A stretch of DNA of 64,000 bases from Ensifer sp. PDNC004 (lineage in GTDB: Bacteria > Pseudomonadota > Alphaproteobacteria > Rhizobiales > Rhizobiaceae): NCBI RefSeq assembly GCF_016919405.1, contig NZ_CP070353.1, positions 992,001 through 1,056,000 on the forward strand, read 5' to 3'. Below, piece by piece: positions 1 through 64,000 of the stretch; position 1 is the stretch's first letter; the number at the start of each line of letters is the position of its first letter. A program made the translations under genes and the position numbers. Under the pieces are notes generated by a model that saw only the letters and a program-made list of their open reading frames with translations, made no database searches and had not been told where the DNA came from.

Positions 1-343
1 CATCGGCGCGCAGCACGGCGAGATCCGGAGCGGGCAAGATCGGGTCCCAAGAGGCGAACAAGCTTACCAGCCCCGACGGCAAAGGCGGCCAGGCCGACAC
101 CGGACTATCGACATAGGTGTCTTCCTGCTTGCCGAGTTGCGCGACGATCGCGTCCCGATCGGCGGCCGGCAGCAGCGATGTCACCCGGCCGGCGACCTGA
201 AACCAGTACTCGCGCTCGTTCATGATCTGCTGTCGGCCGAGCCACCAGGCGGTGGCCGCCATCGAGCGATGGATGGTCCCGGCCGCCATCGCTGCATGAA
301 GCGCCTCCATCATCGGGTGGTAGCTGTTCTCAATGCTGTACAT
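1..343 (-). CDS. Hypothetical phage protein, C-terminus outside window
   Basis: This reading frame starts at ATG 343 and runs off the left edge, so only the first 114 codons are visible. It lies 10 bases downstream of the tail-fibre gene at 354-1883 on the same strand, as the next gene of the late operon. The visible part is soluble, with a helical start (MYSIENSYHPMMEAL) and several tryptophans (for example AWWLGRQ and YWF). I do not recognise a domain. By position it could be a fibre-assembly or fibre-associated protein, but nothing in the sequence proves this. Confidence 0.6.
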   Translation of the reverse strand, partial: MYSIENSYHPMMEALHAAMAAGTIHRSMAATAWWLGRQQIMNEREYWFQVAGRVTSLLPAADRDAIVAQLGKQEDTYVDSPVSAWPPLPSGLVSLFASWDPILPAPDLAVLRAD

Positions 344-353
344 GCGGGTTTCC

Positions 354-1883
354 TTAGGGTTGGGGGATGCCGAAGATGTAGTAGCGGATGCCGATGGGGG
401 CGTAGGCGCCTGAGGTGCGCCAGTTTCCGGGGCTGTCGCCACGATTATAGTAATCGCCGACATTGCCCCGGAAGGTATGGAACCGGACGTTGTTCTGCGT
501 GAGCTCGCAATAGGTGCTTTCGCCGGCATGGTACTGGTTGCCGTTGTAGATGTACTTCAGCCGCTTCACGAACGGCAGGCGCCACATCGCGCTCCATGAC
601 ATCGGGAGGTTGTTCTGTCCGATACTCGAACCATCGCCTGCGCCGTGTTGGGTCAGGTATTTCACCATCGGGAACATGCCGGTTCCGTCGAACGGGATAT
701 CCGTGATCACGTCGTTGCCGGCGCCGACAGCGAAATACCCCTCTTTCAGGATCTGCACCTGCGGCCAGCGGGTATCGATGATGATGTCGGGCCAGCTCGG
801 AGGATCTGCGGAACCGGGGCGCAGCAACTGCACGACATCGCGCGTGCCGTCGTTGAACTGCCGGAACACCTTGTTCGAGCCTCCCGTCGGGGGGCTCGTA
901 TCCTCCAGATAGAGCATGAACCGTGCTCGCATCGCCTTGCTGGCGTCGAAGTAGATCTTGGTGCCGTCGAACCAGTACTCCGCGCCGAAATCGAGGACCT
1001 GCGGATTTGACGGATACATGATCGCCGCGCTGTCATAGAAATGAACATCGAGCGCGATGGTGTCAGGCAAGGGGATGCCGGTCTCGTAGAAGCTCACTCC
1101 GGCAGGGAGGGCAATATCACCGGCCGCCACCACCTTTACAGGAACTCGCGAGCTATCAAATGCAAGCTGCGCCGGCGTCGCCGTATCAACGTTGTAGCCC
1201 GGCTTGGCGACCTTCATGAACTGCGAGTTGATCTTGATGGTCTTGGTGCCGTTCGGCGCCAAGGCCGGGGCGTCATCCGGAGCGACATTGTTTCCCGGCA
1301 GGTTCCACACGTTCAGCCGCTTGTCCCGCGACCGGAACTTGTTGAACGCGTCGATACCGTCATTCGGCGTGACGATGATCGGCATCCCGTAGGCGAAGGT
1401 CCCCAGATTGTTGTTGAGAACCATGTTCTCTGCCCACCCGATCTGGGCATAGTTCCCGACGGCATAATACCCGCCCTGACCATGGTAGTATTCTCCGCTG
1501 TCAGTCCAGGCGACCATCTGCTGATTGTAGCGGTTGCTCCCGCCACCCTTTTTGGCTTTCACGTCGAACAGCGGGACGTTGTAGCGCAGCGTCGGGAACG
1601 CGCTGTTGCGAAAGCCCCAGAGGGTGCCGCTGGCTACGGTCACGGACATGTATGTGAACGTCGCGGAATTGCTTCCTGGCGGGTAGTAAGTGACGCCGCT
1701 GCCCGGCTGGAACGTGTTGACCACCCAGATGTCACACAAGCTCGCCTGAATGCCGAACTTGCTGTTGTAGAGGAACTTCCACCGCTCACTATCCGGAGTC
1801 GAATAGGGATTGTCGGCGTTGTTCTTCATGATCTTGATCGCACCGGAGCCGGTGTAGTCGTTGCCTATTCTGATCCGAGCCAT
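354..1883 (-). CDS. Putative tail fibre / minor tail protein
   Basis: A 509-residue protein rich in Gly, Asn, Tyr and Trp with few charged helices, the composition of a beta-structured virion protein. Its ATG overlaps the stop codon of the J-like tail-tip gene (ATGA), so it is translationally coupled to it. It lies where the receptor-contacting fibre is usually found, just distal to the central tip protein. No signal peptide, enzymatic motif or collagen-like repeat is visible. A fibre or tip-decorating role is inferred from position and composition. I do not recognise a named family. Confidence 0.7.
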   Translation of the reverse strand: MARIRIGNDYTGSGAIKIMKNNADNPYSTPDSERWKFLYNSKFGIQASLCDIWVVNTFQPGSGVTYYPPGSNSATFTYMSVTVASGTLWGFRNSAFPTLRYNVPLFDVKAKKGGGSNRYNQQMVAWTDSGEYYHGQGGYYAVGNYAQIGWAENMVLNNNLGTFAYGMPIIVTPNDGIDAFNKFRSRDKRLNVWNLPGNNVAPDDAPALAPNGTKTIKINSQFMKVAKPGYNVDTATPAQLAFDSSRVPVKVVAAGDIALPAGVSFYETGIPLPDTIALDVHFYDSAAIMYPSNPQVLDFGAEYWFDGTKIYFDASKAMRARFMLYLEDTSPPTGGSNKVFRQFNDGTRDVVQLLRPGSADPPSWPDIIIDTRWPQVQILKEGYFAVGAGNDVITDIPFDGTGMFPMVKYLTQHGAGDGSSIGQNNLPMSWSAMWRLPFVKRLKYIYNGNQYHAGESTYCELTQNNVRFHTFRGNVGDYYNRGDSPGNWRTSGAYAPIGIRYYIFGIPQP

Positions 1884-4800
1884 CAGGTAAAAACCTCCAT
1901 GCCGCCGTTGTTGAAATCCAGCAGGAGTTTGCCATTGACGCTCCGGGCGATGCCCGAAAAGTAGGCGTCACCGAAGTTGGCCGAGATTGCCGAGAGGCTG
2001 TTGACGTTGAGCTTGTTGGCGGTGATCGCGCCATCGACGATCATTTCGGCCGAGGACGCGCGGCGCAGCACCGGCTTGGACCAATGGACCGGGTTTCCAT
2101 AGACGCCCCACGGCCGATCGGTGATCAGGAACATGCGCATCTTGCTCTTGCCGCTCGGCGCGGTCACGCGGCCGCTGAGCTTCACCCAGCCGGTGTTCGC
2201 CGGCACAGACGAAACCGTGGCGAATTGCGACGAACCGCCGGCCTCGTCCAGGAACTCAATCGACAGATAGGCCGGATAGGTCGACACCCAGTTCCAGCAC
2301 CAGACTGAAGCGAAAAACACGTCGCCGGCCTGGCAGGGGTAGACCGCCGAGATCGCAACGTTGCGCTCGTCGCCATAGACGCGCCAGCCGCCATAGTCAG
2401 CACCCGCTTCGGAGGCGCTGTTGAAGATGCCTTTGTTCTGGCCATAGAGCGTCCAGCCGTCCGTTACACCCGTCGTGAAGTCGTTGACGATAATGTTCGA
2501 GAAATCCGTCAGCACGAGCTGTTTGGCGGTGATCGAGTTGGCTGCGATGTGATTGGCGCCGACGCTGCCGGCGGCAATCTTCTCGCCGGTGATCGCGGCC
2601 GCCATGATCTTGTCGCCGGTGATCGCGCCGAAGGCGATCTTGTCGGCGGTAACCGAGGCCGCATTCAGCTTCTCTGTCGTGATCGCCCCTGCAGCAACCT
2701 TGTCGGCAATCACCGCACCGGTGGCGAGGTAATCGGGACCGATGAAGGTGAAGCCGCCCGGCTCCCAGTCGGAATAGGCGATCTGGTTGGGGCCGGCCTC
2801 GCCGAAGTACGGTCGCACGACGAAGACATAGCTGTTGGCATTGCCCGCGACCGTCGGCTGCTTGCGGATGTAGAGTTCGGCAACGACGGCATTGGCCGGC
2901 GCGGTCGCCATCAGCCCGAGCTGGTAATAACCCGAGAGTGCTGTCCCGCCGAACGAGCCGCTATAGGCCGATGAGACGCTCTCGGAGATGAAGTTGCCAG
3001 CGGCGTCGAACCACGAAATGCCGATGTAGGCGGGGCAGCGGTGCGCCGCGACGAAGATGAACGCTTCGTAGCGCTTACCGGCGATGACAGACAAGGTTCT
3101 CCCGGTCGCCACCTGCAGCACGCTTGGATCGGCGTCTGCGTCGTTCTGGCCGAGCACCATAGTGCGCGGCTGCGTCGCCAGCGCCCACGGATCTCCGGCG
3201 AGATTGAAGGTGAACGCCCGGTTGGCGATGCCGTTCTGGTTCCACGTCAACCAGCCCTGCCAGGCACCATAGAATTCGGTGTTGCGCAGCAGGTTCTTGC
3301 CCTTGCCGACTGCCATCTTGTCGGCGGTGATCGCCGCCGCCTGAATCTCGGTCGCGCCGATCGCCGCCGCCGCGACCTTGCCGGCGACGACAGAGAAGGC
3401 CGCCAGCTCCGAAGCCGTGATCGCGTTCGCCGCAATCTTCGGCGAGGTAACGGCATCGTCGGCGATCTGCGTTCCCGTGATCTGCCCGACGACATCGCCG
3501 GCGGACGTCGCGGACGTCCAGTTGCCGCCCGTGAAACGGTAAAGCTTGCCGTTGAAGAACGCCTGCCGACCCTCAAAGTTGCCGGTCGTCGGCAGCGCGC
3601 CAGAGATGATCTCGACCGGCGTGATGCCGGCGGCAAACTTCGTCAGCCCGATCGCCTGCTCGGCTATCTTGCCGGCCGAGATCGCACCGTTCGCGACCAG
3701 CTCCTCGGTGATGGCTCCAACGGCGATCTTCGCCGACGACACCGCCCGCTCGGCGATTTTGAGGCTCGTCACGGCCTCGTTCATGATCTTCTCGGCCGTC
3801 ACAGCGGCGTCGGCGATCTTCTGGGCAATGATCGAGTTGTCGAGGATATCGACGGCGGTGATCAGAGCGTTCGGCGTCGTGACGGTTTTCCAGTCCGACC
3901 ATTCGGTTGGCCGATTTGAGTACGGCACGAACCTGCCGCGCACCTCATACTGCGTGTTCGGAAGGAATGTTCCCGGTAAAACCCACGCATAGGGTGGCGC
4001 ATACGAAATAGCATCGCTCTGGTAGACCACTTCCTGCGACGTTTTAAGGCGAACCTCGACCAGCACGTTCTTCACGTCATCCTGATCCGGTGCGCAACTT
4101 ACCTTGATAGATGGCCGGCGCGCGTTTTCGTAGGGCTCTACCGCCCAGCCAGTCATCACTTGCGGCGGCGGCACGATCGGTCCGGTCGGGCCGACCGAGA
4201 CCGGCAGCTCCCTGTCCGACGACCAGCTGTAATCGGCCGGGTCCAGTTCACGAAACGCCACCACCTGGTTGACGCCGGGCAGATCATCCATGTCGCCAAG
4301 CAGAAACAGCTTGCCGTCATAGCCATTGCGGGCCGAGGTCCAGGCGATCGCGTCGAGCGGTTCCAGCAACCACGCTTCGGGTGGCAGGGTTCCGGTATGG
4401 GAGATGAAGCGGCGCTCTTCCTCGATCGCCGCATACATCAGCCGCTGCACCTGCGTGCCATAGGGCACCATCGGATAGCTGAGATCCGCGATCAGCCGCT
4501 GGTCGTCGTCGGCCGCCTCGTAGGCTGCGCTGTAGCGCGGCGGCGCATCCTTCATCGCCCAATCTTCAGCAGGCTCGGGATAGCTGGCATGCGCGCCGTT
4601 GTAGGTCTGCTCATGTGCCGGAAACGGGTCCTGCTGCTGCTCGCTCGTGATGACGATATCGTCGTCGGAGAACGAGTAGACGGGCAGCCCTGGCATTCCG
4701 CAGATGGTCTTGTAGATGCCGCCAAGCTCAGCGGTGCGACCATTGCAGCTCTTGTCGAGCTCTTTGATCGCCTCGATCGGCTGATAGTTAAGCGCGATCT

Positions 4801-5761
4801 CGGCGCCGCAACGGAACTGCTTTTCCGTGCCGCCGGCCGCGACAGCCACCTGCCGGTCGCACTCGTTCATCGCCGCCATCCAGTTGGATGCCGGCAGCTG
4901 AAACGCCGCAAGGCTCTGCCCTCCATAGAACCACTCGCCATTATAGGAGAGACCGCGCAGCAGGTTGTATTGCGCAACCTTGGTGTTGTCGCTCCACTCA
5001 TAGGTCGAGTAGTCGCCCCAGCGATGCGGACCGGAGCCGCCGGCCGTCGTATCCTTGCGGATGTCATAGAACTTGATGCCCTGAAGCACGAACTTGCAGC
5101 GCGGCGGACTGGTCAGCACCTCGCGATTGACGCGTGCGGTCACGATCGCATAGGCGACACCCCGGCCGATCATGTCAGCGAGCCACGGCCGGCTCGCATC
5201 AGCGCCGAAGGTGCTCGACAAGTAAGGGTCAACCGTCGTCTGCGTGCCGTCGCGGAACCGCACCCACAGATGATCCGTGCCGTTCTGACGATACTGGAGC
5301 ACCGGATAACCCGCGTCGATCGGCACGGCATTCCAGTCAATCGTGCACTTTTCGCCATTGATCCAGACGGCGCTCGACATGCCGGAAATCGGGAGATCGG
5401 AGAGCGAGACGACCTGCACCAGGTAGGCATTCGGCGTCTTGCCAGCCTTCCCGTAGGAGTTCACGTACTCAAGCTGGCCGGCGGTCGCATACGTGCCGAT
5501 GATGAACGACATCGGGTTGTCGCCCCCGACGGTCATCGAGCCTTTTACGCCTGCCGGGCGCTGATCTTCCCTTTTCCCGCGCGCGCGCGCCAGCAGCGAC
5601 GTGCCGACCTTGAGCGCGACGCCGAGCAACAGCTGCCCGATCGTCCCGATCTTCGCGACGGCGCTGATGATGCCGACGATCGCCGAAACCGGATCGGCAT
5701 AAGCATGGGAGGTCGTCGCCAGCAGGAACCAGCCCGCCAGCAGCAGCACGGAAAGACGCAT
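1883..5761 (-). CDS. J-like tail tip / host-specificity protein
   Basis: A 1292-residue protein last in the tail-tip series (tape measure, distal tail, hub, NlpC-like, tip), the position of lambda J or the gene-transfer-agent tip protein. Residues 1-23 look like a signal peptide or membrane segment ending ATTSHAYADP, followed by a hydrophobic stretch; phage-encoded signal-like starts also occur in other J-type proteins. The middle and C-terminal parts (about 637-720, 767-820 and 1013-1080) carry many short repeats of the type AITADKIAAGAIT, typical of tail-tip extensions that pass into fibre-like rods. Regions between the repeats look like beta-sandwich carbohydrate-binding modules. No good ribosome binding site precedes ATG 5761. 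The function is receptor recognition and DNA-channel closure at the tail tip, inferred from position and repeats. Confidence 0.85.
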   Translation of the reverse strand: MRLSVLLLAGWFLLATTSHAYADPVSAIVGIISAVAKIGTIGQLLLGVALKVGTSLLARARGKREDQRPAGVKGSMTVGGDNPMSFIIGTYATAGQLEYVNSYGKAGKTPNAYLVQVVSLSDLPISGMSSAVWINGEKCTIDWNAVPIDAGYPVLQYRQNGTDHLWVRFRDGTQTTVDPYLSSTFGADASRPWLADMIGRGVAYAIVTARVNREVLTSPPRCKFVLQGIKFYDIRKDTTAGGSGPHRWGDYSTYEWSDNTKVAQYNLLRGLSYNGEWFYGGQSLAAFQLPASNWMAAMNECDRQVAVAAGGTEKQFRCGAEIALNYQPIEAIKELDKSCNGRTAELGGIYKTICGMPGLPVYSFSDDDIVITSEQQQDPFPAHEQTYNGAHASYPEPAEDWAMKDAPPRYSAAYEAADDDQRLIADLSYPMVPYGTQVQRLMYAAIEEERRFISHTGTLPPEAWLLEPLDAIAWTSARNGYDGKLFLLGDMDDLPGVNQVVAFRELDPADYSWSSDRELPVSVGPTGPIVPPPQVMTGWAVEPYENARRPSIKVSCAPDQDDVKNVLVEVRLKTSQEVVYQSDAISYAPPYAWVLPGTFLPNTQYEVRGRFVPYSNRPTEWSDWKTVTTPNALITAVDILDNSIIAQKIADAAVTAEKIMNEAVTSLKIAERAVSSAKIAVGAITEELVANGAISAGKIAEQAIGLTKFAAGITPVEIISGALPTTGNFEGRQAFFNGKLYRFTGGNWTSATSAGDVVGQITGTQIADDAVTSPKIAANAITASELAAFSVVAGKVAAAAIGATEIQAAAITADKMAVGKGKNLLRNTEFYGAWQGWLTWNQNGIANRAFTFNLAGDPWALATQPRTMVLGQNDADADPSVLQVATGRTLSVIAGKRYEAFIFVAAHRCPAYIGISWFDAAGNFISESVSSAYSGSFGGTALSGYYQLGLMATAPANAVVAELYIRKQPTVAGNANSYVFVVRPYFGEAGPNQIAYSDWEPGGFTFIGPDYLATGAVIADKVAAGAITTEKLNAASVTADKIAFGAITGDKIMAAAITGEKIAAGSVGANHIAANSITAKQLVLTDFSNIIVNDFTTGVTDGWTLYGQNKGIFNSASEAGADYGGWRVYGDERNVAISAVYPCQAGDVFFASVWCWNWVSTYPAYLSIEFLDEAGGSSQFATVSSVPANTGWVKLSGRVTAPSGKSKMRMFLITDRPWGVYGNPVHWSKPVLRRASSAEMIVDGAITANKLNVNSLSAISANFGDAYFSGIARSVNGKLLLDFNNGGMEVFT

Positions 5762-5767
5762 GGAGGA

Positions 5768-6187
5768 TCAGACCCGGAAGAGACGAGAAGCAGTGAGGAG
5801 GTCGACAGTGCCGAGGCCGGCGCTATCCGGTTGCGTGACGAAGATGCGAGAGCCCTGCACCAGGCCGAGCGACCAGGCGCCGTCTCCGAGGTCGAGTGCC
5901 GCGATATCGCCGATCTGACCGAAGGCCGGGCCTTCCATCATCTCGGGCAGGATCGAGGCAGCAAACTCGGCGTGGTTGTCGAAGCCGAGACGGCGCAGTT
6001 TCTTGAGCCCGCCGGCAAGCGTCGAATACTTGCCGCGCAGCTTGGCGGCAGGGTCGTTGCCCGTCATGGCCTCGACAGCGCCGGCAGCAAACAGCGCGCA
6101 GTCATGCCGGCCATATTCGAACGGCAGCGAGCGCACGCGTGAGAGATAGGCGACAAGTCGCGGATACCAGTCGTCAAAGCGCGTCAT
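5768..6187 (-). CDS. NlpC/P60-like tail protein (DUF6950-like)
   Basis: A 139-residue protein with the pattern of small phage NlpC/P60-like or DUF6950 proteins: a GRHDCALFAAGAVEAMTG block puts the candidate catalytic Cys at residue 30, and a later GDIAALDLGD segment resembles the beta strand that carries the second catalytic element. ATG 6187 overlaps the stop of the upstream hub gene (ATGA) and is preferred to starts further upstream. In lambdoid phages and gene transfer agents this gene lies between hub and tip proteins and helps the tail tip assemble or locally cut peptidoglycan. No clear catalytic His was placed, so enzymatic activity is uncertain. Confidence 0.8.
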   Translation of the reverse strand: MTRFDDWYPRLVAYLSRVRSLPFEYGRHDCALFAAGAVEAMTGNDPAAKLRGKYSTLAGGLKKLRRLGFDNHAEFAASILPEMMEGPAFGQIGDIAALDLGDGAWSLGLVQGSRIFVTQPDSAGLGTVDLLTASRLFRV

Positions 6188-6864
6188 TGGCCGCCCCTGA
6201 ATTGCTCTTGATTGGAGGGTGATGGCTTCGGAGGCGTGATCGTGCCCTTGTGCTCGCCCCACCAGAATTCCCACTGCCCGGCGACGCCGCTGTATCGACG
6301 GAAACGATCACCGCCACGGCGCTTCTGGCTTTCGTCCGAACGCTTCGCCGGATTGGTCCGCGTCAGCACGCGGGCATGCGATACGACCTCGACAGCGACA
6401 CCGCCCTCACCGCCCTTGGCCGGCGTCTTGATCGGCGCTTTGTTGATGAAGCCGAAATGCTGGATGACCGGCGGCGCGATCAACTGATGGCTTTCGCGGT
6501 CGAGAAAACCACGATGGATCTCGATCGGCGCCAACCGCGTGTTGTAGCCCCGGAACGCTTGCTGCACGGCGGCGCTCACCTGGCTAAGGGCGATCTGCAC
6601 CGTGCGAATAGCGATTTCCGGAGAGCGCTTGATCTGGCCGACACTCAAGATTGAGCCCCAAGCGTGATAGGTGCGCGTGACTGGCAGACCGGTCTCACCC
6701 GACATGACCGTCACGTCGACGGTATCTTCGCCATTCCAGAAACCGATGGATTCCAGCGCGCCGGTTGTCCGGTTCTTCGCCGTGATCCAGACGAAGCTAC
6801 GCGGGATCACACCTTGGCGCGCCTGCACATAGGCAGACGTTGCGCCGTCTACTGCTCTGACCAT
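6184..6864 (-). CDS. Tail hub-like protein
   Basis: A 226-residue protein between the distal tail protein and the NlpC-like protein. In the equivalent order of rhodobacterial gene transfer agents and related siphophages this place is taken by a hub/baseplate protein (DUF2163-type). The start is ATG 6864, with an AAGGAAACGAC ribosome binding site. The chain is beta-rich with a Gly-rich, charged end (GGDRFRRYSG and then GEHKGTITPPKP), consistent with a virion component. The DUF2163-type assignment comes from synteny and not from a distinct motif. Confidence 0.7.
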   Translation of the reverse strand: MVRAVDGATSAYVQARQGVIPRSFVWITAKNRTTGALESIGFWNGEDTVDVTVMSGETGLPVTRTYHAWGSILSVGQIKRSPEIAIRTVQIALSQVSAAVQQAFRGYNTRLAPIEIHRGFLDRESHQLIAPPVIQHFGFINKAPIKTPAKGGEGGVAVEVVSHARVLTRTNPAKRSDESQKRRGGDRFRRYSGVAGQWEFWWGEHKGTITPPKPSPSNQEQFRGGQ

Positions 6865-6873
6865 GTCGTTTCC

Positions 6874-7527
6874 TTAGAGGGTCTGTTGCGCCTGGAAGCG
6901 CATGCCCGTCGTGAAGACGTTTTCGCCGGTCCCGGGATCGAGCGAGCCGGGAATGATCTTCATCTTGGAGGCAGGCTTGATCAGGGTGATTGCCTGCCCA
7001 ACCGCCGCGCCGGGCTTCAGGTGCGGACGAACCTCGAAGGTGTTCGTGGTGCCGCCACTATTTGCGATCGCCAATTCCGCGACCCGATGAAGCGCCCGGC
7101 GCACCGGGTTGCTGCCGTAGTCGTGGTGGAAGAGATCGCCGACCGAGAGTTTGTAGCCCGGCGGCAATCCCGAAACGGTCAGCGATTTCCGGTTGGCGCC
7201 GATCGAGGCAATCACCGGATTGGAAGCGCCGAGGATCACGCCGGCGGGATCGAACCGCGGATACTGCTTGCGAGGGTCAAACAGATAGAAGGTCCCGATC
7301 GAGCCATCCATGCTCTCGATCAGCGCCTGCACCTCGGCCGCGTCGGCATGGCGCAAGTCCATGATCGTGACGTCCGCCTTCCAGATCTTCGGCCCGAGAT
7401 CAGCCGCCAGAAACTCGCCGGAGCCGAGCCCGGAGTATTCCTCCTGCCCATCCAACCAGAACTTGACCGATGACAGCCGCAGCTTGTCGGCAAAGTCTGC
7501 GATTGGCCGAGGAAAAACGAGCGCCAT
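6874..7527 (-). CDS. Distal tail-like protein
   Basis: A 217-residue protein immediately downstream of the tape measure gene. It has the alternating beta pattern of distal tail (Dit/DUF2460-type) proteins, including FPRPIADFADKLRLSSVKF at the N-terminus and a segment about filling SMDGSIGTFYLFDPR, which resembles the ring-forming fold of these proteins. Its ATG is 3 bases from the tape measure stop. The expected role is the ring that joins the tail tube to the tip. The call rests on gene order and general appearance. Confidence 0.7.
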   Translation of the reverse strand: MALVFPRPIADFADKLRLSSVKFWLDGQEEYSGLGSGEFLAADLGPKIWKADVTIMDLRHADAAEVQALIESMDGSIGTFYLFDPRKQYPRFDPAGVILGASNPVIASIGANRKSLTVSGLPPGYKLSVGDLFHHDYGSNPVRRALHRVAELAIANSGGTTNTFEVRPHLKPGAAVGQAITLIKPASKMKIIPGSLDPGTGENVFTTGMRFQAQQTL

Positions 7528-7529
7528 GA

Positions 7530-9647
7530 TCAGCCCACCGCATAAGGATCGTTGTTGATTTCGCTGACGCGACCGGGCAGCACGAGGCGCGAAAAATCGT
7601 CGAACCCAGTTTGCATCTGCTGTTCGGTCGCTAGCCGCATGCGCTCCATCAGCTCTTTGTCGCCGTTGCCGGAAACAGAGATCTTGCTGTGAAACTCAAA
7701 GCGGGTCGTCTGGTTCTGGTTCGCCGGTGCGCGCATCGGCGTCACGCCCGAAAGCCGGTGGTTCGGAATGACCTGCTCCCCACCTCTGAAGCGAACGAGC
7801 TCCGGGCCCTTCTCTCCAACCCAGGCAACACCCGGGCGGGCGGAAGGCGTTCCAGCCGCGTAGCCGCGCAGACCGGCCCACGGGTCAGCCGCCGACGATC
7901 CCCCGAAAAGACCACCAAGCAGGCCGAGCAGACCGCCCCCGCCCTTGCCTGCGTTGCCGACGGTGAACACGGCATCTATGACATCGGTCAGCAGCTTGTC
8001 GGCAATCCGGTCTAGCACACCGAGCGCTGCATCTCCGAACGACGCCCAAACCGACTTCCCACGCTCAATACCGGCAAAGAAATCATCGAAGAAGCCCTGC
8101 GTCAGATGCTTTCCGAAATCCATCGCCTCGCCCATCAGGCGGGTCTCTTCCTCGATCGACGCCATGGTCTGAGCGAGCGCCGAAAGCTCGCTCTTCTGAG
8201 CATCGGTGAGCGAGATTCCGCGCTGCTGCGCCTCGTTCAGGAACTGCGTTTCGTATCGAAGCGCCGCCGCCGCTTCCGCCGTCAGCCCGAGGGCGTCCCG
8301 CTCCGCCTCAAGCGCGGCGATCTGGCGTTCGGCCCCTGCGACGATGTCGGCGTATTTCTCCTGCTCGCTCTTGCCGCCGGCGCGCTTCTTCGACTTTTCG
8401 TCGACGTCGGTCAGGCCCTTGGCAAGGTCCTTGATTTTTCCGGCTGCCGTTGAGGCGTACTCGCCAATAGCCTCGATGCCCTTACCCACGTAGTCGGTGC
8501 CTTGGGCGGACTTGTAGGCGTCTTGGGCTGCTTTCAGCGCTGCCCCTGCTGCGCCAGGGTTGGGGTTCTCAGGATGACCAAACTCGACAGGTGGAATAAT
8601 CAACTTGTTGTAGGTTTCTGGACTGAGTGGCTGCCCAATCGACGCAGTCCAAAGTGCGTAACGGTTGATCAAATTGTTGAGCCCATCGACAGCTTTCTGC
8701 ACCATGCTCTCGATGCCATCGATCACCTTTTTGGCGGTCGAATAGACGAAGTCCGAGATTGCCGCCGGTAGATTGGCCCAAACGGCCTTGATCGCTTCAT
8801 AGCCGCCAACAAACGCGCCGATGACCGCGTTCACGCCGTTCTTCGCGTCCGCCACGATATCTCTGCCGAATATCTGCGTAAGCTCATCGCGGAATATGTT
8901 CGCGGCCGCTACCGCCGCTGCTATTCCTGCGACAAATGCCACGACAGGATTTGCCAGCGCGAAGGCACCGGCGACGATACCGAGTTGGACAACCAAACGA
9001 CCAAGGAGCGCTATCAAGGACACGATCCCACCAATGATCGCCGGCGCATAAATCAGCGTCAGCGCCGCGGCCGCAGCTACGGCGTAGGGAGCGATTGGCT
9101 CAAGGACGTCGGCGAGAGCGTTCAATACAGACTGAGCAAGCTTTGACCAGTTCACAAACTGCAGTAGCGTGGCGACGAGGGCAATGATGCCGATGGTGAC
9201 CAGGCCGACAGGGGAAATGACAGACAGAAACGCCTGGCCGAGCCCTTTCACAGGATTTTCCATCGTCGACAGTACTGCGGCTAGCTGTGTGCCTTGTTGC
9301 AGCGCAATTTGCATTGGTGCCATACCCATCTGAGCGGAGACTGCGATGTCTTGGAACTGCGCGGCGATATTTGCCAGGTTGCCACGACCGGCGGCGCCGC
9401 CATTCTGGTTCGCGGCGCGGTTCATCATCTCGATTTGCTTCGATGCTGAGGCCGCAGCAGCCCCCTCCGCCGCGTAAGCCTTTGCAGCAGCGCTCGCAGC
9501 GCCGGTAGCTCCTCGGTTGGCACCCGTCAGGCCGTTCGCCGCAGCTTCTGCGCGGGCAGCAGCTCCCGTCAGTTGATTGAGTGCCTGCGTCCCCTTCTCG
9601 ACAGAGCCGCTTTCAACCTTCAATCCAAGCGTCGCGACATCTGCCAT
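7530..9647 (-). CDS. Tail length tape measure protein
   Basis: A 705-residue protein with an Ala-rich helical N-terminus (residues 1-110, many A, G and Q), a long central block of hydrophobic segments (about 135-270) and a helical, charged second half ending in a short DDFSRLVLPGR segment. This is the organisation of tape measure proteins, which span the tail tube and set its length. The size would fit a tail of roughly 100 nm by the usual rule of about 0.15 nm per residue. The ATG at 9647 is preceded by an AAAAGGAAAAGC binding site. The gene is separated from the tail-assembly chaperone by an insert of about 3.2 kb with foreign genes (9708-12858), although the two are usually adjacent. Confidence 0.9.
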   Translation of the reverse strand: MADVATLGLKVESGSVEKGTQALNQLTGAAARAEAAANGLTGANRGATGAASAAAKAYAAEGAAAASASKQIEMMNRAANQNGGAAGRGNLANIAAQFQDIAVSAQMGMAPMQIALQQGTQLAAVLSTMENPVKGLGQAFLSVISPVGLVTIGIIALVATLLQFVNWSKLAQSVLNALADVLEPIAPYAVAAAAALTLIYAPAIIGGIVSLIALLGRLVVQLGIVAGAFALANPVVAFVAGIAAAVAAANIFRDELTQIFGRDIVADAKNGVNAVIGAFVGGYEAIKAVWANLPAAISDFVYSTAKKVIDGIESMVQKAVDGLNNLINRYALWTASIGQPLSPETYNKLIIPPVEFGHPENPNPGAAGAALKAAQDAYKSAQGTDYVGKGIEAIGEYASTAAGKIKDLAKGLTDVDEKSKKRAGGKSEQEKYADIVAGAERQIAALEAERDALGLTAEAAAALRYETQFLNEAQQRGISLTDAQKSELSALAQTMASIEEETRLMGEAMDFGKHLTQGFFDDFFAGIERGKSVWASFGDAALGVLDRIADKLLTDVIDAVFTVGNAGKGGGGLLGLLGGLFGGSSAADPWAGLRGYAAGTPSARPGVAWVGEKGPELVRFRGGEQVIPNHRLSGVTPMRAPANQNQTTRFEFHSKISVSGNGDKELMERMRLATEQQMQTGFDDFSRLVLPGRVSEINNDPYAVG

Positions 9648-9707
9648 AGCTTTTCCTTTTCAACGAACGTGCGCTATCGTCCGGCCGATTCAATCGGAGG
9701 ATGATTC

Positions 9708-10103
9708 ATGCGCTCTATTGCGAGTTTGGCTTTTTGTGTCGCTTTGACCGGCGGTCAGGCATTCGCAGCCTGCAATTCCGATCTTCTTTCGATCGCAGAA
9801 TGGTCCGCGCGGAGCCTGGACGATCAAACCATTGAAGTAGCGATCACGGTTAGATCACAAGCGGAGAAGCCAATCCGGATGGTCGCCGCCGAATTTGGTT
9901 TCAAGGACGCTCTTGGTGGCCACGTCGCTGCCGACTCCTTCGACCGAGACCTCACGATTCCTGCGAAAGGGACGGTCACCACCATCAAGAACTGGCCGAT
10001 GACGTTTGAACGGCTCTTAAAATTGAAGCACGATGAGGTCGCTGTTTCTGCTTGCGTCTACGGCGTGGTCTACGAAGACGGCACCAAGGAAGAGTTCAAG
10101 TAG
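9708..10103 (+). CDS. Exported accessory protein (moron)
   Basis: A 131-residue protein on the strand opposite to the late operon. ATG 9708 follows a CGGAGG site. Residues 1-20 form a signal peptide (basic start, SLAFCVALTG core, AFA-AC cleavage region), so the product is exported to the periplasm. The rest looks like a small beta-sandwich: alternating strands with VEVAITVRSQAEKPIRMVA-type spacing, and two Cys near the ends that could bridge. I do not recognise a family. Its position between tape measure and antirepressor, its own orientation and the short stem-loop after it suggest an independently transcribed lysogenic-conversion gene. Confidence 0.65.
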   Translation: MRSIASLAFCVALTGGQAFAACNSDLLSIAEWSARSLDDQTIEVAITVRSQAEKPIRMVAAEFGFKDALGGHVAADSFDRDLTIPAKGTVTTIKNWPMTFERLLKLKHDEVAVSACVYGVVYEDGTKEEFK

Positions 10104-10105
10104 AA

Positions 10106-10123
10106 GGCGGCCCGAAAGCCGCC
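10106..10123. terminator. Stem-loop between convergent genes
   Basis: GGCGGC and GCCGCC form a perfect 6-bp stem with a CCGAAA loop, three bases after the stop of the exported protein and 23 bases before the stop of the minus-strand gene at 10147. There is no T-run, so it may be a weak bidirectional terminator or only an mRNA end stabiliser. Confidence 0.45.
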
Positions 10124-10146
10124 GTCAGGAATGCATGCGCCGGCTG

Positions 10147-10353
10147 TCACGCGATTTCCGGTCTCGGAGCCGCCCTGCCACGCTCCGAACGTCGGCAGAT
10201 CACGACAAGTGCATCGTCATGATCAACCTGGATGCGCCAACTTCCGCCATGTATACGCTTCATGGCTTCGGCGAGGTATTCAGCGGCGGCGTTGATTTCG
10301 GCCATCGCTCCACTGGCAGAGACGGCGGCTTTGATGAGGGAAGCGTGAATCAT
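10147..10353 (-). CDS. Small HGG-W-motif protein downstream of antirepressor
   Basis: A 68-residue protein whose best start is ATG 10353, preceded by GAGGTGAGG; this start overlaps the end of the antirepressor gene by 11 bases upstream of its stop region, so the two are probably co-transcribed. The C-terminal half reads RIHGGSWRIQVDHDDALVVI and is closely matched by the product at 36210-36452 (HGGDWRVQIDHEDGLVVIAR). The two form a paralogous family within this prophage, each next to a lysogeny regulator. The conserved part could be a small beta-hairpin domain. Its function is unknown. Confidence 0.65.
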   Translation of the reverse strand: MIHASLIKAAVSASGAMAEINAAAEYLAEAMKRIHGGSWRIQVDHDDALVVICRRSERGRAAPRPEIA

Positions 10354-10363
10354 TGGCCTCACC

Positions 10364-11074
10364 TCAATGAAGTGGCTGCTCAAGGAGCTCGGCCAATTTG
10401 ACCAAGCCCTTCGCCGTCACGAGAACACGCGTTGCCACCCTCTCGTGCCCGAGGTTGTCCAAGTAAAGATGGTCGTCGTGGTCAAGGAATAGAGCTTTCC
10501 GCTTGTCATCATACGCCAGCCAGTTCTTGCTACCGGATCGTTTAAAGATCCATTTTCGCGATGACATGAACTGGAATAGGAAGTCTCGTTTTACGCCGAG
10601 AGTTTTTGAAGCGTCGCTGATGCACATCGATCCTTTGGCTCCTTCGAGCCGGTTCAACGTCTTTGATCGACCTTCCAACTCCGTAACTTGTTGCTGCAAG
10701 TGACCGATGACGCCGAGGACGACTGCCGGGTTCGAGTAATCAAGGGGCCGGGCAGCGTTCTTATCTTCAAGCTCCATCCAGCGATCGATGATGCGAGCGC
10801 GGAGTTCGACTGAATAGCCGGAGACGAGAACGAGTGTTTCTCGCTTGGGGAGCCTCACCTCCTCGTAAACTTGACCATTCTGGGGGTGCGTCCAGTTTTG
10901 GACATACCCCCCTTCGTCTGCACCGAGGTCCGCCAGCATCTTCTTGATGTCGCGACGAACGTGCTTGTGCTCCTTGCCAGTAATCTCCGCGATCTCCCGG
11001 CTGGACATCGTGAGCGGCGCTCCGGCTCCATGGATTGCCAATGAAGGCACGGCTCTGCTATCATGCATCTGCAT
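10364..11074 (-). CDS. rha: Rha/antirepressor (Ant) family regulator
   Basis: A 236-residue two-domain regulator. Residues about 20-105 match the Rha (phage_pRha) pattern, beginning [21 protein letters not shown] and including [23 protein letters not shown] spaced over the domain, a winged-helix-like DNA-binding fold. Residues about 140-236 match the C-terminal antirepressor (KilAC/ANT) pattern, with a recognisable [16 protein letters not shown] segment. Proteins of this type bind and inactivate prophage repressors or control anti-immunity. ATG 11074 has an AGGAG site. The gene is directly downstream of a ribbon-helix-helix gene (11126-11290) under an operator array, like P22 arc/mnt/ant but inside the tail operon. 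Confidence 0.88.
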
Positions 11075-11125
11075 GTTAAATCTCCTGTCAGAGGTTTGAT
11101 AATGTTTCGGAAAGGCGAAGCGGGT

Positions 11126-11290
11126 TTACGAGGCCGTTGCTTCGCCTTTTTCGTTTTCTTGGCACTCACGTATCAAACGAATAATTTCATCGTTCAATGA
11201 CGTAAAATTCTCCCTTGCCTTCTGAGCGAGCCAATCACGCATAGACACGGGCAGACGTAATGTGAGACTCGACCTTTTAATCTTTTCCAT
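11126..11290 (-). CDS. Arc/Mnt-like ribbon-helix-helix repressor (minus strand)
   Basis: A 54-residue protein. ATG 11290 is preceded by AAGGAG. It starts MEKIKRSSLTLRLPVSM and continues with a helix-turn-helix pair ending NDEIIRLIRECQ, the beta-strand/helix/helix layout of Arc and Mnt repressors; the S-L-T-L-R-L strand would make the DNA-contacting ribbon. It lies 51 bases upstream of the antirepressor on the same strand, so it is the leader gene of that operon and probably represses it, as Arc represses ant in P22. It shares its N-terminal pattern with the divergent gene at 11372. It is short and easily missed by gene callers. Confidence 0.8.
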   Translation of the reverse strand: MEKIKRSSLTLRLPVSMRDWLAQKARENFTSLNDEIIRLIRECQENEKGEATAS

Positions 11291-11304
11291 GTACTCCTTC
11301 TTTC

Positions 11305-11370
11305 TGACGTCTAATTGACGTCACCAACCTATCAGACGTCAAAATGACGTCAAGCACCAAAATGACGTCA
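11305..11370. promoter_or_regulatory. Operator array of five TGACGTCA half-palindromes
   Basis: In the 81-base gap between two divergent ribbon-helix-helix genes there are five copies of the 8-base palindrome TGACGTCA: 11305-11312 (last base T), 11316-11323, 11334-11341 (first base A), 11345-11352 and 11363-11370. Three are perfect. The last copy ends one base before the ATG at 11372. Clusters of short palindromes between divergent repressor genes are the normal operator layout for Arc/MetJ-type proteins, which bind cooperatively as tandem dimers. The array probably controls both directions. Confidence 0.82.
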
Positions 11371-11371
11371 A

Positions 11372-11731
11372 ATGGAAAAAGAATCAGAAATCATCCGGAC
11401 CAGCCTGCGGCTTCCCAAGTCGCTATATGATCGGCTTGACCGAGCAGCCACGGAGCGCGGTATGACCATGCATGCCGAAATTCTCGCGCGACTGGAAACA
11501 ACTTTCGACCACGATGTTCTCCTGCCAGTGGCTGACCAAGCCCTCGATAGCCTTGAGGATTCGATCCGCGAGAGCCGCGAGATGCTCCAAATGCAACGTG
11601 ACTTGGTCGAAGAACTGAAAGGTTTGCGGTCCATCGTCCAGTACATTGCTACCAACGAAGACCAGCCCGACCCCGAACTAAAGGCTGCTCTACGCGCGGT
11701 CATTAAAGACGCTCGCGAAAACAAGCCCTAA
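11372..11731 (+). CDS. Arc-like ribbon-helix-helix repressor with helical tail (plus strand)
   Basis: A 119-residue protein starting MEKESEIIRTSLRLPKSL, with the Arc-family pattern of strand RTSLRLP, helix LYDRLDRAATERG and helix TMHAEILARLE within residues 8-45. Residues 50-119 add a long helical, acidic region (coiled-coil-like, many E, L and R), which may give extra oligomerisation or partner binding. It lies divergent to the short repressor and antirepressor. Its ATG directly abuts the last operator and has no Shine-Dalgarno sequence, so translation may be leaderless or weak. The role as repressor of its own and the antirepressor promoters is inferred from family and operators. Confidence 0.85.
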   Translation: MEKESEIIRTSLRLPKSLYDRLDRAATERGMTMHAEILARLETTFDHDVLLPVADQALDSLEDSIRESREMLQMQRDLVEELKGLRSIVQYIATNEDQPDPELKAALRAVIKDARENKP

Positions 11732-11860
11732 CCTCCTACGTGCTGAACACCCGCGCATGCTGTCAGGACTAGCGGTTGTCTGGCAACATGCCGACGTCCG
11801 ACGCGAGATCCGACGAGTGGGGAACGCGTACCGAATGAAAACAAGAGCTTCAGGGGATTC

Positions 11861-11881
11861 CCGCTGACTATAAATCAGCGG
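11861..11881. repeat. Perfect 7-bp inverted repeat with tRNA-like context
   Basis: CCGCTGA and TCAGCGG flank CTATAAA, forming a 7-bp stem with a 7-base loop. The loop has T at the second and A at the sixth positions, as in an anticodon arm, and GGTTCGAAT follows, resembling a tRNA T-loop. The flanking sequence does not form the other arms, so this is not a complete tRNA gene. The rest of the gap 11732-11967 holds no other obvious gene. Confidence 0.4.
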
Positions 11882-11950
11882 CGGTTCGAATGATTTCAGC
11901 AGTTTATCAACGTCTGAGCACCAGACAGATTATCCACAGGGATATTTGAT

Positions 11951-11971
11951 ATGAGCGAAAAAACTAGATGA
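11951..11971 (+). CDS. Possible leader peptide MSEKTR overlapping DUF4238 start
   Basis: ATG 11951 opens a six-codon frame (MSEKTR) whose TGA overlaps the start of the DUF4238 gene (ATGA at 11968). This layout could couple translation of the downstream gene to translation of the leader. It is too short to judge from coding evidence alone. Confidence 0.3.
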   Translation: MSEKTR

Positions 11972-12858
11972 ACACGCCCAAGCGCCACCACTTCGTGCCG
12001 CAGCTGTTGCAAGAGAACTTCGTCGATGAGCGTGGCAAGTTTTGGGTGTATGACTGTCGAAATTCGAAGAAGGCACCGTTCCAATCCACACCGATCAACA
12101 CACTAGTTCAGGGCCAACTCTATTCATTGGTTAATTGTGACGGCTCCACGGACGCATCGCTGGAGGCAGAACTCAGCAGGCTTGAGAGCGAAACCAAGCC
12201 GATTATCGCGAAAATAGTTGCGTCAACGCGTGCCGACGAAATGCCGGGATTGACGAGCCAGGAGCGTCGAACGTGGGATCGCTTCTTCCTGCAGCAATGG
12301 CAGCGCGTGCCAGATCAGTTCGAACGACTACGTTCCCCTGCCCACCACCGTGAGGAGACTTCACGTCACTTGGACTTTTATAGTTCGGTGGCGCGCGCGG
12401 TAACGGAAGATGAACGAAGAATGTTTCTCGACCCCGCTCAATTGGAGAGGTCGAGGCAGAATCTGAGGGTCACATCTCTAAGGGAAGAAGCAGAAGACCA
12501 GAACATACTGGCTGTAATGGCGACGCGTGGTCTCGCATTCGCGAAGGTGCCACCTCACTCATCACTGATATTGTCGAGCAACCCGGTGATGAAACTAACT
12601 GGAGAAGGAGTGACGCATTTAAGAGACGACCGAGTAAAAGTGTGGCTACCGATTGCTTTTGATGTCTTGGTTGGAATGGGCTGTCGTGGTGTCGCGGAAA
12701 TTGGGGGCTTCGCTTCCGAGGAGTATGTCACTTTTCTAAACACAACCCAAGCGCGCCAAAGCTCGCAAATTGTTAGCGGTACACGAACGCTCGTAGAGAC
12801 GTTTGCGCCCATCGTTGGAAGCAAACTCCTAGATGCAGAGCCGCTGTTTGAGACTTGA
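11968..12858 (+). CDS. DUF4238 family protein (accessory gene in tail operon)
   Basis: A 296-residue protein whose start MNTPKRHHFVPQLLQENF is the typical opening of DUF4238 proteins (HHFVPQ-x-YL/LL-x-NF). DUF4238 proteins are found scattered in bacterial chromosomes, prophages and islands, often singly; their function is not established and a defence role has been suggested for some. The gene is on the strand opposite to the late operon, between the antirepressor module and the tail-assembly chaperone, and ends 36 bases before that gene's stop. Codon use looks less GC-rich than the flanking virion genes, which suggests separate acquisition. No signal peptide or membrane segment is seen. Confidence 0.8.
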   Translation: MNTPKRHHFVPQLLQENFVDERGKFWVYDCRNSKKAPFQSTPINTLVQGQLYSLVNCDGSTDASLEAELSRLESETKPIIAKIVASTRADEMPGLTSQERRTWDRFFLQQWQRVPDQFERLRSPAHHREETSRHLDFYSSVARAVTEDERRMFLDPAQLERSRQNLRVTSLREEAEDQNILAVMATRGLAFAKVPPHSSLILSSNPVMKLTGEGVTHLRDDRVKVWLPIAFDVLVGMGCRGVAEIGGFASEEYVTFLNTTQARQSSQIVSGTRTLVETFAPIVGSKLLDAEPLFET

Positions 12859-12894
12859 TACCGTTGGGTTGGCATGTGACTTTCAAGCGTCGCT

Positions 12895-13628
12895 TCAATT
12901 CACTGTTTCGCGCTCGCGGATGCGGTCAAGCTCCTTTGTAATCTCCGCGCAGAATCTTGCATCGATCACTCTCAGAATACGCACCTCTTCACGCGTAATT
13001 TCGTTCCCAGTGAGCGCGCACCAGGCCATGAGTTCAAGGTTCGAGATGGGTACCGGCCCCGAGAGCCCCGGCGGCTGTGACTGCCTGAGTTCCCAGAACC
13101 AATCCCAGATGAAGGCGCCGTAATCCGGCACCTCCGCTTCCGGGCTTTCCGTCTCGAACGCCTCGTTGCGCTCGCGCCTTGTCTCACCCTCCTTGTCGCG
13201 GACGCTGTCATAGCGAGCGACGACAGCGACCGCCTCGGCTAGGGCTTCGCCGAGCTCTTCGTAAAATTTGCTCGGTCCTCCGATGCCGCCGCGATCTGAT
13301 CGTAGATCCAGCCGGCTTCCTCGAGGACCTCGCGCACCTGCTCGAAGGTGCATTCGGGTTTGGCGCCCTTCCAGTCGTGGTCACCCCAGTCCCAGGAGGC
13401 GACCGACGCTGCGGCCTTGTCGAGGTATTCGGCTTCCACCTTGCTCGAGGTGAGCTTTTTCTTACGGCTGGCGAGGAACTTGTCGCTGTGCTGACGAACG
13501 ACCCGCTTCACTGCGTCACTCTCGGCCGAGCGGATCATGAAGCGGATGCCGATGAGCTCTTCGGTATCCGGGCCGGTGAGCTTCAGTTCGAACAGGTCTT
13601 CGGAATTGACGAGCTTGGAAATGTCCAT
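12895..13628 (-). CDS. Tail assembly chaperone, -1 frameshift product (G-T type)
   Basis: The gene at 13239-13628 overlaps an open frame in the -1 register that continues to the stop at 12895. If ribosomes slip at A_AAT_TTT (13263-13269), 122 residues of the upstream protein are joined to 122 residues of the second frame, beginning YEELGEALAEAV, to give about 244 residues. The second frame has no good start of its own but has ordinary protein composition through to WCALTGNEITREEVRILRVI. This is the layout of lambda G/GT and related chaperones, which coat the tape measure before tail tube assembly. The frameshift is inferred from the sequence only. Confidence 0.75.
13239..13628 (-). CDS. Tail assembly chaperone, unshifted form (G type)
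   Basis: A 129-residue acidic, helical protein starting MDISKLVNSEDLFELKLTG at ATG 13628, with a GAGGTGAAAAC binding site. It is placed just downstream of the major tail protein, where the chaperone of siphophages is normally found. It ends ANFTKSSAKP after the slippery site, so the unshifted form is the more abundant product in the expected model. It would bind tape measure protein with the longer form and prevent aggregation during tail assembly. The tape measure gene lies 3.2 kb further on because foreign genes are inserted between them. Confidence 0.8.
   Translation of the reverse strand: MDISKLVNSEDLFELKLTGPDTEELIGIRFMIRSAESDAVKRVVRQHSDKFLASRKKKLTSSKVEAEYLDKAAASVASWDWGDHDWKGAKPECTFEQVREVLEEAGWIYDQIAAASEDRANFTKSSAKP
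13263..13269 (-). promoter_or_regulatory. Slippery heptamer A_AAT_TTT for -1 frameshift
   Basis: Read on the minus strand in the frame of the gene starting at 13628, the heptamer A AAT TTT has the exact X_XXY_YYZ form, with the codons AAT and TTT in the zero frame and AAA TTT after a one-base slip. It lies 24 bases before the zero-frame stop and inside the overlap with the -1 frame. No obvious strong pseudoknot was identified by eye. Confidence 0.75.
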
Positions 13629-13642
13629 GTTTTCACCTCAGG

Positions 13643-14125
13643 TTACGGAATTGCAGTCGGATTGACGCGGATCGGCAGTTGGTTGAGGCCGATCGTGAAG
13701 CGCTCGAGTTCGAAGTCGTCGGAGCCACCACCCGGGTAGAGGGGCCCGGAAACAACACCGCGGCTGTAGAAGATCGTGTTCGTCTTGCCGGCGCCGCCGT
13801 CGTTGCGCTCGATCTTGATCGCCATGTTGTCGAGATTGAGCGGGTCGCCAAAGGTGCGAAGGATGATCTGCCCTGCGTCATCGACGGATGCGACCTCAAT
13901 CTGCGGGTCGCCCGCGTTCGCCGTGCCCTTCTGCTTCTGCGTCACCGGCTCGTCGAGCGTGTTGTAGCTGTTCATCGTACTGTCAGCGCCGAAATCGCCG
14001 ACGTTGCCAACCTTACCGACCTGCACCCAGGTCAGCGCCACATATGCGGACTGGATGAGATCGGTATTCTGGGCGAGCGCGCAAACATAGACTTTGCTGC
14101 CCTTCTTCGTTGCCTTGTTTGCCAT
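13643..14125 (-). CDS. Major tail protein (tail tube)
   Basis: A 160-residue protein beginning MANKATKKGSKVYVCALAQ at ATG 14125. It is beta-rich, with an N-terminal KGSKVYV segment and later strands typical of tail tube subunits (IQSAYVALTWVQVGKVGNVG). It lies between a DUF3168-like minor tail gene and the tail-assembly chaperone, the expected site of the tube gene. It would polymerise into the tube through which DNA passes. The call rests on length, composition and gene order. Confidence 0.8.
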   Translation of the reverse strand: MANKATKKGSKVYVCALAQNTDLIQSAYVALTWVQVGKVGNVGDFGADSTMNSYNTLDEPVTQKQKGTANAGDPQIEVASVDDAGQIILRTFGDPLNLDNMAIKIERNDGGAGKTNTIFYSRGVVSGPLYPGGGSDDFELERFTIGLNQLPIRVNPTAIP

Positions 14126-14126
14126 G

Positions 14127-14552
14127 TCAGTTCTCCGGTTCGAAGGCGTGGTAGGGAATGGTGACCGGGATCTGCACCCGTTCACTCTCTTGGAGCGGAC
14201 CCGCCGCCCACGGTTCACTGCTGATTGTGATTCTCACGCCAGAGGCGAAGAGTGTTTGGTTCTTGAAGTGGTCGATGATCTGGTCGACGACTTCGAGCGC
14301 ACCGACGATGCCCTGCCCGACGGGCCACACGACCGAGATTTGCAACAGCCCGCGCTTCTGCTGTGGATCGTCGCCCATCGTCACCTGGCGCGTCTGGTTG
14401 GGCATGAAGGCAAGGCGCAGGTACTTCGGGGGCAACGGCTGCCCGGCGGCCGGAAATACGACATTCGGCCCGGCGATCGGCAGCACCTGAGGTATGGTGC
14501 GCAACCGATCGGTCAGCGCCGTGAAGATGATTGCGTCGGTACCGGTCGCCAT
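14127..14552 (-). CDS. Tail terminator / DUF3168-like protein
   Basis: A 141-residue protein with ATG 14552 (MATGTDAIIFTALTDRL), ending at the start of the tail tube gene. It has the layout of tail terminator proteins (helix first, then strands), with a segment PKYLRLAFMPNQTRQ and a FKNQTLFASG stretch near the middle. Such proteins cap the tail tube and join it to the head. It is encoded directly before the tube gene. The assignment to the terminator/DUF3168 class is by order and general pattern. Confidence 0.65.
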   Translation of the reverse strand: MATGTDAIIFTALTDRLRTIPQVLPIAGPNVVFPAAGQPLPPKYLRLAFMPNQTRQVTMGDDPQQKRGLLQISVVWPVGQGIVGALEVVDQIIDHFKNQTLFASGVRITISSEPWAAGPLQESERVQIPVTIPYHAFEPEN

Positions 14553-14565
14553 GTATCGATTGCCT

Positions 14566-14808
14566 ATGTCCGAAAAGCCGCCTCTCAGCGACGATGAAGT
14601 GTACGAGCGCATTCATGCGGCGCTGCTGGCATTGGGCCGAGACCCCGGCGCAACTGTGCGAGGCGACACCTCTCTCAAGGCCGCCCGAAAAGCTTTGACA
14701 ATGCTTCAGCTTGGCTTGCTGGCGGCGATGGAAAAGAACATCGACACCAATGCTGCGATCAAAGGCCCAGACGAGCCTTCAGCTCGGCAGCCTTTCGATC
14801 CACGATAA
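14566..14808 (+). CDS. Small hypothetical protein opposite the late operon
   Basis: An 80-residue frame starting MSEKPPLSDDEVYERIHAAL at ATG 14566, 13 bases from the divergent start at 14552. It fills the unusually large gap (14553-14758) between two minus-strand virion genes and overlaps the end of the next one by 50 bases. The amino-acid composition is that of an ordinary soluble helical protein (A, L, E, R, K with few Pro or Cys) and unlike a chance antisense frame. It lacks a good ribosome binding site. It may be a tiny accessory gene inserted in the operon. Confidence 0.5.
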   Translation: MSEKPPLSDDEVYERIHAALLALGRDPGATVRGDTSLKAARKALTMLQLGLLAAMEKNIDTNAAIKGPDEPSARQPFDPR

Positions 14809-15214
14809 TCGGCCAGTTCTGGGCAGCGAGACGCACAAAGCCGTCTGCTGGCTGGCCGTTCGACCCATATTCCCGGTGGCCGGCGTAAGCTGCGGTGTAG
14901 CCGAAATAGAGCGTGTCCCCGATGTCGGCTCCGGCGATCACCGCCTCGACCTGGTCGAAGCTCGTCGCATAGGAGTTAGGCCCAGATCCAGGCGCAGGGT
15001 TCTTGCCAGGGATGATCGACGGCATCGCGGCGGTTGAAGCGAGGAGCGATGCCCGGAGAAAACCAGTATCGACCCGCATCCGCCCGCCCTGCCCGACCGG
15101 CGTCTGCATCTCCTCGACGACCTCTTGCACGCTTTCCTTGAAGACTGCTTCAACCGCGCCCTCGACCTTGTCGGCCCATTGAGCGACCGCAGCGCTGAAC
15201 GAGAGCGTGGCCAT
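14759..15214 (-). CDS. HK97 gp10-like head-tail joining protein
   Basis: A 151-residue protein with the typical pattern of HK97 gp10/tail completion proteins: an N-terminal helix, a DTGFLRASL motif (residues about 49-57), and a C-terminal block with YFGYTAAYAGHREYGS, which resembles the conserved YA-x-x-xE-Y/F-G pattern of the family. It would complete the head-tail joint. Its ATG overlaps the stop of the gpF-like gene. Confidence 0.82.
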   Translation of the reverse strand: MATLSFSAAVAQWADKVEGAVEAVFKESVQEVVEEMQTPVGQGGRMRVDTGFLRASLLASTAAMPSIIPGKNPAPGSGPNSYATSFDQVEAVIAGADIGDTLYFGYTAAYAGHREYGSNGQPADGFVRLAAQNWPIIVDRKAAELKARLGL

Positions 15215-16251
15215 TAGACCGGTTCGGCTCGGAAACGTCGCGCCACGGCGCCGATGTAATCAATCTTGTATTCGAGCCGGCAGCGGCAGCCCGAAATCTC
15301 GCTGATCGGCGCGCGCGGGTCGCCCGGGTAGCGGAGGATCGCGCCGGACGGGCTCTGGAAAACCTCGTCGACGCCGACCGTCTGACCGTTCAGGACGCGA
15401 TGCGTGTGACGCACACGCTTGTCGGCAGCATCACGCCAAGTCTTGGTGACATCCTGCGCCGCCACCTTCCCACCTTCGATCTGCTGGCGGATCGCTTCGT
15501 CGCGGGCCGCGCCGAGCGCCATCATAGTCTCGGTGCGCGCCAGCATCTCGCCGCGGAGAAGCAGGTTCTTGTCGCGCAGCCGGCCGATGATCTTGCTTAA
15601 GGCGTCGCCGGTGATCGGCTTACCCTCTCGCATGGCTGGCGCGATGGTGCGGTCGAAGCGCTTGTCGCGGGTCTTGAGCTCGAAATACTGCTTCATCAAC
15701 TCCGGGTCGCCAGAGGCGAGGTTGGCGTGCGCCCGCTCAATGAACGCGATCTGGCGGCTAGTGAGGCCAATGACGCCACCCTCGCGCTGCTTCGTCACCC
15801 GGTTGACGCGGCCGACGACGTCGAGCGCCGTCGAGCGCGGGTTTGCGCCTCTGGCAAGTCCGGCTTCCAGCGCCTGGCGGATGCCCTGCCGCTGGTCGTC
15901 GGTGATGTGGGTGACCATGGTCGACGACAACTCACGCAGGATCGCCTCGGCGGCCGGGTTGCGAACGCCGAAGCGCCAGATGACGCGGTTTCCCTGCGGG
16001 TCGGTCACCTTCGGCAGTTCGGCGACGGCATTCGTGCCGCCGGCATTGAAGGCCTCTTGTAACGCGATTTCCAAGGCGGAGAACGCTTCCGGCTCGATCT
16101 GCATCGCCTCGACGGCTCCGTTGATGTCGCCGCGCTCCAAGCGCTCGATGACGCGGGCCAGGACGATAGACGAGCGGATCTCGTTGATTGCTTCTCGGAA
16201 GGCCGCGGCGAGCTTGGGCTCGAACGAGGCGAGCAATTCGTCAAAGGACAT
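15214..16251 (-). CDS. gpF / SPP1 gp7-like head morphogenesis protein
   Basis: A 345-residue helical protein with a C-terminal block that matches the minor head (Mu F / SPP1 gp7) family: ARTETMMALGAARDEAI, then TWRDAADKRVRHTHRVLNGQ and finally ISGCRCRLEY, the usual cysteine-containing end motif. Such proteins are injected with DNA or sit at the portal. It is normally next to the portal gene, but here it lies several genes away on the tail side, after the connector genes and an accessory gene at 16318. Confidence 0.88.
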   Translation of the reverse strand: MSFDELLASFEPKLAAAFREAINEIRSSIVLARVIERLERGDINGAVEAMQIEPEAFSALEIALQEAFNAGGTNAVAELPKVTDPQGNRVIWRFGVRNPAAEAILRELSSTMVTHITDDQRQGIRQALEAGLARGANPRSTALDVVGRVNRVTKQREGGVIGLTSRQIAFIERAHANLASGDPELMKQYFELKTRDKRFDRTIAPAMREGKPITGDALSKIIGRLRDKNLLLRGEMLARTETMMALGAARDEAIRQQIEGGKVAAQDVTKTWRDAADKRVRHTHRVLNGQTVGVDEVFQSPSGAILRYPGDPRAPISEISGCRCRLEYKIDYIGAVARRFRAEPV

Positions 16252-16317
16252 GCAAGCGGTTCCATATAAAAAGGGCCTGCAAATAGCAGACCCTACTTCC
16301 TGTTTTGTTTTCTCGGA

Positions 16318-16938
16318 TCAGCCGAACCAAACCCTGCTAATCCGCCCGCTATCGAGCACAATGTTCACACGCTGCGGGGAATAGTCGAGGTTAATCGGGT
16401 CACCCTCATTGTAGACGCGGCAATGGCGTCCAATGAGTTCGCTAATTTGCGTTGGCGACGCTCCGACCTGTGTCAGTGCTGCCACCACGTTTGTGAAAGC
16501 TCTAGACGCCGCATCGGCAGAGCCCGTCGCTAACGCGACCCATGGCCACGGGACGAAACGATCACCGGACCACTCGCCGTCTTTTGTGGGCCAAGGGAAA
16601 ATTGGCCCGTCTCCGTCTCCTTTAAGCGGCCATGGCGTTATAGGGTCGTCGGGATCGAGCATGATCCTAGTATCTGGGTGCACTTCAAAGCCTGAGGGCC
16701 CTGCCACGCCGGAGAACAGAAGATGAAGCCCTTCCGGCGTTATTTTGTAGGCGTTCAAGTTGCCAGTGGGGCGCCCACACATAGTGGGAACCGGCCCTTT
16801 CGGCGGCCACTTTGCTTCATCTAGGATGTTCCGAGCCCCGATCAACTTCACCAAATGCTCTCGCATTTCCGCGAGCGTCTCTTTGGCTGGTTGGCACTGA
16901 ATGGTGCCGTCTGCCTTGTATACCCAAATCTCAGTCAT
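16318..16938 (-). CDS. Accessory protein with I78-inhibitor-like C-terminal domain
   Basis: A 206-residue protein with ATG 16938 and a strong GGAGGGG site. The last 50 residues resemble peptidase inhibitor I78 proteins: SELIGRHCRVYNEG, then INLDYSPQRVNIVLD and GRISRVWFG, following the family pattern of a small fold ending in DYR-x-x-R-x-N-x-x-x-D and a final aromatic/Cys-Gly. Residues 1-150 are unfamiliar, with many Pro, Trp and Gly (GPIFPWPTKDGEWSG). There is no signal peptide, so it is probably cytoplasmic. The gene is inserted between connector and gpF genes in the virion operon, which suggests an accessory gene. Function as a protease inhibitor is only inferred. Confidence 0.65.
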   Translation of the reverse strand: MTEIWVYKADGTIQCQPAKETLAEMREHLVKLIGARNILDEAKWPPKGPVPTMCGRPTGNLNAYKITPEGLHLLFSGVAGPSGFEVHPDTRIMLDPDDPITPWPLKGDGDGPIFPWPTKDGEWSGDRFVPWPWVALATGSADAASRAFTNVVAALTQVGASPTQISELIGRHCRVYNEGDPINLDYSPQRVNIVLDSGRISRVWFG

Positions 16939-17005
16939 TGACCCCTCCTTAACAAGCAGTTGCATATCAATTCAATCACAACCACATGAAAAAGCGAGTC
17001 CTAAT

Positions 17006-17362
17006 TTACACCACCCTTCCTTGGACGATGAACACGACGTTGGTCACGCCGTCGAACTTGTTCGGGTCTCCCGCCACGATGGCGTAGTCAGTACCGTTGG
17101 CGGAGACGACGTCGCCGACGGTCGGCTCGATCGAGAGACCGACGGCACTGATGTAGATTTGGACGTCTCCCGCCAAAATCACCGTGCCGTTGACATACTT
17201 TGCCTCGTAGGCCATCGGGACGAGCGTGGCCGGGTATGACGTAACGACAGGGTCGCCGCCTAAGACCGGGTCCGGTGGTGCTACCCGCTTCACGGCGCCG
17301 GCCTGGCCGAACTCGGTGATGAGCTCCCGGGCCATCTCCTGCATTTCGCTGTAGAACGACAT
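17006..17362 (-). CDS. Head completion / closure protein
   Basis: A 118-residue protein, helical at first (YSEMQEMARELITEFG) and then beta-rich (VILAGDVQIYISAVGL), consistent with head closure (stopper) proteins of siphophages. It starts at ATG 17362, overlapping the stop of the upstream connector gene. Expected to close the portal after packaging and to link it to the tail. Assignment is by order and size, without a specific motif. Confidence 0.6.
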   Translation of the reverse strand: MSFYSEMQEMARELITEFGQAGAVKRVAPPDPVLGGDPVVTSYPATLVPMAYEAKYVNGTVILAGDVQIYISAVGLSIEPTVGDVVSANGTDYAIVAGDPNKFDGVTNVVFIVQGRVV

Positions 17363-17874
17363 CAGAAACGATCCAGCGTGAATGTGCCGCCCTTGCTGGT
17401 GTCTGGCGTGAGGAGGCAGCGAAGCGCGTCCTCAACCGCCGTCAGCACCGGGCGCAGGCTTTCAATGGTGATCGGCACGCCCTCTTCCGGGCTGAAGAAC
17501 TCGCGCTCGAGGTTCCCGACCTTCTGGCGCTTGACCGACTTGCCGAGCGTGAGTGTCGGCGTGGAGGCGCCGGGAGTCAGCAACTCGGCGAGAGCCAGCG
17601 CATAAGCTGCCGTCTCGACCTCGGGCGGCGTTTCGTTTTCCGGGACAGGTTCTTTGGCGCAGTGATCGACGGCGCCAACACGCGGCCATGCACGAACCTG
17701 TGCCCGGGTCGCCTTCTTACCGGGGAAGCGTGGGCCATAGATGCCGTCCAATGCTTCGGACGCCCGGAGGAGCGCGGCCTCGCGCTGCGGGTCGGTCACC
17801 GTGCCAGCAGACCACGCCGCGTTGCCACGTGCCTCATGATAGGCCAGCGCGCCCGCCAAGGTGCCGTAGAACAT
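17362..17874 (-). CDS. Head-tail connector (adaptor-like) protein
   Basis: A 170-residue helical protein starting MFYGTLAGALAYHEARG. It has the all-helical make-up of connector proteins of the HK97 gp6/DnaT-like class, which form a ring under the portal. A GTG lies one codon before ATG 17874; ATG is preferred because it overlaps the upstream stop. It sits between the protein at 17874-18299 and the closure protein. Confidence 0.65.
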   Translation of the reverse strand: MFYGTLAGALAYHEARGNAAWSAGTVTDPQREAALLRASEALDGIYGPRFPGKKATRAQVRAWPRVGAVDHCAKEPVPENETPPEVETAAYALALAELLTPGASTPTLTLGKSVKRQKVGNLEREFFSPEEGVPITIESLRPVLTAVEDALRCLLTPDTSKGGTFTLDRF

Positions 17875-18299
17875 CACTTGTCCCGCTCTTCGCGAGCCAA
17901 CTCGCGCAGCGCTGAAAGATCCTCAATGCCGTCGTGGGGATCGAACTCGACTTGCATAGCTTCCAGGTCGGCGGCAATCTCGCGGCGCGTCAGGCCATTG
18001 GCTGCCTTTTCTTCCGAAATAGCTTCGGCGAGCTTCGCATTCACCGTTTCGAGGTCCCAGCCGTTGAACGGACGCTTGCCGAATACTTCGAGGTATCGGG
18101 TGCGAGCAGTGTTGAGGTCGTCGCCATCAGCCGGCTTGGAACCGCGGTCCTTCCTGCCTTCGCCCTCGTCGACTGCCGTCTCTCGCCGATCCGGATCGAA
18201 CCGGGCGTCAATGATCTTAAAGCCGGAGGCGAGCAGTTCGCGCTTGCGCTCCATCGAGACGGGATGCGGCTCATAAATGACTTCACGTTGTTTCGTCAT
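17874..18299 (-). CDS. Hypothetical protein downstream of major capsid
   Basis: A 141-residue charged, helical protein starting MTKQREVIYEPHPVSMERKR at ATG 18299, 58 bases after the major capsid gene. The middle is acidic and disordered (DRRETAVDEGEGRKDRGSK). C-terminal helices are rich in E, A and L. In other siphophages this position is often occupied by a small head protein or decoration-assembly factor. I do not recognise it. Confidence 0.65.
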   Translation of the reverse strand: MTKQREVIYEPHPVSMERKRELLASGFKIIDARFDPDRRETAVDEGEGRKDRGSKPADGDDLNTARTRYLEVFGKRPFNGWDLETVNAKLAEAISEEKAANGLTRREIAADLEAMQVEFDPHDGIEDLSALRELAREERDK

Positions 18300-18357
18300 G
18301 TCTCTGTTCCTCAACGGAGAATGGAGACGAGGCGCGCCAGAGCCCGCCCCGTTTCGG

Positions 18358-19326
18358 TTACTTGGTCGCGTCGCCGATGGTGATGACACCAGCGGTGTGC
18401 TTGATGTCGGTCGCGACCTTGTCCCAGTTCGAGCCGGTGGCGAGTTCCGCGTCGGTCGGCGACTTGCCGCCGTTGCCTTCGTCCCAGGTGTAGCCCTTGA
18501 GACCGAGGCCGAACGAATAGTCCACCTGCAGCGTGGTCTCGATGCGGGTCTGGCCGTTCTTCGTCTCGATATTCGAGATGATGTCGCGGCTGTCCGAGAC
18601 GGTGGCGGCGTTGGCGACCAGCGAGAGCACCTTGAGCTTGTTCGGCGTGCCCGCCTCGTAGAGGGCGGGTGCGTCGGTGACGACGACCATCTTGCCGAGG
18701 ATGTCGACGACGCGAACGTTGGCAGCCTGGAAAAGCTGCTGGGCGTTGCCGAGGTTGAGACCGATGAGCTTGTGATAGGCCGTGCCGTTCATCACCTGCG
18801 TGATGAGATTGCCGGAATGGTCGCCGAACTTCGCGTGACCGTCGTTCATGGTGACGTAGCTGACACCGAGGGTGGCCGATACATCATTGGTGGCGCCGGC
18901 CTGGTTGCTGATCGCGGCTACAAGCGCCGAAACAGCGGTGTTGAGCTGGTCGCGAAGCAGCGCCTCGGCGAAATTGCGGGATGCAACCTCGATGCCCTCG
19001 GCGGTCGGCTTGTCGAGCCAGGTCATCTGCGACGGCTCGTAACGAACCGGGCCGAAACCGCCGGCTACCTTGACCGACGAATGCTTGAGCTGCGTCAGGT
19101 CGGTGGCCGAAGCGCTGGCCTGTGCAGCATATCGGTCAACGCGGCGCTGCGCCGAGTGGATGGCGGCGTAGAACGATTCCTGAAGGAAGTCGCCCTCGAA
19201 ACCTTCCGTGGTCAGGCGGATAGCGCCGCCGGAAGCCGCGTTGAACTTTTCCACCATCTGCGCGAGCGTCTCGATGGTGGCGGGCATGAAATACTTATTG
19301 AAGACCTGCATCTGCGCGAGAGACAT
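18358..19326 (-). CDS. Major capsid protein
   Basis: A 322-residue protein with ordinary capsid features: N-terminal helices (SLAQMQVFNKYFMPATIETL), a central beta-rich part and a C-terminal domain with GYTWDEGNGGKSPTDAELA near the end. It follows a scaffold-like gene (19449-20165), and the order portal, scaffold, capsid, connector is standard. I judge it an HK97-fold shell protein, although no family name is certain. It is unrelated in sequence to the second capsid gene at 61800, showing that the window carries two phages. Confidence 0.82.
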   Translation of the reverse strand: MSLAQMQVFNKYFMPATIETLAQMVEKFNAASGGAIRLTTEGFEGDFLQESFYAAIHSAQRRVDRYAAQASASATDLTQLKHSSVKVAGGFGPVRYEPSQMTWLDKPTAEGIEVASRNFAEALLRDQLNTAVSALVAAISNQAGATNDVSATLGVSYVTMNDGHAKFGDHSGNLITQVMNGTAYHKLIGLNLGNAQQLFQAANVRVVDILGKMVVVTDAPALYEAGTPNKLKVLSLVANAATVSDSRDIISNIETKNGQTRIETTLQVDYSFGLGLKGYTWDEGNGGKSPTDAELATGSNWDKVATDIKHTAGVITIGDATK

Positions 19327-19448
19327 GGCCTGATCCTTTCTGTTTCCGTGATTTTGGTTTGGAGGTGGATGCGGGCATTGCCCAGATGCCCGTCACCTCG
19401 TTGAGATCACGGGTTTGCGCCGGAATGGCGCGGATGTGTCAGGAGAAG

Positions 19449-20165
19449 TTAGGCCTCAAGCTCCGGGAACTTCGCCGCGATTGCCGCGGTACGAGCCTTG
19501 GTGTCGCCGCCGAAATCGCCCTTCGTCTTCTGCTGCTGATGGCCGCTGTCATTGCCCTTGGCATTGTCGCCTTTGGCTGGCGCCACGAAGGATTTACCCT
19601 CGTCGCCGGCCGCCCAGCGCTTGACCGCTTCGGCGATGCCCATGGGGCCGAGACCGATGTCCATCGAGGCGTCGTCGGTGTCCATGGCGACACGCGGCTC
19701 CAGGAGCGCGCGGGCCGCCTTGACGAACGACGGATTGGTGATGCCCGAGGATGAAAGCGCGTCGGTCAGTTCGGCGTTAATCTTCGCCTTCTTGCCCTTC
19801 GTGACTTCGCCTTCGTACTTGCCCTTCCAGTCGTCGCGCTCGCCCTCAAGGGTCTTGCGCAGTTCGACTAGCTGGCGCTGGTGCGCGGCGTCGTCGGTCT
19901 TGCCGTCCTTCAGCTTCTTCCACGTTTCCGCGTCGAAGTCGTCGGGCGCTGCCTTCTTCTTCGCATCCGAAAGCTCGCCCTTGACGGTGGCGAGGTCGGT
20001 TTTCGTGCGCTCGTAGGCATTGGCGAGGGGAAGAACGTCGCGGTGACCGCGGACGCTGTCGGCGTCGGTGTCGAGATGGAACTTGCCGTCCGAATGCTCG
20101 ACATAAAGCGCCTTCAGGGCCTCGTCGACGTTGTCGAGCGAGTCCAGAACGAGTTTCAGGGCCAT
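19449..20165 (-). CDS. Scaffold protein
   Basis: A 238-residue highly charged, helical protein: residues 40-150 contain long runs of K, D, E, A and T (coiled-coil-like: ERDDWKGKYEGEVTKGKKAK), and the C-terminus is basic and helical (TKARTAAIAAKFPELEA). This is the profile of scaffolding proteins, which form the internal core during shell assembly and are then expelled or cut. It lies between portal and major capsid genes. The ATG is at 20165 with a loosely spaced AAGGAGATAAG site. Confidence 0.8.
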   Translation of the reverse strand: MALKLVLDSLDNVDEALKALYVEHSDGKFHLDTDADSVRGHRDVLPLANAYERTKTDLATVKGELSDAKKKAAPDDFDAETWKKLKDGKTDDAAHQRQLVELRKTLEGERDDWKGKYEGEVTKGKKAKINAELTDALSSSGITNPSFVKAARALLEPRVAMDTDDASMDIGLGPMGIAEAVKRWAAGDEGKSFVAPAKGDNAKGNDSGHQQQKTKGDFGGDTKARTAAIAAKFPELEA

Positions 20166-20213
20166 TGGCCTTATCTCCTTTGGGTGTTGGTTGCTGCCGG
20201 GTTCCGGCCTGAT

Positions 20214-21566
20214 TTAGACGAGGGCTGCCCGCCGCTCGTCTTCTGCGCCCTCGGGATCGATGAGGGCGAATTCCTCGTCCGCGTCACGCTCGGGCGAGAA
20301 GATCCCGCCAGCCTGGCCGCGTTCGTAGAAGGTCTCCCAGGACATGCCGCCCTGGGTGTAGACGGTGAACAATTGCGCGAAGTCGGCCGCCGACATGGTG
20401 CTGTCGAGCAGATCCTTGGGCGGCGTGACGACGATGTCGCTGTCATCGAGCCCCTTCATGCGCGCGGCTGCCTTCAAACCGCGCTCGAGCAAAGCGGCCG
20501 AGACCTGCGATATGCTCTGGAGGTTGGCGGTTTCGCTGGCGAACCGGAGACGCCTCGCCTCGCCGCTCTCCTGTGTGGACTTCTCCTGCTCGAACATGCG
20601 AGCGCCAGCCATCACGGCTGCTTCGACCTGCTTCTCGATGGCTGCTTCATGCGCCTCGATGCCCGAGCAGGTCGGCGACACGTATTTCAGGTCTGGGGTG
20701 ACGGTATCGTTGCCCATCATCTGGTGAACGACGCCGGCGCCGACCGTCTTCGGCGCTTCGCCGTTGATCGCGACAAGGGTCTCCTGCCCGGACATGAAAA
20801 GCTGCCAGCGCCAGTCAGCGGAAAGCTGGTAGGCGTTAATGATGGCATTCGCGATGCCGATCAGCGGCGGCGTCTCGATCGCCGGGACCACATCACGGGC
20901 ATTGCCGACATAGAACGGCACGAAATCGAGACGCTGACCGCCGAGGGCGGCGGGCTCGCTGACGCTGATCGTGTCCAGGCTTTCACCTTCGTAGACGGTC
21001 GACACGTAGAGCCCATCGACCAGTTCAAGGACGCGGAATTTGGGGTTGTCCTTCCATTCAAAGCCGGAGCGCTTCTTGCCGCTCTCGTCCATGACGAAGA
21101 AATCGCGGTCCCAATTGATGATGCTGTCTCCGGCATATCCGGCAAGGAAAGGCTCGCCGCCGTCAGCCGGTGCAGTCGTCAGCACGCCATAACGGCCGAG
21201 CCAGAGCAAATATCGTGTGATCCGGCGGTGGAAAGCCTCAAGGCTCATGCCCTCGCCGTCCGCATTCTCCCAGATCGACGACAGGCCGTCCGGGACGGTG
21301 ATCTGCGTTTCCTTGGCGTGGATGATGCCGATCATGGCCGCGACAGACGGCGCCAGCAATTCCGGCACGATCGCGCGCAACTTGTAGGCCCTGTTATAGG
21401 CCTCCTCCCCGCCATCTGGCATAGACTTGAAGCCGGAAGGCATCGGCAGATAGCGAACGCCCTCGCGCTTGACCGCGCGCTGGCCCTGCATCGTATTCCG
21501 CATCAGGCACCAATCGGCGATCCGATCCGGGGTGATGTCCGGGTGCGTCGTCTTCACATCTTGCAT
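20214..21566 (-). CDS. Portal protein (DUF4055)
   Basis: A 450-residue protein from ATG 21566 (MQDVKTTHPDI), overlapping the terminase stop as ATGA. It has the features of DUF4055 portal-like proteins: N-terminal WCLMRNTMQG and REGVRYLPMPSGF, then a long helical/strand body with FVPFYVGNARDVVPA, LIGIANAIINAYQLSADWRWQ and FASETANLQSIS. The protein forms the dodecameric DNA gate at one capsid vertex. It directly follows the terminase, as expected. Confidence 0.87.
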   Translation of the reverse strand: MQDVKTTHPDITPDRIADWCLMRNTMQGQRAVKREGVRYLPMPSGFKSMPDGGEEAYNRAYKLRAIVPELLAPSVAAMIGIIHAKETQITVPDGLSSIWENADGEGMSLEAFHRRITRYLLWLGRYGVLTTAPADGGEPFLAGYAGDSIINWDRDFFVMDESGKKRSGFEWKDNPKFRVLELVDGLYVSTVYEGESLDTISVSEPAALGGQRLDFVPFYVGNARDVVPAIETPPLIGIANAIINAYQLSADWRWQLFMSGQETLVAINGEAPKTVGAGVVHQMMGNDTVTPDLKYVSPTCSGIEAHEAAIEKQVEAAVMAGARMFEQEKSTQESGEARRLRFASETANLQSISQVSAALLERGLKAAARMKGLDDSDIVVTPPKDLLDSTMSAADFAQLFTVYTQGGMSWETFYERGQAGGIFSPERDADEEFALIDPEGAEDERRAALV

Positions 21567-23032
21567 CAGAAAAGCCCCTGGACCGCCGTTGTCGTGCTGC
21601 TTGGCTGACGTTTCGTCGTCAGTTCGGTGAACGCGCGAGAGGCCGCGTCGATCTGGTCTTTCCATTTCCCGGTCGGGAAGCTCTCTGCCTCAGTCAAAAA
21701 CGCCTCATTCCATGCTCCCTGAATCAGGAAGACATTGCCGGCCTCGGCTTGCGCTGCGAGCGGAAGAGCACGGGTTTCCTTGTCACCCGTCTCCGGGCTG
21801 GCGTGGTAGTCATGCCCCACAAGGACGTGACGCAGTATATGCTGCGCTTGTGCTTTGCCCGCTTGTCCCGGGTCTTGCGGGATCGATCCGCGCACCTGGC
21901 CGTGCTCTGCCCTATCTTGATCGGCCGTGTTTCGCAGGAGCTTCTCGACCGCCATCGGCCCGACTTGTTCGCGCACCATGTTGGCGATGATGAATCGGCC
22001 ATCCGGCGCCAGCGCCATCAAGCAGCCCGCTGTCGCTGCCGCTTCCTCGTCTTCCGTCGCCGCCAAGTCCCAACCGCGGACGAAACGGCATCCGGTCGGA
22101 AGCGCCTTCACCATGCCGAACCACGAACGCTTGAACAGGCCGCCGCCACGCGGGACCGGGCGCTGTTGCAACTGGCCGGCGGAGGCATAGCTTCCAAGCG
22201 TGCGCTCGAGCAGATCAACCTGCTCCTTCGGGAAGCGCTCCGGAAAGAGCAGTTCCCCGGCCTTCGTTCGCGGATCCGCGAAGTATGGCGTGACGCATCG
22301 CCGATCAGGCTCAAACCGCATCGGAAGCATGAGATGGATGTACGGTAGCCCCTTCGAGAGGATCAGCCCGGACGTGTCCCGCTCGTGTAGCCGCTGCATG
22401 ATGACGACGATTGCGGATTCGTCGTTGTTTACGCGCGTTGGAAGCGCTTCAAGAAATGTCCGCTCCGCGGCGAGCAATTCGGCATCACTATTCGCATCAT
22501 CGGCAGAGAGCGGGTCGTCGAGGATCACTCGATCGCCGCGAGAGCCGGTCATGCTCTGGAAAGCCATCGCCTCGCGAAAGCCCGTCCGATCGTTCTCGAA
22601 TTTCGTCTTCGCGTTCTGGTCGGTGGTCAGGGCGATTGGCCAACGATCTTGATACCACTCCGACTGGATGAGCCGGCGGCATTTCAGGTTATCGCGGATC
22701 GCCAGATCCTGCTTGTGCGCCGTCGAGAGGAAGCGCTTTTCAGGCTGCCCGAGCGGTCCCCACTCCCACGCCGGCCAAATGACGCCGGTCAAGAGCGACT
22801 TCATCGTGCCAGGCGGTACGTTCATAAGGAGGAGTTTAATTTCCCCCCGGCTGACGGCTTCCAGGTGTGCGCAGATCGCGTCGAGCGCCCAGCCCCATTT
22901 CAACGGTGTTGCTGGCTCAAGGATATGCCACGCCCGTCTGGCGAACTCGGCGAGCGACCTCTTGCAGGCCCTCCGCTCAATCTCCCTTTCGATTTCTGTC
23001 AGCGGCGGCAGAGAGAGTTCGATACGCTTCAA
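21566..23032 (-). CDS. terL: Terminase large subunit
   Basis: A 488-residue packaging motor. Residues 71-79 (NVPPGTMKS) form the Walker A/adenine region of the ATPase, residues 168-173 (RVILDDP region) the Walker B with the catalytic acid, and the C-terminal half begins with the nuclease signature FVRGWDLAATED, where the first Asp is the expected metal ligand. The frame starts at TTG 23032, four codons after an in-frame stop, so a TTG start is needed; the gene overlaps the small subunit by 56 bases. Its length is normal for the family. It cuts concatemers and drives DNA into the head. Confidence 0.92.
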   Translation of the reverse strand: MKRIELSLPPLTEIEREIERRACKRSLAEFARRAWHILEPATPLKWGWALDAICAHLEAVSRGEIKLLLMNVPPGTMKSLLTGVIWPAWEWGPLGQPEKRFLSTAHKQDLAIRDNLKCRRLIQSEWYQDRWPIALTTDQNAKTKFENDRTGFREAMAFQSMTGSRGDRVILDDPLSADDANSDAELLAAERTFLEALPTRVNNDESAIVVIMQRLHERDTSGLILSKGLPYIHLMLPMRFEPDRRCVTPYFADPRTKAGELLFPERFPKEQVDLLERTLGSYASAGQLQQRPVPRGGGLFKRSWFGMVKALPTGCRFVRGWDLAATEDEEAAATAGCLMALAPDGRFIIANMVREQVGPMAVEKLLRNTADQDRAEHGQVRGSIPQDPGQAGKAQAQHILRHVLVGHDYHASPETGDKETRALPLAAQAEAGNVFLIQGAWNEAFLTEAESFPTGKWKDQIDAASRAFTELTTKRQPSSTTTAVQGLF

Positions 23033-23450
23033 GCTCTTCGTCCGTCATTGTGGCAAGATCGAAGGATGCCGGCTTCGGGCTCATGCTCCCATCGCTGCTC
23101 TTGTAGTCAAGCGAAGCGAGCTTCGGATGGACATAGGACGCAGCATCGCGAGCTGCATCCTGGGCCATTTGCCTAAACCCCGCTGTCTTCTTCACTTGAG
23201 CGAGTAGGAACTTGAACTGATCTTCCGGCGAGGCATCGGGGGCGACCTGCTCCGAGAACTGGTCAGCGGTCAGCCCTTCAAGCGTAGCCTCTGCATCGAT
23301 CGCTACCTGCTGGAAGTGCCTCATGTTGTCGAGCATGACATCGAGCGGGCTCATGCCCGTCGCCAATGCTCGCTCAGCAACCTCTCTGGTACGCTTGGTG
23401 ATGGCACCGGCAGGGCGGCCAGCGCCGTCACGTTTACCGCCTCGAGCCAT
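22977..23450 (-). CDS. terS: Terminase small subunit
   Basis: A 157-residue protein from ATG 23450 (MARGGKRDGAGRPAGAITKR). The start is the typical basic, Gly-rich opening (GGKRxGAGRPxG) of phage TerS proteins, followed by long helices with a TADQFSEQ segment. It recognises the packaging site and recruits TerL. It overlaps the terL start by 56 bases and is the first gene of the minus-strand late operon. A GGAAA site precedes the start. Confidence 0.85.
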   Translation of the reverse strand: MARGGKRDGAGRPAGAITKRTREVAERALATGMSPLDVMLDNMRHFQQVAIDAEATLEGLTADQFSEQVAPDASPEDQFKFLLAQVKKTAGFRQMAQDAARDAASYVHPKLASLDYKSSDGSMSPKPASFDLATMTDEELEAYRTLSAAADRNRKGD

Positions 23451-23537
23451 TTGATTTCCTTTGATTAAATTCAACGTAAGAACGAGGCTGAGCGAATTGC
23501 AACACGAGCAGCGGCGCTAATCAATTCTCCGCAAGGT

Positions 23538-23551
23538 GTGGTGGACACCAC
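23538..23551. promoter_or_regulatory. Palindrome upstream of terminase
   Basis: GTGGTG and CACCAC around a GA centre make a 14-base palindrome in the 217-base gap between divergent terS and the exported protein at 23668. It could be an operator for the late promoter or part of a packaging (cos/pac) site, which often lies beside terS. The rest of the gap (23451-23667) shows no other clear element. Confidence 0.35.
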
Positions 23552-23667
23552 CCTCAAACGCATTGCCGTGATCGCGACTTGCGCGCGCGATGAAGCGATC
23601 TTCAATTTCTACTAGACGGTGTAGTTACCAAGATGTAATTTACCTTATCCTAATCAAGGAGGCCGTC

Positions 23668-24069
23668 ATGGATCGTTTCTACAGACCCTTTGAATTAGCA
23701 CCCATTGCCATTGCAACAATTGCCGCTTTCGTGTGCGAGCCGCGCCAATCCTTCGCCCAAAGCGAAATGACGGCTCAGGTATGCGGCACGTCTGGGGCTT
23801 GCGCTCCTCTGGATCCTTTAACTGCCCTCGTCATTGTCGGAGTCAAAACCGTGATCGACGAATTAAACAAAGGCAAAGAGGGCTTCGGTCCGAACGGAGA
23901 ATTAGTAAAGGCCGTCAATACCGTGCTGGGGGATCTTAAGAGAGGAGGACTTGGCCCAAATAACGACTTGGTAAAGGCATTTGAGACTGCGAAGTCCGAT
24001 ATAATTAACGGACCAGGTGAAAACAACGATATTGTTAAATTCTTCAAGGGTATAAATATAAAATTTTGA
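23668..24069 (+). CDS. Exported accessory protein with GPN-x-D/E-L-V-K motifs
   Basis: A 133-residue protein from ATG 23668 with a strong AAGGAGG site. Residues 1-31 are a signal peptide (core LAPIAIATIAAFV, cleavage after SFA). A CGTSGAC segment could form a disulfide. The mature part carries repeats of a GPN-x-(D/E)-L-V-K pattern: GPNGELVKAVN, GPNNDLVKAFE and GENNDIVKFF. The adjacent gene at 24092 repeats the theme (GPNSEFNKI, GQNSELRKI). The gene is AT-richer than the virion genes. The two genes probably form an exported pair; I do not recognise the family. Confidence 0.7.
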   Translation: MDRFYRPFELAPIAIATIAAFVCEPRQSFAQSEMTAQVCGTSGACAPLDPLTALVIVGVKTVIDELNKGKEGFGPNGELVKAVNTVLGDLKRGGLGPNNDLVKAFETAKSDIINGPGENNDIVKFFKGINIKF

Positions 24070-24091
24070 CCTGTATTTATTGGAGGATAAA

Positions 24092-25048
24092 ATGCGAAAA
24101 ACAGTGATTGTTGCTGCTTTTGTTATATTATCTACTAACGCAAACGCTCAAGGTTTATTTGATTTTGCCGATCCGTGTAAAAAGGCCGAAGGCCAGTTCT
24201 CCGACGGCGTTGAGGCGGCTCGCGCCGGCGCCGACGCTTTGATCTACAAGTGGGATGCGCTGACATACCCCCCCGCAGAGATCGCGCCTCTCTACCGTGA
24301 TGCACTAATTGATAGTTTGGCAAAGTCGTGGCTTCAAAGCGAAACCTCTAAGCCACTAATTGAGATGGCGAAAAAGAACGACCCACAGTTCGAGCCGCTC
24401 AAGTTCTTCAAGGAATCAATTTACCCTCAAGCGGTTCCGCTTGAGCAAGAGCGAGAGTACATCCGACTTTTGTTCAAAGCCGATTATGCAGCCAGCATTC
24501 GTCCACGCCTCCTTGAGCAACGAAGTAAGGTCGAAGAGGAAATTCAGCAAAAGAAGGGCGAGCTGGACGATTCCTGCAAGCCGACAGTGGTTGATCAACT
24601 GCTGCGTGCTACGATCGGAAATGTCGCGAGCGCGGTCGACGCCAACTTTAAAGCGGCGGAGAACGAAAGCGGAGAGGTCGCAAAATCGGTCAGAGCATTA
24701 ACAGGTATCAGCCTGGGAGACATCCAAAAATATGGAATCGCTGGGGGGCCGAATAGCGAATTTAACAAAATTCTGGGTGGGCAAAACTCAGAACTCAGGA
24801 AGATCGTAGAGTTTTTGTCATTCAGTACTGGCGTCAATATTTTCAACGGCGGGGGATTTCCACAAGTAGTGATCCCCTTTGATCTCCCCAATATTCAACT
24901 AGACTTCCCGGATTTGCCACAATTCCCCCCAATTCAGGTTGACGTACCTAAGATAGAGCTACCGAAAGTCGACCTGCCCGAGATTAAGATTGAACCGCCG
25001 AAGATCGAACTTCCTCCGATACCCACAATCAAAATTGATTTGTTTTAG
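24092..25048 (+). CDS. Exported accessory protein with proline-rich beta-repeat tail
   Basis: A 318-residue protein from ATG 24092 (GGAGG site). Residues 1-19 are a signal peptide (MRKTVIVAAFVILSTNANA). The mature N-terminal part is helical with two Cys; residues about 215-245 contain GPNSEFNKI and GQNSELRKI, related to repeats in the preceding gene. The C-terminal 70 residues are a striking alternating chain of Pro with Ile/Leu/Val and acidic/Lys residues (VPKIELPKVDLPEIKI), ending IKIDLF. Such a tail resembles an extended wall- or surface-associated segment, or a C-terminal beta-signal ending in F. The function is unknown. Confidence 0.72.
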   Translation: MRKTVIVAAFVILSTNANAQGLFDFADPCKKAEGQFSDGVEAARAGADALIYKWDALTYPPAEIAPLYRDALIDSLAKSWLQSETSKPLIEMAKKNDPQFEPLKFFKESIYPQAVPLEQEREYIRLLFKADYAASIRPRLLEQRSKVEEEIQQKKGELDDSCKPTVVDQLLRATIGNVASAVDANFKAAENESGEVAKSVRALTGISLGDIQKYGIAGGPNSEFNKILGGQNSELRKIVEFLSFSTGVNIFNGGGFPQVVIPFDLPNIQLDFPDLPQFPPIQVDVPKIELPKVDLPEIKIEPPKIELPPIPTIKIDLF

Positions 25049-25067
25049 CAGGGCATTACAGGTCGAG

Positions 25068-25095
25068 GGCAGCGCGCACTATTCAGCGCGCTGCC
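25068..25095. terminator. Strong stem-loop between convergent genes
   Basis: GGCAGCGCGC and GCGCGCTGCC form a perfect 10-bp stem with an 8-base loop between the plus-strand exported gene (stop 25048) and the minus-strand gene ending at 25083, whose last codons it includes. There is no T-run. It is probably a bidirectional transcription barrier. Confidence 0.55.
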
Positions 25096-25388
25096 AACAG
25101 ACCGGCAAGCCCGTATAGCTCTGCCCTTGCCCGAGCCCACGTATCCATCATGCCGGCAGGCTGTCCCATCTCGGTTTGACCGATGACGGTGCGGCCCTTC
25201 TTCGCGTTGCTCACCGTGGTCCACAACATGCCAATCGACGCCGGAAGCAGGTGTGCGAGATCCGGGTTGAACATGTCGCTGTTCGGATCGATGAAGGTGT
25301 CGCGCGCCCCTGCTTCGAGCTCAGGAGCGGCCACAAAGGCGCATCCGCTGAAGTCCTCGAAAATCTCTGACGGCGGTTGCGGTCGCAT
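25083..25388 (-). CDS. Phage protein related to putative metallopeptidase N-terminal region
   Basis: A 101-residue protein from ATG 25388 (MRPQPPSEIFEDF). The segment FNPDLAHLLPASIGMLWTTV followed by GRTVIGQTEMGQPAGMM resembles the start of phage-encoded putative metallopeptidases (which have an A/N-x-x-HL-x-x-A-x-IG-LWT pattern followed by G-R-x-V-x-G). No HEXXH or other zinc-binding signature is present, so if related it is a truncated or non-catalytic version. It is convergent with the exported pair. Confidence 0.55.
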   Translation of the reverse strand: MRPQPPSEIFEDFSGCAFVAAPELEAGARDTFIDPNSDMFNPDLAHLLPASIGMLWTTVSNAKKGRTVIGQTEMGQPAGMMDTWARARAELYGLAGLLAAR

Positions 25389-25463
25389 CAAATCACCACT
25401 TGCCTCTGCACACCTCATGGGTGAGGTTGCGATCGATCGCAAAAACGCCGGTGAGAGGGCTAG

Positions 25464-25664
25464 ATGAAGGTTCACAAACTTACGGAAGAGAATGCACCCG
25501 AATTCCTGCGCCTGGGCGAGGAGTATGCCTCGCTTGAGGCCGACATCAAAAAAATTATGGAAAAGCCTGTCGACCAGCTATCTGATGACGACTTTACCCA
25601 GATCCATAAGCTGACCGAGAAGCAGGTTTCGTTGCATTCCCAACGGATGCGGCTGCTGCAATAG
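25464..25664 (+). CDS. Small helical hypothetical protein
   Basis: A 66-residue highly charged helical protein (MKVHKLTEENAPEFLRLGEE) starting at ATG 25464. It lies in the accessory strip, divergent from 25388 and convergent with 25761. The composition (E, K, L, Q) suggests a coiled coil. No motif is recognised. Confidence 0.55.
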   Translation: MKVHKLTEENAPEFLRLGEEYASLEADIKKIMEKPVDQLSDDDFTQIHKLTEKQVSLHSQRMRLLQ

Positions 25665-25760
25665 CTGCAGCGTTCCAACCTCTACCCTCTCCTGAGGGCA
25701 CAAGTTGAGACATCGGGGAACCGGGCCTGAGGTCCGGCTCCCTGTTCAGGCATGCTGGAA

Positions 25761-25997
25761 CTATTCGGCCGGCGTGAAGTCGACGAAATAGTCCTTGCCG
25801 AGTTCGAACTGCTCGACAGCGCCGGGGTTCGTGATCAGCATCTCGATCTTTCCGCTCGGCGTCGCCTTCGACCAGGAGGCGTTCGGGCCATCCTTGTCAT
25901 AGACGGGAACGAGGGTGACCTGAGCCGCCGAATAGTCGGAGCTATGAGAATAGGAATGCTGGATGCTCCAGCACTTGAACTTTGCGCGTACCGTCAT
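25761..25997 (-). CDS. Small conserved phage protein, beta-rich
   Basis: A 78-residue protein from ATG 25997 with an AAGGAGAAG site. It begins MTVRAKFKCWSIQHSYS and has SGKIEMLITNPGAVEQFELG near the end, an alternating strand pattern that fits a small beta-barrel. Similar short proteins starting MTVRAKF/MKVRAKF are often seen in siphophages. Its function is unknown. It lies directly downstream of the tRNA gene on the same strand. Confidence 0.65.
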   Translation of the reverse strand: MTVRAKFKCWSIQHSYSHSSDYSAAQVTLVPVYDKDGPNASWSKATPSGKIEMLITNPGAVEQFELGKDYFVDFTPAE

Positions 25998-26102
25998 CGG
26001 TCTTCTCCTTTTTTTTGAGCCCGGTACCGCCGGGCGCGGATGGACAGCGAAAACCCCGCTAACCGGGTGACAAACCGGCGCGGGGCTCTCTGGCGCTGTA
26101 AC

Positions 26103-26179
26103 TGGTTGCGGAGGGAGGATTCGAACCTCCGGCCTCCAGCTTATGAGGCTGGCGAGCTACCGGGCTGCTCTACTCCGAC
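26103..26179 (-). tRNA. tRNA-Met(CAT): Initiator-like tRNA with CAT anticodon
   Basis: A 77-nt tRNA gene with encoded CCA. The anticodon loop is CTCATAA. The D-arm (TAGAGCAGCCCGGTAGCTCG) matches initiator tRNA, as does the AGGCCGGAGGTTCGAATC region. The acceptor pairs three to seven are normal, but the first two positions are G:A and T:C mismatches; the 1:72 mismatch is an initiator trait. The anticodon stem is CCAGC/GCTGG and does not have the three consecutive G:C pairs of a normal initiator. It might act as an initiator, an elongator or an Ile2-type tRNA. It is phage-encoded in an accessory strip. Confidence 0.88.
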
Positions 26180-26217
26180 TTGAATTGTGTTAGCGTCTCG
26201 CGCGTAAGGGGAGACGG

Positions 26218-26604
26218 ATGATTCGACTTGTGCGCCTCGCGATATTTGCTGTCGCCACCTTATTGGTAGCCGCGGGCATTGGTCATTCTGCTGACAAGCG
26301 CCCCTACTCGTTGAAGTACGCGCTGATCTTCGAAGGCGCGGATCCGGTTGCTGGCGAGGCTAGTTGCATCTCCGGCATGGCTTGCGAATTCCCTGGCATC
26401 TCGACCCGAGATCTGAAATTCAAGTTCAAAAGATCGACGGGCGAATTGGAGGTCGACTGCTTTGATTGCTCGTTCGCTAATGGCGGGACCAAATACTGGT
26501 GCGGTTATTGCCACGAGATCGGCATCTTTCAAGGCCGCGACTACGAGACGCTGCTGGTCATTAGAAAGCGCCCGCTGGTTGGAACCTTACTCTTGCGGTA
26601 CTGA
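26218..26604 (+). CDS. Exported Cys-containing accessory protein
   Basis: A 128-residue protein from ATG 26218, after AAGGGGAGACGG. Residues 1-24 form a signal peptide (core AIFAVATLLVAAGIGHSA). The mature domain contains six Cys including DCFDCS and YWCGYCHEIG; the CxxC pairs could bind metal or form disulfides in the periplasm. It is beta-rich and has a positively charged end. No family is recognised. Single transcription unit, 39 bases from the divergent tRNA gene. Confidence 0.65.
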   Translation: MIRLVRLAIFAVATLLVAAGIGHSADKRPYSLKYALIFEGADPVAGEASCISGMACEFPGISTRDLKFKFKRSTGELEVDCFDCSFANGGTKYWCGYCHEIGIFQGRDYETLLVIRKRPLVGTLLLRY

Positions 26605-26691
26605 AGGCGACCACCCTACGCATAGACAGCGGTCATTGGGTGGTCCCACGCTCTGCCTCGTTATGCCCACATTCAAGGGCTGAAGTGGGAC

Positions 26692-26817
26692 ATGGACAAA
26701 GCCGGCGTCGTCTTTCTCGTACTCATCTGCATCCTCGTTGCCTTGGTGTTGAGCATCCTGATGCTCAAACCAAGTGTCGAGACTGTGCCACCAGACTTGC
26801 TGATACCGAGCAACTAG
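26692..26817 (+). CDS. 41-residue single-membrane-pass microprotein
   Basis: A frame from ATG 26692 to TAG 26817 encodes MDKAGVVFLVLICILVAL followed by VLSILMLKPSVETV and then a short polar tail ending IPSN. The 20-residue hydrophobic core is flanked by Asp-Lys and Lys, as in a small inner-membrane protein. It is close to a second microprotein at 26890. Both are too short for most gene callers, and could be toxins, lysis regulators or superinfection-exclusion peptides. A clear binding site was not seen. Confidence 0.5.
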   Translation: MDKAGVVFLVLICILVALVLSILMLKPSVETVPPDLLIPSN

Positions 26818-26889
26818 CGGCTTGGACCGAGACGGAACAACGGGGCTCCCGGGGTGTTGCGGTAGACCGCAACGAACCGGAAGCGCCAC

Positions 26890-27012
26890 ATGAAAGTAAT
26901 TGTCATCGCAATCGTCGCCTCGATCATGAGCATACTTGTCTTCAAGTATATTGACGGGACGTTCGGCACTTCCGAGATAACTGCGACGGCCGAGGAATTA
27001 TCAGACGATTAA
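26890..27012 (+). CDS. 40-residue single-membrane-pass microprotein
   Basis: A frame from ATG 26890 to TAA 27012 encodes MKVIVIAIVASIMSILVF, then KYIDGTFGTS and an acidic tail ending EELSDD. Residues 2-18 form a hydrophobic helix. The tail would lie on one membrane face. It follows the other microprotein by 72 bases and is followed by a GCCGGG stem-loop. The acidic tail is unlike the first microprotein, so they may be partners with different orientation. Function unknown. Confidence 0.5.
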   Translation: MKVIVIAIVASIMSILVFKYIDGTFGTSEITATAEELSDD

Positions 27013-27016
27013 AGGC

Positions 27017-27035
27017 GCCGGGCTACCCTCCCGGC
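27017..27035. terminator. Stem-loop after microproteins
   Basis: GCCGGG and CCCGGC form a 6-bp stem with a 7-base loop four bases after the stop of the microprotein gene. No T-run follows, so termination is uncertain. The remaining gap to 27245 shows no clear gene. Confidence 0.4.
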
Positions 27036-27245
27036 TGGCCGCTGGGCCTCGGCGGCATCACCCTCAGGTGGCCAAGGCTCCAAATAGTGCGGGGCGCAGC
27101 GGCTTCCCCCTCAGGTATTCGGAATTTCGGCAATATGCGACTATGACGGGAGGCGGTGACGTCCTCCCTAAGGCCCGGCGAGTGTTCCCTCTAATCGAGG
27201 TCCGCGATCAGAACAGCCTGCATTTCACCAATTGATTTGCAGAAT

Positions 27246-27836
27246 CTAAGCGACTTTATCGATTAGTTCAAGCGGAAGATCGACGTGAACGAGGCCGCCG
27301 AGATACTGAACCACAGCTTTGACGGTGTTGCGGCCGGTAACGTCGAGGACGGTCGCCAACATGCCCCCCACCATGCGGTGTTCCGGCGCGATCCGGATGG
27401 GTTTGTCCTTCGGGAATTCCTGCTGCAGCTCCTTGCGGCTGCGCTTCTTTCTGGCGTCGCGCTCGCGCTGCAGTGAGACCCCGGCCATCTCTTCGGCCTG
27501 ACGGATGCTCGCCACCTCGAAATCGGAGATGCGCGCCGGGCAGCCGTCGACGCCGAGGATCGCGGTGACGCCGTCCACGCGGGAGAGCCGGTAGAAGTCC
27601 CGCGACGGGAGGTAGACGAACGAATAGCCGACGATCATGGCGAACCGCCGCTCGATCAGTTCCTTGGTCCGGTGGTGTTTGATGTCCTTCCGGAACGACG
27701 GCATGAAGATTTCGATGTCGGCGTCACGGAGGTTTCGCTCGATGATGAATTCGCCCTTGCGGTCCTCAGGCTCGCCGATGCGCGGCGTTGCCAGGCGCTG
27801 GGTTCCGGGACGGGTCTTGATTGCATACCAGCTCAT
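27246..27836 (-). CDS. NusG-like transcription factor (probable antiterminator)
   Basis: A 196-residue protein from ATG 27836, beginning MSWYAIKTRPGTQR. Residues 1-110 have the NGN-domain pattern of NusG/RfaH: WYAIKT-RPG start, LRDADIEIFMPSF middle, and FAMIVGYSFVYLPS, then VDGVTAILGVDG. Residues about 135-196 look like a KOW-type end (HRMVGGMLATVLDVTG, then a VLGGLVHVDL element). NGN proteins bind RNA polymerase and suppress pausing or termination. A phage copy at the junction between early-left and late genes could act like a Q/N antiterminator. The start overlaps the upstream gene (ATGAGC inside the stop region). Confidence 0.83.
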   Translation of the reverse strand: MSWYAIKTRPGTQRLATPRIGEPEDRKGEFIIERNLRDADIEIFMPSFRKDIKHHRTKELIERRFAMIVGYSFVYLPSRDFYRLSRVDGVTAILGVDGCPARISDFEVASIRQAEEMAGVSLQRERDARKKRSRKELQQEFPKDKPIRIAPEHRMVGGMLATVLDVTGRNTVKAVVQYLGGLVHVDLPLELIDKVA

Positions 27837-28486
27837 TGGGCATTCTCCATTTCGATTTTGCGCAGCGCGGCCTTGCGCCTGTGAGCGTCGTTGATGAGTT
27901 TCGAACGATGCCCGCACCATTCGACTGCTTCCTGGTCGCCCTTTGCGGCAGCTGCCTTGCTGACCGAATACAGCGCCGTGGTGTGGTCGCGACCGTCGAA
28001 GAAATGACCCAGGCGCGGGAATGAGATGTCCTTGCGCTCGAGGTATATGGCGTACATGCACGCTTGGCGGGCGGCGACGATGTTCCTTTGGCGATGACGC
28101 CCGCGCACCTCCTCCAAGGTGACGCCGGGGAAGTCCTGCAGCACGTCGAGGCAGATATCCTTCATGGGGCGTCGGAGTTCGAGCTCGTCGGCGTTGCCCT
28201 TCACTGCGACGGCTGCGGCGTTCTGAGTTGCGTCGACGGCAACCGCGAACGTGCCGGATATCGATGTGCCTGTGATCAGTTCCTTGAACTGCAGCCAATG
28301 GCGCCAGGCGATGACATGGGCATCGCAATCCCGGACGAAGAGGATCTGTGTCGACGCCGGGGCGACTTCCTCGGCGACGGGCTGGCTCAACAGCGCAGGC
28401 TTCTTCCCGGTGTTGAAGAGCCGAGCACGGACCTCGCGGTAATGCTGGATCTGGCGCAACTGCTCAGGGCTTACGTGCTGGTTCAT
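27833..28486 (-). CDS. Protein with DnaA domain IV only
   Basis: A 217-residue protein from ATG 28486. Residues 118-180 match the DnaA C-terminal DNA-binding domain: VTLEEVRGRHRQRNIVAAR, then MYAIYLERKDISFPRLG and the signature FFDGRDHTTALYSV, with the GRDHTT box at 165-170. The AAA+ ATPase domain of DnaA is absent; the N-terminal 100 residues are not recognised. It could recognise DnaA boxes at a phage origin or compete with host DnaA. It is encoded between the replication-initiator-like gene and the NusG-like gene and overlaps both by a few bases. Confidence 0.83.
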   Translation of the reverse strand: MNQHVSPEQLRQIQHYREVRARLFNTGKKPALLSQPVAEEVAPASTQILFVRDCDAHVIAWRHWLQFKELITGTSISGTFAVAVDATQNAAAVAVKGNADELELRRPMKDICLDVLQDFPGVTLEEVRGRHRQRNIVAARQACMYAIYLERKDISFPRLGHFFDGRDHTTALYSVSKAAAAKGDQEAVEWCGHRSKLINDAHRRKAALRKIEMENAQ

Positions 28487-29238
28487 TGGAAACTCCTTTC
28501 GGATCTACGCAACTCGGCTGCCAGGTACTCTTCCCGGGTCTGGCCGGGCTGCAGATGGCCCAGGCCAGTAGGCTTCAAAGACGGCTTGTCGGGGGGCTTC
28601 GCAGGCTTGTCGTTCCAGCGGTCGTCGGAGAGCCATTTGACCGGCGAGCACCACTGGCGATCATCGGTTTTGGCGGCGTAGGTTCGAACTCCCGCCATAA
28701 TTTCGGCGATGCTGGCGCGCTTGATGGCTTGGGAAAAGGCCTTCTCCGCCGACGGCCTGCCGGTCTTGTTGGGGTATGCATCCCAAAAATTTTCGAAATC
28801 GATTTTAGAATCGGGCGCGCTCGCGTCTTCCGAAGGATCTGTATCTGTATCTTTATCTAGCGTTCGATCCTGTTCGCCTGCGTTCGTTTGCGTTCGCTTG
28901 CGTTCGCGCCATTCCCTCGCGCGTTCGGCGGCGCCGTCCTCTCGCTTCGGCTGGCGTTTCTCCCAACTGGAAAATCTGCCGTCACAGATCATGCCTTTAT
29001 CGGCCATGGCGGCGACGATGGCCTCGACCTGCTCAGGCTCGCAGCCATAGAAATAGGCCAACCCCTCAGCGTCGTAGCCTTTGACTGAGCCGCGATCCGC
29101 CGCCTGCGAAGCGCGGTCCATAAGGGCCCATGCGACGGCTACGGCGATACCAGGGGCAACACCGGCGCGCCTGGCAATGCCGAGCCACTTCGGATCGGTC
29201 GGGGCGCCATGCCATGAGCGAAACCAGTCGTTGCTCAT
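28483..29238 (-). CDS. Replication-initiator-like protein (HTH, O-like)
   Basis: A 251-residue protein from ATG 29238 (MSNDWFRSWHGAPTDPKW). Residues 1-90 resemble phage replication proteins of the DUF1376/winged-helix type (IARRAGVAPGIAVAVAWAL, then VEAIVAAMADKGMICDG and WEKRQPKRED). The middle is disordered and acidic. The C-terminal 100 residues have the FENFWDAYPNKTGR pattern common to phage replication initiation proteins. It probably binds the phage origin and recruits helicase. Its start overlaps the upstream nuclease-like gene end (ATGA-type overlap). Confidence 0.8.
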   Translation of the reverse strand: MSNDWFRSWHGAPTDPKWLGIARRAGVAPGIAVAVAWALMDRASQAADRGSVKGYDAEGLAYFYGCEPEQVEAIVAAMADKGMICDGRFSSWEKRQPKREDGAAERAREWRERKRTQTNAGEQDRTLDKDTDTDPSEDASAPDSKIDFENFWDAYPNKTGRPSAEKAFSQAIKRASIAEIMAGVRTYAAKTDDRQWCSPVKWLSDDRWNDKPAKPPDKPSLKPTGLGHLQPGQTREEYLAAELRRSERSFQ

Positions 29239-29609
29239 CGGATCACCTCGACCTCGATGCCGAAGCAAGCTTTCATGAGCTTCCGCTTCATGGTGAAATC
29301 GCGGGTGGTCACACCCTTGATGTCGACGACGCGGCGCGATCTGTTGCGGCGATCGAAGAACACGAAATCGGCGCGGTATCGCGCGACCAGAACGCCGTTG
29401 ACCATCAGGTCATACTCGCGCTGGCGCTCGATGTCGGTCACCTCGCCCGCCTTCTCGCGCTGCTTGAGGACAGCGTAGAAGGAAGCTTCGGCTTTGCTGT
29501 CGAAGAGGATTCCATCCAGCAACGTCCGCTTGGCACCATACTTGTTGCCGCGTTTTGGCGCAGCGATAGATGCTTGGTACTCCTTGGCCGACATACGTTC
29601 ACCATTCAT
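29235..29609 (-). CDS. DUF1064 family nuclease-like protein
   Basis: A 124-residue protein with start ATG 29609 (MNGERMSAKEYQASIA), preceded by GGAGGG. It matches DUF1064 phage proteins: RGNKYGAKRTLLDGILFDSK at the start of the core and VARYRADFVFF then KGVTTRDFTMKRKLMK, where the D and K positions resemble the E/D-x-K arrangement of nuclease folds. DUF1064 is linked to phage DNA metabolism and may be a junction or restriction-type endonuclease. It overlaps the downstream replication gene by 4 bases. Confidence 0.8.
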   Translation of the reverse strand: MNGERMSAKEYQASIAAPKRGNKYGAKRTLLDGILFDSKAEASFYAVLKQREKAGEVTDIERQREYDLMVNGVLVARYRADFVFFDRRNRSRRVVDIKGVTTRDFTMKRKLMKACFGIEVEVIR

Positions 29610-29865
29610 CGCGACGCCCTCCGCTCTGGCCGAGGACATGGGCAGTGCTATCGTACCCCGCGTAGGGGACGAGCTTGCGCTTCTGCGCGACTGGTGCTGC
29701 CTGAGGCTTCCGGACAGACTTGATGTATTCGGCCTCTTTGCGCAGATACTCGCGGTTCAGGTGATCGTTGATCAGCACGTCAGCCTCATGCTCCTTGATG
29801 TCCAAGGCCTCGGCGACGGCGATGGAATCGGGACCGAAACGGGCGTAGGCGTCGAGGAAGGTCAT
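29599..29865 (-). CDS. Small helical DNA-binding-like protein
   Basis: An 88-residue protein from ATG 29865 (MTFLDAYARFGPDSIAVAEA), with a GGAGG site. It begins with a helical block and LDIKEHEADVLINDHLNRE, which resembles a helix-turn-helix, followed by a charged linker and a short tail. It is the first gene of the short leftward group that includes DUF1064 and replication genes, and overlaps the DUF1064 start by 11 bases. Role unknown. Confidence 0.6.
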   Translation of the reverse strand: MTFLDAYARFGPDSIAVAEALDIKEHEADVLINDHLNREYLRKEAEYIKSVRKPQAAPVAQKRKLVPYAGYDSTAHVLGQSGGRRDEW

Positions 29866-29950
29866 GCGAGACCTCCGAAGACGATTTTTTTGAGAAGACG
29901 CACCCTCATCCTCTTGAACTCACGAAGCCGCGAAAATAAATTTTCGACGG

Positions 29951-29967
29951 GCGCTGGGCACCAGCGC
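29951..29967. repeat. Perfect inverted repeat GCGCTGG-gca-CCAGCGC
   Basis: Seven-base stem with a three-base loop, followed on the plus strand by TTTCC. It lies in the divergent gap (29866-30005) between the minus gene at 29865 and the plus gene at 30006. It could be an operator or a weak terminator. Confidence 0.4.
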
Positions 29968-30005
29968 TTTCCTTGTTGAAAACCAACGAATTCAGTGAGG
30001 TAGCA

Positions 30006-30308
30006 ATGCACTCGAAGATGTTTGAACGGCCAGTTTACCTGCGTGAAAGGAAGGATCTGGTCCTCGAAATCACCAACCTCGACGACGCGATCGATTTCCT
30101 TGAGGAATGGTCCAAAGGAGATCGCGATATCATTCACGAGGCGACCCTGAAGACTTGTTACCTGGCCCATGACGGCCACAAGCCAGTTCAGGTGGCGCGC
30201 GACGCCCTTCGCTCCTTCGCGAAGAAGAAGGGCATACTGGTCAAGGCCCCGGCGGTTCTGCCGTGGATGGTCAAGACGAAATCGGGCGGCGGCAGGCTCT
30301 CCCCTTAA
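30006..30308 (+). CDS. DUF982 protein (first of two)
   Basis: A 100-residue protein from ATG 30006 (MHSKMFERPVYLRERKDL), preceded by GTGAGGTAGCA. It fits DUF982, a small family common in Rhizobiales: a start with F-x-R-PV, DAIDFLEEWSKGDRDIIHEA, CYLAHDGHKPVQVARDALRS and then a GILVKAPAVL end. It is on the strand opposite to the early-left operon. A second DUF982 gene lies at 31276. The family function is not established. Confidence 0.78.
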   Translation: MHSKMFERPVYLRERKDLVLEITNLDDAIDFLEEWSKGDRDIIHEATLKTCYLAHDGHKPVQVARDALRSFAKKKGILVKAPAVLPWMVKTKSGGGRLSP

Positions 30309-30388
30309 GCTGACAATCGAGAGCGAGAGGCTGCGCTTGCGGCCTCTCCGGTCCCAGCCTGACGGCGGGTATGGGAGGTGGAGCTTAA

Positions 30389-30958
30389 TCATGCCGCCAC
30401 CTCGTCGAACTTCGTCGCCTCGTTGCCGAAGGCATGCCAGCCAGGCCGGCACTCTCGAGCGAACACGTCGGCCCGCCGCGCGTGCGGCATCACTCGATCG
30501 CAAAGGGCGTAGAATTCGTCTGGCTTGCGGCTATGCTCGCGGGCGATGCCGTCGAAGATGGTCTGAGGAATCGCGGCCTGCTTCGGATTGCCCAGAGTGG
30601 CCACGACGACCACCTCGCCAGTGGTGCGGACGCGGTAGCCCGTGCCCATGCGAACCTTGCCGGCCGGCGTCGTCTTCCGCCACACAAGCACCGACTTGTA
30701 TTCGAAGCCCCAGGCTTTGACGCAAGCGATCGCCAACGGCAGTTGCGGCGCAGTCGCCCAGCAATAGAGAAGGCAGTCCATCGATGCCAGCTTGCCAACT
30801 GGCAAGGCTAGAACAGCAGCATCGGTCATCAGATCGTACTTCGCCAGAGCGGACTTTTTTGCGCCTTCCTTACTGTAGAGGTCGAAACCCCACGGTGGAT
30901 CGATGACCATCATCTCGTAGTGGAGCGGCAGCAGAGGATCGAAAAACCAATCGGTCAC
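30389..30958 (-). CDS. MT-A70 family adenine methyltransferase
   Basis: A 189-residue protein from GTG 30958 (AGGAGG site). Residues 17-23 read MVIDPPW, the catalytic DPPW of the MT-A70 class of N6-adenine methyltransferases, followed by GFDLYSKEGAKKSAL and YDLMTDAAVLALPV and later FEYKSVLVWRKTTPAGKVR and EHSRKPDEFYALCDRVMP, all typical. The likely product is N6-methyladenine in phage DNA. There is no restriction gene next to it, so it is an orphan methyltransferase, probably protecting phage DNA or marking it. Two DUF982 genes flank it on the other strand. Confidence 0.88.
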   Translation of the reverse strand: MTDWFFDPLLPLHYEMMVIDPPWGFDLYSKEGAKKSALAKYDLMTDAAVLALPVGKLASMDCLLYCWATAPQLPLAIACVKAWGFEYKSVLVWRKTTPAGKVRMGTGYRVRTTGEVVVVATLGNPKQAAIPQTIFDGIAREHSRKPDEFYALCDRVMPHARRADVFARECRPGWHAFGNEATKFDEVAA

Positions 30959-31020
30959 GCCTCACCTCCTTGGAACAAACACCGCTCTGTCGCGGTTGCA
31001 CCATCAAACAGGAGGCCAGA

Positions 31021-31197
31021 ATGCCGAGAACCCCGATACCGGATATCCCAGACCCAGATTTCACGCCGGACCTGCCGCCGGATGTTCCGCCGGATCTGCC
31101 GGAGCCCCCGATCGAGGAGCCAGAGCCCGACGTCGGTCCCGACGAGGCGCCGCCAATCACTCCGGTGCCAGGCGCGGAAATTCCACCGAAGATGTGA
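31021..31197 (+). CDS. 58-residue proline- and acid-rich protein
   Basis: ATG 31021 follows GGAGGCC at good distance. The product is a low-complexity chain of P, D, E and I (start MPRTPIPDIPDPDFTP, then PPDVPPDLPEPPIEEPEPD), with no hydrophobic core. This resembles an extended linker or binding tail. It is on the opposite strand to the early-left genes, between the MT-A70 gene and the second DUF982 gene. Function unknown. The proline-acid pattern resembles the tail of the exported protein at 24092, but the two sequences are not clearly homologous. Confidence 0.55.
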   Translation: MPRTPIPDIPDPDFTPDLPPDVPPDLPEPPIEEPEPDVGPDEAPPITPVPGAEIPPKM

Positions 31198-31275
31198 GCA
31201 TGACCCGAGCCCAGACTGTGGAGCGAAACGAAGGGCGCAACCCGCAGTTAGGGCAGTGAGGAAAAGGAAGCGGAG

Positions 31276-31521
31276 ATGATCGAGAGTTGGAACGAGTGCG
31301 TTATCATCCAGCTTCCGGACCTCGACGGGGTGCAGATGGTCTGGACGCCCGCCCGGGCATCCACTCTGCTCAGCGACCATTGGCCGGTCTACTACGGCGT
31401 CGCTTATACCGACGCCCTCAATAAATGCACGGACGCGATGCTCGGCACCTTCCCATGGGAACAGGCGCGAGAAGCTTTCCTGGAAGCCATAGCTGAAGCG
31501 AAGATCACGAAGCTCCACTGA
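31276..31521 (+). CDS. DUF982 protein (second of two)
   Basis: An 81-residue protein from ATG 31276, with AAGGAAGCGGAG before it. The pattern SLLSDHWPVYYGVAYTDAL-like (TLLSDHWPVYYGVAYTDAL), then CTDAMLGTFPWEQAREAFLE matches DUF982. It is a diverged paralogue of the protein at 30006 (the same W/C/G and AR-x-AF positions). It is on the strand opposite to the surrounding early-left genes. Confidence 0.78.
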   Translation: MIESWNECVIIQLPDLDGVQMVWTPARASTLLSDHWPVYYGVAYTDALNKCTDAMLGTFPWEQAREAFLEAIAEAKITKLH

Positions 31522-31526
31522 CAAGC

Positions 31527-31736
31527 TCATGCTGCCACCCCTTCCTGATTTCGCCTCTGAAGTGCCTTCAGGTACGCGGCCTTGATCTCCTCGAACCGGG
31601 CGATGTCGTATTCCTTGGTGGCGATTTCGCCCTCTGGGCGCGGCTTCTTTGAGCCGTGGCCGTGGTCATCGAGCCAGGTCATGGCGCTGGCAATGCGGCG
31701 ATCGAGCCAAGCGATCATTTCGGCAGGGTCGGTCAT
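31527..31736 (-). CDS. Small hypothetical protein
   Basis: A 69-residue protein from ATG 31736 (MTDPAEMIAWLDRRIASA), with helical, charged and His/Gly-containing middle (WLDDHGHGSKKP). It overlaps the upstream HNH gene stop by 4 bases. It is a member of the leftward early operon. No family recognised. Confidence 0.6.
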   Translation of the reverse strand: MTDPAEMIAWLDRRIASAMTWLDDHGHGSKKPRPEGEIATKEYDIARFEEIKAAYLKALQRRNQEGVAA

Positions 31737-32398
31737 TTTCCCTCCTGCTTGCCGCGGCGAAGCTCGGATGCCTTGTGATCGACGCGAGCAATCGTCATGA
31801 GAACCGGCTTCAGTTCATCGGGAGCGGTGTCGTAGGCCATGACGCGGGTTGCGCGGCCGCCGTTCAATCGCGGCAACACTCCACGCGGGATCAGCAGCCA
31901 GTTCGCCGGGTCGGTATTCAGCCGGTTGCCGTCAACGCTCTTCAGGCACATGCCGTCTGGGATCGGTCCGTTGACCTGTTCCCAGAGGTAGACGTGCTTC
32001 AGGACATAGCGGCGCTCGTACCCGGTGTGCGGGTTCTGCTCGTCGATGCTGATTTCGACGTAACCGTCCTTGCTGACGCGCTCGTGGCCAAGGAACTTGG
32101 TGTTGTGCGGTAGGCCACCGGCCTTGAATTGAGTTCGGCGCGCGTTCGGGTGGCGACCGCCCTTCCCGGGCTCGCAGGGCACGCCCTTGTTGACGGGGAC
32201 CTGGCCCTTCACGAAGCAACCCGTACGGCCGGTCTTCCAGCCCTTGCGCTTGCGCAGCGCGTGCAGGTTTACCGCGGAGACGTCATCGCGCTGGAAGGTC
32301 GACGAGAATACGCGGTGATAGTCGCCGATTGGCAGAGTGCGGTTCGCCTCAAGCCATTCCATTTCGGCGGCGCTGTAGCTGATCCACTTGCCCTTCAT
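31733..32398 (-). CDS. HNH-type homing endonuclease-like protein
   Basis: A 221-residue protein from ATG 32398 (MKGKWISYSAAEMEWLEAN). The C-terminal block is that of phage HNH endonucleases: RYVLKHVYLWEQVNGPIPDG and then LKSVDGNRLNTDPANWLLIP. The usual catalytic His in the second segment is replaced (LKS instead of xxH), although the DGN and N residues remain. The N-terminal half is basic, with a WISYSAAEMEWLEA DNA-binding-like helix and a KTGRTGCFVKG segment. It may be a mobile endonuclease or a nuclease recruited for phage DNA processing; activity is uncertain because of the substitution. Confidence 0.78.
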   Translation of the reverse strand: MKGKWISYSAAEMEWLEANRTLPIGDYHRVFSSTFQRDDVSAVNLHALRKRKGWKTGRTGCFVKGQVPVNKGVPCEPGKGGRHPNARRTQFKAGGLPHNTKFLGHERVSKDGYVEISIDEQNPHTGYERRYVLKHVYLWEQVNGPIPDGMCLKSVDGNRLNTDPANWLLIPRGVLPRLNGGRATRVMAYDTAPDELKPVLMTIARVDHKASELRRGKQEGK

Positions 32399-32673
32399 TT
32401 CTCGGTACCGTCCGTGATGGCTTTGCCGTCGAGGGTTTCGGGCTGGCGGAAAATCGTCGGGAGCATCGGCTTGAAGCGGTCGCCGTGGTTTGCGACCAGC
32501 GTCGCGGCCTTGAGCGAAAGGTCGGAATTGCGAATAAGCTGCTCGCTGACGGCGACGATTGCGTCGGTGCGCTTCACCTCGGTTTCGATCTGCTCGACGG
32601 TAAGGTTCTCGTCGCTCAACCGCTCAAGCTGAGAAAACAGGTGGTTGTTCAAGTCGATGAGTCGGTTCTTCAT
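32395..32673 (-). CDS. Small helical phage protein
   Basis: A 92-residue protein from ATG 32673 (MKNRLIDLNNHLFSQLER), overlapping the upstream stop by 4 bases. It has a long helix with LERLSDENLTVEQIETE and then a LSLKAATLVANHGDR segment. Proteins of this size with a similar core are often found next to HNH genes in phage early operons. Function unknown. Confidence 0.65.
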   Translation of the reverse strand: MKNRLIDLNNHLFSQLERLSDENLTVEQIETEVKRTDAIVAVSEQLIRNSDLSLKAATLVANHGDRFKPMLPTIFRQPETLDGKAITDGTEK

Positions 32674-33053
32674 GACAGCGCCTTTGGGTTCTCTTTGAGG
32701 GTGACGATCCATGCGAGGACGAGCGCGGCCTCTTTGCCGGGCTTGTCTTTGAGACGGTCCTCGATCTCGGAAGCGGCGTAGAAAAGGGCGTCAGCGCGCG
32801 TTTGGGCGAACCTTCCCCACTTGGGGCCGACCCGATAGCCACCGCCGAAGTTGTCGCAATGAAAACTGGCCGACCACATCCACAGGCCGTCCGTGTGCTG
32901 GTGCAGTTGGATCGTAGCTCGGTCCCATGCCAAACGCGGATGCCGAAGCCGGTACACGGCGTCCGGATCGCCGTTGATTACGCCACCATCCGGATCGACC
33001 GACTTTCGAATTGCCGGACCGCGTAGCGTGTCGAACAGGCTCAGTTGCTGCAT
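32670..33053 (-). CDS. Hypothetical phage early protein
   Basis: A 127-residue protein from ATG 33053 (MQQLSLFDTLRGPAIRKS). A GTG one codon earlier is possible, but ATG overlaps the stop of the small gene at 33053-33151 (TGATG). It contains LAWDRATIQLHQHTDGLWMW and then GGYRVGPKWGRFAQTRADAL, a pattern seen in small phage proteins of unknown function. The QQLSLFD start resembles a short clamp-binding (QLSLF-type) peptide, so sliding-clamp interaction is possible. Confidence 0.65.
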   Translation of the reverse strand: MQQLSLFDTLRGPAIRKSVDPDGGVINGDPDAVYRLRHPRLAWDRATIQLHQHTDGLWMWSASFHCDNFGGGYRVGPKWGRFAQTRADALFYAASEIEDRLKDKPGKEAALVLAWIVTLKENPKALS

Positions 33054-33151
33054 CACTGATCTTCGTCCTTCAGTTCCGGTGCCAAATACTCGGCCCAGTC
33101 CAACCTACGGCCGGCGATCCGCTGCCACCGACGAGCGAGCCGGAGCCGCAT
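33053..33151 (-). CDS. Possible 32-residue protein coupled to neighbours
   Basis: An open frame from ATG 33151 (or ATG 33172 for 39 residues) to the TGA that overlaps the next gene's ATG. It encodes a basic start (MRLRLARRWQRIAGRRLDW) and AEYLAPELKDEDQ. It overlaps the end of the gene at 33105-33440 by 47 bases. The gapless coupling supports it, but the overlap and length leave it uncertain. Confidence 0.4.
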   Translation of the reverse strand: MRLRLARRWQRIAGRRLDWAEYLAPELKDEDQ

Positions 33152-33440
33152 TGACGCGGGCAAGCTTCGCATCCAGCGCAGCCAGACGGGCACGCAGTTC
33201 TCTTTGTTCACGCTTGCTCTCCTCGATTGCTGCTGCCCGCAGCGCATCCATTTCTTCGGCGTCAATCCGCCGTGCGGTGCCCTCCCAGATCGAGCGCGCC
33301 CGTCGCTGGGTGAACTCCTTCTGGACAAAGCGATTGATGAACTTGCTGGCTTCGAAAAAGACGTTGTCCAGCTTGCCGTAACGGCCGAGGGGGAAAGCCC
33401 CTCTCAGTAAATCTCTTGCCTCTAAAACGTCCGCGCTCAT
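33105..33440 (-). CDS. Charged helical phage early protein
   Basis: A 111-residue protein from ATG 33440 (MSADVLEARDLLRGAFPLG) with a GAAGGCGGCGAC region before it. It contains VFFEASKFINRFVQKEFTQR and WEGTARRIDAEEMDALRAA, then a helical end with AEESKREQRELRAR-type composition, likely a coiled coil. This looks like a DNA-associated or assembly-supporting small protein, but no known domain is recognised. Confidence 0.65.
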   Translation of the reverse strand: MSADVLEARDLLRGAFPLGRYGKLDNVFFEASKFINRFVQKEFTQRRARSIWEGTARRIDAEEMDALRAAAIEESKREQRELRARLAALDAKLARVNAAPARSSVAADRRP

Positions 33441-33557
33441 GTCGCCGCCTTCATTGAGAATTTTTTCCTTGGGGCGAGACCCCAAGCCCTTGTTGTCGGT
33501 TCCCAACACCTTGTCGTTCTCCTGTGCGATCTCTTCTCGTGTTGATGGAGAAGACTG

Positions 33558-33809
33558 ATGCGCACAGGCATTACTTCCGATGGAGAGGACGGCGCCGTTG
33601 GCGCGGCAGCCGGTCCCTCCCAGGTCATTCAGTTCCGCAAGACCGCCGCCGCACACGAAGGTCTTGCCGCCGGTGACGATCCCCTGTCGTCACCGGCCAT
33701 TCCCTTGGGATCTGCTGTTCAAGCCGTGGTCTTGAGGCTGGCGAACAAGCGGATCCGGTTGAGAGTTGAGAGCCCCAGCCGGGAGGAGGAAGACTGGGGC
33801 TCTCGTTGA
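33558..33809 (+). CDS. Doubtful 83-residue frame in a gap between operon parts
   Basis: ATG 33558 after GGAGAAG opens a frame of 83 codons on the plus strand (MRTGITSDGEDGAVGAAA). The stretch 33441-33832 otherwise has no gene. The product is low in hydrophobic core and could be a chance frame. It is listed because the gap of about 390 bases is otherwise unexplained. Confidence 0.3.
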   Translation: MRTGITSDGEDGAVGAAAGPSQVIQFRKTAAAHEGLAAGDDPLSSPAIPLGSAVQAVVLRLANKRIRLRVESPSREEEDWGSR

Positions 33810-33832
33810 TCGCGAGGGAGGAGGTGGCGCGA

Positions 33833-34021
33833 TCAATCCAGGATGACGCGGCGGCGGAGGTCGGACAGGACCACCGTCGCGATTTCGTCGTCGGTCATGT
33901 CGTTGAAATTCTTCTGAGCAGCCTCTCGGCGGAACTGCGCTTCGCAGAACCAGGCCACGCCTGCCAGAAGCGGAAAGGCGGGTGCTAATGTCGCGGCGAA
34001 CAAGATCTGAACGGCAATCAT
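33833..34021 (-). CDS. Small membrane protein
   Basis: A 62-residue protein from ATG 34021. Residues 2-25 form a membrane helix ([20 protein letters not shown]), followed by a cytoplasmic helix with TDDEIATVVLSDLRRR. Its start overlaps the stop of the preceding gene (34018) as ATGA. The function is unknown; a membrane anchor for phage replication or an anti-host peptide is possible. Confidence 0.65.
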   Translation of the reverse strand: MIAVQILFAATLAPAFPLLAGVAWFCEAQFRREAAQKNFNDMTDDEIATVVLSDLRRRVILD

Positions 34022-34194
34022 GCTGCTCTCCTTCGGGTGAAACTCGTGCGAGGTGGCCGGCGCTCGACGTCGAGCATGACGGCTCTGTCGAACTGATCTT
34101 CCGGGAGCGGGACACCGGTCGCGATCTCAACCGCGTAGACCTCTGCCCTGCTCGTCTCGATGTCGTGTTGATGCTCGACGGCGTGGAGGTTCAT
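34018..34194 (-). CDS. Small hypothetical protein
   Basis: A 58-residue protein from ATG 34194 ([20 protein letters not shown]), which overlaps the stop of the GapR-like gene as ATGA and ends overlapping the next gene's start. It is followed by [17 protein letters not shown] and a basic end. The two tight overlaps support translation, but it has no recognisable domain. Confidence 0.6.
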
Positions 34195-35078
34195 GCGAAC
34201 TCCTGGTGCTCGCGCATCGCCTTGGTGCAGGTGTGGCAATGAGTTCGGCCTATGCCCGCGCACATCTCGGGACGCTGGCAGTGTGGTCGCAGCGGAGATG
34301 GTGGCTTGGCGAGGAAAGAGGGTGCAGGGACATCGACCGAAGTCAGATGCTCAACGCCGCCCTGCCGGCGCCCGTCAGTCGTTCCGGGCTCGGGCGACCG
34401 CTGACGGTCTTTATCGCCTTCGCCCCGATCCTCCGCGTCATCAGTCGCCGCGCCTTTGGCCTCGGCTTCCTCTTCGGGGTTCGTGGGGAATTTCGGTGCC
34501 TCTTCAGGCGAATTAGGTTGCCCATTCACGTCCGGGCCAGACGGTTCGAGGTCGGGAACGCTCCCTTGAGCCATGTCAGCGCTATCTGTGTTGGCGCCTC
34601 CCTCGTTCGTTGCGATCTCGGTGTGCTTGGTGACGATGTTGGCGCCGCCGTCAGCGCGGGGCGCGTCGTCGAGGATTTCCCCAGTCGTCGGGTCAAAGCT
34701 CTCTTCGCGCTCGATCATAATGTCGACTGCGGTCAGCAATGCCGCCCTGCCCGCGTTCGTCTGCATCGCGGTCGCGACCGTGGCGACGAGCTTCGGGCTC
34801 GTCTCGGCCTCTGGCTCGTCGAACATGTCGTACTGCTTCATGCCGAGCGCCTGCAGGTAGGTGTCGAGGATCGCTTCCTGTTCGGCGCGCTCGTCGGCAT
34901 CCTGTTTGCGGATCGAAATGACCTTGCGCAGGATCTTGGTATCGAAGCCCATGGCCTTCGCTTCGCCGTAGACGTCCTTGATGTCGTCGGCGAGCGTCTT
35001 CTTTTCCTCTTCGAGGCGTTCAATACGCTCGATGAAAGCGCGGAGCTGGTCACGCGCGACGATGTGTGCGTCAGACAT
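34191..35078 (-). CDS. GapR/DUF2312 protein with long acidic tail and Cys cluster
   Basis: A 295-residue protein from ATG 35078. Residues about 5-85 match GapR (DUF2312): [20 protein letters not shown], then [20 protein letters not shown] and the [10 protein letters not shown] end. Host GapR binds overtwisted, AT-rich DNA and guides topoisomerases. Residues 90-250 are an acidic, low-complexity region (E, D, G, P, T), and the last 32 residues carry a Cys cluster C-x5-C-x7-C-x2-C (for example HCHTC), which may bind a metal. Typical GapR is only about 90 residues, so this is an unusual fusion. It is in the early-left operon. Confidence 0.85.
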
Positions 35079-35087
35079 TGTCAGTCC

Positions 35088-35591
35088 TCAAAATGGAATG
35101 TCGTCATCACGGTCGCGCGAGACGTCGACCGGATCGAGCTTGATGATCTTGATGCGCTGCATGACGGGAGCGTTTGCGCAGTAGGCGTCGACGGCAGCCA
35201 GCACGACGAAGGGAATGCCGGGTTGAAGGCTGGCGAGACGATTTGCCTCTTCCTGCGCCGAGGCTTTCGAACGGTGCTGATATGTCGAACCGCGCTGGCC
35301 GATGCCGTAGACCATCCAGAATTTCGAGGCCTTCGGCTGGGACAGGACCGCAGCCGCAACCTCGTCGCCAATCTCGTCGACCGGAGCGCCGGTCATCATC
35401 GTTGCGTCTCTCGCGACGGAAGCGCAGCGCTTGCGCTCGCCGTGCAAAGCTTTGACGATCATCGCGTCGAGTATTGGATCGTGTTCGATCAACTCGCGAC
35501 TGGAGACGGCGATGTGGTGCCGGATATCGGCCCCGAGCATGTTCGCGGTCTTCATGATGTCTTCGGGGATGGTCTGGGCGTCGGCGCTCAT
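35088..35591 (-). CDS. Hypothetical phage early protein
   Basis: A 167-residue protein from ATG 35591 (MSADAQTIPEDIMKTANML). The N-terminal half is helical with LIEHDPILDAMIVKALHGE and C-terminal half beta-rich with SKFWMVYGIGQRGSTYQHR and then VVLAAVDAYCANA. It overlaps the Cro-like gene end by 4 bases. It resembles proteins often found between cro and replication genes in rhizobial phages, but I cannot name a family. Confidence 0.65.
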   Translation of the reverse strand: MSADAQTIPEDIMKTANMLGADIRHHIAVSSRELIEHDPILDAMIVKALHGERKRCASVARDATMMTGAPVDEIGDEVAAAVLSQPKASKFWMVYGIGQRGSTYQHRSKASAQEEANRLASLQPGIPFVVLAAVDAYCANAPVMQRIKIIKLDPVDVSRDRDDDIPF

Positions 35592-35791
35592 TGGGCGAGT
35601 TCCTTACCGGCAGGAAGCAACGCCTCGACAGGGACCCCCGTCTCACGGCTGATAGCGACGGCAAGGGGCAATGACGGAGTGGCTTTCCCCGCCCTCAATT
35701 TTGAGATCATCGACCGATCACAGCCAACCTTAAGAGCAAGGGCGGCATCTGTGATCCCGTTTTCGGAAAGGTGTTTGGCGAGTGTCAACAT
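35588..35791 (-). CDS. Cro-like HTH repressor
   Basis: A 67-residue protein from ATG 35791 (MLTLAKHLSENGITDAALAL). It is a short XRE-type helix-turn-helix: ITDAALALKVGCDRSMISKL, then RAGKATPSLPLAVAISRETG, with the recognition helix around DRSMISKL. It is the first gene of the leftward operon, and its upstream region carries GTGAATGT operators, so it is likely the lytic Cro. The divergent gene at 35885 is the lysogenic repressor. Confidence 0.83.
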   Translation of the reverse strand: MLTLAKHLSENGITDAALALKVGCDRSMISKLRAGKATPSLPLAVAISRETGVPVEALLPAGKELAQ

Positions 35792-35801
35792 AGACACGAA
35801 T

Positions 35802-35842
35802 GTGAATGTGATGAACGTGAATGTCAAGCACTATGTGAATGA
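35802..35842. promoter_or_regulatory. Operators in the cro-cI divergent region (GTGAATGT copies)
   Basis: Three copies of the repressor motif occur between the divergent Cro-like and CI-like genes: GTGAATGT at 35802-35809 and 35817-35824 and a one-mismatch copy GTGAATGA at 35835-35842. A TTGACA reads on the minus strand at 35820-35825 and could be the -35 of the cro promoter, which would overlap the middle copy. The same 8-base motif recurs at 37711-37718. Confidence 0.7.
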
Positions 35843-35884
35843 CATTGCATCGACCAGAAGTGGCCGGGATGCGAAAATGCTGAA

Positions 35885-36304
35885 ATGGCACCAGTAAAAA
35901 AACCGAAGCCCGTTCTCGGCCAAACCTATCTTCGTCATTGGAGAGAACACAAAGGCATCGGCCAGCAAACAGCGGCCGATTCCATAAATGTGTCGCGTGG
36001 CCTTCTCTCCAAAATGGAGAACGCAACGTCGCCATACCTTCAGCAGCACCTGGAGGGCCTAGCAAAGCTTTACGGTTGCAAACCCGCCGATCTGCTGGGC
36101 ACGGATCCGCAGGCAACGGCTGTACCCGCGAGCCCAAAGATAACCTTGCGTTCAGCCCTAATCGCCTACGGCATCGACAGCGACGACCTGCCGGCGGTTT
36201 TCAAGGCGATTAAGGGATTCCTCGGCGAGATCGACGACGAGCAATCACAACAAGACCATCCTCATGATCAATCTGAACCCGCCAATCTCCACCGTGCAAA
36301 ATAG
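35885..36304 (+). CDS. CI-like prophage repressor (HTH)
   Basis: A 139-residue protein from ATG 35885. Residues about 15-70 form an XRE-type helix-turn-helix: YLRHWREHKGIGQQTAAD, then SINVSRGLLSKMENATSPY and LEGLAKLYGCKPADLLGTD. There is no C-terminal autoproteolytic domain (no Ala-Gly/Ser/Lys arrangement), and the protein is short, so induction probably works by an antirepressor or by another route rather than RecA-stimulated cleavage. The C-terminal 50 residues are helical and acidic (FKAIKGFLGEIDDEQSQ). It is divergent from cro and probably maintains lysogeny. Confidence 0.83.
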   Translation: MAPVKKPKPVLGQTYLRHWREHKGIGQQTAADSINVSRGLLSKMENATSPYLQQHLEGLAKLYGCKPADLLGTDPQATAVPASPKITLRSALIAYGIDSDDLPAVFKAIKGFLGEIDDEQSQQDHPHDQSEPANLHRAK

Positions 36305-36452
36305 CCATAGCGATCGAGATTTCAGCAGCTTTTCGTTTTATGACGGTCTCCATCTCCTCTTCGGTCTTCACGCCCGTGCCGTAGAGGAGATCCGCGACGG
36401 TCTCCTCGGCCTTGGTTGCGTATCGGGGCCTGATTTGATGGATGATCGCCAT
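36210..36452 (-). CDS. Small HGG-W-motif protein (second copy), convergent with repressor
   Basis: An 80-residue protein from ATG 36452 (MAIIHQIRPRYATKAEETVA). Its C-terminal half AILHGGDWRVQIDHEDGLVV closely parallels the product at 10147-10353 (HGGSWRIQVDHDDALVV), which lies by the antirepressor. It overlaps the end of the CI-like gene by 95 bases on the other strand. Both copies lie next to lysogeny regulators, so a role in immunity control is a reasonable guess. Confidence 0.65.
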   Translation of the reverse strand: MAIIHQIRPRYATKAEETVADLLYGTGVKTEEEMETVIKRKAAEISIAMAILHGGDWRVQIDHEDGLVVIARRRSRRGIP

Positions 36453-36692
36453 GTCTCTACACCCTTTCCGTGTCGTTGATTTCTCCCGGCAGATCGCCGG
36501 CGTGCGAAAAGGTCATGCTCGTTCTCCCTGGGACGCTTGAAACCGCCCAAACATGCCGGGAAAACTAGAACGAAACAAGAACAATTTAGGAAATCATTCA
36601 CACACGTTAACGGCTACTAAATGTAGCAGGCTCTCGCTTTGCGGGTCACTGCCTTGTTGAGCGCAGATTGCGAGAGATGGCCTGGTGGGCGC

Positions 36693-37538
36693 TTAGTCCG
36701 TTAGATCAACTACATCGTGGACGTTCATAACGGAGAATGCCACCGGCCTTTCCCCGCGCAATTGAAGCGCTACATCGACGACGAAACCTTTCTTGTACAC
36801 GTTCTCGTCTGCTTCTCTGATCTCGTGCTTGATGCGGGCCTCGGCGAGCTCTGACCCGTACATGAGCGCCAAAGGCTTGGCAGTAATCGATTGTATCATC
36901 ACTCTTTCGCCGGACGACTTCCCGACATCAGCGTCATTGACGTCAGATCGAGTAAAAATCATGAGGACGCGCTGGTGAATGTCAGACGTAGGCTTGGCCA
37001 GAAGCTTCTTGCGATCGTCAATCGTCTGGAGGGCCGTCCTCGCGTCCACTGCTGTGAACTTAAAACTGGCCTTAACCTGCCTCAAACCATCTGAGAACGT
37101 TACGGCTTCAAGCCTGTGGCTCGCAACTGGGTCGCTGGCGACCGATTTCATTGCGTCTGTGAAATCCCTGAACTCAGCCGATGTACTGATCTCAGGAGAC
37201 GTTGCCCGCGCAGGTGTAATCAGCGAAGTGACACGCCGGCCCCATCGACGCACAAAGTCCTCAAGAACGAGGATCTGATCCATGTGAGTGGCAGCTGCCA
37301 CGGCAAAGCCGGTTATCATGTCTGCTTCAATGCAGCCGTACCTTACCTCACGCACATACATTTTCGGGTCGCTTTTGGCGTCTGGGTAGCTCGCGGCGAC
37401 GAAGCGCTCGAACTCATTCGCGAGAGAGGTAAAAGCGCCGACGAAATCATGAAGCTCAACAGGCTGTTCCGTGTCGATCTTTAAAGTTATGAATACAGGG
37501 TTCTCGCTCATAAGTTGAGAATAGGATTGCACAATCAT
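36693..37538 (-). CDS. Hypothetical protein, candidate immunity or defence gene
   Basis: A 281-residue soluble protein from ATG 37538; a second start at 37511 is also possible. It is alpha/beta with an HDFVGAFTSLANEFERFV N-terminal part, a hydrophobic ADMITGFAVAAATHMDQILV segment, and a C-terminal beta part (KGFVVDVALQLRGERPVAFS). I do not recognise a domain. It lies between the repressor and the operator-controlled rightward operon, on the minus strand, a location in which lysogenically expressed superinfection or defence genes often occur. No experimental or motif support. Confidence 0.6.
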   Translation of the reverse strand: MIVQSYSQLMSENPVFITLKIDTEQPVELHDFVGAFTSLANEFERFVAASYPDAKSDPKMYVREVRYGCIEADMITGFAVAAATHMDQILVLEDFVRRWGRRVTSLITPARATSPEISTSAEFRDFTDAMKSVASDPVASHRLEAVTFSDGLRQVKASFKFTAVDARTALQTIDDRKKLLAKPTSDIHQRVLMIFTRSDVNDADVGKSSGERVMIQSITAKPLALMYGSELAEARIKHEIREADENVYKKGFVVDVALQLRGERPVAFSVMNVHDVVDLTD

Positions 37539-37594
37539 CGTTGTCTACACCCCTAGCGAGACATGTCGAAAGTAAGGTTACCCCGAGTCCTTAC

Positions 37595-37620
37595 AGCCCG
37601 CCCTGACCGGCGGGCTTTTT
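37595..37620 (+). terminator. Rho-independent terminator
   Basis: AGCCCGCC, CTGACC loop, GGCGGGCT and then TTTTT: a perfect 8-bp GC-rich stem followed by a T-run on the plus strand. It lies upstream of the rightward promoter and would stop transcripts coming from the left (for example from the cI side). Confidence 0.85.
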
Positions 37621-37686
37621 GCTGCCGGCGATTCTAGCAGGCGCTGAACGATCGGAAAACAGCGACCTTCAGAAATGTTCATGTAA

Positions 37687-37728
37687 TTCACATTCAGTAT
37701 TGACCAGTATGTGAATGTGATGCACTAT
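37687..37728 (+). promoter_or_regulatory. Rightward early promoter with repressor operators
   Basis: A candidate promoter has TTGACC at 37700-37705, a 17-base spacer and CACTAT at 37723-37728. The spacer includes GTGAATGTGATG beginning 37711, the same motif as in the cro-cI region. An inverted copy (CACATTCA) occurs at 37689-37696. The repressor would thus block this early-right promoter (PR-like). Confidence 0.7.
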
Positions 37729-37767
37729 TCCTTTCATCAGCAAGACGCTGACGAGAGGACGAAGCAA

Positions 37768-37992
37768 ATGGCGATGGTCACCCGATACAGCATCCAAGAC
37801 GAGGTTGGCCGGTTCCTGACGATCGCCGGCAGCTTCGCCTACGACGACGAGGATGCAGCCGAGTTCTGGGACGAAGACGAGGCCATCGCCGAGTTGGCCG
37901 CCTACCCCGGCTGCACGGTCGAGACCTACCAGCGCCTCTCCGATTTCCCCGATTTCACCGCAACGCCCTCGATCGAGAAGGAGGCCGCGTAA
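37768..37992 (+). CDS. Small acidic early protein
   Basis: A 74-residue acidic protein whose best start is ATG 37768 (MAMVTRYSIQDEVGRFLT). Earlier in-frame starts would fall in the operator. The rest is Asp/Glu rich (FAYDDEDAAEFWDEDEAI) with little hydrophobic core. It is the first gene of the rightward early operon. No recognised domain. Very acidic small phage proteins can mimic DNA, so an anti-host role is possible. Confidence 0.65.
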   Translation: MAMVTRYSIQDEVGRFLTIAGSFAYDDEDAAEFWDEDEAIAELAAYPGCTVETYQRLSDFPDFTATPSIEKEAA

Positions 37993-38228
37993 TGTCCTTC
38001 AAGCCCCGCCGCGTGAAGCTGCACGAACTATACCGAGAGGTCGAAGCCCTTGGCGGCGCCTCGCACACGTCTGAGGACGAAGTCTACAACCGCGCCGTCG
38101 ACGATGTTCTATCGATCCTGCGCGCCTCTGGCTTCGGCGAAGGCTTCTTCACCGACCAACCCGAATACGACAACCGCGCCCGCCTCGCTGCTCGCGAGTT
38201 CGAGCCGACTATCGGAGCAGCCCTGTGA
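37992..38228 (+). CDS. Small hypothetical early protein
   Basis: A 78-residue protein from ATG 37992 (MSFKPRRVKLHELYREVEAL), overlapping the stop of the previous gene (TAATG). It is helical with SEDEVYNRAVDDVLSILRAS and a C-terminal region with YDNRARLAAREFEP. Next gene starts inside its end. No known domain. Confidence 0.6.
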   Translation: MSFKPRRVKLHELYREVEALGGASHTSEDEVYNRAVDDVLSILRASGFGEGFFTDQPEYDNRARLAAREFEPTIGAAL

Positions 38229-38527
38229 GCGCGGCAAAGCACACCCCCGGCCCTTGGACGTTCGGCGTCAGGCGCGACAAGAGCATGTGGCTGTCGATCG
38301 GCGACCCGGCGAAAGGCCCGCATTACCAAGCGGACCTTTACGCTTCCGAAGACGATGCGCGCCTGATCGTCGCCGCGCCCGAATTGCTTCTGAATGAGCG
38401 CAAGAACCTTGCCACGATGCAGGTGTCTCGCCTTCGTCTGGCTGAATGCGGGAGGCCAACGGCCGAGCTTGATATCGCGATCGAGCAGACCGAAGCCATG
38501 ATCGCCAAGGCCGAGGGTCGGCCATGA
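38225..38527 (+). CDS. HTPGPW-type small phage protein
   Basis: A 100-residue protein from GTG 38225, overlapping the upstream stop. It begins AAKHTPGPWTFGV and has EDDARLIVAAPELLLN, a combination found in many small phage and prophage proteins of unknown function (the H-T-P-G-P-W ... A-R-L-I-A-A-P-E-L-L family). A second copy is at 42739. Confidence 0.75.
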   Translation: MSAAKHTPGPWTFGVRRDKSMWLSIGDPAKGPHYQADLYASEDDARLIVAAPELLLNERKNLATMQVSRLRLAECGRPTAELDIAIEQTEAMIAKAEGRP

Positions 38528-38760
38528 CCCGCCCTATCCAATTCGCGTGCGACCCGGCTGCGCGGTACTGCGAATGCGGCCACTGCACTTTCCCGCCGGC
38601 GCGAAACATCGACCTGGACGCGCTCGCCAAAGCGAACCGCGATTTCAGCGCCGCCGCCTACTTCATGATCCTCCTGTTCGCCCTCCTCGCCTTCATGGCG
38701 ATCGGCTTTGCGAACACCGAGGAGATCCACCGCAAAATCGTAGCCGAGAGGACCGTCTGA
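38524..38760 (+). CDS. Small membrane protein with N-terminal Cys cluster
   Basis: A 78-residue protein from ATG 38524 (MTRPIQFACDPAARYCECGH), overlapping the previous stop. It has four Cys in the first 22 residues (AC, YCECGHC) that may bind zinc, then a helix at residues about 44-63 (AAYFMILLFALLAFMAIGF) that would span the membrane, and a short tail. It lies in the early-right operon. Function unknown. Confidence 0.65.
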   Translation: MTRPIQFACDPAARYCECGHCTFPPARNIDLDALAKANRDFSAAAYFMILLFALLAFMAIGFANTEEIHRKIVAERTV

Positions 38761-39293
38761 TGACCGCTCCCGCAATCGAACACAGCATGCGCCGGCAGAC
38801 CGAGGCGGCAAAGGCCCTCCTCGTCGATCTCCGCAACCAGGGCGCCGATGACGACGCCGACCTCGTCGCCGACACCATCGAGGGCGAAACGAACCTCATG
38901 GAAGCGATCGAGGAGGCAATCGCCGAACTCGACGAGTGCGATGTTCTCGTGACCGGCCTCAAGGCCAAGGAAAGCGACTTCGAGGCACGCCGCAAGGCGA
39001 TCGAGAAGCGCGCCGAGCGCATCCGGGCCCTGATCGAACAGGCGATGCTGGCAACCGACCAGATGTCGATGAAGTTGCCGACGGCAACCCTGTCGCTTTC
39101 GAAGCGTGCGCCCGGCCTGATCGTCACCGACGAAGCCGATATCCCGGCCAAGTACTGGGTTGAGCAGCCCCGTCCAGCTCCGAAGCTCGACAAGAAAGCC
39201 CTCACCGCCGACCTGCGCGAGAAGGATGCCGCCCCTATCCCCGGCGCCACCCTCGACAACGGCTCTTTCTCTCTCACGGTCCGGAGGAAGTGA
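38760..39293 (+). CDS. Siphovirus Gp157-like protein
   Basis: A 177-residue protein from ATG 38760, overlapping the previous stop as ATGA. Its core resembles Siphovirus Gp157: an acidic helical first half (EGETNLMEAIEEAIAELDEC), FEARRKAIEKRAERIRALIE, QAMLATDQMSMKLPTATLSL and VTDEADIPAKYWVEQ. Gp157 is named after a resistance-associated streptococcal phage protein and is commonly encoded next to single-strand annealing proteins, as here. It probably helps recombination or replication. Confidence 0.82.
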   Translation: MTAPAIEHSMRRQTEAAKALLVDLRNQGADDDADLVADTIEGETNLMEAIEEAIAELDECDVLVTGLKAKESDFEARRKAIEKRAERIRALIEQAMLATDQMSMKLPTATLSLSKRAPGLIVTDEADIPAKYWVEQPRPAPKLDKKALTADLREKDAAPIPGATLDNGSFSLTVRRK

Positions 39294-39295
39294 CC

Positions 39296-40252
39296 ATGAA
39301 CGCTATCACCAAATACGACATGACTTCCAAGCAGGTCGCCCTGGTCAAGCAGACGATTGCCAAAGACTGCAATGACGACGAATTCAACCTCTACATGGAG
39401 GTTGCGCGCGCCAAGGGCCTCGACCCGTTCCTCGGCCAGATCATCCCCATGGTCTTCTCGAAGAAGGACGCCGCCAAGCGGAAGATGACAATCATCATCA
39501 GCCGTGACGGACAGCGCGTCATCGCCCAGCGCTGCGGTGACTACCGCCCCGCCAGCAAGCCGCCGACCTATGAATTCGACCCGTCGTTGAAAAGCCCTCT
39601 CAATCCGCAAGGCATCGTCTCGGTGACCGTCTACCTGTGGAAGCAGGATCCGAAGTCTGGCGAGTGGTACGAGGTCGCCGGTCAGTCGTTCTGGGAAGAG
39701 TTTGCCCCGATCAAAGATGAGTGGGCACAGAACGACAACGGGAAGAACTACAAGACCGGGAAACAGACGCTCGACGACAGCGGCAACTGGGCTCGCATGC
39801 CGCGCCTGATGATCGCCAAGTGCGCCGAGATGCAGGCATTGCGCGCCGGCTGGCCGGAACAGTTCACCGGCCTCTACGACGAAGCCGAAATGGAGCGCGC
39901 CAAGGTCCTCGACCTCACCGCATCCGAAGTCGTCGAGAAGGAACGCGAAGACCACCGCATGCGCGCGATCGGGGCCGACAACTCGATCACCGTCACCTGG
40001 GGCGACAACTGGGCGCTTGAAAACGTGCCGGTCGGTAAGTTCGCCGACGAGGTGATGCGGTTCCTGCAGGAGTCGTCGCCGGAAACCATCATCAAGTGGC
40101 AGGACGCGAACCGGGAACCGCTGAAACGCTTCTGGGCCATGCAGCCGGGTGACGCGCTTGCGCTCAAGAAGGAAATCGAAGCCGCTATCGCGCGCAAGCC
40201 CTCGCGGCCGGCGAACGACGAGCTTCGCAACCATCCGCTCATGGCAGGTTGA
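39296..40252 (+). CDS. bet: Single-strand annealing protein (Bet/RecT-like)
   Basis: A 318-residue protein; ATG 39296 has a GGAGGA site at ideal distance, though GTG 39290 is in frame. The N-terminal half has the Bet pattern: DDEFNLYMEVARAKGLDPF, then QIIPMVFSKKDAAKRKMTII and a VYLWKQDPKSGEWYEVAG segment; WARMPRLMIAKCAEMQALRA follows. Bet-family proteins pair single-stranded DNA with its complement during recombination. It follows a Gp157-like gene, a common pair. A partner exonuclease was not identified nearby. Confidence 0.88.
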   Translation: MNAITKYDMTSKQVALVKQTIAKDCNDDEFNLYMEVARAKGLDPFLGQIIPMVFSKKDAAKRKMTIIISRDGQRVIAQRCGDYRPASKPPTYEFDPSLKSPLNPQGIVSVTVYLWKQDPKSGEWYEVAGQSFWEEFAPIKDEWAQNDNGKNYKTGKQTLDDSGNWARMPRLMIAKCAEMQALRAGWPEQFTGLYDEAEMERAKVLDLTASEVVEKEREDHRMRAIGADNSITVTWGDNWALENVPVGKFADEVMRFLQESSPETIIKWQDANREPLKRFWAMQPGDALALKKEIEAAIARKPSRPANDELRNHPLMAG

Positions 40253-40253
40253 T

Positions 40254-40772
40254 ATGCAGCCGCTCATGTTCCGCTGGACCGGTGAAGAGTTGGTGCCCGT
40301 GAACCGCCGCTGGCAATCGCTGGCGGATCGGTACCTTGTCGTCGGCGAGGAGTATTACCTCGCCGAGCACAACGATCGCAGCATGAACACGCACCGGCAT
40401 TACTTCGCATCGGTCGCCGAGGCCTGGCGGAACCTGCCTGAGCATTTCGCCGGCCTGCCTTTTACCGAATCCGCGGAACATCTGCGCGCCTATGCACTGA
40501 TCCGCACCGGCTATTGCGACGCTCACACGGTCGTATGCTCGAGCAAAGCGGAAGCATCGCGCATGGCGGCATTCATCCGCCCGATCGACGGCTTTTCGAT
40601 CGTCGACGTCAAAGAGGCGACCGTCACCCGGTACGTCGCGAAAAGCCAGTCCATGAAGGCGATGGATAAGCAGGAATTTCAGCAAAGCAAGGTGGCCGTG
40701 CTCGACTTCCTCGACGACCTGATCGGCGTCGAGCGCGGCACCACGCACCGAAACGCAGGGAGCGCCGCATAA
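40254..40772 (+). CDS. DUF1367-like phage protein
   Basis: A 172-residue protein from ATG 40254 (MQPLMFRWTGEELVPVNRR), directly after the annealing protein. It has the pattern of phage DUF1367: NTHRHYFASVAEAWRNLPEH, then SAEHLRAYALIRTGY, typical for that family. The family lies in recombination/replication operons; function not established. Confidence 0.78.
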   Translation: MQPLMFRWTGEELVPVNRRWQSLADRYLVVGEEYYLAEHNDRSMNTHRHYFASVAEAWRNLPEHFAGLPFTESAEHLRAYALIRTGYCDAHTVVCSSKAEASRMAAFIRPIDGFSIVDVKEATVTRYVAKSQSMKAMDKQEFQQSKVAVLDFLDDLIGVERGTTHRNAGSAA

Positions 40773-41638
40773 TGGCCGAGAATTCCGCGATCTCCTGGAC
40801 CACCCACACTTGGAACCCATGGATGGGCTGCACCAAGGTCAGCCCGGCATGCGACGGCTGCTACGCCGAAGCGCTGATGGACAAGCGCTACAACAAGGTA
40901 CAGTGGGGAAACCACCCGCGCCAGCGCACCGGCGCCCAGACTTGGAATGACCCGCGCCGCTGGCAGCGCCAGGCCGAGAAGGACGGCAGCCGTCCCTTCG
41001 TCTTCTGCGCCAGCCTCGCCGACATCTTCGATAACCAGGTTCCGGCAGAGTGGCGCGCCGATGCCTTCAACGTCATGCGCGACACCCCGCGCCTCGTTTA
41101 TCTGCTGCTGACGAAGCGGCCGCAAAACATCGTCAAGCTTTCCGACGCCGCCGGCGGGCTGCCGAGAAACGCAGCGCTCGGCGCGACGTGCGAGGATCAG
41201 CCCCGCGCTGACAAGAATCTACCAGCACTTTGGGTCGCTAAAATCGAACTGCAGCCGCTCTTCACCTTCGGTTCGTTCGAGCCGCTGCTCAGCGATATCC
41301 TTGTGCCGCCCGCTTTCATGCCGGATTGGGTCATCACCGGTGGCGAGACCGACCAGGGCGGCCACAAGGCGCGCCCGTCGCATCATGATTGGTTCCGTAG
41401 CCTGCGCGACCAGGCGGCGGCCGCTGGCGTCCCCTACCACCACAAACAGAATGGCGAGTGGATTCCGCTCTCCCACTACGACGGCGGCGAGTGGCCGTCC
41501 GATGCTGGCGGATGTTGCCGGCTGACCTATAGCGGCGAGCGCGCCGACGGCGGCTATCCGATGCAGAAGGTCGGGAAGAAGTTTGCCGGCAGGCTCCTCG
41601 ACGGTATCGAGCACAACGCGTTTCCGGAGGTGGCATGA
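40772..41638 (+). CDS. DUF5131 (Gp37/Gp68) family protein
   Basis: A 288-residue protein from ATG 40772 overlapping the previous stop. It matches phage Gp37/Gp68 (DUF5131): ISWTTHTWNPWMGCTKVSPA, then CDGCYAEALMDKRY, with a C-x6-C-x2-C pattern, PFVFCASLADIFDNQVPAEW, LLLTKRPQNI and WVITGGETDQGGHKARP. The Cys triad has been compared with iron-sulfur-binding radical-SAM-type enzymes, and DUF5131 is known in phage and mobile elements, sometimes with a three-Cys-motif partner gene, which is not evident here. A nucleic-acid modification role is plausible. Confidence 0.85.
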   Translation: MAENSAISWTTHTWNPWMGCTKVSPACDGCYAEALMDKRYNKVQWGNHPRQRTGAQTWNDPRRWQRQAEKDGSRPFVFCASLADIFDNQVPAEWRADAFNVMRDTPRLVYLLLTKRPQNIVKLSDAAGGLPRNAALGATCEDQPRADKNLPALWVAKIELQPLFTFGSFEPLLSDILVPPAFMPDWVITGGETDQGGHKARPSHHDWFRSLRDQAAAAGVPYHHKQNGEWIPLSHYDGGEWPSDAGGCCRLTYSGERADGGYPMQKVGKKFAGRLLDGIEHNAFPEVA

Positions 41639-42339
41639 TGGCTGATCGCCCCATTCTCTTCTCCGGGCCGATGGTCCGCGCATTGCTCGCCGGTCGGAAG
41701 ACCCAGACCCGCCGCCTGGTCAATTTCCCCGGCGTCGAAAAGGTCATGGATTTCGTGAAGGTCGCGACCGACAAAGATGGCCGGCCAGTCTACGAAATGA
41801 AGGACGCCGCCGGCAGCTTCATGTCTCGTCCTGCTGGCAAGGGGCTCGTCGATTATCACTTTTCGCCTCGCATCGGTGTTGGCGATAGGCTCTGGGTGCG
41901 GGAAACCTGGTCGCACACTGGCGACCACGACTTCTCGATCTCGGAAGCTCGGATGTCTCCGTTCGGCTACGCGATCTATCAGGCCGACGACAACCCAGAC
42001 TATCCGCACGCGAAGTTCTGGCCGTCGATCCACATGCCGCGGGAGTTCTCTCGCCTGACGCTGATCGTCACCGACGTTCGCGTCGAGCGCCTGCAGAGTA
42101 TCAGTGAGGCGGATGCCCTCGCCGAGGGTGCCGAGCCTTCCAAGCATCCCGGCATGGACGGAGGTGCCATGGTGCTGACCGATGTTCCCGGCGTCACTGT
42201 CTCGCCTGGAGTTTGGTACCGGTGGCTCTGGGACGAGATCAACGGCAAAGGCGCATGGAAGGCGAACCCTTGGGTTGTCGCCTACACCTTCCGCGTCATC
42301 AAGCAGAACATCGACCAGATCGAGAAGGTCGCCGCATGA
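41635..42339 (+). CDS. ASCH-like phage protein
   Basis: A 234-residue protein from ATG 41635 (ATGATG start), overlapping the previous gene. It begins PILFSGPMVRALLAGRKTQT with R-R and then GVGDRLWVRETWSH, the pattern of phage proteins with an ASCH/PUA-like RNA-binding fold, and has LQSISEADALAEG and WYRWLWDEINGKGAW at the end. The family is common in phage genomes next to DUF5131, as here. Probably binds modified nucleic acid; function unconfirmed. Confidence 0.78.
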   Translation: MMADRPILFSGPMVRALLAGRKTQTRRLVNFPGVEKVMDFVKVATDKDGRPVYEMKDAAGSFMSRPAGKGLVDYHFSPRIGVGDRLWVRETWSHTGDHDFSISEARMSPFGYAIYQADDNPDYPHAKFWPSIHMPREFSRLTLIVTDVRVERLQSISEADALAEGAEPSKHPGMDGGAMVLTDVPGVTVSPGVWYRWLWDEINGKGAWKANPWVVAYTFRVIKQNIDQIEKVAA

Positions 42340-42710
42340 CAGACGTCGGCACCACCAGACGCGGGACAATGTCGCCCATGCGCCGTCTGCGCATTTTCGA
42401 AGCCCACGGCGGCCGCTGCTGCCTTTGCGAAGGGAAGATCGACGGCGTTCGCCAGAAATGGACGATCGAGCATCTGATCGCCCTCGGCCTCGGCGGCAAG
42501 GACGATGACGGCAACTGCGCCCCGGCGCACGAGGAATGCCGCCGCGGCAAAGATAAGCTCGACGTGACGGCAATCGCCAAGGCGAAGCGCATCAAGGCGA
42601 AGCACCTGGGCATCGCCAAACCGAAGTCGAGCCTGTCGAATCCCCGTTTCCGCAAGTTGATGAACGGCGACGTCGTCGATCGCAGGACCGGCGAAGTGGT
42701 GTCCCGTTGA
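42336..42710 (+). CDS. HNH endonuclease
   Basis: A 124-residue protein from ATG 42336, overlapping the ASCH-like stop. It carries a compact HNH motif: RCCLCEGKIDGVRQKWTIEH, then LIALGLGGKDDDGNCAPAHE and ECRRGKDKLD, with paired Cys, the His of the EH segment, the central N and the AH. This could be a phage nicking enzyme or a DNA-processing nuclease. It ends the DUF5131/ASCH/HNH group. Confidence 0.85.
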   Translation: MTDVGTTRRGTMSPMRRLRIFEAHGGRCCLCEGKIDGVRQKWTIEHLIALGLGGKDDDGNCAPAHEECRRGKDKLDVTAIAKAKRIKAKHLGIAKPKSSLSNPRFRKLMNGDVVDRRTGEVVSR

Positions 42711-42738
42711 CCCCCTTCATTCCCATAGGAGCAGTACA

Positions 42739-43035
42739 GTGAGCGAGACGAAACATACGCGGGGGCCTTGGGAGTTTGACGGGCCGCCGGACAACATCAT
42801 CGTGTGGAGCGGCCCTGAAGCCCGGGTTTGCTTCCTCACCAGTGACGGCCCGACCGAGGCCAACGGCCGCCTCATCGCTGCCGCCCCTGATCTGCTGGCT
42901 GCTCTGAAGGCAGCAGAGCCGTATGTCGAGGCGCTTCACTCTCTGATGAACCCGGAATCCACCAGATCACAGGTTTGGTCCGTCGTGAAGCAGCTTCGCG
43001 CAGCCATCTCCAAGGCCGAAGGATCGCTGACATGA
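42739..43035 (+). CDS. HT-x-GPW small protein (second copy)
   Basis: A 98-residue protein from GTG 42739, with AGGAGCAGTACA before it. It starts SETKHTRGPWEFDGP and has EANGRLIAAAPDLLAALK, placing it in the same family as the product at 38225. It probably arose by duplication in the operon or by separate gain. It is 28 bases after the HNH gene. Confidence 0.7.
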   Translation: MSETKHTRGPWEFDGPPDNIIVWSGPEARVCFLTSDGPTEANGRLIAAAPDLLAALKAAEPYVEALHSLMNPESTRSQVWSVVKQLRAAISKAEGSLT

Positions 43036-43250
43036 CCGACATCGAAGACGACGACGATCCGATCTACGACGATGACGATTTCTGCGACTGCGAGGAATAC
43101 GACGCCGACATCTTGGAAGGTCGAGCCCATTGCTATCGCTGCGGGCGGTCGTGGTGGCTGACTGACGAGCAGATGCGCCAGGAAATCCGCTGGCAAGCCG
43201 AGATGATGGAATGCGCGGAAGAGAGCGCGGAGGGAACCCAGAATGACTGA
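43032..43250 (+). CDS. Small acidic zinc-binding-like protein
   Basis: A 72-residue protein from ATG 43032, overlapping the preceding stop (ATGA). It begins with an acidic run (MTDIEDDDDPIYDDDD) and has FCDCEEYDADILEG then RAHCYRCGRSWW, with two CxC/CxxC pairs that may bind one zinc (CDC and CYRC). It could be a small zinc finger. Function unknown. Confidence 0.65.
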   Translation: MTDIEDDDDPIYDDDDFCDCEEYDADILEGRAHCYRCGRSWWLTDEQMRQEIRWQAEMMECAEESAEGTQND

Positions 43251-44301
43251 CAACGAAATCGACATCGACGCCCTTGCGCAGGAGATCCGGCGCGTTGACG
43301 GCAATCATTCTCTCGGCCATGGCGCATTGGCTGAAGCGCTCGCACCGTTCATCGCCGCTCTCTCCCGCGCTATCGATCCGAAGGTGGAGGTGGAGGCGGT
43401 GGCAGAACAGTGGTGTGCTTATGAAGACGGCCATCAGTATACGGGATGGATGCCAACTGGTTATGGCGATCGGTCTGGCTGGGAAGCCCTCGCAAGGCGG
43501 AACCCGAGCAAATACCAGATCGTTACGCGGCCACTCTACGCCTCCCCCTCCATTGTCGCGCCGGTGGGTGTGAAGCCGCTGGAAGCGGAACTGCTTCGCC
43601 TCGCAGAAAAGCACCGGTGGGCGATCTCCCCGCAAGTTGGCGGCGGATGGGTAATCGAAACTGCCGACTGGCACGGTGACGATGGTTCGGAGCGAGAGAT
43701 AGCCCGCACGCGTAAGTCTCTCGTCGATGCCCTTCGTCAAGCGGTAGAGGAAGAATTGCCGCGTGAGCATTCTCGCCTCTCCGCCCTCACCCCATCAGAG
43801 AAAGCGGGCGTGGGGGATGGGGATGTCGTCGCGGCGTCCTGTATCGCCCGCATGGCTGCAGACGACATGATCAAGCAGAACATCCAGTGGCGCCTTGATC
43901 CGCGTTACATCCTGCGCCTTTGCGATGCGGTTGACGCCGCCCTCACCCCGGCAGTGGGGGATAGGGATGGAACCGCTGCGCAAATAGAATGGCTGAAGGC
44001 GCGCTTGGCGGATCTTCAGTTGCCGGCCGGAAAGCGCGATCACGACACCCGCGAGAAATGGCTCCTGCAATGCGGGATGCCTGACGCCGCCCTCTCGACC
44101 ACCAAGCCAGCGCAGGGGGATGCAATCGACGTCTTGCGTGGATACGAGGCTTGGGAAGCCGATCTGATCCTGAATGGCGATTGGTCCGACGGGTGCCTTC
44201 GCCTGTCTCACGAGCAGCACGACGCTCTCATCGAGCTTCAGACCAAGCGCAATGCCGCCCTCGCCGCGCAGGGGGATGACGCACAGGAGGGGGCGCGATG
44301 A
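43243..44301 (+). CDS. Hypothetical mosaic early protein
   Basis: A 352-residue protein from ATG 43243, overlapping the previous gene by 8 bases. It is a mosaic: residues 1-100 read like phage small proteins (ALAEALAPFIAALSRAID), residues 90-165 like a second small unit (LRLAEKHRWAISPQVGGGW), then a segment with DAALTPAVGDRD and a C-terminal helical tail. The repeated LSALTP or DAALTP phrases suggest joined units. I do not recognise a domain. Confidence 0.6.
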   Translation: MTDNEIDIDALAQEIRRVDGNHSLGHGALAEALAPFIAALSRAIDPKVEVEAVAEQWCAYEDGHQYTGWMPTGYGDRSGWEALARRNPSKYQIVTRPLYASPSIVAPVGVKPLEAELLRLAEKHRWAISPQVGGGWVIETADWHGDDGSEREIARTRKSLVDALRQAVEEELPREHSRLSALTPSEKAGVGDGDVVAASCIARMAADDMIKQNIQWRLDPRYILRLCDAVDAALTPAVGDRDGTAAQIEWLKARLADLQLPAGKRDHDTREKWLLQCGMPDAALSTTKPAQGDAIDVLRGYEAWEADLILNGDWSDGCLRLSHEQHDALIELQTKRNAALAAQGDDAQEGAR

Positions 44302-45170
44302 AGCTGCGTGTCCTCGACCTCTTCAGCGGTATCGGCGGGTTCAGCCTTGGCCTGGAGCGAACGGGCGGTTTCGAGACTGTCGCCTTCTGCGAGATCGAAG
44401 AATTCCCCCGCCGAGTGCTGGCGAAACACTGGCCGAAGGTGCCTTGCTATCATGACGTTAGAGAACTCACCGCCGACACTCTTCGACGGGATGGAATTGC
44501 CGTCGATGTCATCTGTGGCGGGTTCCCGTGCCAAGACATCAGCATGGCGGGAAAAGGCGCTGGCCTCGACGGCGCTCGAAGTGGCCTATGGTCGGAGATT
44601 GTCCGACTCATTCGCGAGCTTCGACCACGATTCGTCATCGTGGAGAACGTCGCAGCTCTGCTTGGTCGCGGGCTTGACAGAGTTCTCGGGGACCTGGCCG
44701 CGCTCGGGCTTGATGCGGAGTGGCACTGCATTCCTGCTGCCGCCCTTGGCGCTCGCCACAGACGAGACCGAATCTGGATTGTGGCCTACCCCCACGCTTC
44801 CGAATGGAGGAAGATCCGTCGCGCACGTCACGGACTGGCGGAGCAACCGAACGGCATACCACAACGGCAAGAAGGTCCAGGTAGATCTGAAGCAAGCCGT
44901 GAGGATGTGGCCGACGCCAAACGCCGGCGATTACAAGGCCGAGATGTCGAATGCGCCTGGTCGGCAACAATCATCCCTGCCGCGTTCTGTGGGCATCGTC
45001 GAGGGAGTGAGTTCGGGCAAGCGTGGCGGACTGAACCCAACATGGGTCGAGTGGCTTATGGGGTTCCCCATGGAATGGACCGACTTAAAGGGCTCGGCAA
45101 CGCCGTCGTCCCGCAAATCCCAGAAATGATCGGCCGCGCCATCCTCGAAGCTGAAAGGTCCGCAGCATGA
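44298..45170 (+). CDS. DNA cytosine-5 methyltransferase
   Basis: A 290-residue protein from ATG 44298 with a GGAGG site. Motif I is LDLFSGIGGFSLGL (residues 6-19), the catalytic motif IV is GGFPCQDIS with nucleophile Cys78, motif VI is FVIVENVAAL (112-121), motif VIII-like GARHRRDRIWIVAY (151-164). A variable target-recognition region of about 80 residues follows, and the C-terminal motif IX-X region includes MGRVAYGVPHGMDRLK and GLGNAVVPQI. It transfers a methyl group to C5 of cytosine in a specific site. It has no restriction partner. Its second half overlaps another frame (44452-45129) that also looks protein-coding. Confidence 0.88.
   Translation: MKLRVLDLFSGIGGFSLGLERTGGFETVAFCEIEEFPRRVLAKHWPKVPCYHDVRELTADTLRRDGIAVDVICGGFPCQDISMAGKGAGLDGARSGLWSEIVRLIRELRPRFVIVENVAALLGRGLDRVLGDLAALGLDAEWHCIPAAALGARHRRDRIWIVAYPHASEWRKIRRARHGLAEQPNGIPQRQEGPGRSEASREDVADAKRRRLQGRDVECAWSATIIPAAFCGHRRGSEFGQAWRTEPNMGRVAYGVPHGMDRLKGLGNAVVPQIPEMIGRAILEAERSAA
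44452..45129 (+). CDS. Overlapping frame with conserved-looking phage protein, nested in methyltransferase gene
   Basis: In the +1 frame relative to the methyltransferase gene, an open frame runs from at least ATG 44308 to TAA/TGA at 45129; the family-like start is at ATG 44452 (MTLENSPPTLFDGMELP). The product (225 residues) has the typical pieces of a phage protein family that I recall accompanying cytosine methyltransferases: RAKTSAWREKAL, then FDHDSSSWRTSQLCLVAGL, FSGTWPRSGLMRSGTAF, GLWPTPTLPNGG, MWPTPNAGDYKAE and NPTWVEWLMGFPMEWTDLK. These motifs match a distinct family and are not expected by chance. Both frames therefore appear to carry protein-like information in the same 680 bases. 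Confidence 0.6.
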   Translation: MTLENSPPTLFDGMELPSMSSVAGSRAKTSAWREKALASTALEVAYGRRLSDSFASFDHDSSSWRTSQLCLVAGLTEFSGTWPRSGLMRSGTAFLLPPLALATDETESGLWPTPTLPNGGRSVAHVTDWRSNRTAYHNGKKVQVDLKQAVRMWPTPNAGDYKAEMSNAPGRQQSSLPRSVGIVEGVSSGKRGGLNPTWVEWLMGFPMEWTDLKGSATPSSRKSQK

Positions 45171-45571
45171 CCGCCAAACACCTCCTTTCGGAAATCGTGG
45201 CGGGGCTCGATGGGGTGAGCAAGGGCAAGTGGTGCCAGTTCCACCCGTCATATTGCGAAGAGGCGAAGGGCGCCCCGTTTTCGGATTGGGATAGCTCGCA
45301 CGACCTCAGCGCGGTCCACGACGGCGAGCGTCGGCGGATAGCCACGTTCAAGCACACCAGCGATGCGGCCCATGTCGATCGCCTGTCCGAAGAGAACATT
45401 CGGGCGATAGCCGCCTATGTCGAGCAGCTTGAGAAGGCGCTGGAGCCGTTTGCAGCCGAGGCCAATCAATTCGCCGAGACATGGCCGGACGGCACACGTG
45501 AAAGGCCGGACAAGTTCAATCTCGGCGACCTGCGCCGCGCCCGCGCCGCCCTTGGAGGTTCGAATGAGTGA
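45167..45571 (+). CDS. Hypothetical early protein
   Basis: A 134-residue protein from ATG 45167, overlapping the methyltransferase stop (ATGA). It starts MTAKHLLSEIVAGLDGVSKG and has DGERRRIATFKHTSDAAHVD, then a helical ALEPFAAEANQFAETWP part and DLRRARAALGG end. Similar small proteins with an N-terminal KW and a C-terminal DLRRARAAL motif accompany phage early genes. Function unknown. Confidence 0.6.
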   Translation: MTAKHLLSEIVAGLDGVSKGKWCQFHPSYCEEAKGAPFSDWDSSHDLSAVHDGERRRIATFKHTSDAAHVDRLSEENIRAIAAYVEQLEKALEPFAAEANQFAETWPDGTRERPDKFNLGDLRRARAALGGSNE

Positions 45572-45773
45572 TCTGATAGCGAGCCTTCCATACATCTATC
45601 GGTGGGACCGCCAAGGCCGGAAAGGACAGCCCTGCGATGTGCTGATCCGCACGAAGGTCATGAATAGCTGCCTCGTCAAGTTCGCCGACGGCTACACGAT
45701 GGTAACCAGCCGCAACGCTCTGATGAAGAACAAGGCCCAGCCCCATTCTGAGACGCGACAGGAGCAGAGATGA
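45564..45773 (+). CDS. Small basic hypothetical protein
   Basis: A 69-residue protein from ATG 45564, overlapping the previous stop by 8 bases and with GGAGG just upstream. It begins MSDLIASLPYIYRWDRQGRK and has GQPCDVLIRTKVMNSCLVKF, a beta-type small fold (strand-turn-strand) seen in phage proteins. Possibly nucleic-acid binding. Unknown. Confidence 0.6.
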   Translation: MSDLIASLPYIYRWDRQGRKGQPCDVLIRTKVMNSCLVKFADGYTMVTSRNALMKNKAQPHSETRQEQR

Positions 45774-45967
45774 GCGAGATACCGGAAGACATCAGGCAGA
45801 CGGCCACAAGTATCGCCGCGGCTTCACTCCAGGGTGGCACGACCGCTTTTCATGTGCTCGCGTGGAATATTGCTCAAGCCATCCTCAACGAGAGGTCGCG
45901 GCGAGACGAAGTTCCATCCCCACCCACCAACGCCCTCCGGCAGGGAAGAAAGGAGGCGGGGGAATGA
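45770..45967 (+). CDS. Small hypothetical protein
   Basis: A 65-residue protein from ATG 45770, with GGAGCAGAG before it, overlapping the previous stop. It begins MSEIPEDIRQTATSIAAASL and has a helical middle with VLAWNIAQAILNERSRRD. Probable phage early protein with no recognised domain. Confidence 0.6.
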   Translation: MSEIPEDIRQTATSIAAASLQGGTTAFHVLAWNIAQAILNERSRRDEVPSPPTNALRQGRKEAGE

Positions 45968-46152
45968 AGCTGACAAAGCCACAATGGCTGTTGCTCGTCG
46001 ATGTCGATGAGGGTGATGGTAAGGCTAGTGACACCTACCCTCCAGCAAAAAAGCTCGTCGAGTTAGGCCTGTGCCGATGGGAGCCGCAGAAGTACGGGCA
46101 GAAGCTCGTCATCACTGAAGCGGGCCGCAAAGCGCTGAAGGAAGCCCCATGA
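45964..46152 (+). CDS. Small winged-helix-like protein
   Basis: A 62-residue protein from ATG 45964, overlapping the previous stop. Begins MKLTKPQWLLLVDVDEGDGK and ends in PQKYGQKLVITEAGRKALKE, with the strand-loop-strand-helix pattern that small winged-helix proteins use (for example V-I-T-E-A-G-R-K-A-L). It probably binds DNA. Unknown partner. Confidence 0.6.
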   Translation: MKLTKPQWLLLVDVDEGDGKASDTYPPAKKLVELGLCRWEPQKYGQKLVITEAGRKALKEAP

Positions 46153-46216
46153 CCTCACCCCTCATCCCACAGCGGGTTAGCGTCGGAATGCTTAGTAAGG
46201 AAAGGAAAGCGGCAAG

Positions 46217-46480
46217 ATGAGCGCGCCAACGTCGATCAATCGCACAGTCCCGCGTATCAGCCTGAACCGAGTAGAGGTCGCCCTTGCGCTCGGGGTTAGC
46301 GCCAACACGGTGGACGAGATGGTTGATGAAGGCTACCTTCCTCAGCCGAAGCGCTGGCACACGCGCAAGGTCTGGCTGATCTCGGAAATTGAAGCCTTCA
46401 TGTCCGAGTGGCCGTCGGACGGGATGAACAAGAAAACCGGGGGAGACGCCGACGGCGATTCGTGGCGGGCGTCTGCGTGA
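46217..46480 (+). CDS. Excisionase-like HTH protein
   Basis: An 87-residue protein from ATG 46217 with an AAGGAAAGCGGCAAG context. It contains RISLNRVEVALALGVSANTV, then DEMVDEGYLPQPKRW and VWLISEIEAFMSEWPS, an MerR/excisionase-type helix-turn-helix (S-x-x-E-A-x-x-L-G-V-S-x-x-T-V). Such AlpA/Xis-like genes adjoining integrase control prophage excision. It overlaps the integrase start (GTGA) by 4 bases. Confidence 0.8.
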   Translation: MSAPTSINRTVPRISLNRVEVALALGVSANTVDEMVDEGYLPQPKRWHTRKVWLISEIEAFMSEWPSDGMNKKTGGDADGDSWRASA

Positions 46481-47685
46481 CAGACGTGGTCGAAATCGAA
46501 TACCCATACGTTGAGCGAAATGTGACGCGCCACGGAAAGGCGCGGTACTATCTCCGCATTGACGGGAAACGCATCTGCCGGCTGCCGAACAAGATCGACA
46601 GCGAAGAATTCCAGAAGGAATATTGGGCTGCGCGCAAAGCATATCAGCCCGACGCAGCGCCTGATCCGGCACAGCCTCAGACCCTCTCCAAGATCGTCAA
46701 GCCGAACAGCTTTCGATGGCTCTGCCTCGAATACATGGGCAGCATCGCCTTCAAGACGCTGGACGTCACCACCCAGGACCGGCGCCGGAACATCATCGAG
46801 GCTATGTGGGAAGAGCCGCTGTCCACGAATGACGGCCGGCTATTCGCCGACATGCCACTGTCCGCGATGGACGTGGGCAATCTCGAAGTATTGCGGGATA
46901 GGAAGAAGGAAAAGCCGTTCGCCGCGGACGAGCGCCTGAAGACGCTGCGGCAGGTGTTCGATACCAAGAAGGACGGCAAGCCGATCGTGGCGAATATCGC
47001 GCGCCTCGTCGAGCCATTCCGGCAGCAATCGGACGGCCACGAGACAGCGACCCCGGAGAACCTTGCCGCGTTCATCGCGCACCACGGCGTCAAGTCAAAG
47101 GCCGTGCTCTATCTGGCAATCCAGATGTTCACCGGGCTGCGCGTATCCGATCTGCGCGTCATCGGGCCGCAGCACCGCCGCAAAGACGTTTTCAAGCTGC
47201 GCCTGTTCAAGAACAGGAACCGGACGCCAGTAGATCTCGAGATTGCCATTCACCCAATCCTTGAGGGCGTATTGGCTATGCACCCGCCGAAAGGGCTTCA
47301 TTATCTCGTCACCGAGTTCGGGAAACCGTTCAACAGCGCGAAGAGCCTGGGGAATCGCATTTCGGATTGGTGGCGCCAGGCAGACATGCCGCATCTGACA
47401 TCGCATTCGGTGCGAAAGGGTCTCGCGACCGACCTCGCCCACGAAGAAGCGACGGACAGCATGCTTGAAGCGATGTTCGGCTGGAAAGACGGGAAAACGT
47501 CGAAGATCTACACGAGGAATGCAGAACGCGCACGCTTGGCGCGACAGAGCGTTGCCCGCATCAACTGGGATGGAATCGGCAATTTGCTGCTGGCTTCAGA
47601 CGATGTTGGGGAGGGAGAAACCGGGAACGGATTGCCACACCTATCCGAAAGTGTGGCAGCGGGTGCAATCCCGCTCATGAAATAA
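46477..47685 (+). CDS. int: Tyrosine integrase
   Basis: A 402-residue protein; the best start is GTG 46477 (VTDVVEIEYPYVERNVTRHG), overlapping the excisionase stop, and earlier in-frame ATG 46408 is less likely. The tyrosine-recombinase residues are visible: Arg222 in the TGLRVSDL box, His310-x-x-Arg313 in TSHSVRKGLA, Trp336 in FGWKDGKT and Tyr345 in KIYTRNAE. The N-terminal region has an arm-binding beta pattern and a SAM-like core-binding segment. It would recombine attP with attB. It lies 32 bases from tRNA-Cys, whose 3' end is the likely attB core. The C-terminal end is Gly/Glu rich. Confidence 0.9.
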   Translation: MTDVVEIEYPYVERNVTRHGKARYYLRIDGKRICRLPNKIDSEEFQKEYWAARKAYQPDAAPDPAQPQTLSKIVKPNSFRWLCLEYMGSIAFKTLDVTTQDRRRNIIEAMWEEPLSTNDGRLFADMPLSAMDVGNLEVLRDRKKEKPFAADERLKTLRQVFDTKKDGKPIVANIARLVEPFRQQSDGHETATPENLAAFIAHHGVKSKAVLYLAIQMFTGLRVSDLRVIGPQHRRKDVFKLRLFKNRNRTPVDLEIAIHPILEGVLAMHPPKGLHYLVTEFGKPFNSAKSLGNRISDWWRQADMPHLTSHSVRKGLATDLAHEEATDSMLEAMFGWKDGKTSKIYTRNAERARLARQSVARINWDGIGNLLLASDDVGEGETGNGLPHLSESVAAGAIPLMK

Positions 47686-47716
47686 CCCAACCATTTCAGA
47701 TGGTTAGGTGTGGCTT

Positions 47717-47765
47717 TGGAGGCCTCGCCCGGAATTGAACCGGGGTACAAGGATTTGCAGTCCTC
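47717..47765. other. Probable attachment-site core (tRNA-Cys 3' half)
   Basis: The anticodon-to-3' half of tRNA-Cys lies beside the integrase stop (47685), and tyrosine integrases of this type commonly use this part of a tRNA as attB core. The matching second copy (attL or attR) would be near the left end of prophage A, outside the window. A stem AACCAT-TTCAG-ATGGTT lies at 47688-47704, just between integrase and tRNA. Confidence 0.5.
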
Positions 47766-47790
47766 TGCGTCACCACTCCGCCACGAGGCC
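47717..47790 (-). tRNA. tRNA-Cys: tRNA-Cys (GCA)
   Basis: A 74-nt gene on the minus strand with encoded CCA and perfect acceptor stem GGCCTCG/CGAGGCC, followed by T and CCA. The anticodon loop is CTGCAAA (anticodon GCA), and the T-arm reads CCCGGTTCAATTCCGGG. This is a normal bacterial tRNA-Cys. Its 3' end points to the integrase gene, the usual layout for a prophage integrated into the tRNA 3' end and restoring the gene sequence. Confidence 0.95.
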
Positions 47791-47826
47791 TCACCGACTG
47801 AGATTATCAAGTCGTGGCGAGCGTTT

Positions 47827-47890
47827 AGAATGAATATAGACGGAGCGCAAGAGGGTTCATTCTGAATGCGATCCTTTTTTCATTCTGAAT
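47827..47890. repeat. TTCATTCTGAAT direct repeats in the junction gap
   Basis: The 12-base sequence TTCATTCTGAAT occurs at 47856-47867 and 47879-47890, and an 8-base inverted match (AGAATGAA) occurs at 47827-47834. The gap 47791-48022 otherwise holds no gene or terminator that I can support. The repeats could be operator or arm sites for a DNA-binding protein of either prophage. Confidence 0.45.
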
Positions 47891-48022
47891 AAGCGTTTCC
47901 AATCCGTTCTGTGGAAACCGTTGACTCCGCGCTCCCCCAACCATATTTCGACCCCAGGCGCCGGCAAGAGCGCCACCCCACGACGTGCGGCTTAACGAAA
48001 CCTCGTGAGAGGAGGAAAGCGC

Positions 48023-48319
48023 ATGTCTGACCGGTACAGAACTCTTCGGGAGTTCAAAGAGCCCTTCATGGAGATTGAGTGCTCCACCTGCGATCGGAAG
48101 GGCCGCTACAAGGTCTCACGGCTGATTGAAAAGTGGGGCGGTGACATGCCCATCCACAGCTTCATCGCGAGCCTGGGCATGACGTGCCCCAGGTATGTGC
48201 GTGGTCACGCCAGAGAACGGTGCGGGATTGGCTGCCAGCAACTAATCTATATGTTTCAGGGGGCGCCGTTCTCGGAAGAGTATCGGCAGCAGCAGATAGA
48301 AGGCGGGGAAAAGAATTGA
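48023..48319 (+). CDS. Zinc-finger-like phage protein
   Basis: A 98-residue protein from ATG 48023 (GAGGAGGAAAG site). It has ECSTCDRKGRYKVSRLIEKW, where the CxxC and the later CP and C-x4-C residues could form one or two zinc sites (SLGMTCPRYV and RCGIGCQQLI). It resembles small zinc-ribbon proteins encoded near integration sites of alphaproteobacterial prophages. It is followed by an overlapping nuclease gene. Unknown role. Confidence 0.65.
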   Translation: MSDRYRTLREFKEPFMEIECSTCDRKGRYKVSRLIEKWGGDMPIHSFIASLGMTCPRYVRGHARERCGIGCQQLIYMFQGAPFSEEYRQQQIEGGEKN

Positions 48320-48819
48320 TGCGCGGTGCGTTGATGTTTGCGGTCGCACTGTTGTCCGTCCAACCGGCCGCCGCTGGAGAGATCATCGTCGGGCGCGCAT
48401 CCGTCGTCGATGGGGATACGATCGACATCGGGAAGACCCGCGTGCGGTTCAATGGGATCGACGCGCCGGAAAGCTGGCAGAGGTGCCGTGACGGGGATGG
48501 GGGAGAGTATCGGTGCGGCCAGGCGGCTGCCATGGCGCTCGATCGGTTCCTTGCGGCCTCTCGCCCTACCCGGTGTGAGTTGGCCGGCCACGATCGAGAC
48601 CGCCGCATAGGAACCTGCTTTCGCGCGGATGGGGCCGACGTTAACCGCTGGATGGTCGAGAACGGCCACGCGCTAGACTGGCCGAAATACAGCAAGGGCG
48701 CCTACGCAGAAGCACAGCGCGCAGCGCAGGCGGGTGGGATCGGGATTTGGCGGGGGGAGTTTCAGTCGCCCTGTGAGGTCAGGGCGAAGCGCTGGAAGCG
48801 GGAGCCACACTGCGATTAG
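48319..48819 (+). CDS. Exported thermonuclease-like (SNase) protein
   Basis: A 166-residue protein from ATG 48319, overlapping the previous stop. Residues 1-20 are a signal peptide (ALMFAVALLSVQPAAAG). The SNase fold residues are visible: VVDGDTIDI (Asp31 and Asp33), RVRFNGIDAPE with Arg43, Asp48 and Glu51, and HDRDRRIGTC with Arg95/96. It would cut DNA and RNA with calcium outside the cytoplasm. Cys66 and Cys100 could pair. Exported SNases are common on mobile elements of Rhizobiales. It ends overlapping the tail of a convergent gene by four bases. Confidence 0.82.
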   Translation: MRGALMFAVALLSVQPAAAGEIIVGRASVVDGDTIDIGKTRVRFNGIDAPESWQRCRDGDGGEYRCGQAAAMALDRFLAASRPTRCELAGHDRDRRIGTCFRADGADVNRWMVENGHALDWPKYSKGAYAEAQRAAQAGGIGIWRGEFQSPCEVRAKRWKREPHCD

Positions 48820-49139
48820 GGGATATGGAAGCCCCCCTTCATCATGAAGGCGACGACGCCAGCGACCATGGCGCTTAAGGCTGCGCCGATCACGATCTTG
48901 CCGAGCCAGCGGATATTGCCGCCCAGGTCATCCATCTTTTTGTTCAGCGACGTGTCGACGCCATCAATCTTGCGGTCCATCAGACCGAACTTCTCGAGCA
49001 GGTTCTTCCACTGCTCGTCCTTCCGGGCGTCGATAAGGTCGGACTGCTGCCGCCATTGCTCGATCCCGGCGAGCCGCTGTTCCGTAGCGGCCGTCTTGTG
49101 TTCCAATGCAACCACTCGCGAACGAAGGTCGGGTTCCAT
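48816..49139 (-). CDS. Small coiled-coil membrane protein (holin-like)
   Basis: A 107-residue protein from ATG 49139, with GGATCGAAG before it; an upstream TTG frame also exists. It starts MEPDLRSRVVALEHKTAATE, has a coiled-coil middle and one C-terminal membrane segment (IVIGAALSAMVAGVVAFMM). This layout resembles the XhlA-type holin accessory proteins. It ends 4 bases inside the end of the SNase gene. It is the last gene of the prophage B lysis cluster on the minus strand. Confidence 0.65.
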   Translation of the reverse strand: MEPDLRSRVVALEHKTAATEQRLAGIEQWRQQSDLIDARKDEQWKNLLEKFGLMDRKIDGVDTSLNKKMDDLGGNIRWLGKIVIGAALSAMVAGVVAFMMKGGFHIP

Positions 49140-49232
49140 ATCTTCGATCCTGCCTGTCAACCTCGTGCCCCTCGATGCAGTGCCTATTCATTGAAGAAGC
49201 GGGCCCCCGAGGATGAGAGCCCGCTGAGATCA

Positions 49233-49406
49233 TTACTGTTGGTTCTTCGGCGCCAGATAGGTCAGAAGCGCCGGCAGGCCGATGGTCAGCGCGTAGAGCG
49301 CCAGATAACCGTACCAGGGCGTGCCTTCGGGCATGAACGGTACGCCGGCCGATCCAGCGAGTGCGCCGCCAACGCCGGCACCAAGTGCTTTCGAGATCCC
49401 ACCCAT
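49233..49406 (-). CDS. Small holin-like membrane protein
   Basis: A 57-residue protein from ATG 49406 (MGGISKALGAGVGGALAGS), overlapping the stop of the lipoprotein gene. It has two hydrophobic stretches, at residues 5-20 (Gly/Ala-rich) and 28-48 (WYGYLALYALTIGLPALLTYL), with a short KNQQ tail. Small two-pass proteins next to endolysin genes are typical holins that release or activate the lysin. The role is inferred from position. Confidence 0.6.
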   Translation of the reverse strand: MGGISKALGAGVGGALAGSAGVPFMPEGTPWYGYLALYALTIGLPALLTYLAPKNQQ

Positions 49407-49717
49407 TACTGAGCCTCCCTCAGAGCGAGCGAGACGGTCGCGTAGGCCGTGGCCACGACAACCAGCGCATTCGCAGCCGTGACGCTGCCAGGATCGGCGC
49501 AGATGACGCGCACGCCGTTGTAGGCGGCCGCTTCCTTGGCGATGGTCGATGCCTTGATGTTGCCGGAAGCAGACGCAGCTACGAACGCGGCGTGAGCCGT
49601 CTCGAGGAGGGCGCATGTCTTCGGCAGGCTGTTCTTGATCGCGGTGTCGATCGAGCCGGTGGTAGTGCAAGCGGACAGCACAAGGGCCGCCGCCGATACG
49701 ATGATCAGCGAACGCAT
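49406..49717 (-). CDS. Small phage lipoprotein
   Basis: A 103-residue protein from ATG 49717. Residues 1-17 form a lipoprotein signal (MRSLIIVSAAALVLSAC), with a VLSAC lipobox and lipidation at Cys17. The mature part has no proline-rich region of a classic Rz1 and is helical and Ala-rich. It lies between the amidase and the holin-like gene, so an outer-membrane spanin-like or lysis-control role is possible but not proven. Confidence 0.65.
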   Translation of the reverse strand: MRSLIIVSAAALVLSACTTTGSIDTAIKNSLPKTCALLETAHAAFVAASASGNIKASTIAKEAAAYNGVRVICADPGSVTAANALVVVATAYATVSLALREAQ

Positions 49718-49743
49718 GTGGTTTCCTTCGATGTTGGAGAGGG

Positions 49744-50268
49744 TTAGAGGCGTGCTTTGACTTCGGCGCGCATCTTGTCGCCGCATGCTTTGGCACCGAT
49801 GACGTTCGGCGCGAACGGGAGGCGGGTGAAATCCCACTTGCCGGCCTGCTTGATGCCCAGGTTCGGCTGGACCTCGGCATGAGAAAGGATCGTCTTCGAG
49901 GTGACCGGGATCTTGTAGAACTCGGACAGGTGCGCGATGACGTCCATGGCGCGATGCCACTGGGTTTCCGTCATTGGGAACTTGCCGGCGTGGAACGGAC
50001 TTTCGACGGCGCCGGCCATGCAGGCGAGCGAAACACCGATCGACCCGGTGTTGCAGCCCCGAGTGTGGGCCGCATAGTCGTCGTCGGCGGTGTTCACGTT
50101 GTCGGAGACGGTGTGGTCACCGCGGACCACGTTGCCGGAGCCCTCGACGATGAAGTGATAATGCTCCTTGTCGAGATCCGAAGCGCGATAGGCGCCGGCA
50201 CTCCAATGCGCGATGATGCGCGACATCTTCACCGGCTGGAGCCATTCCAGCGGCAGGCGGTAGGTCAT
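49744..50268 (-). CDS. Amidase_2-type endolysin
   Basis: A 174-residue protein from ATG 50268. It shows the N-acetylmuramoyl-L-alanine amidase (Amidase_2) pattern: SRIIAHWSAGAYRAS with zinc His21, HYHFIVEGSGNVVRGDHTV, NTGSIGVSLACMAG, LSHAEVQPNLGIKQAGKWDF, which contains the second zinc His and the catalytic region before WDF. It cuts the link between stem peptide and sugar chain in peptidoglycan for host lysis. No signal peptide is visible, so export depends on holin activity. Confidence 0.9.
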   Translation of the reverse strand: MTYRLPLEWLQPVKMSRIIAHWSAGAYRASDLDKEHYHFIVEGSGNVVRGDHTVSDNVNTADDDYAAHTRGCNTGSIGVSLACMAGAVESPFHAGKFPMTETQWHRAMDVIAHLSEFYKIPVTSKTILSHAEVQPNLGIKQAGKWDFTRLPFAPNVIGAKACGDKMRAEVKARL

Positions 50269-50286
50269 AGCGATGTCCTTTGAAAT

Positions 50287-50757
50287 TTAGAGGCTGATAG
50301 CAGCCGTCCACATGGCGTCAATTTGGGTGTCAGTGAGGCCGAGCGCGGCGCCAACGGTCGCGATCAGCGGATGCATGCGATTGAAGGTGGTGGCGTATTC
50401 CCACTCGATCTGGGCTTTGTCCCGATCCGGGCCGGCGGGCAGTGCGGCGATGGTCGCGGTGACCTGGGAAGGCGAAATGCTGGCATTGACCAGCCCAAGG
50501 CGGAACTGCCGAGCGGTGAGCGGCTGCATGCCGGCGCGCACCTCCTCCACGGTCGGCGGGACGTATGGGCCGACCGGGAAATCCGGGTTCTCGGTCATCC
50601 ACTTTCGAATGACCGGCCCAAGCCCATAGGGATCATCCGGGCGCACGGTTTGAACGACGTCGCTCTCGAAGTCGTCGTTATCGACGGTGCGGCATCCCAC
50701 CATGTAGACGCCCGGTTCCAACGTCGCGGTGATAGAATGAACGGATAGGAGTTGCAT
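50287..50757 (-). CDS. Tail-fibre-associated protein
   Basis: A 156-residue protein from ATG 50757, 2 bases after the end of the duplicated-domain tail fibre. It begins MQLLSVHSITATLEPGVYM and has VEEVRAGMQPLTARQFRLGL and LVNASISPSQVTATIAALP, a pattern shared by small proteins that follow tail-fibre genes and end with WEYATTFNRMHPLIA. It might be a fibre assembly factor. Assignment by order and pattern. Confidence 0.65.
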   Translation of the reverse strand: MQLLSVHSITATLEPGVYMVGCRTVDNDDFESDVVQTVRPDDPYGLGPVIRKWMTENPDFPVGPYVPPTVEEVRAGMQPLTARQFRLGLVNASISPSQVTATIAALPAGPDRDKAQIEWEYATTFNRMHPLIATVGAALGLTDTQIDAMWTAAISL

Positions 50758-50759
50758 CG

Positions 50760-52040
50760 CTAAGACACCCTTTCAAATGCATAACCTTGCCCGGTAAAGT
50801 TCCCGCGCGAGCGCCATGTTCCAGAGAGCGCGGTCCCGCTCACCGTCGGGCTGTAATAGGCGGTACCATTGAGATAGAGCGTCACAGCGACGTTTCGGTC
50901 GTAGCTGTTCGAGGTGGAGACAAGAACCGTGTGACCGATCGGGAAGTTGAGTTCGTCCCTTGTGGAAGCGGTGTAGACGCCGGCTTTGTTCGCGTTCAGC
51001 CAGTTGTATAGACCGCCGGCGGCCCCCCAGAACGTACCGCCGTAAATGTTCCCGTCAGATCCAAAGGTGACGCCAGTCGCGGGGTTGTATACATAAGCTG
51101 CCTGGATTTCACTGCTGCCGCCACGCGTCGGGACCGTGTTCGGATTCACGTTGAAATCAGGGAGAAGGCTGCGCAGTCGGTCGGCGTCCAGACCGGAGCC
51201 GGTACCATCATTCCCCGAATGCCAGACCGTGTTTCCGCCCCAGGCAATGCTGCCCGCCTGCGAGAGCGCCAGGCCGGTGACAAAAGCCCCGGCCCCATCG
51301 TGCAGGTTCAGGAAGATAGTCGACGTCGTCGGATTGTAGCCGACGCTCCCCCGAAGGATATCGGAGTTATCAACAAACCCCCACCAGCGCGAAACGGTGC
51401 CTTTCAGGAGGGCACTCGTTGTAAAGACCTTCCCGGCCTGGGTTATAGGCAGCCGGGCGTCATCCATCGTCCCTGCGTTGATGTTCGACGCGTTCCGGTA
51501 GAAGCTGCTGTCGTTGGCATCGAGAAGATCTGCATCAAGCCCAGACCCAGCGCCATCATTCCCGGCATGCCAGACAGTATTACCGCCCCATGTGATCGCG
51601 CCGTTCTGCCTCAAGCTCAAACCGGTAACGAAGGTTCCGGTTGCATCGTGCAGGTTCATAAACAGACCCGCGAGGGCCGGATCGTAGCCGAGCGCTCCCC
51701 GCAAGATATCAGTATTGTCGATGAACCCCCACCAGCGCGAGGCCGACCCTTTCAGGAAGGTGCTCGACGTGAAGACTTTGCCGGATTGCGTCAGGGGCAA
51801 CCGGGCATCGTTGAAGGTCCCGGTCGTGATATTGCCGGCATCGTCCGTGCCGAGAGCCGTCCTCGCGCCACTCGCCGAAGTCGCCCCGGTACCGCCGGCC
51901 GTGACAGGCCGAGCGGCGTTCGCATCCGCCGTCAAGTCGTCGACAAACGAGTTATAGGGCACGCTTTGGATAGTCGTGTTCGGCGTGCCTTTGGTGCCGG
52001 CCGGGGGGCTGTAAACGCCGCCTGTTCTGGGCATGGGCAT
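50760..52040 (-). CDS. Tail fibre with tandem duplicated module
   Basis: A 426-residue protein from ATG 52040. The N-terminus MPMPRTGGVYSPPAGTKGTP is typical of phage tail-fibre N-termini, followed by TTIQSVPYNSFVDDL. Residues 71-172 and 187-289 form two near-identical modules (RLPLTQSGKVFTSSTFLKG and RLPITQAGKVFTTSALLKG; WGGNTVWHAGNDG and WGGNTVWHSGNDG). The last 130 residues form a different C-terminal domain (receptor-binding tip candidate). The repeated modules probably form trimeric shaft segments. Function: host recognition by prophage B. Confidence 0.82.
   Translation of the reverse strand: MPMPRTGGVYSPPAGTKGTPNTTIQSVPYNSFVDDLTADANAARPVTAGGTGATSASGARTALGTDDAGNITTGTFNDARLPLTQSGKVFTSSTFLKGSASRWWGFIDNTDILRGALGYDPALAGLFMNLHDATGTFVTGLSLRQNGAITWGGNTVWHAGNDGAGSGLDADLLDANDSSFYRNASNINAGTMDDARLPITQAGKVFTTSALLKGTVSRWWGFVDNSDILRGSVGYNPTTSTIFLNLHDGAGAFVTGLALSQAGSIAWGGNTVWHSGNDGTGSGLDADRLRSLLPDFNVNPNTVPTRGGSSEIQAAYVYNPATGVTFGSDGNIYGGTFWGAAGGLYNWLNANKAGVYTASTRDELNFPIGHTVLVSTSNSYDRNVAVTLYLNGTAYYSPTVSGTALSGTWRSRGNFTGQGYAFERVS
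51174..51830 (-). repeat. Internal tandem duplication in tail-fibre gene
   Basis: Two protein modules of about 103 residues, offset by 116 residues, correspond to bases 51525-51830 and 51174-51482. They share most residues, including the KVFT, WWGF, DILRG, NLHD and WGGNTVWH segments. The duplication probably arose by unequal recombination and then diverged. Confidence 0.8.
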
Positions 52041-52080
52041 TCTCCGTGGAAATTTGAGAATTCTCGTGTATGTTGCCGCG

Positions 52081-52245
52081 ATGCAGATTGATCACGATCC
52101 GAAAGACTACTGGCAAGCCGTGGCCAACGAAGACGCTGTCAGGCAGCGGGCTCGGATAATTCACCACTTGGAAGTCTTACAGCGCAACGTCGGCGCGTGC
52201 GTGATTTTGCTGATAATCATCGCACTCGGAGTTTGGATCCGATGA
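52081..52245 (+). CDS. Small C-terminal membrane-anchored protein (moron)
   Basis: A 54-residue protein from ATG 52081 on the plus strand, opposite to the virion genes. It has a charged, helical N-terminus (MQIDHDPKDYWQAVANED) and a membrane segment at residues 38-53 (CVILLIIIALGVWIR), so it is tail-anchored. It overlaps the start of the next gene (52242). Probably a lysogenic-conversion membrane protein. Confidence 0.6.
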   Translation: MQIDHDPKDYWQAVANEDAVRQRARIIHHLEVLQRNVGACVILLIIIALGVWIR

Positions 52246-52616
52246 GTGACGTCAGCGAAGAGTTTGAGCGCCAGAAGGCTGCACTGGAGCGGGTCCGCGC
52301 TTCAGTTGAAGATCATTCCCTGTCTACAGACAATGATCTCGTCGCGAGCAATACGGTCGCATGGGAGTTGGGTGCCTTCAGAGATAAGCGCCCCCCTATC
52401 GACGACGAAATCAGAGATGGTCTTCTGGTTAGGGCCCGATCCGACGCGTTAGCATCGAAGCTCAACTCGGCTCATGCGCTGGATCGCATCGAAGAAATCA
52501 GCAGTTCCATAAAAAGGGTGCACGCAGACTTGGCTGCAACAAAGACGTTGCTGACGATCTTGGCATGCATCCTCGTTGGTATCATTGCTTATTTGGCTGT
52601 TGCGTTCCGAGGATAA
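52242..52616 (+). CDS. C-terminal membrane-anchored helical protein (moron)
   Basis: A 124-residue protein from ATG 52242, which overlaps the stop of the previous gene. It has long charged helices (ERQKAALERVRASVEDHSLS, then AHALDRIEEISSSIKRVHAD) and a membrane segment near the C-terminus (LLTILACILVGIIAYLAVAF). The two genes look like partners: both have cytoplasmic helices and a C-terminal anchor. They are convergent with the virion gene 52582, overlapping its end by 35 bases. Unknown role, perhaps superinfection exclusion. Confidence 0.6.
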   Translation: MSDVSEEFERQKAALERVRASVEDHSLSTDNDLVASNTVAWELGAFRDKRPPIDDEIRDGLLVRARSDALASKLNSAHALDRIEEISSSIKRVHADLAATKTLLTILACILVGIIAYLAVAFRG

Positions 52617-53898
52617 GGGCTCGCAGCGCGTTGACGGTTTTGCTCGGCAAGACAGCCTCAAGAGGCGCCTCCCGTATCATCTTCTCGTAGAGCGGAGATC
52701 GTTTGGCGGTAAGCCTGATCGCCTCTTCAAGTGCATTTTCGGTCATTCGATTTGATGAAGCCCGAAGGCCAACGCCGACAAGTGGAAGCATGGCACCTGC
52801 GACTGTGAGTGCTGGCGATCCAGACGCCATGTAACCGCCAACTGCGCCAGCAGTGGACGCTGCCGTAGCGCCAAGCCCCCCTCCGCCGCCGAGCATGTTG
52901 CTCAAACTTCGGGTGACATTCGTTACTCTATCCCCTTGGACAACGCCTTCAATCGCTCGCTTTTCGGCTGCATTGAAGCCGGCAACGTCTCGAGGCTTTT
53001 CAAGCGCAGAGGCGGCTTTTTGCCGGATGGCATTTCCGAGGTTTTGCCCGGAGTTGGCAGCGGCGGCTCGGCGTTGAGCGCTTGTTTCGAGGCCTCCGAG
53101 GTATCCAGTTCGCTTTGATGCTGCCCAATTGGCGTTCGCGTCTCGGAGAAGTTTAGCCGCTTCATCAGCAGATCCAGAAAGAACGCTCTCTGCACCTGGG
53201 TTAGAAATGAACTCATCGAGTCCACCAACAGCTTGAGCAGCGGCCTCCTGGTCCGAGGGATTGTTGAAATCTTTCCGGGCTTGACGGAAAGATTTGCGCG
53301 CTGCGGCAAGGCCTGAGATGTTGGCAACGCTGCCTTCTGGGGCGCTGGTAAGCCTGTCGAGGACACCGTGTGTTTTTGGGGCAACTTCTCCAATGAGGCC
53401 TTCCGTTTCCAACTCGCCCTTGATCTTCCGCGCTAACTCTTCCACCGCCTTGGCGCGGTAGTCAACGCCGCTGTCACGCATAGCTTTGAAGCCGGTCTTC
53501 GCTTCAGCCTTCAGCGCGGCTGCTGTGGGAGGATCAATATCCGCGCGAGCCAACGAATTTCGGACGCCTGGAATGGCAAGCTCTCCGGCCCTCATCGCAG
53601 GATTGATTGGCGAAAAGGTAAGAGCGAACTCCGCTGCGCGACCGATCGCCTCCGGGCTATTAGGGTCTATTTCGCCCTTCATCGCCTCGCCTGGCAACAT
53701 GACCACGCGCTTGAGGGCGCCAAGAAGCCCAGAATCACTGTCGAAGCTGACGTTCCCCTCTGCATCCTTGCTGATCGGAAGAAGCATGCCGCGCTCAACA
53801 ACAGGCGGCTCCTGCTTTGGGGAGGCGGTTGCGTGTTTAGTCCACGGCCCCGCCTCGGTGGGCACCCCGCCACCATATTTCTCCCAGGGACCAGCCAT
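52582..53898 (-). CDS. Internal virion / ejection-type protein with GPWEKY start
   Basis: A 438-residue protein from ATG 53898, overlapping the previous gene's stop. It begins MAGPWEKYGGGVPTEAGPW, a motif common at the N-terminus of phage ejection and internal virion proteins. It has a long helical body and a glycine-rich segment near residues 340-390 (NMLGGGGGLGATAASTAGAV) with a hydrophobic stretch that could cross the membrane. It may be a pilot or channel protein ejected with phage DNA. Gene order with the lysozyme-like protein (53898) supports this. Confidence 0.68.
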   Translation of the reverse strand: MAGPWEKYGGGVPTEAGPWTKHATASPKQEPPVVERGMLLPISKDAEGNVSFDSDSGLLGALKRVVMLPGEAMKGEIDPNSPEAIGRAAEFALTFSPINPAMRAGELAIPGVRNSLARADIDPPTAAALKAEAKTGFKAMRDSGVDYRAKAVEELARKIKGELETEGLIGEVAPKTHGVLDRLTSAPEGSVANISGLAAARKSFRQARKDFNNPSDQEAAAQAVGGLDEFISNPGAESVLSGSADEAAKLLRDANANWAASKRTGYLGGLETSAQRRAAAANSGQNLGNAIRQKAASALEKPRDVAGFNAAEKRAIEGVVQGDRVTNVTRSLSNMLGGGGGLGATAASTAGAVGGYMASGSPALTVAGAMLPLVGVGLRASSNRMTENALEEAIRLTAKRSPLYEKMIREAPLEAVLPSKTVNALRALILGTQQPNKQ

Positions 53899-55907
53899 TA
53901 CTGCACCTTTTCCCAATTGTTCGGGTCGGCAGGATCGCCGCCCTTGAAACGGAAACCGTCTTCGACGGCGCCCGAGGCCGGCGCCATGGCTTGCGAAGAC
54001 GTTGTAGCGCCGCCCCGATCACCCTGGCTGGCGTCAGGTTTGAAGCCACTCAGCGGATTAGGCAACTCGCGCAGCGCACGCCGCGCCTCCTGCCGGCTCA
54101 TCTCGCCCATCAAGACCTGATCAGCGATTTCCCCCTGGCTTTGCTTATACTGGGCGAGCCCGCGCATGACTTCGATGATCCTCTGGTTGCCTTGCGGGGT
54201 GTTCCAGAGGCTCGGGAGTGAGCGAGTGAACAGTTCAACGTCGCGATCGGACATCGAGCCGCTACCCGGCGAGCGCTGCGTCGGTACAAGCTTGTTGATG
54301 AGTGCTTGCGCCGCCTGCAGATCGGACTGCCCTTCGCCGCCGAGACCGTATTTCGCGGCGATGCCGTTGATGCCCGTCAGCGTGCCGCCTTGGCCCTGCA
54401 GAAGCCCGTCTAGTTCGGAGATAATGCCGAGATCGGCGCGAGCGTTCAGACCTTCTGTCGCCATCGCGTCGAAAGCCTCGGCTTGTTTTTCCGCGAGCTT
54501 CTTGTCGAATGCGCCTTCGGCTTTCTGATCGATGTTGACGTTCGTCGCCCCGGCTCGCTTCTGCTCCTGCTGGAAGTCGGCGAAAGTGCCCTGATAGCCC
54601 TGACCGCGCGCGTACTCATACTCCTGCACGTCGGTTGGCAGATCCGGCTTGCCACCATACACCTGTTCCATCTGTCCGGTCTTCGTGGTGCGGAAGATTG
54701 ACCCGTCGCGGCCGGTGATGAAATCGTACTGCGGCTTGGGATTTCGCAGGGCCTCGTTCTTCAGACGCTGCTCTTCCATCTGCAGCTTGCGATATGGATC
54801 GTTGGCCTGCATCTGCTGCTCAAGCATCATCCGAGCCGTGGCCTTCTGCTCGGGCGTCGAGAACGGATGATTCAGGATCTGATAAAGCGTTGCCTCATCC
54901 GGCCCCTGGTCGACGGGCGGCTGCGCCTGGGCGACCTCGACCGGCGCCGGCTGCGCTGCTGGCTGGCTACTCTGCTGGCGGCCGGGGAAGAGTGCGGCGT
55001 GCTCGGGCGTCTTTTCGAACTCGGCGACCTCGTCGGATAGCGAGCCACCCTGCCCCATAGCATTGATCGCGCCAGCAGCCGTTGCCGGTGGCATGCCGAT
55101 CGATCCATCCAGGCTGGCGACTTCGCGTGGCTGCGGCTGGCCCTGGAAGTTGGGCAGATAGGCATTCGCGGACGCCATACGGTTCGCCGCTTCGCCGCCG
55201 GGGCGGTTCCAGCCGGCGAACTTCCACGCCTCGTTCATCAGCTGCTGGGCTTCCTCGACGGACTTGGCGTTGTTCAGGGCTGCGATTAGTTGCGGGTTTT
55301 CCTGGAGGAAGAACTCTGCCTGCGTCGTCGGGCTGATAGCACCCTGTTTTTCCCCCTTCTGGCCGGCGAACGAATAGAGGTTGTTCAGCCGATCATCTCG
55401 CCAGGACATGATGCCGCCAGCCGTGCCGGGGACGCCGCGCTCGCTCGGATCGCTCCACGACCGGTTCGCATTGCCGGGAGAGAAGCGGCTTTCAGCGTTG
55501 GCTGTCGATGCTACCGCAGCCAGGCCATACGGGTTCGTGATGCCGGTCTTCACCGTGTCCATGAACGGCGAATAGACATCGCCGCTGGTGGTGACTGGGC
55601 CTGCCGCAACAGAGCCTTGACCGCCGGCAGGAGAGACAGACGGCGACGTGCCCATGATCTTGCTGGCGAACTGGCCTTTGAGGCCGCTATTGAAAAGTGC
55701 GTCAGCCTGCGCGCGCCCCTCGCCTTCGGCCTTGTCAGCCCGACGGTTCATGATGCCGGCAGTGATGCCCGCGCCAAGAGCCGTAAGCCCTTCGCCGATC
55801 GTGCGCGGCGCGCCCTGAGCGCCCATGATCGCCATCGCCAGTTCGCGTTTGCGCTTCAGGGTCTCCGGGGTCTCGCCGGTGTTGCCGCCGAAAATGAATC
55901 CGACCAT
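53898..55907 (-). CDS. Ejection protein with lysozyme-like domain
   Basis: A 669-residue protein from ATG 55907 (MVGFIFGGNTGETPETLKRK). Residues about 120-260 resemble the phage tail lysozyme domain: NPYGLAAVASTANAESRFSP, then GTAGGIMSWRDDRLNNLYSF and AEFFLQENPQLIAALNNAKS, with the likely catalytic Glu in the ANAESRF segment. The remaining part is long, polar and helical, with a DQKAEGAFDKKLAEKQAEAF coiled coil. It is likely an internal virion protein that opens peptidoglycan during DNA ejection. The longer upstream frame has no family support. Confidence 0.8.
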   Translation of the reverse strand: MVGFIFGGNTGETPETLKRKRELAMAIMGAQGAPRTIGEGLTALGAGITAGIMNRRADKAEGEGRAQADALFNSGLKGQFASKIMGTSPSVSPAGGQGSVAAGPVTTSGDVYSPFMDTVKTGITNPYGLAAVASTANAESRFSPGNANRSWSDPSERGVPGTAGGIMSWRDDRLNNLYSFAGQKGEKQGAISPTTQAEFFLQENPQLIAALNNAKSVEEAQQLMNEAWKFAGWNRPGGEAANRMASANAYLPNFQGQPQPREVASLDGSIGMPPATAAGAINAMGQGGSLSDEVAEFEKTPEHAALFPGRQQSSQPAAQPAPVEVAQAQPPVDQGPDEATLYQILNHPFSTPEQKATARMMLEQQMQANDPYRKLQMEEQRLKNEALRNPKPQYDFITGRDGSIFRTTKTGQMEQVYGGKPDLPTDVQEYEYARGQGYQGTFADFQQEQKRAGATNVNIDQKAEGAFDKKLAEKQAEAFDAMATEGLNARADLGIISELDGLLQGQGGTLTGINGIAAKYGLGGEGQSDLQAAQALINKLVPTQRSPGSGSMSDRDVELFTRSLPSLWNTPQGNQRIIEVMRGLAQYKQSQGEIADQVLMGEMSRQEARRALRELPNPLSGFKPDASQGDRGGATTSSQAMAPASGAVEDGFRFKGGDPADPNNWEKVQ

Positions 55908-56170
55908 CAGAAAAGACCCCCGTTGCGGTTTGCGCTGAAGAAGTTTGCAAGCCCGGTCGCGAATGACGGTTTCGCGCCGCCCGGTGCGGTCGGGAATGTC
56001 GCGTTGCGATTGGCCAAGCCAGCCGCGATACCGGCGCCGAGCATGCCAGCGCCGCCGCCGATCGTCTGAGGAAGCGGCTGGCCGAGGATCTGAGAGCGCA
56101 GACGTGCCGCCAGCTGCTCGCGCTGGCCGCCGCCCGCCTGGACGCCCTGATAGCCGGTGTATCCGTTCAT
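55907..56170 (-). CDS. Small virion-associated protein
   Basis: An 87-residue protein from ATG 56170 (MNGYTGYQGVQAGGGQREQL), ending at the start of the lysozyme-like gene. It has a Gly/Ala-rich middle (IGGGAGMLGAGIAAGLANRN) that could insert into membrane and a C-terminal FATGLANFFSANRN repeat-like segment. By order it is probably one of the ejection or internal virion proteins. Unknown family. Confidence 0.65.
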   Translation of the reverse strand: MNGYTGYQGVQAGGGQREQLAARLRSQILGQPLPQTIGGGAGMLGAGIAAGLANRNATFPTAPGGAKPSFATGLANFFSANRNGGLF

Positions 56171-57528
56171 TTCTTCCTCCCGGCCGAGAAAAGCGCGCCG
56201 TAGTCGACCTGCCGGAGGCCATCAGGCCGGCGAGAGACGGCGTCCGGGCGCTTCTTCTCAACGTTCTGCGCCATGACGCCGATATGTCGCTGGCCGTCGT
56301 CGTGCTTGCCCCTGTAGCGGTACTCGTAGAGGCCGTGCCCCTTGAGTTCGCCGACCTTCTTGATGTCCTTCTTTGCGCGCTTGTCCGACAGGCTAGCCAG
56401 CTGGCCACCGAAGCCCAACAAGCCGCCGATCAGGCCGCCTGACTGGGCCTGTTTCGTCTGGTAGGCACCGAGACGGTTCTGATAGTCCTGATTGACCAGA
56501 CCCGCGTAATCGACGGTCGGCACCTGGACACCCTGCGCATTGACGAAGTTCGGGCCGGTGACCTGCGCGCCGGAAAGCAGGCTTGAAATCTCGTTGATCG
56601 GCTGGTTGCGCTGGGCGTAAAGCTCGTTGAGATACTGCGACCGCGCATTGTTCTGGGCGGTCATCTGCGCTTGCTGCGCGTTGAACCGCTGGTCAGAAAG
56701 CGCGTTGTTCGCCGCGGTGGTCGTGTTCGCGTTCTGGAACGTCTGCTGCTTCGCATCGTTGCCGAAGCCGGCGGCCGCCAGCGCCTGCTGGAAGTTCTGC
56801 CCCTGAGCCGCGTTCTCGAATGTCGCTTTGTCGCGGGCAAGACCGGCCAGACGGCTCTGTTCCTGCCCTGCATTGAGGACAACGCCGATGCGGGCGTCGT
56901 TCTCCTGGCGCGTCGCTGTGTCGAGGGCGCGATTATAGGCTTCTGAGCCTGGCTGCAGACCCTGGTTCGCCAGCTGCGTTTCGAGGGCGGCACGGCTGCG
57001 CTCAAGCTGCGGGTTCATCCGCTCCATCAGCGCATTTTCATAGCGCGTGGTGTCGATATCGGCGTCGTAGCTCTTGGTGATGCTGCCGGTGTTGCCGATA
57101 TCGGTCTGAAGGTTCGGGCCGGTGATATAGTTCGTGTACTGCGGCAGCCCGATTTTCGACGGGTCGCCTGCTGCCGGCGCACCGGATAGATCGACCGGTC
57201 GTCCGAGCAGATCGTTCAGCCGTGCGGACTGGCCAGACGCCAGAGTTGCCAGGTTCAGCGACGCCTTGTCGGTCTGGTCCTTGATCGCCTGCTGGCCAGC
57301 CGAAAGCGTCTGCGTCGCAGTATAGGTAGGCAGATCGTAGATTTTTCCGCTCGTCGGGTCGGTCCATTTCTTCGTACCGGTCTGGTCGTACGTCAGGGCC
57401 CCGTCGGGCGTCACCTGGTTGACGTTGCCCAGCGTCTGGTTGGCGATTGCCGTGCCGATGTTGGTGCCGGTCTGCGCCGCTGCGGTCTTAGCGGGGTCCG
57501 GCGGAGTCGGTGCTTTGGGCTTGCCCAT
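56167..57528 (-). CDS. Virion protein with Peptidase_S74 intramolecular chaperone domain
   Basis: A 453-residue protein from ATG 57528 (MGKPKAPTPPDPAKTAAAQT). The central part is helical, rich in A, Q and N (QTLGNVNQVTPDGALTY and later coiled-coil-type text). The last 85 residues match the Peptidase_S74 chaperone: SDKRAKKDIKKVG, then LYEYRYRGKHDDGQRHIGVM and AQNVEKKRPDAV. In other phages this domain folds and then cleaves off fibre trimers. The catalytic Ser-Lys pattern (SD-x-R-x-K-x-D) is present. It is probably a tail or spike component. Confidence 0.8.
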   Translation of the reverse strand: MGKPKAPTPPDPAKTAAAQTGTNIGTAIANQTLGNVNQVTPDGALTYDQTGTKKWTDPTSGKIYDLPTYTATQTLSAGQQAIKDQTDKASLNLATLASGQSARLNDLLGRPVDLSGAPAAGDPSKIGLPQYTNYITGPNLQTDIGNTGSITKSYDADIDTTRYENALMERMNPQLERSRAALETQLANQGLQPGSEAYNRALDTATRQENDARIGVVLNAGQEQSRLAGLARDKATFENAAQGQNFQQALAAAGFGNDAKQQTFQNANTTTAANNALSDQRFNAQQAQMTAQNNARSQYLNELYAQRNQPINEISSLLSGAQVTGPNFVNAQGVQVPTVDYAGLVNQDYQNRLGAYQTKQAQSGGLIGGLLGFGGQLASLSDKRAKKDIKKVGELKGHGLYEYRYRGKHDDGQRHIGVMAQNVEKKRPDAVSRRPDGLRQVDYGALFSAGRKK

Positions 57529-57531
57529 GTG

Positions 57532-57978
57532 TTATCTCCGGTTGACGGGATGCGCCCGCCAGTCGTCGTCAGTGAATGTGAACAGGATTTCCGCCTCTTC
57601 CCGGCCTCTCAGGCGCGGGATGCGGTGAGCAGTGAAGCCGAAGCGCTCGGCAATGCCGACCATGACAGTGTTGCGCTCAGACACCCGCAACACGACCATC
57701 TGGCAGCCGACCTGATCGAACGGGTAACGGAACATGGCCTTGAGCATAGGGCGCGTCAGCCAGCGCCGGCTGGTGGCGGCCGCCGAAAGCTCGATGACGC
57801 CGGCCTCGGGATTGTAGTTGTGGAAGACGACACCAGCGACGAGCCGGTCACCATCGACCAGCCCGAGCGTTGTGAAATTCTCCCATCCGCGTTCACATCC
57901 GGGGATCCCACCGGCAACGAATGACGCGACGGCAGCGTTGATCTCAGGCGCGCGTTCGCCGCCCCAGACCAGCGTCAA
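57532..57978 (-). CDS. GNAT-type acetyltransferase in virion operon
   Basis: A 148-residue protein with TTG start at 57978 overlapping the upstream stop. It has GNAT features: beta strands LVAGVVFHNYNPEAGVIEL, the RRWLTRPMLKAMFRYPFDQ region for acetyl-CoA binding, VGCQMVVLRVSERNTVMVGI and GFTAHRIPRLRG at the end. Phage-encoded GNATs in virion gene clusters are known. It may modify a host or virion protein. The TTG start and tight overlaps suggest it is part of the operon rather than a foreign insertion. Confidence 0.78.
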   Translation of the reverse strand: MTLVWGGERAPEINAAVASFVAGGIPGCERGWENFTTLGLVDGDRLVAGVVFHNYNPEAGVIELSAAATSRRWLTRPMLKAMFRYPFDQVGCQMVVLRVSERNTVMVGIAERFGFTAHRIPRLRGREEAEILFTFTDDDWRAHPVNRR

Positions 57979-59591
57979 GCGCTGGCCTCGCCGACTGAGA
58001 CCTGCAGCGTGGCGAGATCTACCTCAACATCAAGTTTCACGTCGCCGCCAGAGATGATGACGCATCCGACCGCCAGCATGTCGCCGCTCGCGCGCACGTT
58101 CTGACGGAACTGGTACCGGTTCTGATCGGAGATGCCGTCCCATATGGCCACGTCCCACAGTCCTATGTCCCACTCCGACGCAGTCGCGTCCCCTTCGGTC
58201 ACGGTGCTGTACGATGGCGTCGCCTTGTCATAGTCAGCTTTCGCAAAGAGCAGAACATTCGGGCTCGTCCTTGCTCGAAAATACATGTGAGCCAGCGTAC
58301 TAGTGGCGCGCTGCCCGAATGTTCCAGCGGGAGCGAACTGCGAAAGGTAAGTCGCGGCAAATGACATGCCGTCGTCTGTGCCGGTGATATCTCCCTGCCA
58401 GCAATAGCCGTCTATCGAGCCGAAGAAGAGGCCGCCTTGCAGGGTCGCATAGCAGAGCGCTTTCCAATTGCTGATCGTGGACCAGCGCCCGGTCAGGACA
58501 TTGAGAACGAAGGTCGTATCTGTGACCACGGAGTTTTCCGGAAAGGTCACGAAAACGAGGTTCTGTTCCGGCCATTGGGTCACCGTCCACCCGCCGCCGG
58601 TCGCGTTCGCCGCCTTCTTCCATTCATCCTCGATCGGGCGCGAAACCGAAACCAGGCTTAACGTCTGCCGGTCCCGCTGAAACACCTGCGAGATCGGCGT
58701 CAGCCCATCACTGGTGGCGATCAAAATATCGCCGCCTGCCCGGATCCAGGCATTCTTCCCGAGTGGCTTGCCGATCTGATAGACGCCCTTGAGTCCGAAG
58801 TTGTTGGCGTCGCTCGGGTCAGAGCCGGCATAAACCGCAACCTCGCCCTCAGTCGACACGAACACGCACAGGTCAGACAGTCCGTCGCCGCTTTCAAGCG
58901 ACCACGAGAAGCCGGTCATCAACGATCCGCCCTTCTTCATGACCCCGCCAAGCGGGAAAACGGAGGCGGCGCCGCCCATCGCATTGACCGGCAGATAGTA
59001 GGCGTCGAGCGTGGCGTTCTTCAGGAAGAACTGGCGATTCTTGAAAAGCCAGCCGTAGTTGAGTTGCGGCATCGTGGTGCTGTCACTGAAGGTGATGGCC
59101 GGCGATGTCGTCCAGGTGGTGCCATTGTAGAGGCGGCGATCGTCGGCGCCATTGAGGCACACGAGGTTCGAAACGCCGGCGTTGGTATGCTGAAACGCGC
59201 ACCAATTACCCCCGGAGAGCCCCGAAACGTCTGCTGCTGTCGTTGTTGGCGGCGAAGCGGGCGACGTCATGTTGTAGATCGCCGTTCCCGTCGCCATAAA
59301 GAGCTTTTCGTTGGTTCCGTACTTGTATTTGAAGGCGCTGATGATATCGCCGCCGTCGGCCGCAAGCCCCTCCTTGATCGATCCGCCACGGATGCGGGAG
59401 CCGACCAGCGTCGGAAAGAAGTTGCGCAGCACCGTTGCCGTTCCAGGCTGCTGCGAAGCGATGTCCATTGTCGTCACCAACCCGCCCTTCGGCGCCGGAT
59501 AGGTGATCGGCTGCGAGGATACCCGCTGCCCCACGGCTACACTGCCACGGTTGCTTTGACCGATGCGTGCCGGCCTGACGGTCATCTTCAT
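57975..59591 (-). CDS. Tail protein with beta-propeller-like body
   Basis: A 538-residue protein; ATG 59591 overlaps the stop of the previous gene as ATGA. It has a mostly beta structure with repeated strand blocks (AAFKYKYGTNEKLFMATGTA, ALCYATLQGGLFFGSIDGYC and VYAGSDPSDANNFGLKGVY), suggesting a beta-propeller. The N-terminal basic segment MKMTVRPARIGQSNRG may anchor it. By order, after two adaptor proteins, it is a stopper/tail-needle or spike adaptor of a podovirus. This is inferred from order and pattern. Confidence 0.7.
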   Translation of the reverse strand: MKMTVRPARIGQSNRGSVAVGQRVSSQPITYPAPKGGLVTTMDIASQQPGTATVLRNFFPTLVGSRIRGGSIKEGLAADGGDIISAFKYKYGTNEKLFMATGTAIYNMTSPASPPTTTAADVSGLSGGNWCAFQHTNAGVSNLVCLNGADDRRLYNGTTWTTSPAITFSDSTTMPQLNYGWLFKNRQFFLKNATLDAYYLPVNAMGGAASVFPLGGVMKKGGSLMTGFSWSLESGDGLSDLCVFVSTEGEVAVYAGSDPSDANNFGLKGVYQIGKPLGKNAWIRAGGDILIATSDGLTPISQVFQRDRQTLSLVSVSRPIEDEWKKAANATGGGWTVTQWPEQNLVFVTFPENSVVTDTTFVLNVLTGRWSTISNWKALCYATLQGGLFFGSIDGYCWQGDITGTDDGMSFAATYLSQFAPAGTFGQRATSTLAHMYFRARTSPNVLLFAKADYDKATPSYSTVTEGDATASEWDIGLWDVAIWDGISDQNRYQFRQNVRASGDMLAVGCVIISGGDVKLDVEVDLATLQVSVGEASA

Positions 59592-60190
59592 CAGGCACCC
59601 CGATCCGCGTTGAGTTCCTGCACGAGATCTGCCTCGAACTCGGCGAGGTTATCGTCGAACGGCAGACCCTTCTGCCGCTTCCAACGCCACAGGATGCCCT
59701 TCACGAGCAGGCGCTCCGCGAAGAGCGTGGTGTCGTCGTCAGCGCTCCAGGTAGAGGCTTCGCCTCCGACGTTCTTCAGGATCCAGTTTTTCGACACGTA
59801 GTCGACGATGGCGCCTGCCCCGGCAGACGCCGGGGAAAACAGCACCTGACCGGCCTTGATGAAGAAATACGGCTGTGTCGACGGTATTCCGACGATGACG
59901 GCCCATTGAGAACTGTTGGTGATCGGCCGCACGAAGTCGCCGGCAGACGTTCTTACCGCTCCTCCGGGCGTCATACGCTCGTAATCAGTCGGGATCGTCA
60001 TGGGAGACGAGACGGCTGTCGCTGTTTTCAGCATCTTTTGCCAGTCGCCGCGGCGCGCGATTTCGTCACCGGCCTCCAGGGCCAGAGCAACCATTGTCTG
60101 CGCGTTCGGATTGGCGGAGCCGTAGACACTCGTGAACCGGTCGAGCGATACGACGTCGCAAACCTCGTTGATCGACGACAGCAAAGTCAT
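59591..60190 (-). CDS. Head-tail adaptor / stopper-like protein
   Basis: A 199-residue protein from ATG 60190 (MTLLSSINEVCDVVSLDRFT). It is helical first, then beta (SSQWAVIVGIPSTQPYFFIK), with a C-terminal LAEFEADLVQELNADRGA helix. It overlaps both neighbours by a few bases. The order adaptor, stopper and tail protein in podoviruses supports this assignment. Likely forms part of the neck. Confidence 0.72.
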   Translation of the reverse strand: MTLLSSINEVCDVVSLDRFTSVYGSANPNAQTMVALALEAGDEIARRGDWQKMLKTATAVSSPMTIPTDYERMTPGGAVRTSAGDFVRPITNSSQWAVIVGIPSTQPYFFIKAGQVLFSPASAGAGAIVDYVSKNWILKNVGGEASTWSADDDTTLFAERLLVKGILWRWKRQKGLPFDDNLAEFEADLVQELNADRGA

Positions 60191-60789
60191 GGCGTGACGC
60201 CTCCGACGACGACTTGAGCGTTGCCCCAGCGGGCGCGCTCGTCCTGGATACCGATCCCGCTCAACGCCAGGCTCATCAGCTGCTGTGCCGCCTGCACCTT
60301 GGCCACGTCACGCTCCCAGATCGCGATTTCGGTCACGAGTGCGTAGAGGTAGACGTCAGGCGCCTTTGTCAGCAGCCAATTCGTCGGTGCGGCGGCCGTC
60401 AGCGCCGGGATCTTGCCGTAATAGGTAACCGTCAGGCTGCCATCCGCCGACGGCGCCACGTTGATCGTATTTCCGATGATGGCATAGCCGGCGGGGATGC
60501 CGGAGCGGCCCATATAGCTCGCCGTCTGCTGCTGCAGGGCAACGGCGCGGATCGGAATGCCGCTGGCGTTCTTCACCTCGCGCGCTTCCAGGAAGTCCAC
60601 AGGGAGCGGGCCGGAGCCGCCGGTGAGCGTGACAGTACCCACGACCTCCATATCGGCCACGCGCAGCGCGCGGTTCAGCTTGATCTCGGCGAGGCCGATG
60701 AAGCGCGGAAACAGGTGCGCGATGTCGTTGCGGCCGCTGTATTCGCCGGCATCGACGAGCAGCGACGCATAGTCCGAAATGGCGGTCAT
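60187..60789 (-). CDS. Phage adaptor (connector) protein
   Basis: A 200-residue protein from ATG 60789 (MTAISDYASLLVDAGEYSGR). It contains the pattern of podoviral adaptor/gp4-like proteins: IAHLFPRFIGLAEIKLNRAL near the N-terminus, a VTLTGGSGPLPVDFLEAREV beta block, and an LLTKAPDVYLYALVTEIAIW helical end. The protein would form a ring under the portal. Gene order is typical. Confidence 0.78.
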   Translation of the reverse strand: MTAISDYASLLVDAGEYSGRNDIAHLFPRFIGLAEIKLNRALRVADMEVVGTVTLTGGSGPLPVDFLEAREVKNASGIPIRAVALQQQTASYMGRSGIPAGYAIIGNTINVAPSADGSLTVTYYGKIPALTAAAPTNWLLTKAPDVYLYALVTEIAIWERDVAKVQAAQQLMSLALSGIGIQDERARWGNAQVVVGGVTP

Positions 60790-61109
60790 AGGTGCCCGTC
60801 CTTCGTGCGCCAGGCGCGGTTGTCGGAACTATTGAGGAAACGCTTCACAAAGGCGTCGTTGCCCTCGCTATGGGCCTGCACGAGGCCGCTGTCGTGGGCG
60901 ACGTTGAGCGGGATCGAGGCGACCCGATGCCAGTCGCCGGCCCAAGCGCGGCTTGCCTCGTTGCGCACCGCCTGGTTTTCGCTGATCACGTTGTCGACGG
61001 GGTAATCGACGCGAAACACGTCTTTCTCCCCGTCGAACATGTGCCAGACCGAGCGACCGGACGCCATGTCGTGAGAATGGAGCGTCCACGCCCCGTCACG
61101 GATGATCAT
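60786..61109 (-). CDS. Hypothetical virion-operon protein
   Basis: A 107-residue protein from ATG 61109 (MIIRDGAWTLHSHDMASGRS), overlapping the adaptor gene stop. It contains SVWHMFDGEKDVFRVDYPVD and a VQAHSEGNDAFVKRFLNSS end. It appears beta-rich in its first half. It is conserved with the surrounding genes in podovirus-like prophages, but its function is unknown. Confidence 0.65.
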   Translation of the reverse strand: MIIRDGAWTLHSHDMASGRSVWHMFDGEKDVFRVDYPVDNVISENQAVRNEASRAWAGDWHRVASIPLNVAHDSGLVQAHSEGNDAFVKRFLNSSDNRAWRTKDGHL

Positions 61110-61282
61110 TCGCCGTCGCCCGGAAGCGGGTCTGCGCGTTCGGCCTTGCCGGCGGTGATAAGCTGCTTCGCGGTCGAAACGGGCACGTCGAGAACGGTAC
61201 CGGCTTCGATACGCTTCTCGTCGGCTGCCCAGGTGTCGTAAAGCAGTCTGATTGGCGTGGTCTTTTCCTTGGCGTCTGCCAT
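61106..61282 (-). CDS. 58-residue head-completion-like protein
   Basis: A frame from ATG 61282 to TGA 61106 encodes MADAKEKTTPIRLLYDTWAA followed by DEKRIEAGTVLDVPVSTAKQ and then LITAGKAERADPLPGDGE. The pattern of a small beta-barrel (V-x-V-x-x-A-x-x-L-I-x-A-G-K-A) recalls the small head-completion proteins near capsid genes. It overlaps the next gene's start and fills the otherwise empty gap. Short and easily missed. Confidence 0.7.
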   Translation of the reverse strand: MADAKEKTTPIRLLYDTWAADEKRIEAGTVLDVPVSTAKQLITAGKAERADPLPGDGE

Positions 61283-61352
61283 GTTCCTTGCTCCTGAAAA
61301 AGGAAAGGGCGAGCCGAAGCCCGCCCCCTGCTGGTTGATGATGGCCGATCGC

Positions 61353-61787
61353 TTAGGAGACGGCTGCCGAGAACGGCGTCACTTCCGTGCCGGTACCGGA
61401 CGCGGAAACGCTGACGCTCCAGAGGCCGGAAGCGACATCTTCAAGCTCGATGATATCGCCCTTGATGCCGCCCTTGGTGGAGCCATTCATGGTAATCGTG
61501 TCAGAGTCCGCGGCGGTTTCGAAAATGACGCTGGTGTCGCCTGCGTCCTGCGCGACAAGAGCCGTGCCGGTCATCACGTCGGTACCATTGGCAACCTGAA
61601 TGATCAGGTTGTTGCTGGTGATCGTGGTGTTGACGACGACCTTGAACTTGGCGCCGGTTCCGGTTGCCGCGGGCAGCGTCATGGTGATGCCGGCGGCGCG
61701 GCTGGCGACGATGGTGGCGCCAGCGTGGGTCTTGCGGGTGACGGCCAGCGTCGCCGCCGTCACGTTGATGGGCTGAAGAGAGGGCAT
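61353..61787 (-). CDS. Capsid-decorating-type protein
   Basis: A 144-residue protein from ATG 61787 (MPSLQPINVTAATLAVTRKT). It is strongly beta, rich in T, V, A and G with no Cys or Trp cluster (GTGAKFKVVVNTTITSNNLI, and then VMTGTALVAQDAGDTSVIFE). It lies 12 bases downstream of the major capsid gene. The composition and order suggest a decoration or head-fibre protein. Inferred only. Confidence 0.7.
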   Translation of the reverse strand: MPSLQPINVTAATLAVTRKTHAGATIVASRAAGITMTLPAATGTGAKFKVVVNTTITSNNLIIQVANGTDVMTGTALVAQDAGDTSVIFETAADSDTITMNGSTKGGIKGDIIELEDVASGLWSVSVSASGTGTEVTPFSAAVS

Positions 61788-61799
61788 GTTCGTCGCTCC

Positions 61800-62795
61800 T
61801 TAGCTCGAGGCCGTGAGGCCGAAGAGGTCGGCGGCAACGCCGAGGCCCTTCTCGTTGTGGACCTTGAGGGTGCCCTCGCCGATGATCACGCCCTTGTCGG
61901 CGTCGCCGGTCTTGGCGAGATCCTTGTCTTCCTGGATCTTGCGGAGCCAGAGGAAGGACAACATGTCGGTGTCGATGAAGAAGGCGTTGCGCGCGAGGCC
62001 GGCAGCGCCAGCCTGGACGCGGTTCGGATGGATCATGACCGTGCCGAACGGACCCTCGTAGTAGTCAGCCGTGGCAACGATGGTGTTGCGCTCGCCGCCC
62101 TTGGAGACCGCATAGCGGAACGGCGCCACATTGGCGTCGGACATGAAGGTGACGAACACGCTCTTGACGTAAGGCGAGACCGAGACGTGGCGGAAGTTCG
62201 CCCCGCTCTGGTAGCCCTGCTGCATGACGCTGTCCAAGATGGCCTTAGTGAACGCACGCTGCGTGCCGTTGGTCGGGACGACCGTGAGGCCGCTACCGGT
62301 GTTGAAGCCACCGTTGGAGCCGCCGGCGCCGCGGGAGACGTTGGTGACGATCCAGGTGTTGAGCGAGCCAGAGACGCGGGTACTGCCGCCGACCGACGCC
62401 TTAGTGTCGACGATGGCATATTCGACGTCCTTGCGGATCTCGACGCCCTTCTTGAGCTTCTGATACTTCCGCTTCTGGACGTTGCCGGCTTCGGAAACGA
62501 CTTCCTGGGTGTTCGAGATGATCCAGTCCTTGCGCAGGATCTGGGTGTAGTTGCCCAGACGCACCGGCGGCGTGATGGCGTCGAACTCGTATTCTTCGCC
62601 CTCCTGCCTGATGTTTTCGCCCGGCGCGGCGAGTTCGTCGGTTTCCCACTCGGGATGGATCGAAACGGCTTTACCCTTCTCGATCAGCGAGTAGATCGGG
62701 GTGTCTTCCGGCGTGATGCGGGACACCACGTCGGAAAGCTCTTCACGATTGCCAACTGCCTGGCTGGTCGTGAAGGTGTTGGTGATTACGGCCAT
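61800..62795 (-). CDS. Major capsid protein (SU10/DUF5309-type)
   Basis: A 331-residue protein from ATG 62795. It begins MAVITNTFTTSQAVGNREEL and has DVVSRITPEDTPIYSLIEKG, a hallmark of SU10/DUF5309 capsid proteins (P-x-D-T-P-I-Y/F-S-L-I). It contains a LAAPGENIRQEGEEYEFDAI segment and later VSPYVKSVFVTFMSDANVA, and EGTLKVHNEKGLGVAADLFG at the end, where the last part is also conserved in this family. It forms the shell. It differs completely from the capsid at 18358. Confidence 0.9.
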   Translation of the reverse strand: MAVITNTFTTSQAVGNREELSDVVSRITPEDTPIYSLIEKGKAVSIHPEWETDELAAPGENIRQEGEEYEFDAITPPVRLGNYTQILRKDWIISNTQEVVSEAGNVQKRKYQKLKKGVEIRKDVEYAIVDTKASVGGSTRVSGSLNTWIVTNVSRGAGGSNGGFNTGSGLTVVPTNGTQRAFTKAILDSVMQQGYQSGANFRHVSVSPYVKSVFVTFMSDANVAPFRYAVSKGGERNTIVATADYYEGPFGTVMIHPNRVQAGAAGLARNAFFIDTDMLSFLWLRKIQEDKDLAKTGDADKGVIIGEGTLKVHNEKGLGVAADLFGLTASS

Positions 62796-62819
62796 GAGGC
62801 TGTTCCTTCGAAGATGGGG

Positions 62820-63791
62820 TTAATCGAAGTCGACCGACATTGCGTCGCGGATCGACCCGGTTTTCGACAACCTGCTCATCGCTTCCCTGCTGCTTTTGGC
62901 TTGCGGGTTCACCGGCCCGTTCGGCTTGGCTTTCACCGGCGCCGGAGGGGCGTTGTTGACCTTCGTCAAGGCTTTGCCCTTCGCCTGCTCGGCAGCGAGG
63001 CCGATCCGGGCGTAATGGGCGAGCTTGAATATCCGATGGTCGGTTATCCCCTTCATCTCGTCGTCGGCGAACCCGAGTTGACGAGCCGTGGCGAAAGCAT
63101 CGTCGAAGAACTTTTTGTGTCCTTCTTCGGTCTTCATCGCCTCGGGGAAGGCTTCGGCCAGCTTCGCGCTCTCTTCCGCCAACGCCTCTTCCGTGGCGCC
63201 GGCTTTGAGTTCTTCCCCGACCTTCTTCGGTTCCCCGCCCATGTCGATGAGGCGGTTCACCAGATCCAGAGAGTCGTCATAGACGGCTTTCTGGCGCGTG
63301 TATTCGGCCGGGTTCTGCATCGCCAGCGCACGTGTCGGCTCTGGCGGAAGCTGCTGGATCAGGAATTCAGCGATGTTGTTCACGGTGTTCGTGACGCGGG
63401 TTGTCATGGCGTCAAGATTTCGGCTCTTGTTGCCGAGATCCTGCGTTTTGTGTCGGTAGTCACGATCACGCATGTACCCGAGCTTCAGTTCCTCAAGAGG
63501 AACCTGCTCGCCACCCTTGAGGGTGATGACGGTGTCCTGGGTCTCGTTGGCCTCTTCGCCATTCTCGGCGTCGTTCGGCTCGTCGCCCTGGTCTGCGTTC
63601 TCGCCGGTCTCTTGGCCCTCATCTTCGGTGGCCTCACCCGTCGCATCCGTCGATTGCCCTTCCGTCTCTTCCTCTTCGTTGGCCTCTCCGGGCTCGGCAA
63701 AGTCGAGATTTGCGGCGTCATCGAATGTGAGTGCGGGTCGTGCACTATCACTCTCGCCGACGAACGGCGAGTTGGTGGTTGCATCAGTCAT
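62820..63791 (-). CDS. Scaffold protein
   Basis: A 323-residue acidic, helical protein from ATG 63791. Residues 15-90 are strongly acidic (GEANEEEETEGQSTDATGE), residues 100-270 are helical with LKGGEQVPLEELKLGYMRDR, and the C-terminus is basic and polar (AKPNGPVNPQAKSSREAMSR). It lies just before the SU10-type capsid. This is the profile of a podoviral internal scaffold that interacts with the capsid through its basic end. Confidence 0.8.
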   Translation of the reverse strand: MTDATTNSPFVGESDSARPALTFDDAANLDFAEPGEANEEEETEGQSTDATGEATEDEGQETGENADQGDEPNDAENGEEANETQDTVITLKGGEQVPLEELKLGYMRDRDYRHKTQDLGNKSRNLDAMTTRVTNTVNNIAEFLIQQLPPEPTRALAMQNPAEYTRQKAVYDDSLDLVNRLIDMGGEPKKVGEELKAGATEEALAEESAKLAEAFPEAMKTEEGHKKFFDDAFATARQLGFADDEMKGITDHRIFKLAHYARIGLAAEQAKGKALTKVNNAPPAPVKAKPNGPVNPQAKSSREAMSRLSKTGSIRDAMSVDFD

Positions 63792-63823
63792 GTCTGGCTT
63801 GCCTTTAAGGTCTGGCTCCGGCC

Positions 63824-64000
63824 CTATGCCGGGGCTCCTTTACCGTCAGCAGAGGATTGATCCTGCGAGAGGAACTGGATCTTGCTACGGAAATTGCGGA
63901 CGGCTCGCGCTTCGGCCGCAAAGGCGGCGCGGGCTTCGTCATCTTTCAAGGGGGCGTTGATGCAACCGTTGACGGCTGCTGCCTCCAGTTCATCGAGGAG
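63824..64000 (-). CDS. Partial virion-operon protein (N-terminus outside window)
   Basis: A frame entering from the right edge and ending at TAG 63824 encodes 58 visible residues (LLDELEAAAVNGCINAPLKD, then EARAAFAAEARAVRNF). It is a soluble, helical C-terminal end with no motif. By position before the scaffold it could be a portal-associated or head-gene product, but the family is not visible. Confidence 0.5.
   Translation of the reverse strand, partial: LLDELEAAAVNGCINAPLKDDEARAAFAAEARAVRNFRSKIQFLSQDQSSADGKGAPA

Follow-up and report, generated by a model that had tools for sequence, protein, structure and literature searches.

Introduction

M.EcoHK31I (YGGCCR) is a two-polypeptide C5 methyltransferase. 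Its small chain is reportedly nested in the +1 frame of the large chain, a finding attributed to Lee, Kam and Shaw in 1995. One description of the enzyme places motifs I to VIII and X on the large chain and motif IX on the small chain; the large chain is also said there to hold the predicted recognition domain (PMC3404938). Another account terms the enzyme naturally split (PMC3439449). M.AquI also has two chains. These are parted near the variable region, and motifs IX and X are both on the small chain (PMC3404938).

Here, we describe a C5 methyltransferase gene in the window, by which we mean the whole stretch of 64,000 nucleotides that was analysed. Compared with those descriptions, the window resembles M.EcoHK31I in having motifs I to VIII and X on the large chain and motif IX on another product. 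In the window and its relatives the gene for the small chain also lies inside the gene for the large chain, in the +1 frame. Unlike M.EcoHK31I as described there, the recognition stretch of the window is constrained in the +1 frame, which is that of the small chain, and not in frame 0. The M.AquI layout given there, in which the small chain bears both motif IX and motif X, is found in one relative, L095; the window differs from it by keeping motif X on the large chain, in frame 0.

A nested +1 ORF with motif IX at its end, lying within a methyltransferase gene, has already been annotated as gene 50 of Paenibacillus phage Diva (‘g49 internal gene’). Its product is called a hypothetical protein, without a function. 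In the available part of a Paenibacillus phage comparison, DNA-cytosine methyltransferases are listed and the overlap is not discussed (PMC6070908). The available part of a review of frameshifting mentions a yeast tRNA methyltransferase as its sole methyltransferase (PMC5009743). No published account of this overlap was found in the open-licence literature, and no feature named M.EcoHK31I was present among 40 of 585 plasmid records listed. What is new here is the breadth of the arrangement, together with signs that selection on the recognition region acts in the shifted frame.

Results

Two overlapping frames in a prophage-like region

The two ORFs, which we call alpha and beta, and the nearby integrase gene are as follows.

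44298..45170, + strand: alpha ORF, frame 0, 290 aa; C5 methyltransferase with motifs I-VIII and X
44452..45129, + strand: beta ORF, +1 frame, 225 aa counted from the ATG at 44452
46408..47685, + strand: phage integrase (PHROG 1, E 8.8e-16); marks the prophage end

The methyltransferase gene has a G+C content of 61%, and the +1 frame is open from upstream of 44308 (GTG) through 45129. The initial annotation had quoted four peptides from the ORF at 44452-45129, including SSSWRTSQLCL, FSGTWPRSG and GLWPTPT, and all four are present. Gam-like and RecT-like recombination genes (38547-40252) are in the same prophage-like stretch as the methyltransferase. A DNA-binding or excisionase-like ORF is at 46217-46480. 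The integrase is separated by 31 bases from a tRNA-Cys gene (47717-47790), which suggests prophage integration at tRNA-Cys. The order in the prophage-like stretch (38547-47790) is Gam-like and RecT-like genes, methyltransferase, integrase and tRNA-Cys. A search of Rfam with positions 43800-45600 gave no RNA family, and a consensus search of positions 43000-46500 gave no promoter.

Frame 0 encodes the catalytic motifs

The frame from 44298 had been read as a cytosine-5 methyltransferase with all main motifs. The family assignment stands: PHROG 363 covers alpha residues 1-288 and, in Pfam, PF00145 covers residues 4-179 (E 1.8e-40). The complete motif set does not. Motifs I, IV, VI and VIII of a PF00145 C5 methyltransferase occur together in the alpha chain, but motif IX does not; in the window it is in the +1 frame. 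The predicted mass of alpha is ~32 kDa. The conserved words of alpha, which correspond to motifs I, IV, VI and VIII, are given below with motif X and the frame-0 linker.

44316..44342, + strand: motif I (DLFSGIGGF); invariant columns in the alignment
44517..44543, + strand: motif IV (GGFPCQDIS, catalytic PC); sequence and invariant columns
44643..44651, + strand: motif VI (ENV); sequence and invariant columns
44760..44786, + strand: motif VIII (RRDRIWIVA); sequence and invariant columns
44790..45017, + strand: frame-0 linker, alpha residues 165-240; site of the target-recognition domain, constrained in the +1 frame
45093..45116, + strand: motif X (LGNAVVPQ, frame 0); sequence and invariant columns, and the tail shows the ordinary third-position pattern

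The +1 product carries recognition modules and motif IX

The +1 product gave no match to Pfam or NCBIfam families. The best family match of beta was PHROG 1008 (E 1.4e-27), and this family is labelled DNA methyltransferase; being the best match of the +1 product, it may have derived its label from the overlapping gene. Among candidate database proteins, 4979 of 6109 matched the +1 product at E <= 1e-3. The C-terminal half of single-chain C5 enzymes also matches it. The predicted mass of beta is ~24 kDa, and its features are as follows.

44435..44441, + strand: GAAGGTG, weakly ribosome-site-like as read from the sequence, 10 bases upstream of the beta ATG
44782..44793, + strand: first WPTP of beta, head of a recognition module; sequence and alignment
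44908..44919, + strand: second WPTP of beta; sequence and alignment
45031..45087, + strand: motif IX in beta, LNPTWVEWLMGFPMEWTDL, +1 frame; the same words are in frame 0 of relatives

Modules headed by WPTP make up the recognition region. Their number and order vary among homologues of the database protein P0002 (alignment A1).

The motif IX words of frame-0 relatives align to motif IX of M.HhaI; by itself, the motif IX stretch matches M.HhaI weakly (i-Evalue 14). In six loci, motif IX continues into motif X within frame 0. Using a looser motif IX pattern tuned on these loci, and written after the first 41 of 74 missed loci had been read by eye, we found motif IX in the +1 frame of 121 of 155 loci, against 1.9 in shuffles scored with the same pattern, and in frame 0 of 6. 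The earlier, stricter pattern gave 75 of 155 loci in the +1 frame and 6 in frame 0.

An in-frame ATG is present within alpha codons 39-81 in 171 of 217 genes, and 92 of these have a ribosome-site-like sequence. At codons 50-55 an ATG was present in 107 of 155 genes, against 87.4 in shuffles. Because this excess is small, the start of beta is putative; translation probably starts at the internal ATG at 44452. AlphaFold gave no confident fold for beta (pLDDT 56.0, pTM 0.29), and the PTP region was modelled at low confidence in a single-chain relative too. There was no structural match of beta at E <= 0.001, and the best match in a PDB sequence search with the +1 profile was only at E 0.92.

The +1 product had been proposed to belong to a different family, unrelated to the methyltransferase and of unknown function. 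This does not agree with the presence of a C5-methyltransferase motif IX. Since the +1 product carries motif IX and sits where the target-recognition domain belongs, it most likely forms a second subunit that completes the methyltransferase.

The +1 frame is widespread among related methyltransferases

To avoid circularity, loci were chosen by frame 0 only. Hence, the methyltransferase profile alone was used to rank 567 confirmed bacterial and archaeal loci and 598 viral loci. The top 80 of each set were taken, and they represent the nearer part of the methyltransferase family. In these sets the +1 profile matched 79 of 80 bacterial and 80 of 80 viral loci, every time at the +1 offset. The sole bacterial exception scores as a methyltransferase only. 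By their record titles, the bacterial and archaeal loci come from many phyla and include one archaeon.

The +1 signal is beyond chance, as the initial annotation had held, and it collapsed on shuffling of synonymous codons. The median +1 score fell from 163.0 to 57.1 bits in the bacterial set, where 79 of 80 loci scored above all 20 shuffles, and from 199.9 to 71.3 bits in the viral set, where 80 of 80 did so. As a control we used ordinary C5 methyltransferases, namely the 30 best Pfam-search matches in 190 genomes of the class, a choice that favours full-length single-chain matches; their mean G+C is 0.46, below the 0.61 of the window's gene. The median +1 score of the control was −1.8 bits, against −2.2 in shuffles, and 1 of 30 genes scored above its own shuffles. 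Control genes had 377 stops in the +1 frame (373.5 in shuffles). The motif IX pattern was found in frame 0 of 9 of 30 control genes, and in the +1 frame of 1 of 30.

When viral loci were fetched with the +1 protein, a methyltransferase ORF overlapped at the same +1 offset in 39 of 39. Frame 0 was broken in three of the 39 (L018, L019 and L025). These interruptions may be genuine shifts of frame or may stem from errors in assembly; the +1 frame of L019 continues into motif X. Phage records opened at the methyltransferase annotate only the methyltransferase frame in 7 of 8 cases.

Relatives with other layouts

Some relatives distribute the same elements differently. In L095 there is a clean split: the catalytic chain stops after motif VIII, and a +1 chain has PTP repeats and motifs IX and X. 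The beta chain of L095 matched no family in Pfam. L039 and L292 are single-chain relatives in which PTP repeats, motif IX and motif X are in one frame. The window is unlike these and P0242, single-chain C5 methyltransferases with PTP repeats that have the recognition region and motifs IX and X in frame 0. In L292 (2549-3985) and L039 (2646-3938), the frame-0 PTP modules are accompanied by a +1 ORF over the catalytic half, which has TWP..SG..RNG words and PTP modules of its own. The database protein P0049, with a precomputed PF00145 assignment, is a single chain that reads as methyltransferase motifs I to IV and continues as the +1 family. In an E. coli prophage, a related methyltransferase of the nested type (L306, 1874-2635) has an internal stop and carries a pseudogene annotation; its +1 frame is open over a stretch that ends in motif IX.

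Both frames are under selection in the overlap

Genes were kept if the frame-0 match was at least 215 codons (156 of 160; L090, L095, L103 and L115 were left out). Synonymous constraint was measured for 155 distinct genes, in 11,908 pairs with an identity below 75%. The constraint was limited to the overlap, with its onset near codon 61 and its end near codon 270. Codon sharing at identical amino acids, as the ratio of observed to expected, was 1.04-1.11 over codons 1-60 and 1.30 over codons 61-75. It was 1.14-1.17 over codons 76-105, 1.49-1.89 over codons 106-165 and 1.06-1.77 over codons 166-240. The ratio reached 2.45 at codons 241-255, then fell to 1.59 at codons 256-270 and 1.10 at codons 271-285.

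Stop codons in the +1 frame outnumbered the shuffle expectation at codons 1-50 (290 vs 231.6) and 271-289 (187 vs 133.0). They were fewer than expected at codons 55-100 (59 vs 191.6), 101-164 (10 vs 326.1), 165-240 (0 vs 132.4) and 241-262 (25 vs 64.1). For the +2 frame, stops were as expected at codons 101-164 (424 vs 422.5), with a mild deficit at codons 165-240 (447 vs 511.5) and an excess at codons 241-262 (300 vs 218.9). In 142 of 155 loci the +1 frame was wholly open across codons 101-258; shuffles gave 12.2 such loci. Among the 26 loci with less than 50% G+C, 19 were open across these codons and the linkers had no +1 stops (0 vs 44.0 expected). A frame open by chance through high G+C is ruled out by these low-G+C loci.

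We also compared difference rates at frame-0 positions 1, 2 and 3, using 228 genes and 4705 close pairs, with some loci found by the +1 protein. Codons 1-50 had the pattern of an ordinary gene (0.109, 0.044 and 0.319), and the tail gave 0.096, 0.032 and 0.328. The rates were 0.103, 0.073 and 0.288 for codons 55-100, and 0.171, 0.079 and 0.231 for codons 101-164. In the linker (37 segments) they were 0.212, 0.055 and 0.046, and in codons 241-268 they were 0.213, 0.108 and 0.155. Frame-0 position 1 is position 3 of the +1 codon; hence, the linker follows the substitution pattern of a +1 gene. When every gene was allowed into a single pair only, all 64 of 64 independent pairs had their linker changes at the third position of +1 codons; these pairs were picked for shared +1 words, which favours +1 conservation, and the difference-rate analysis had no such filter. 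Synonymous and non-synonymous changes among changed linker codons were 112:1451 in frame 0 and 960:572 in the +1 frame.

The frame-0 linker, a variable stretch between motifs VIII and X, has no amino-acid constraint. With the 4 of 160 loci that had a short frame-0 match excluded beforehand, it contained 0 stops in 9905 codons, against 306.0 expected if only the +1 frame mattered. Linkers open in frame 0 by chance would be expected in 29.3 of 155 loci. Since the linker lacks frame-0 stops, both frames appear to be in use; for frame-0 matches of at least 215 codons, the missing stops rule out an idle frame 0.

Thus, selection acts on both frames, and the +1 frame is the one that holds motif IX and in which the recognition stretch is constrained. 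Constraint in the methyltransferase frame only, named by the initial annotation as the contrary result, was looked for and not found. Its proposal of same-strand dual coding has strong evolutionary support from the overlap-confined synonymous constraint, the deficit of +1 stops, which the +2 frame does not show to a similar degree, the open frame-0 linkers and the clean control.

Discussion

The sequences make it very likely that a single stretch of DNA at this locus specifies both subunits of a C5 methyltransferase, a catalytic alpha subunit and a nested beta subunit for recognition that includes motif IX. Frame 0 would give alpha, with catalytic motifs I to VIII, a spacer without amino-acid constraint and then motif X. 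The +1 frame, probably from the internal ATG at 44452, would give beta, with a recognition region of WPTP modules and motif IX at its end. Alpha would supply catalysis and motif X, beta would supply recognition and motif IX, and the two would come together as a single enzyme acting on phage or host DNA. We infer that beta is made as a separate polypeptide, that, by analogy, it may bind alpha, and that the PTP region would set the target sequence.

The same two frames could instead be joined by programmed ribosomal frameshifting: ribosomes would pass from motifs I to VIII in frame 0 into the recognition region in the +1 frame, might then return to frame 0 for motif X, and would so make one chain. 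The single-chain relatives L039 and L292, with PTP repeats and motifs IX and X in one frame, would fit such a product, as would the PTP modules in both frames of L292. We nevertheless consider frameshifting unlikely: a shift would come after motif VIII, but the +1 frame is constrained already over alpha codons 101-164, upstream of that point. Moreover, L095 has two separate ORFs, and frame 0 remains open across the linker. A second reading, also quite improbable, makes the +1 product a protein with a separate function, perhaps a phage regulator or inhibitor, whose gene happens to overprint that of the methyltransferase. The first half of beta overlaps alpha motifs V to VIII and is without a known relative outside this setting, as such a protein might be. 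However, beta ends in motif IX, which is absent from frame 0. Its position is that of the recognition domain, and single-chain C5 enzymes match it in their C-terminal half.

That the +1 frame is an untranslated shadow of a conserved methyltransferase in G+C-rich DNA is scarcely credible, although the window's gene is indeed G+C-rich and several +1 motifs overlie conserved frame-0 motifs. Synonymous shuffles remove the signal, whereas the 26 loci below 50% G+C show it too, and their linkers are free of +1 stops. The linker evolves by +1 rules, and the 30 ordinary C5 enzymes are without the signal.

Turning from the single locus to the family, we lean towards the view that the two-subunit arrangement defines a large class of C5 methyltransferases in phages and prophages, most of it still without annotation. 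In this class, the whole recognition half would be in the +1 frame, the frame-0 spacer would be merely stop-free, and motifs IX and X would have moved between frames. Because the frame-0 spacer would be informative only as a stop-free stretch, recognition modules would be exchangeable while alpha still works.

If the two-subunit reading is true, database entries for such genes show just one of the two halves of each enzyme, and alpha cloned alone as annotated is expected to be inactive or unspecific. It would also bear on phage anti-restriction and on the assignment of methylation motifs. The frame-0 linker, seemingly kept open yet otherwise unconstrained, would be a clean test case for the evolution of overlapping genes.
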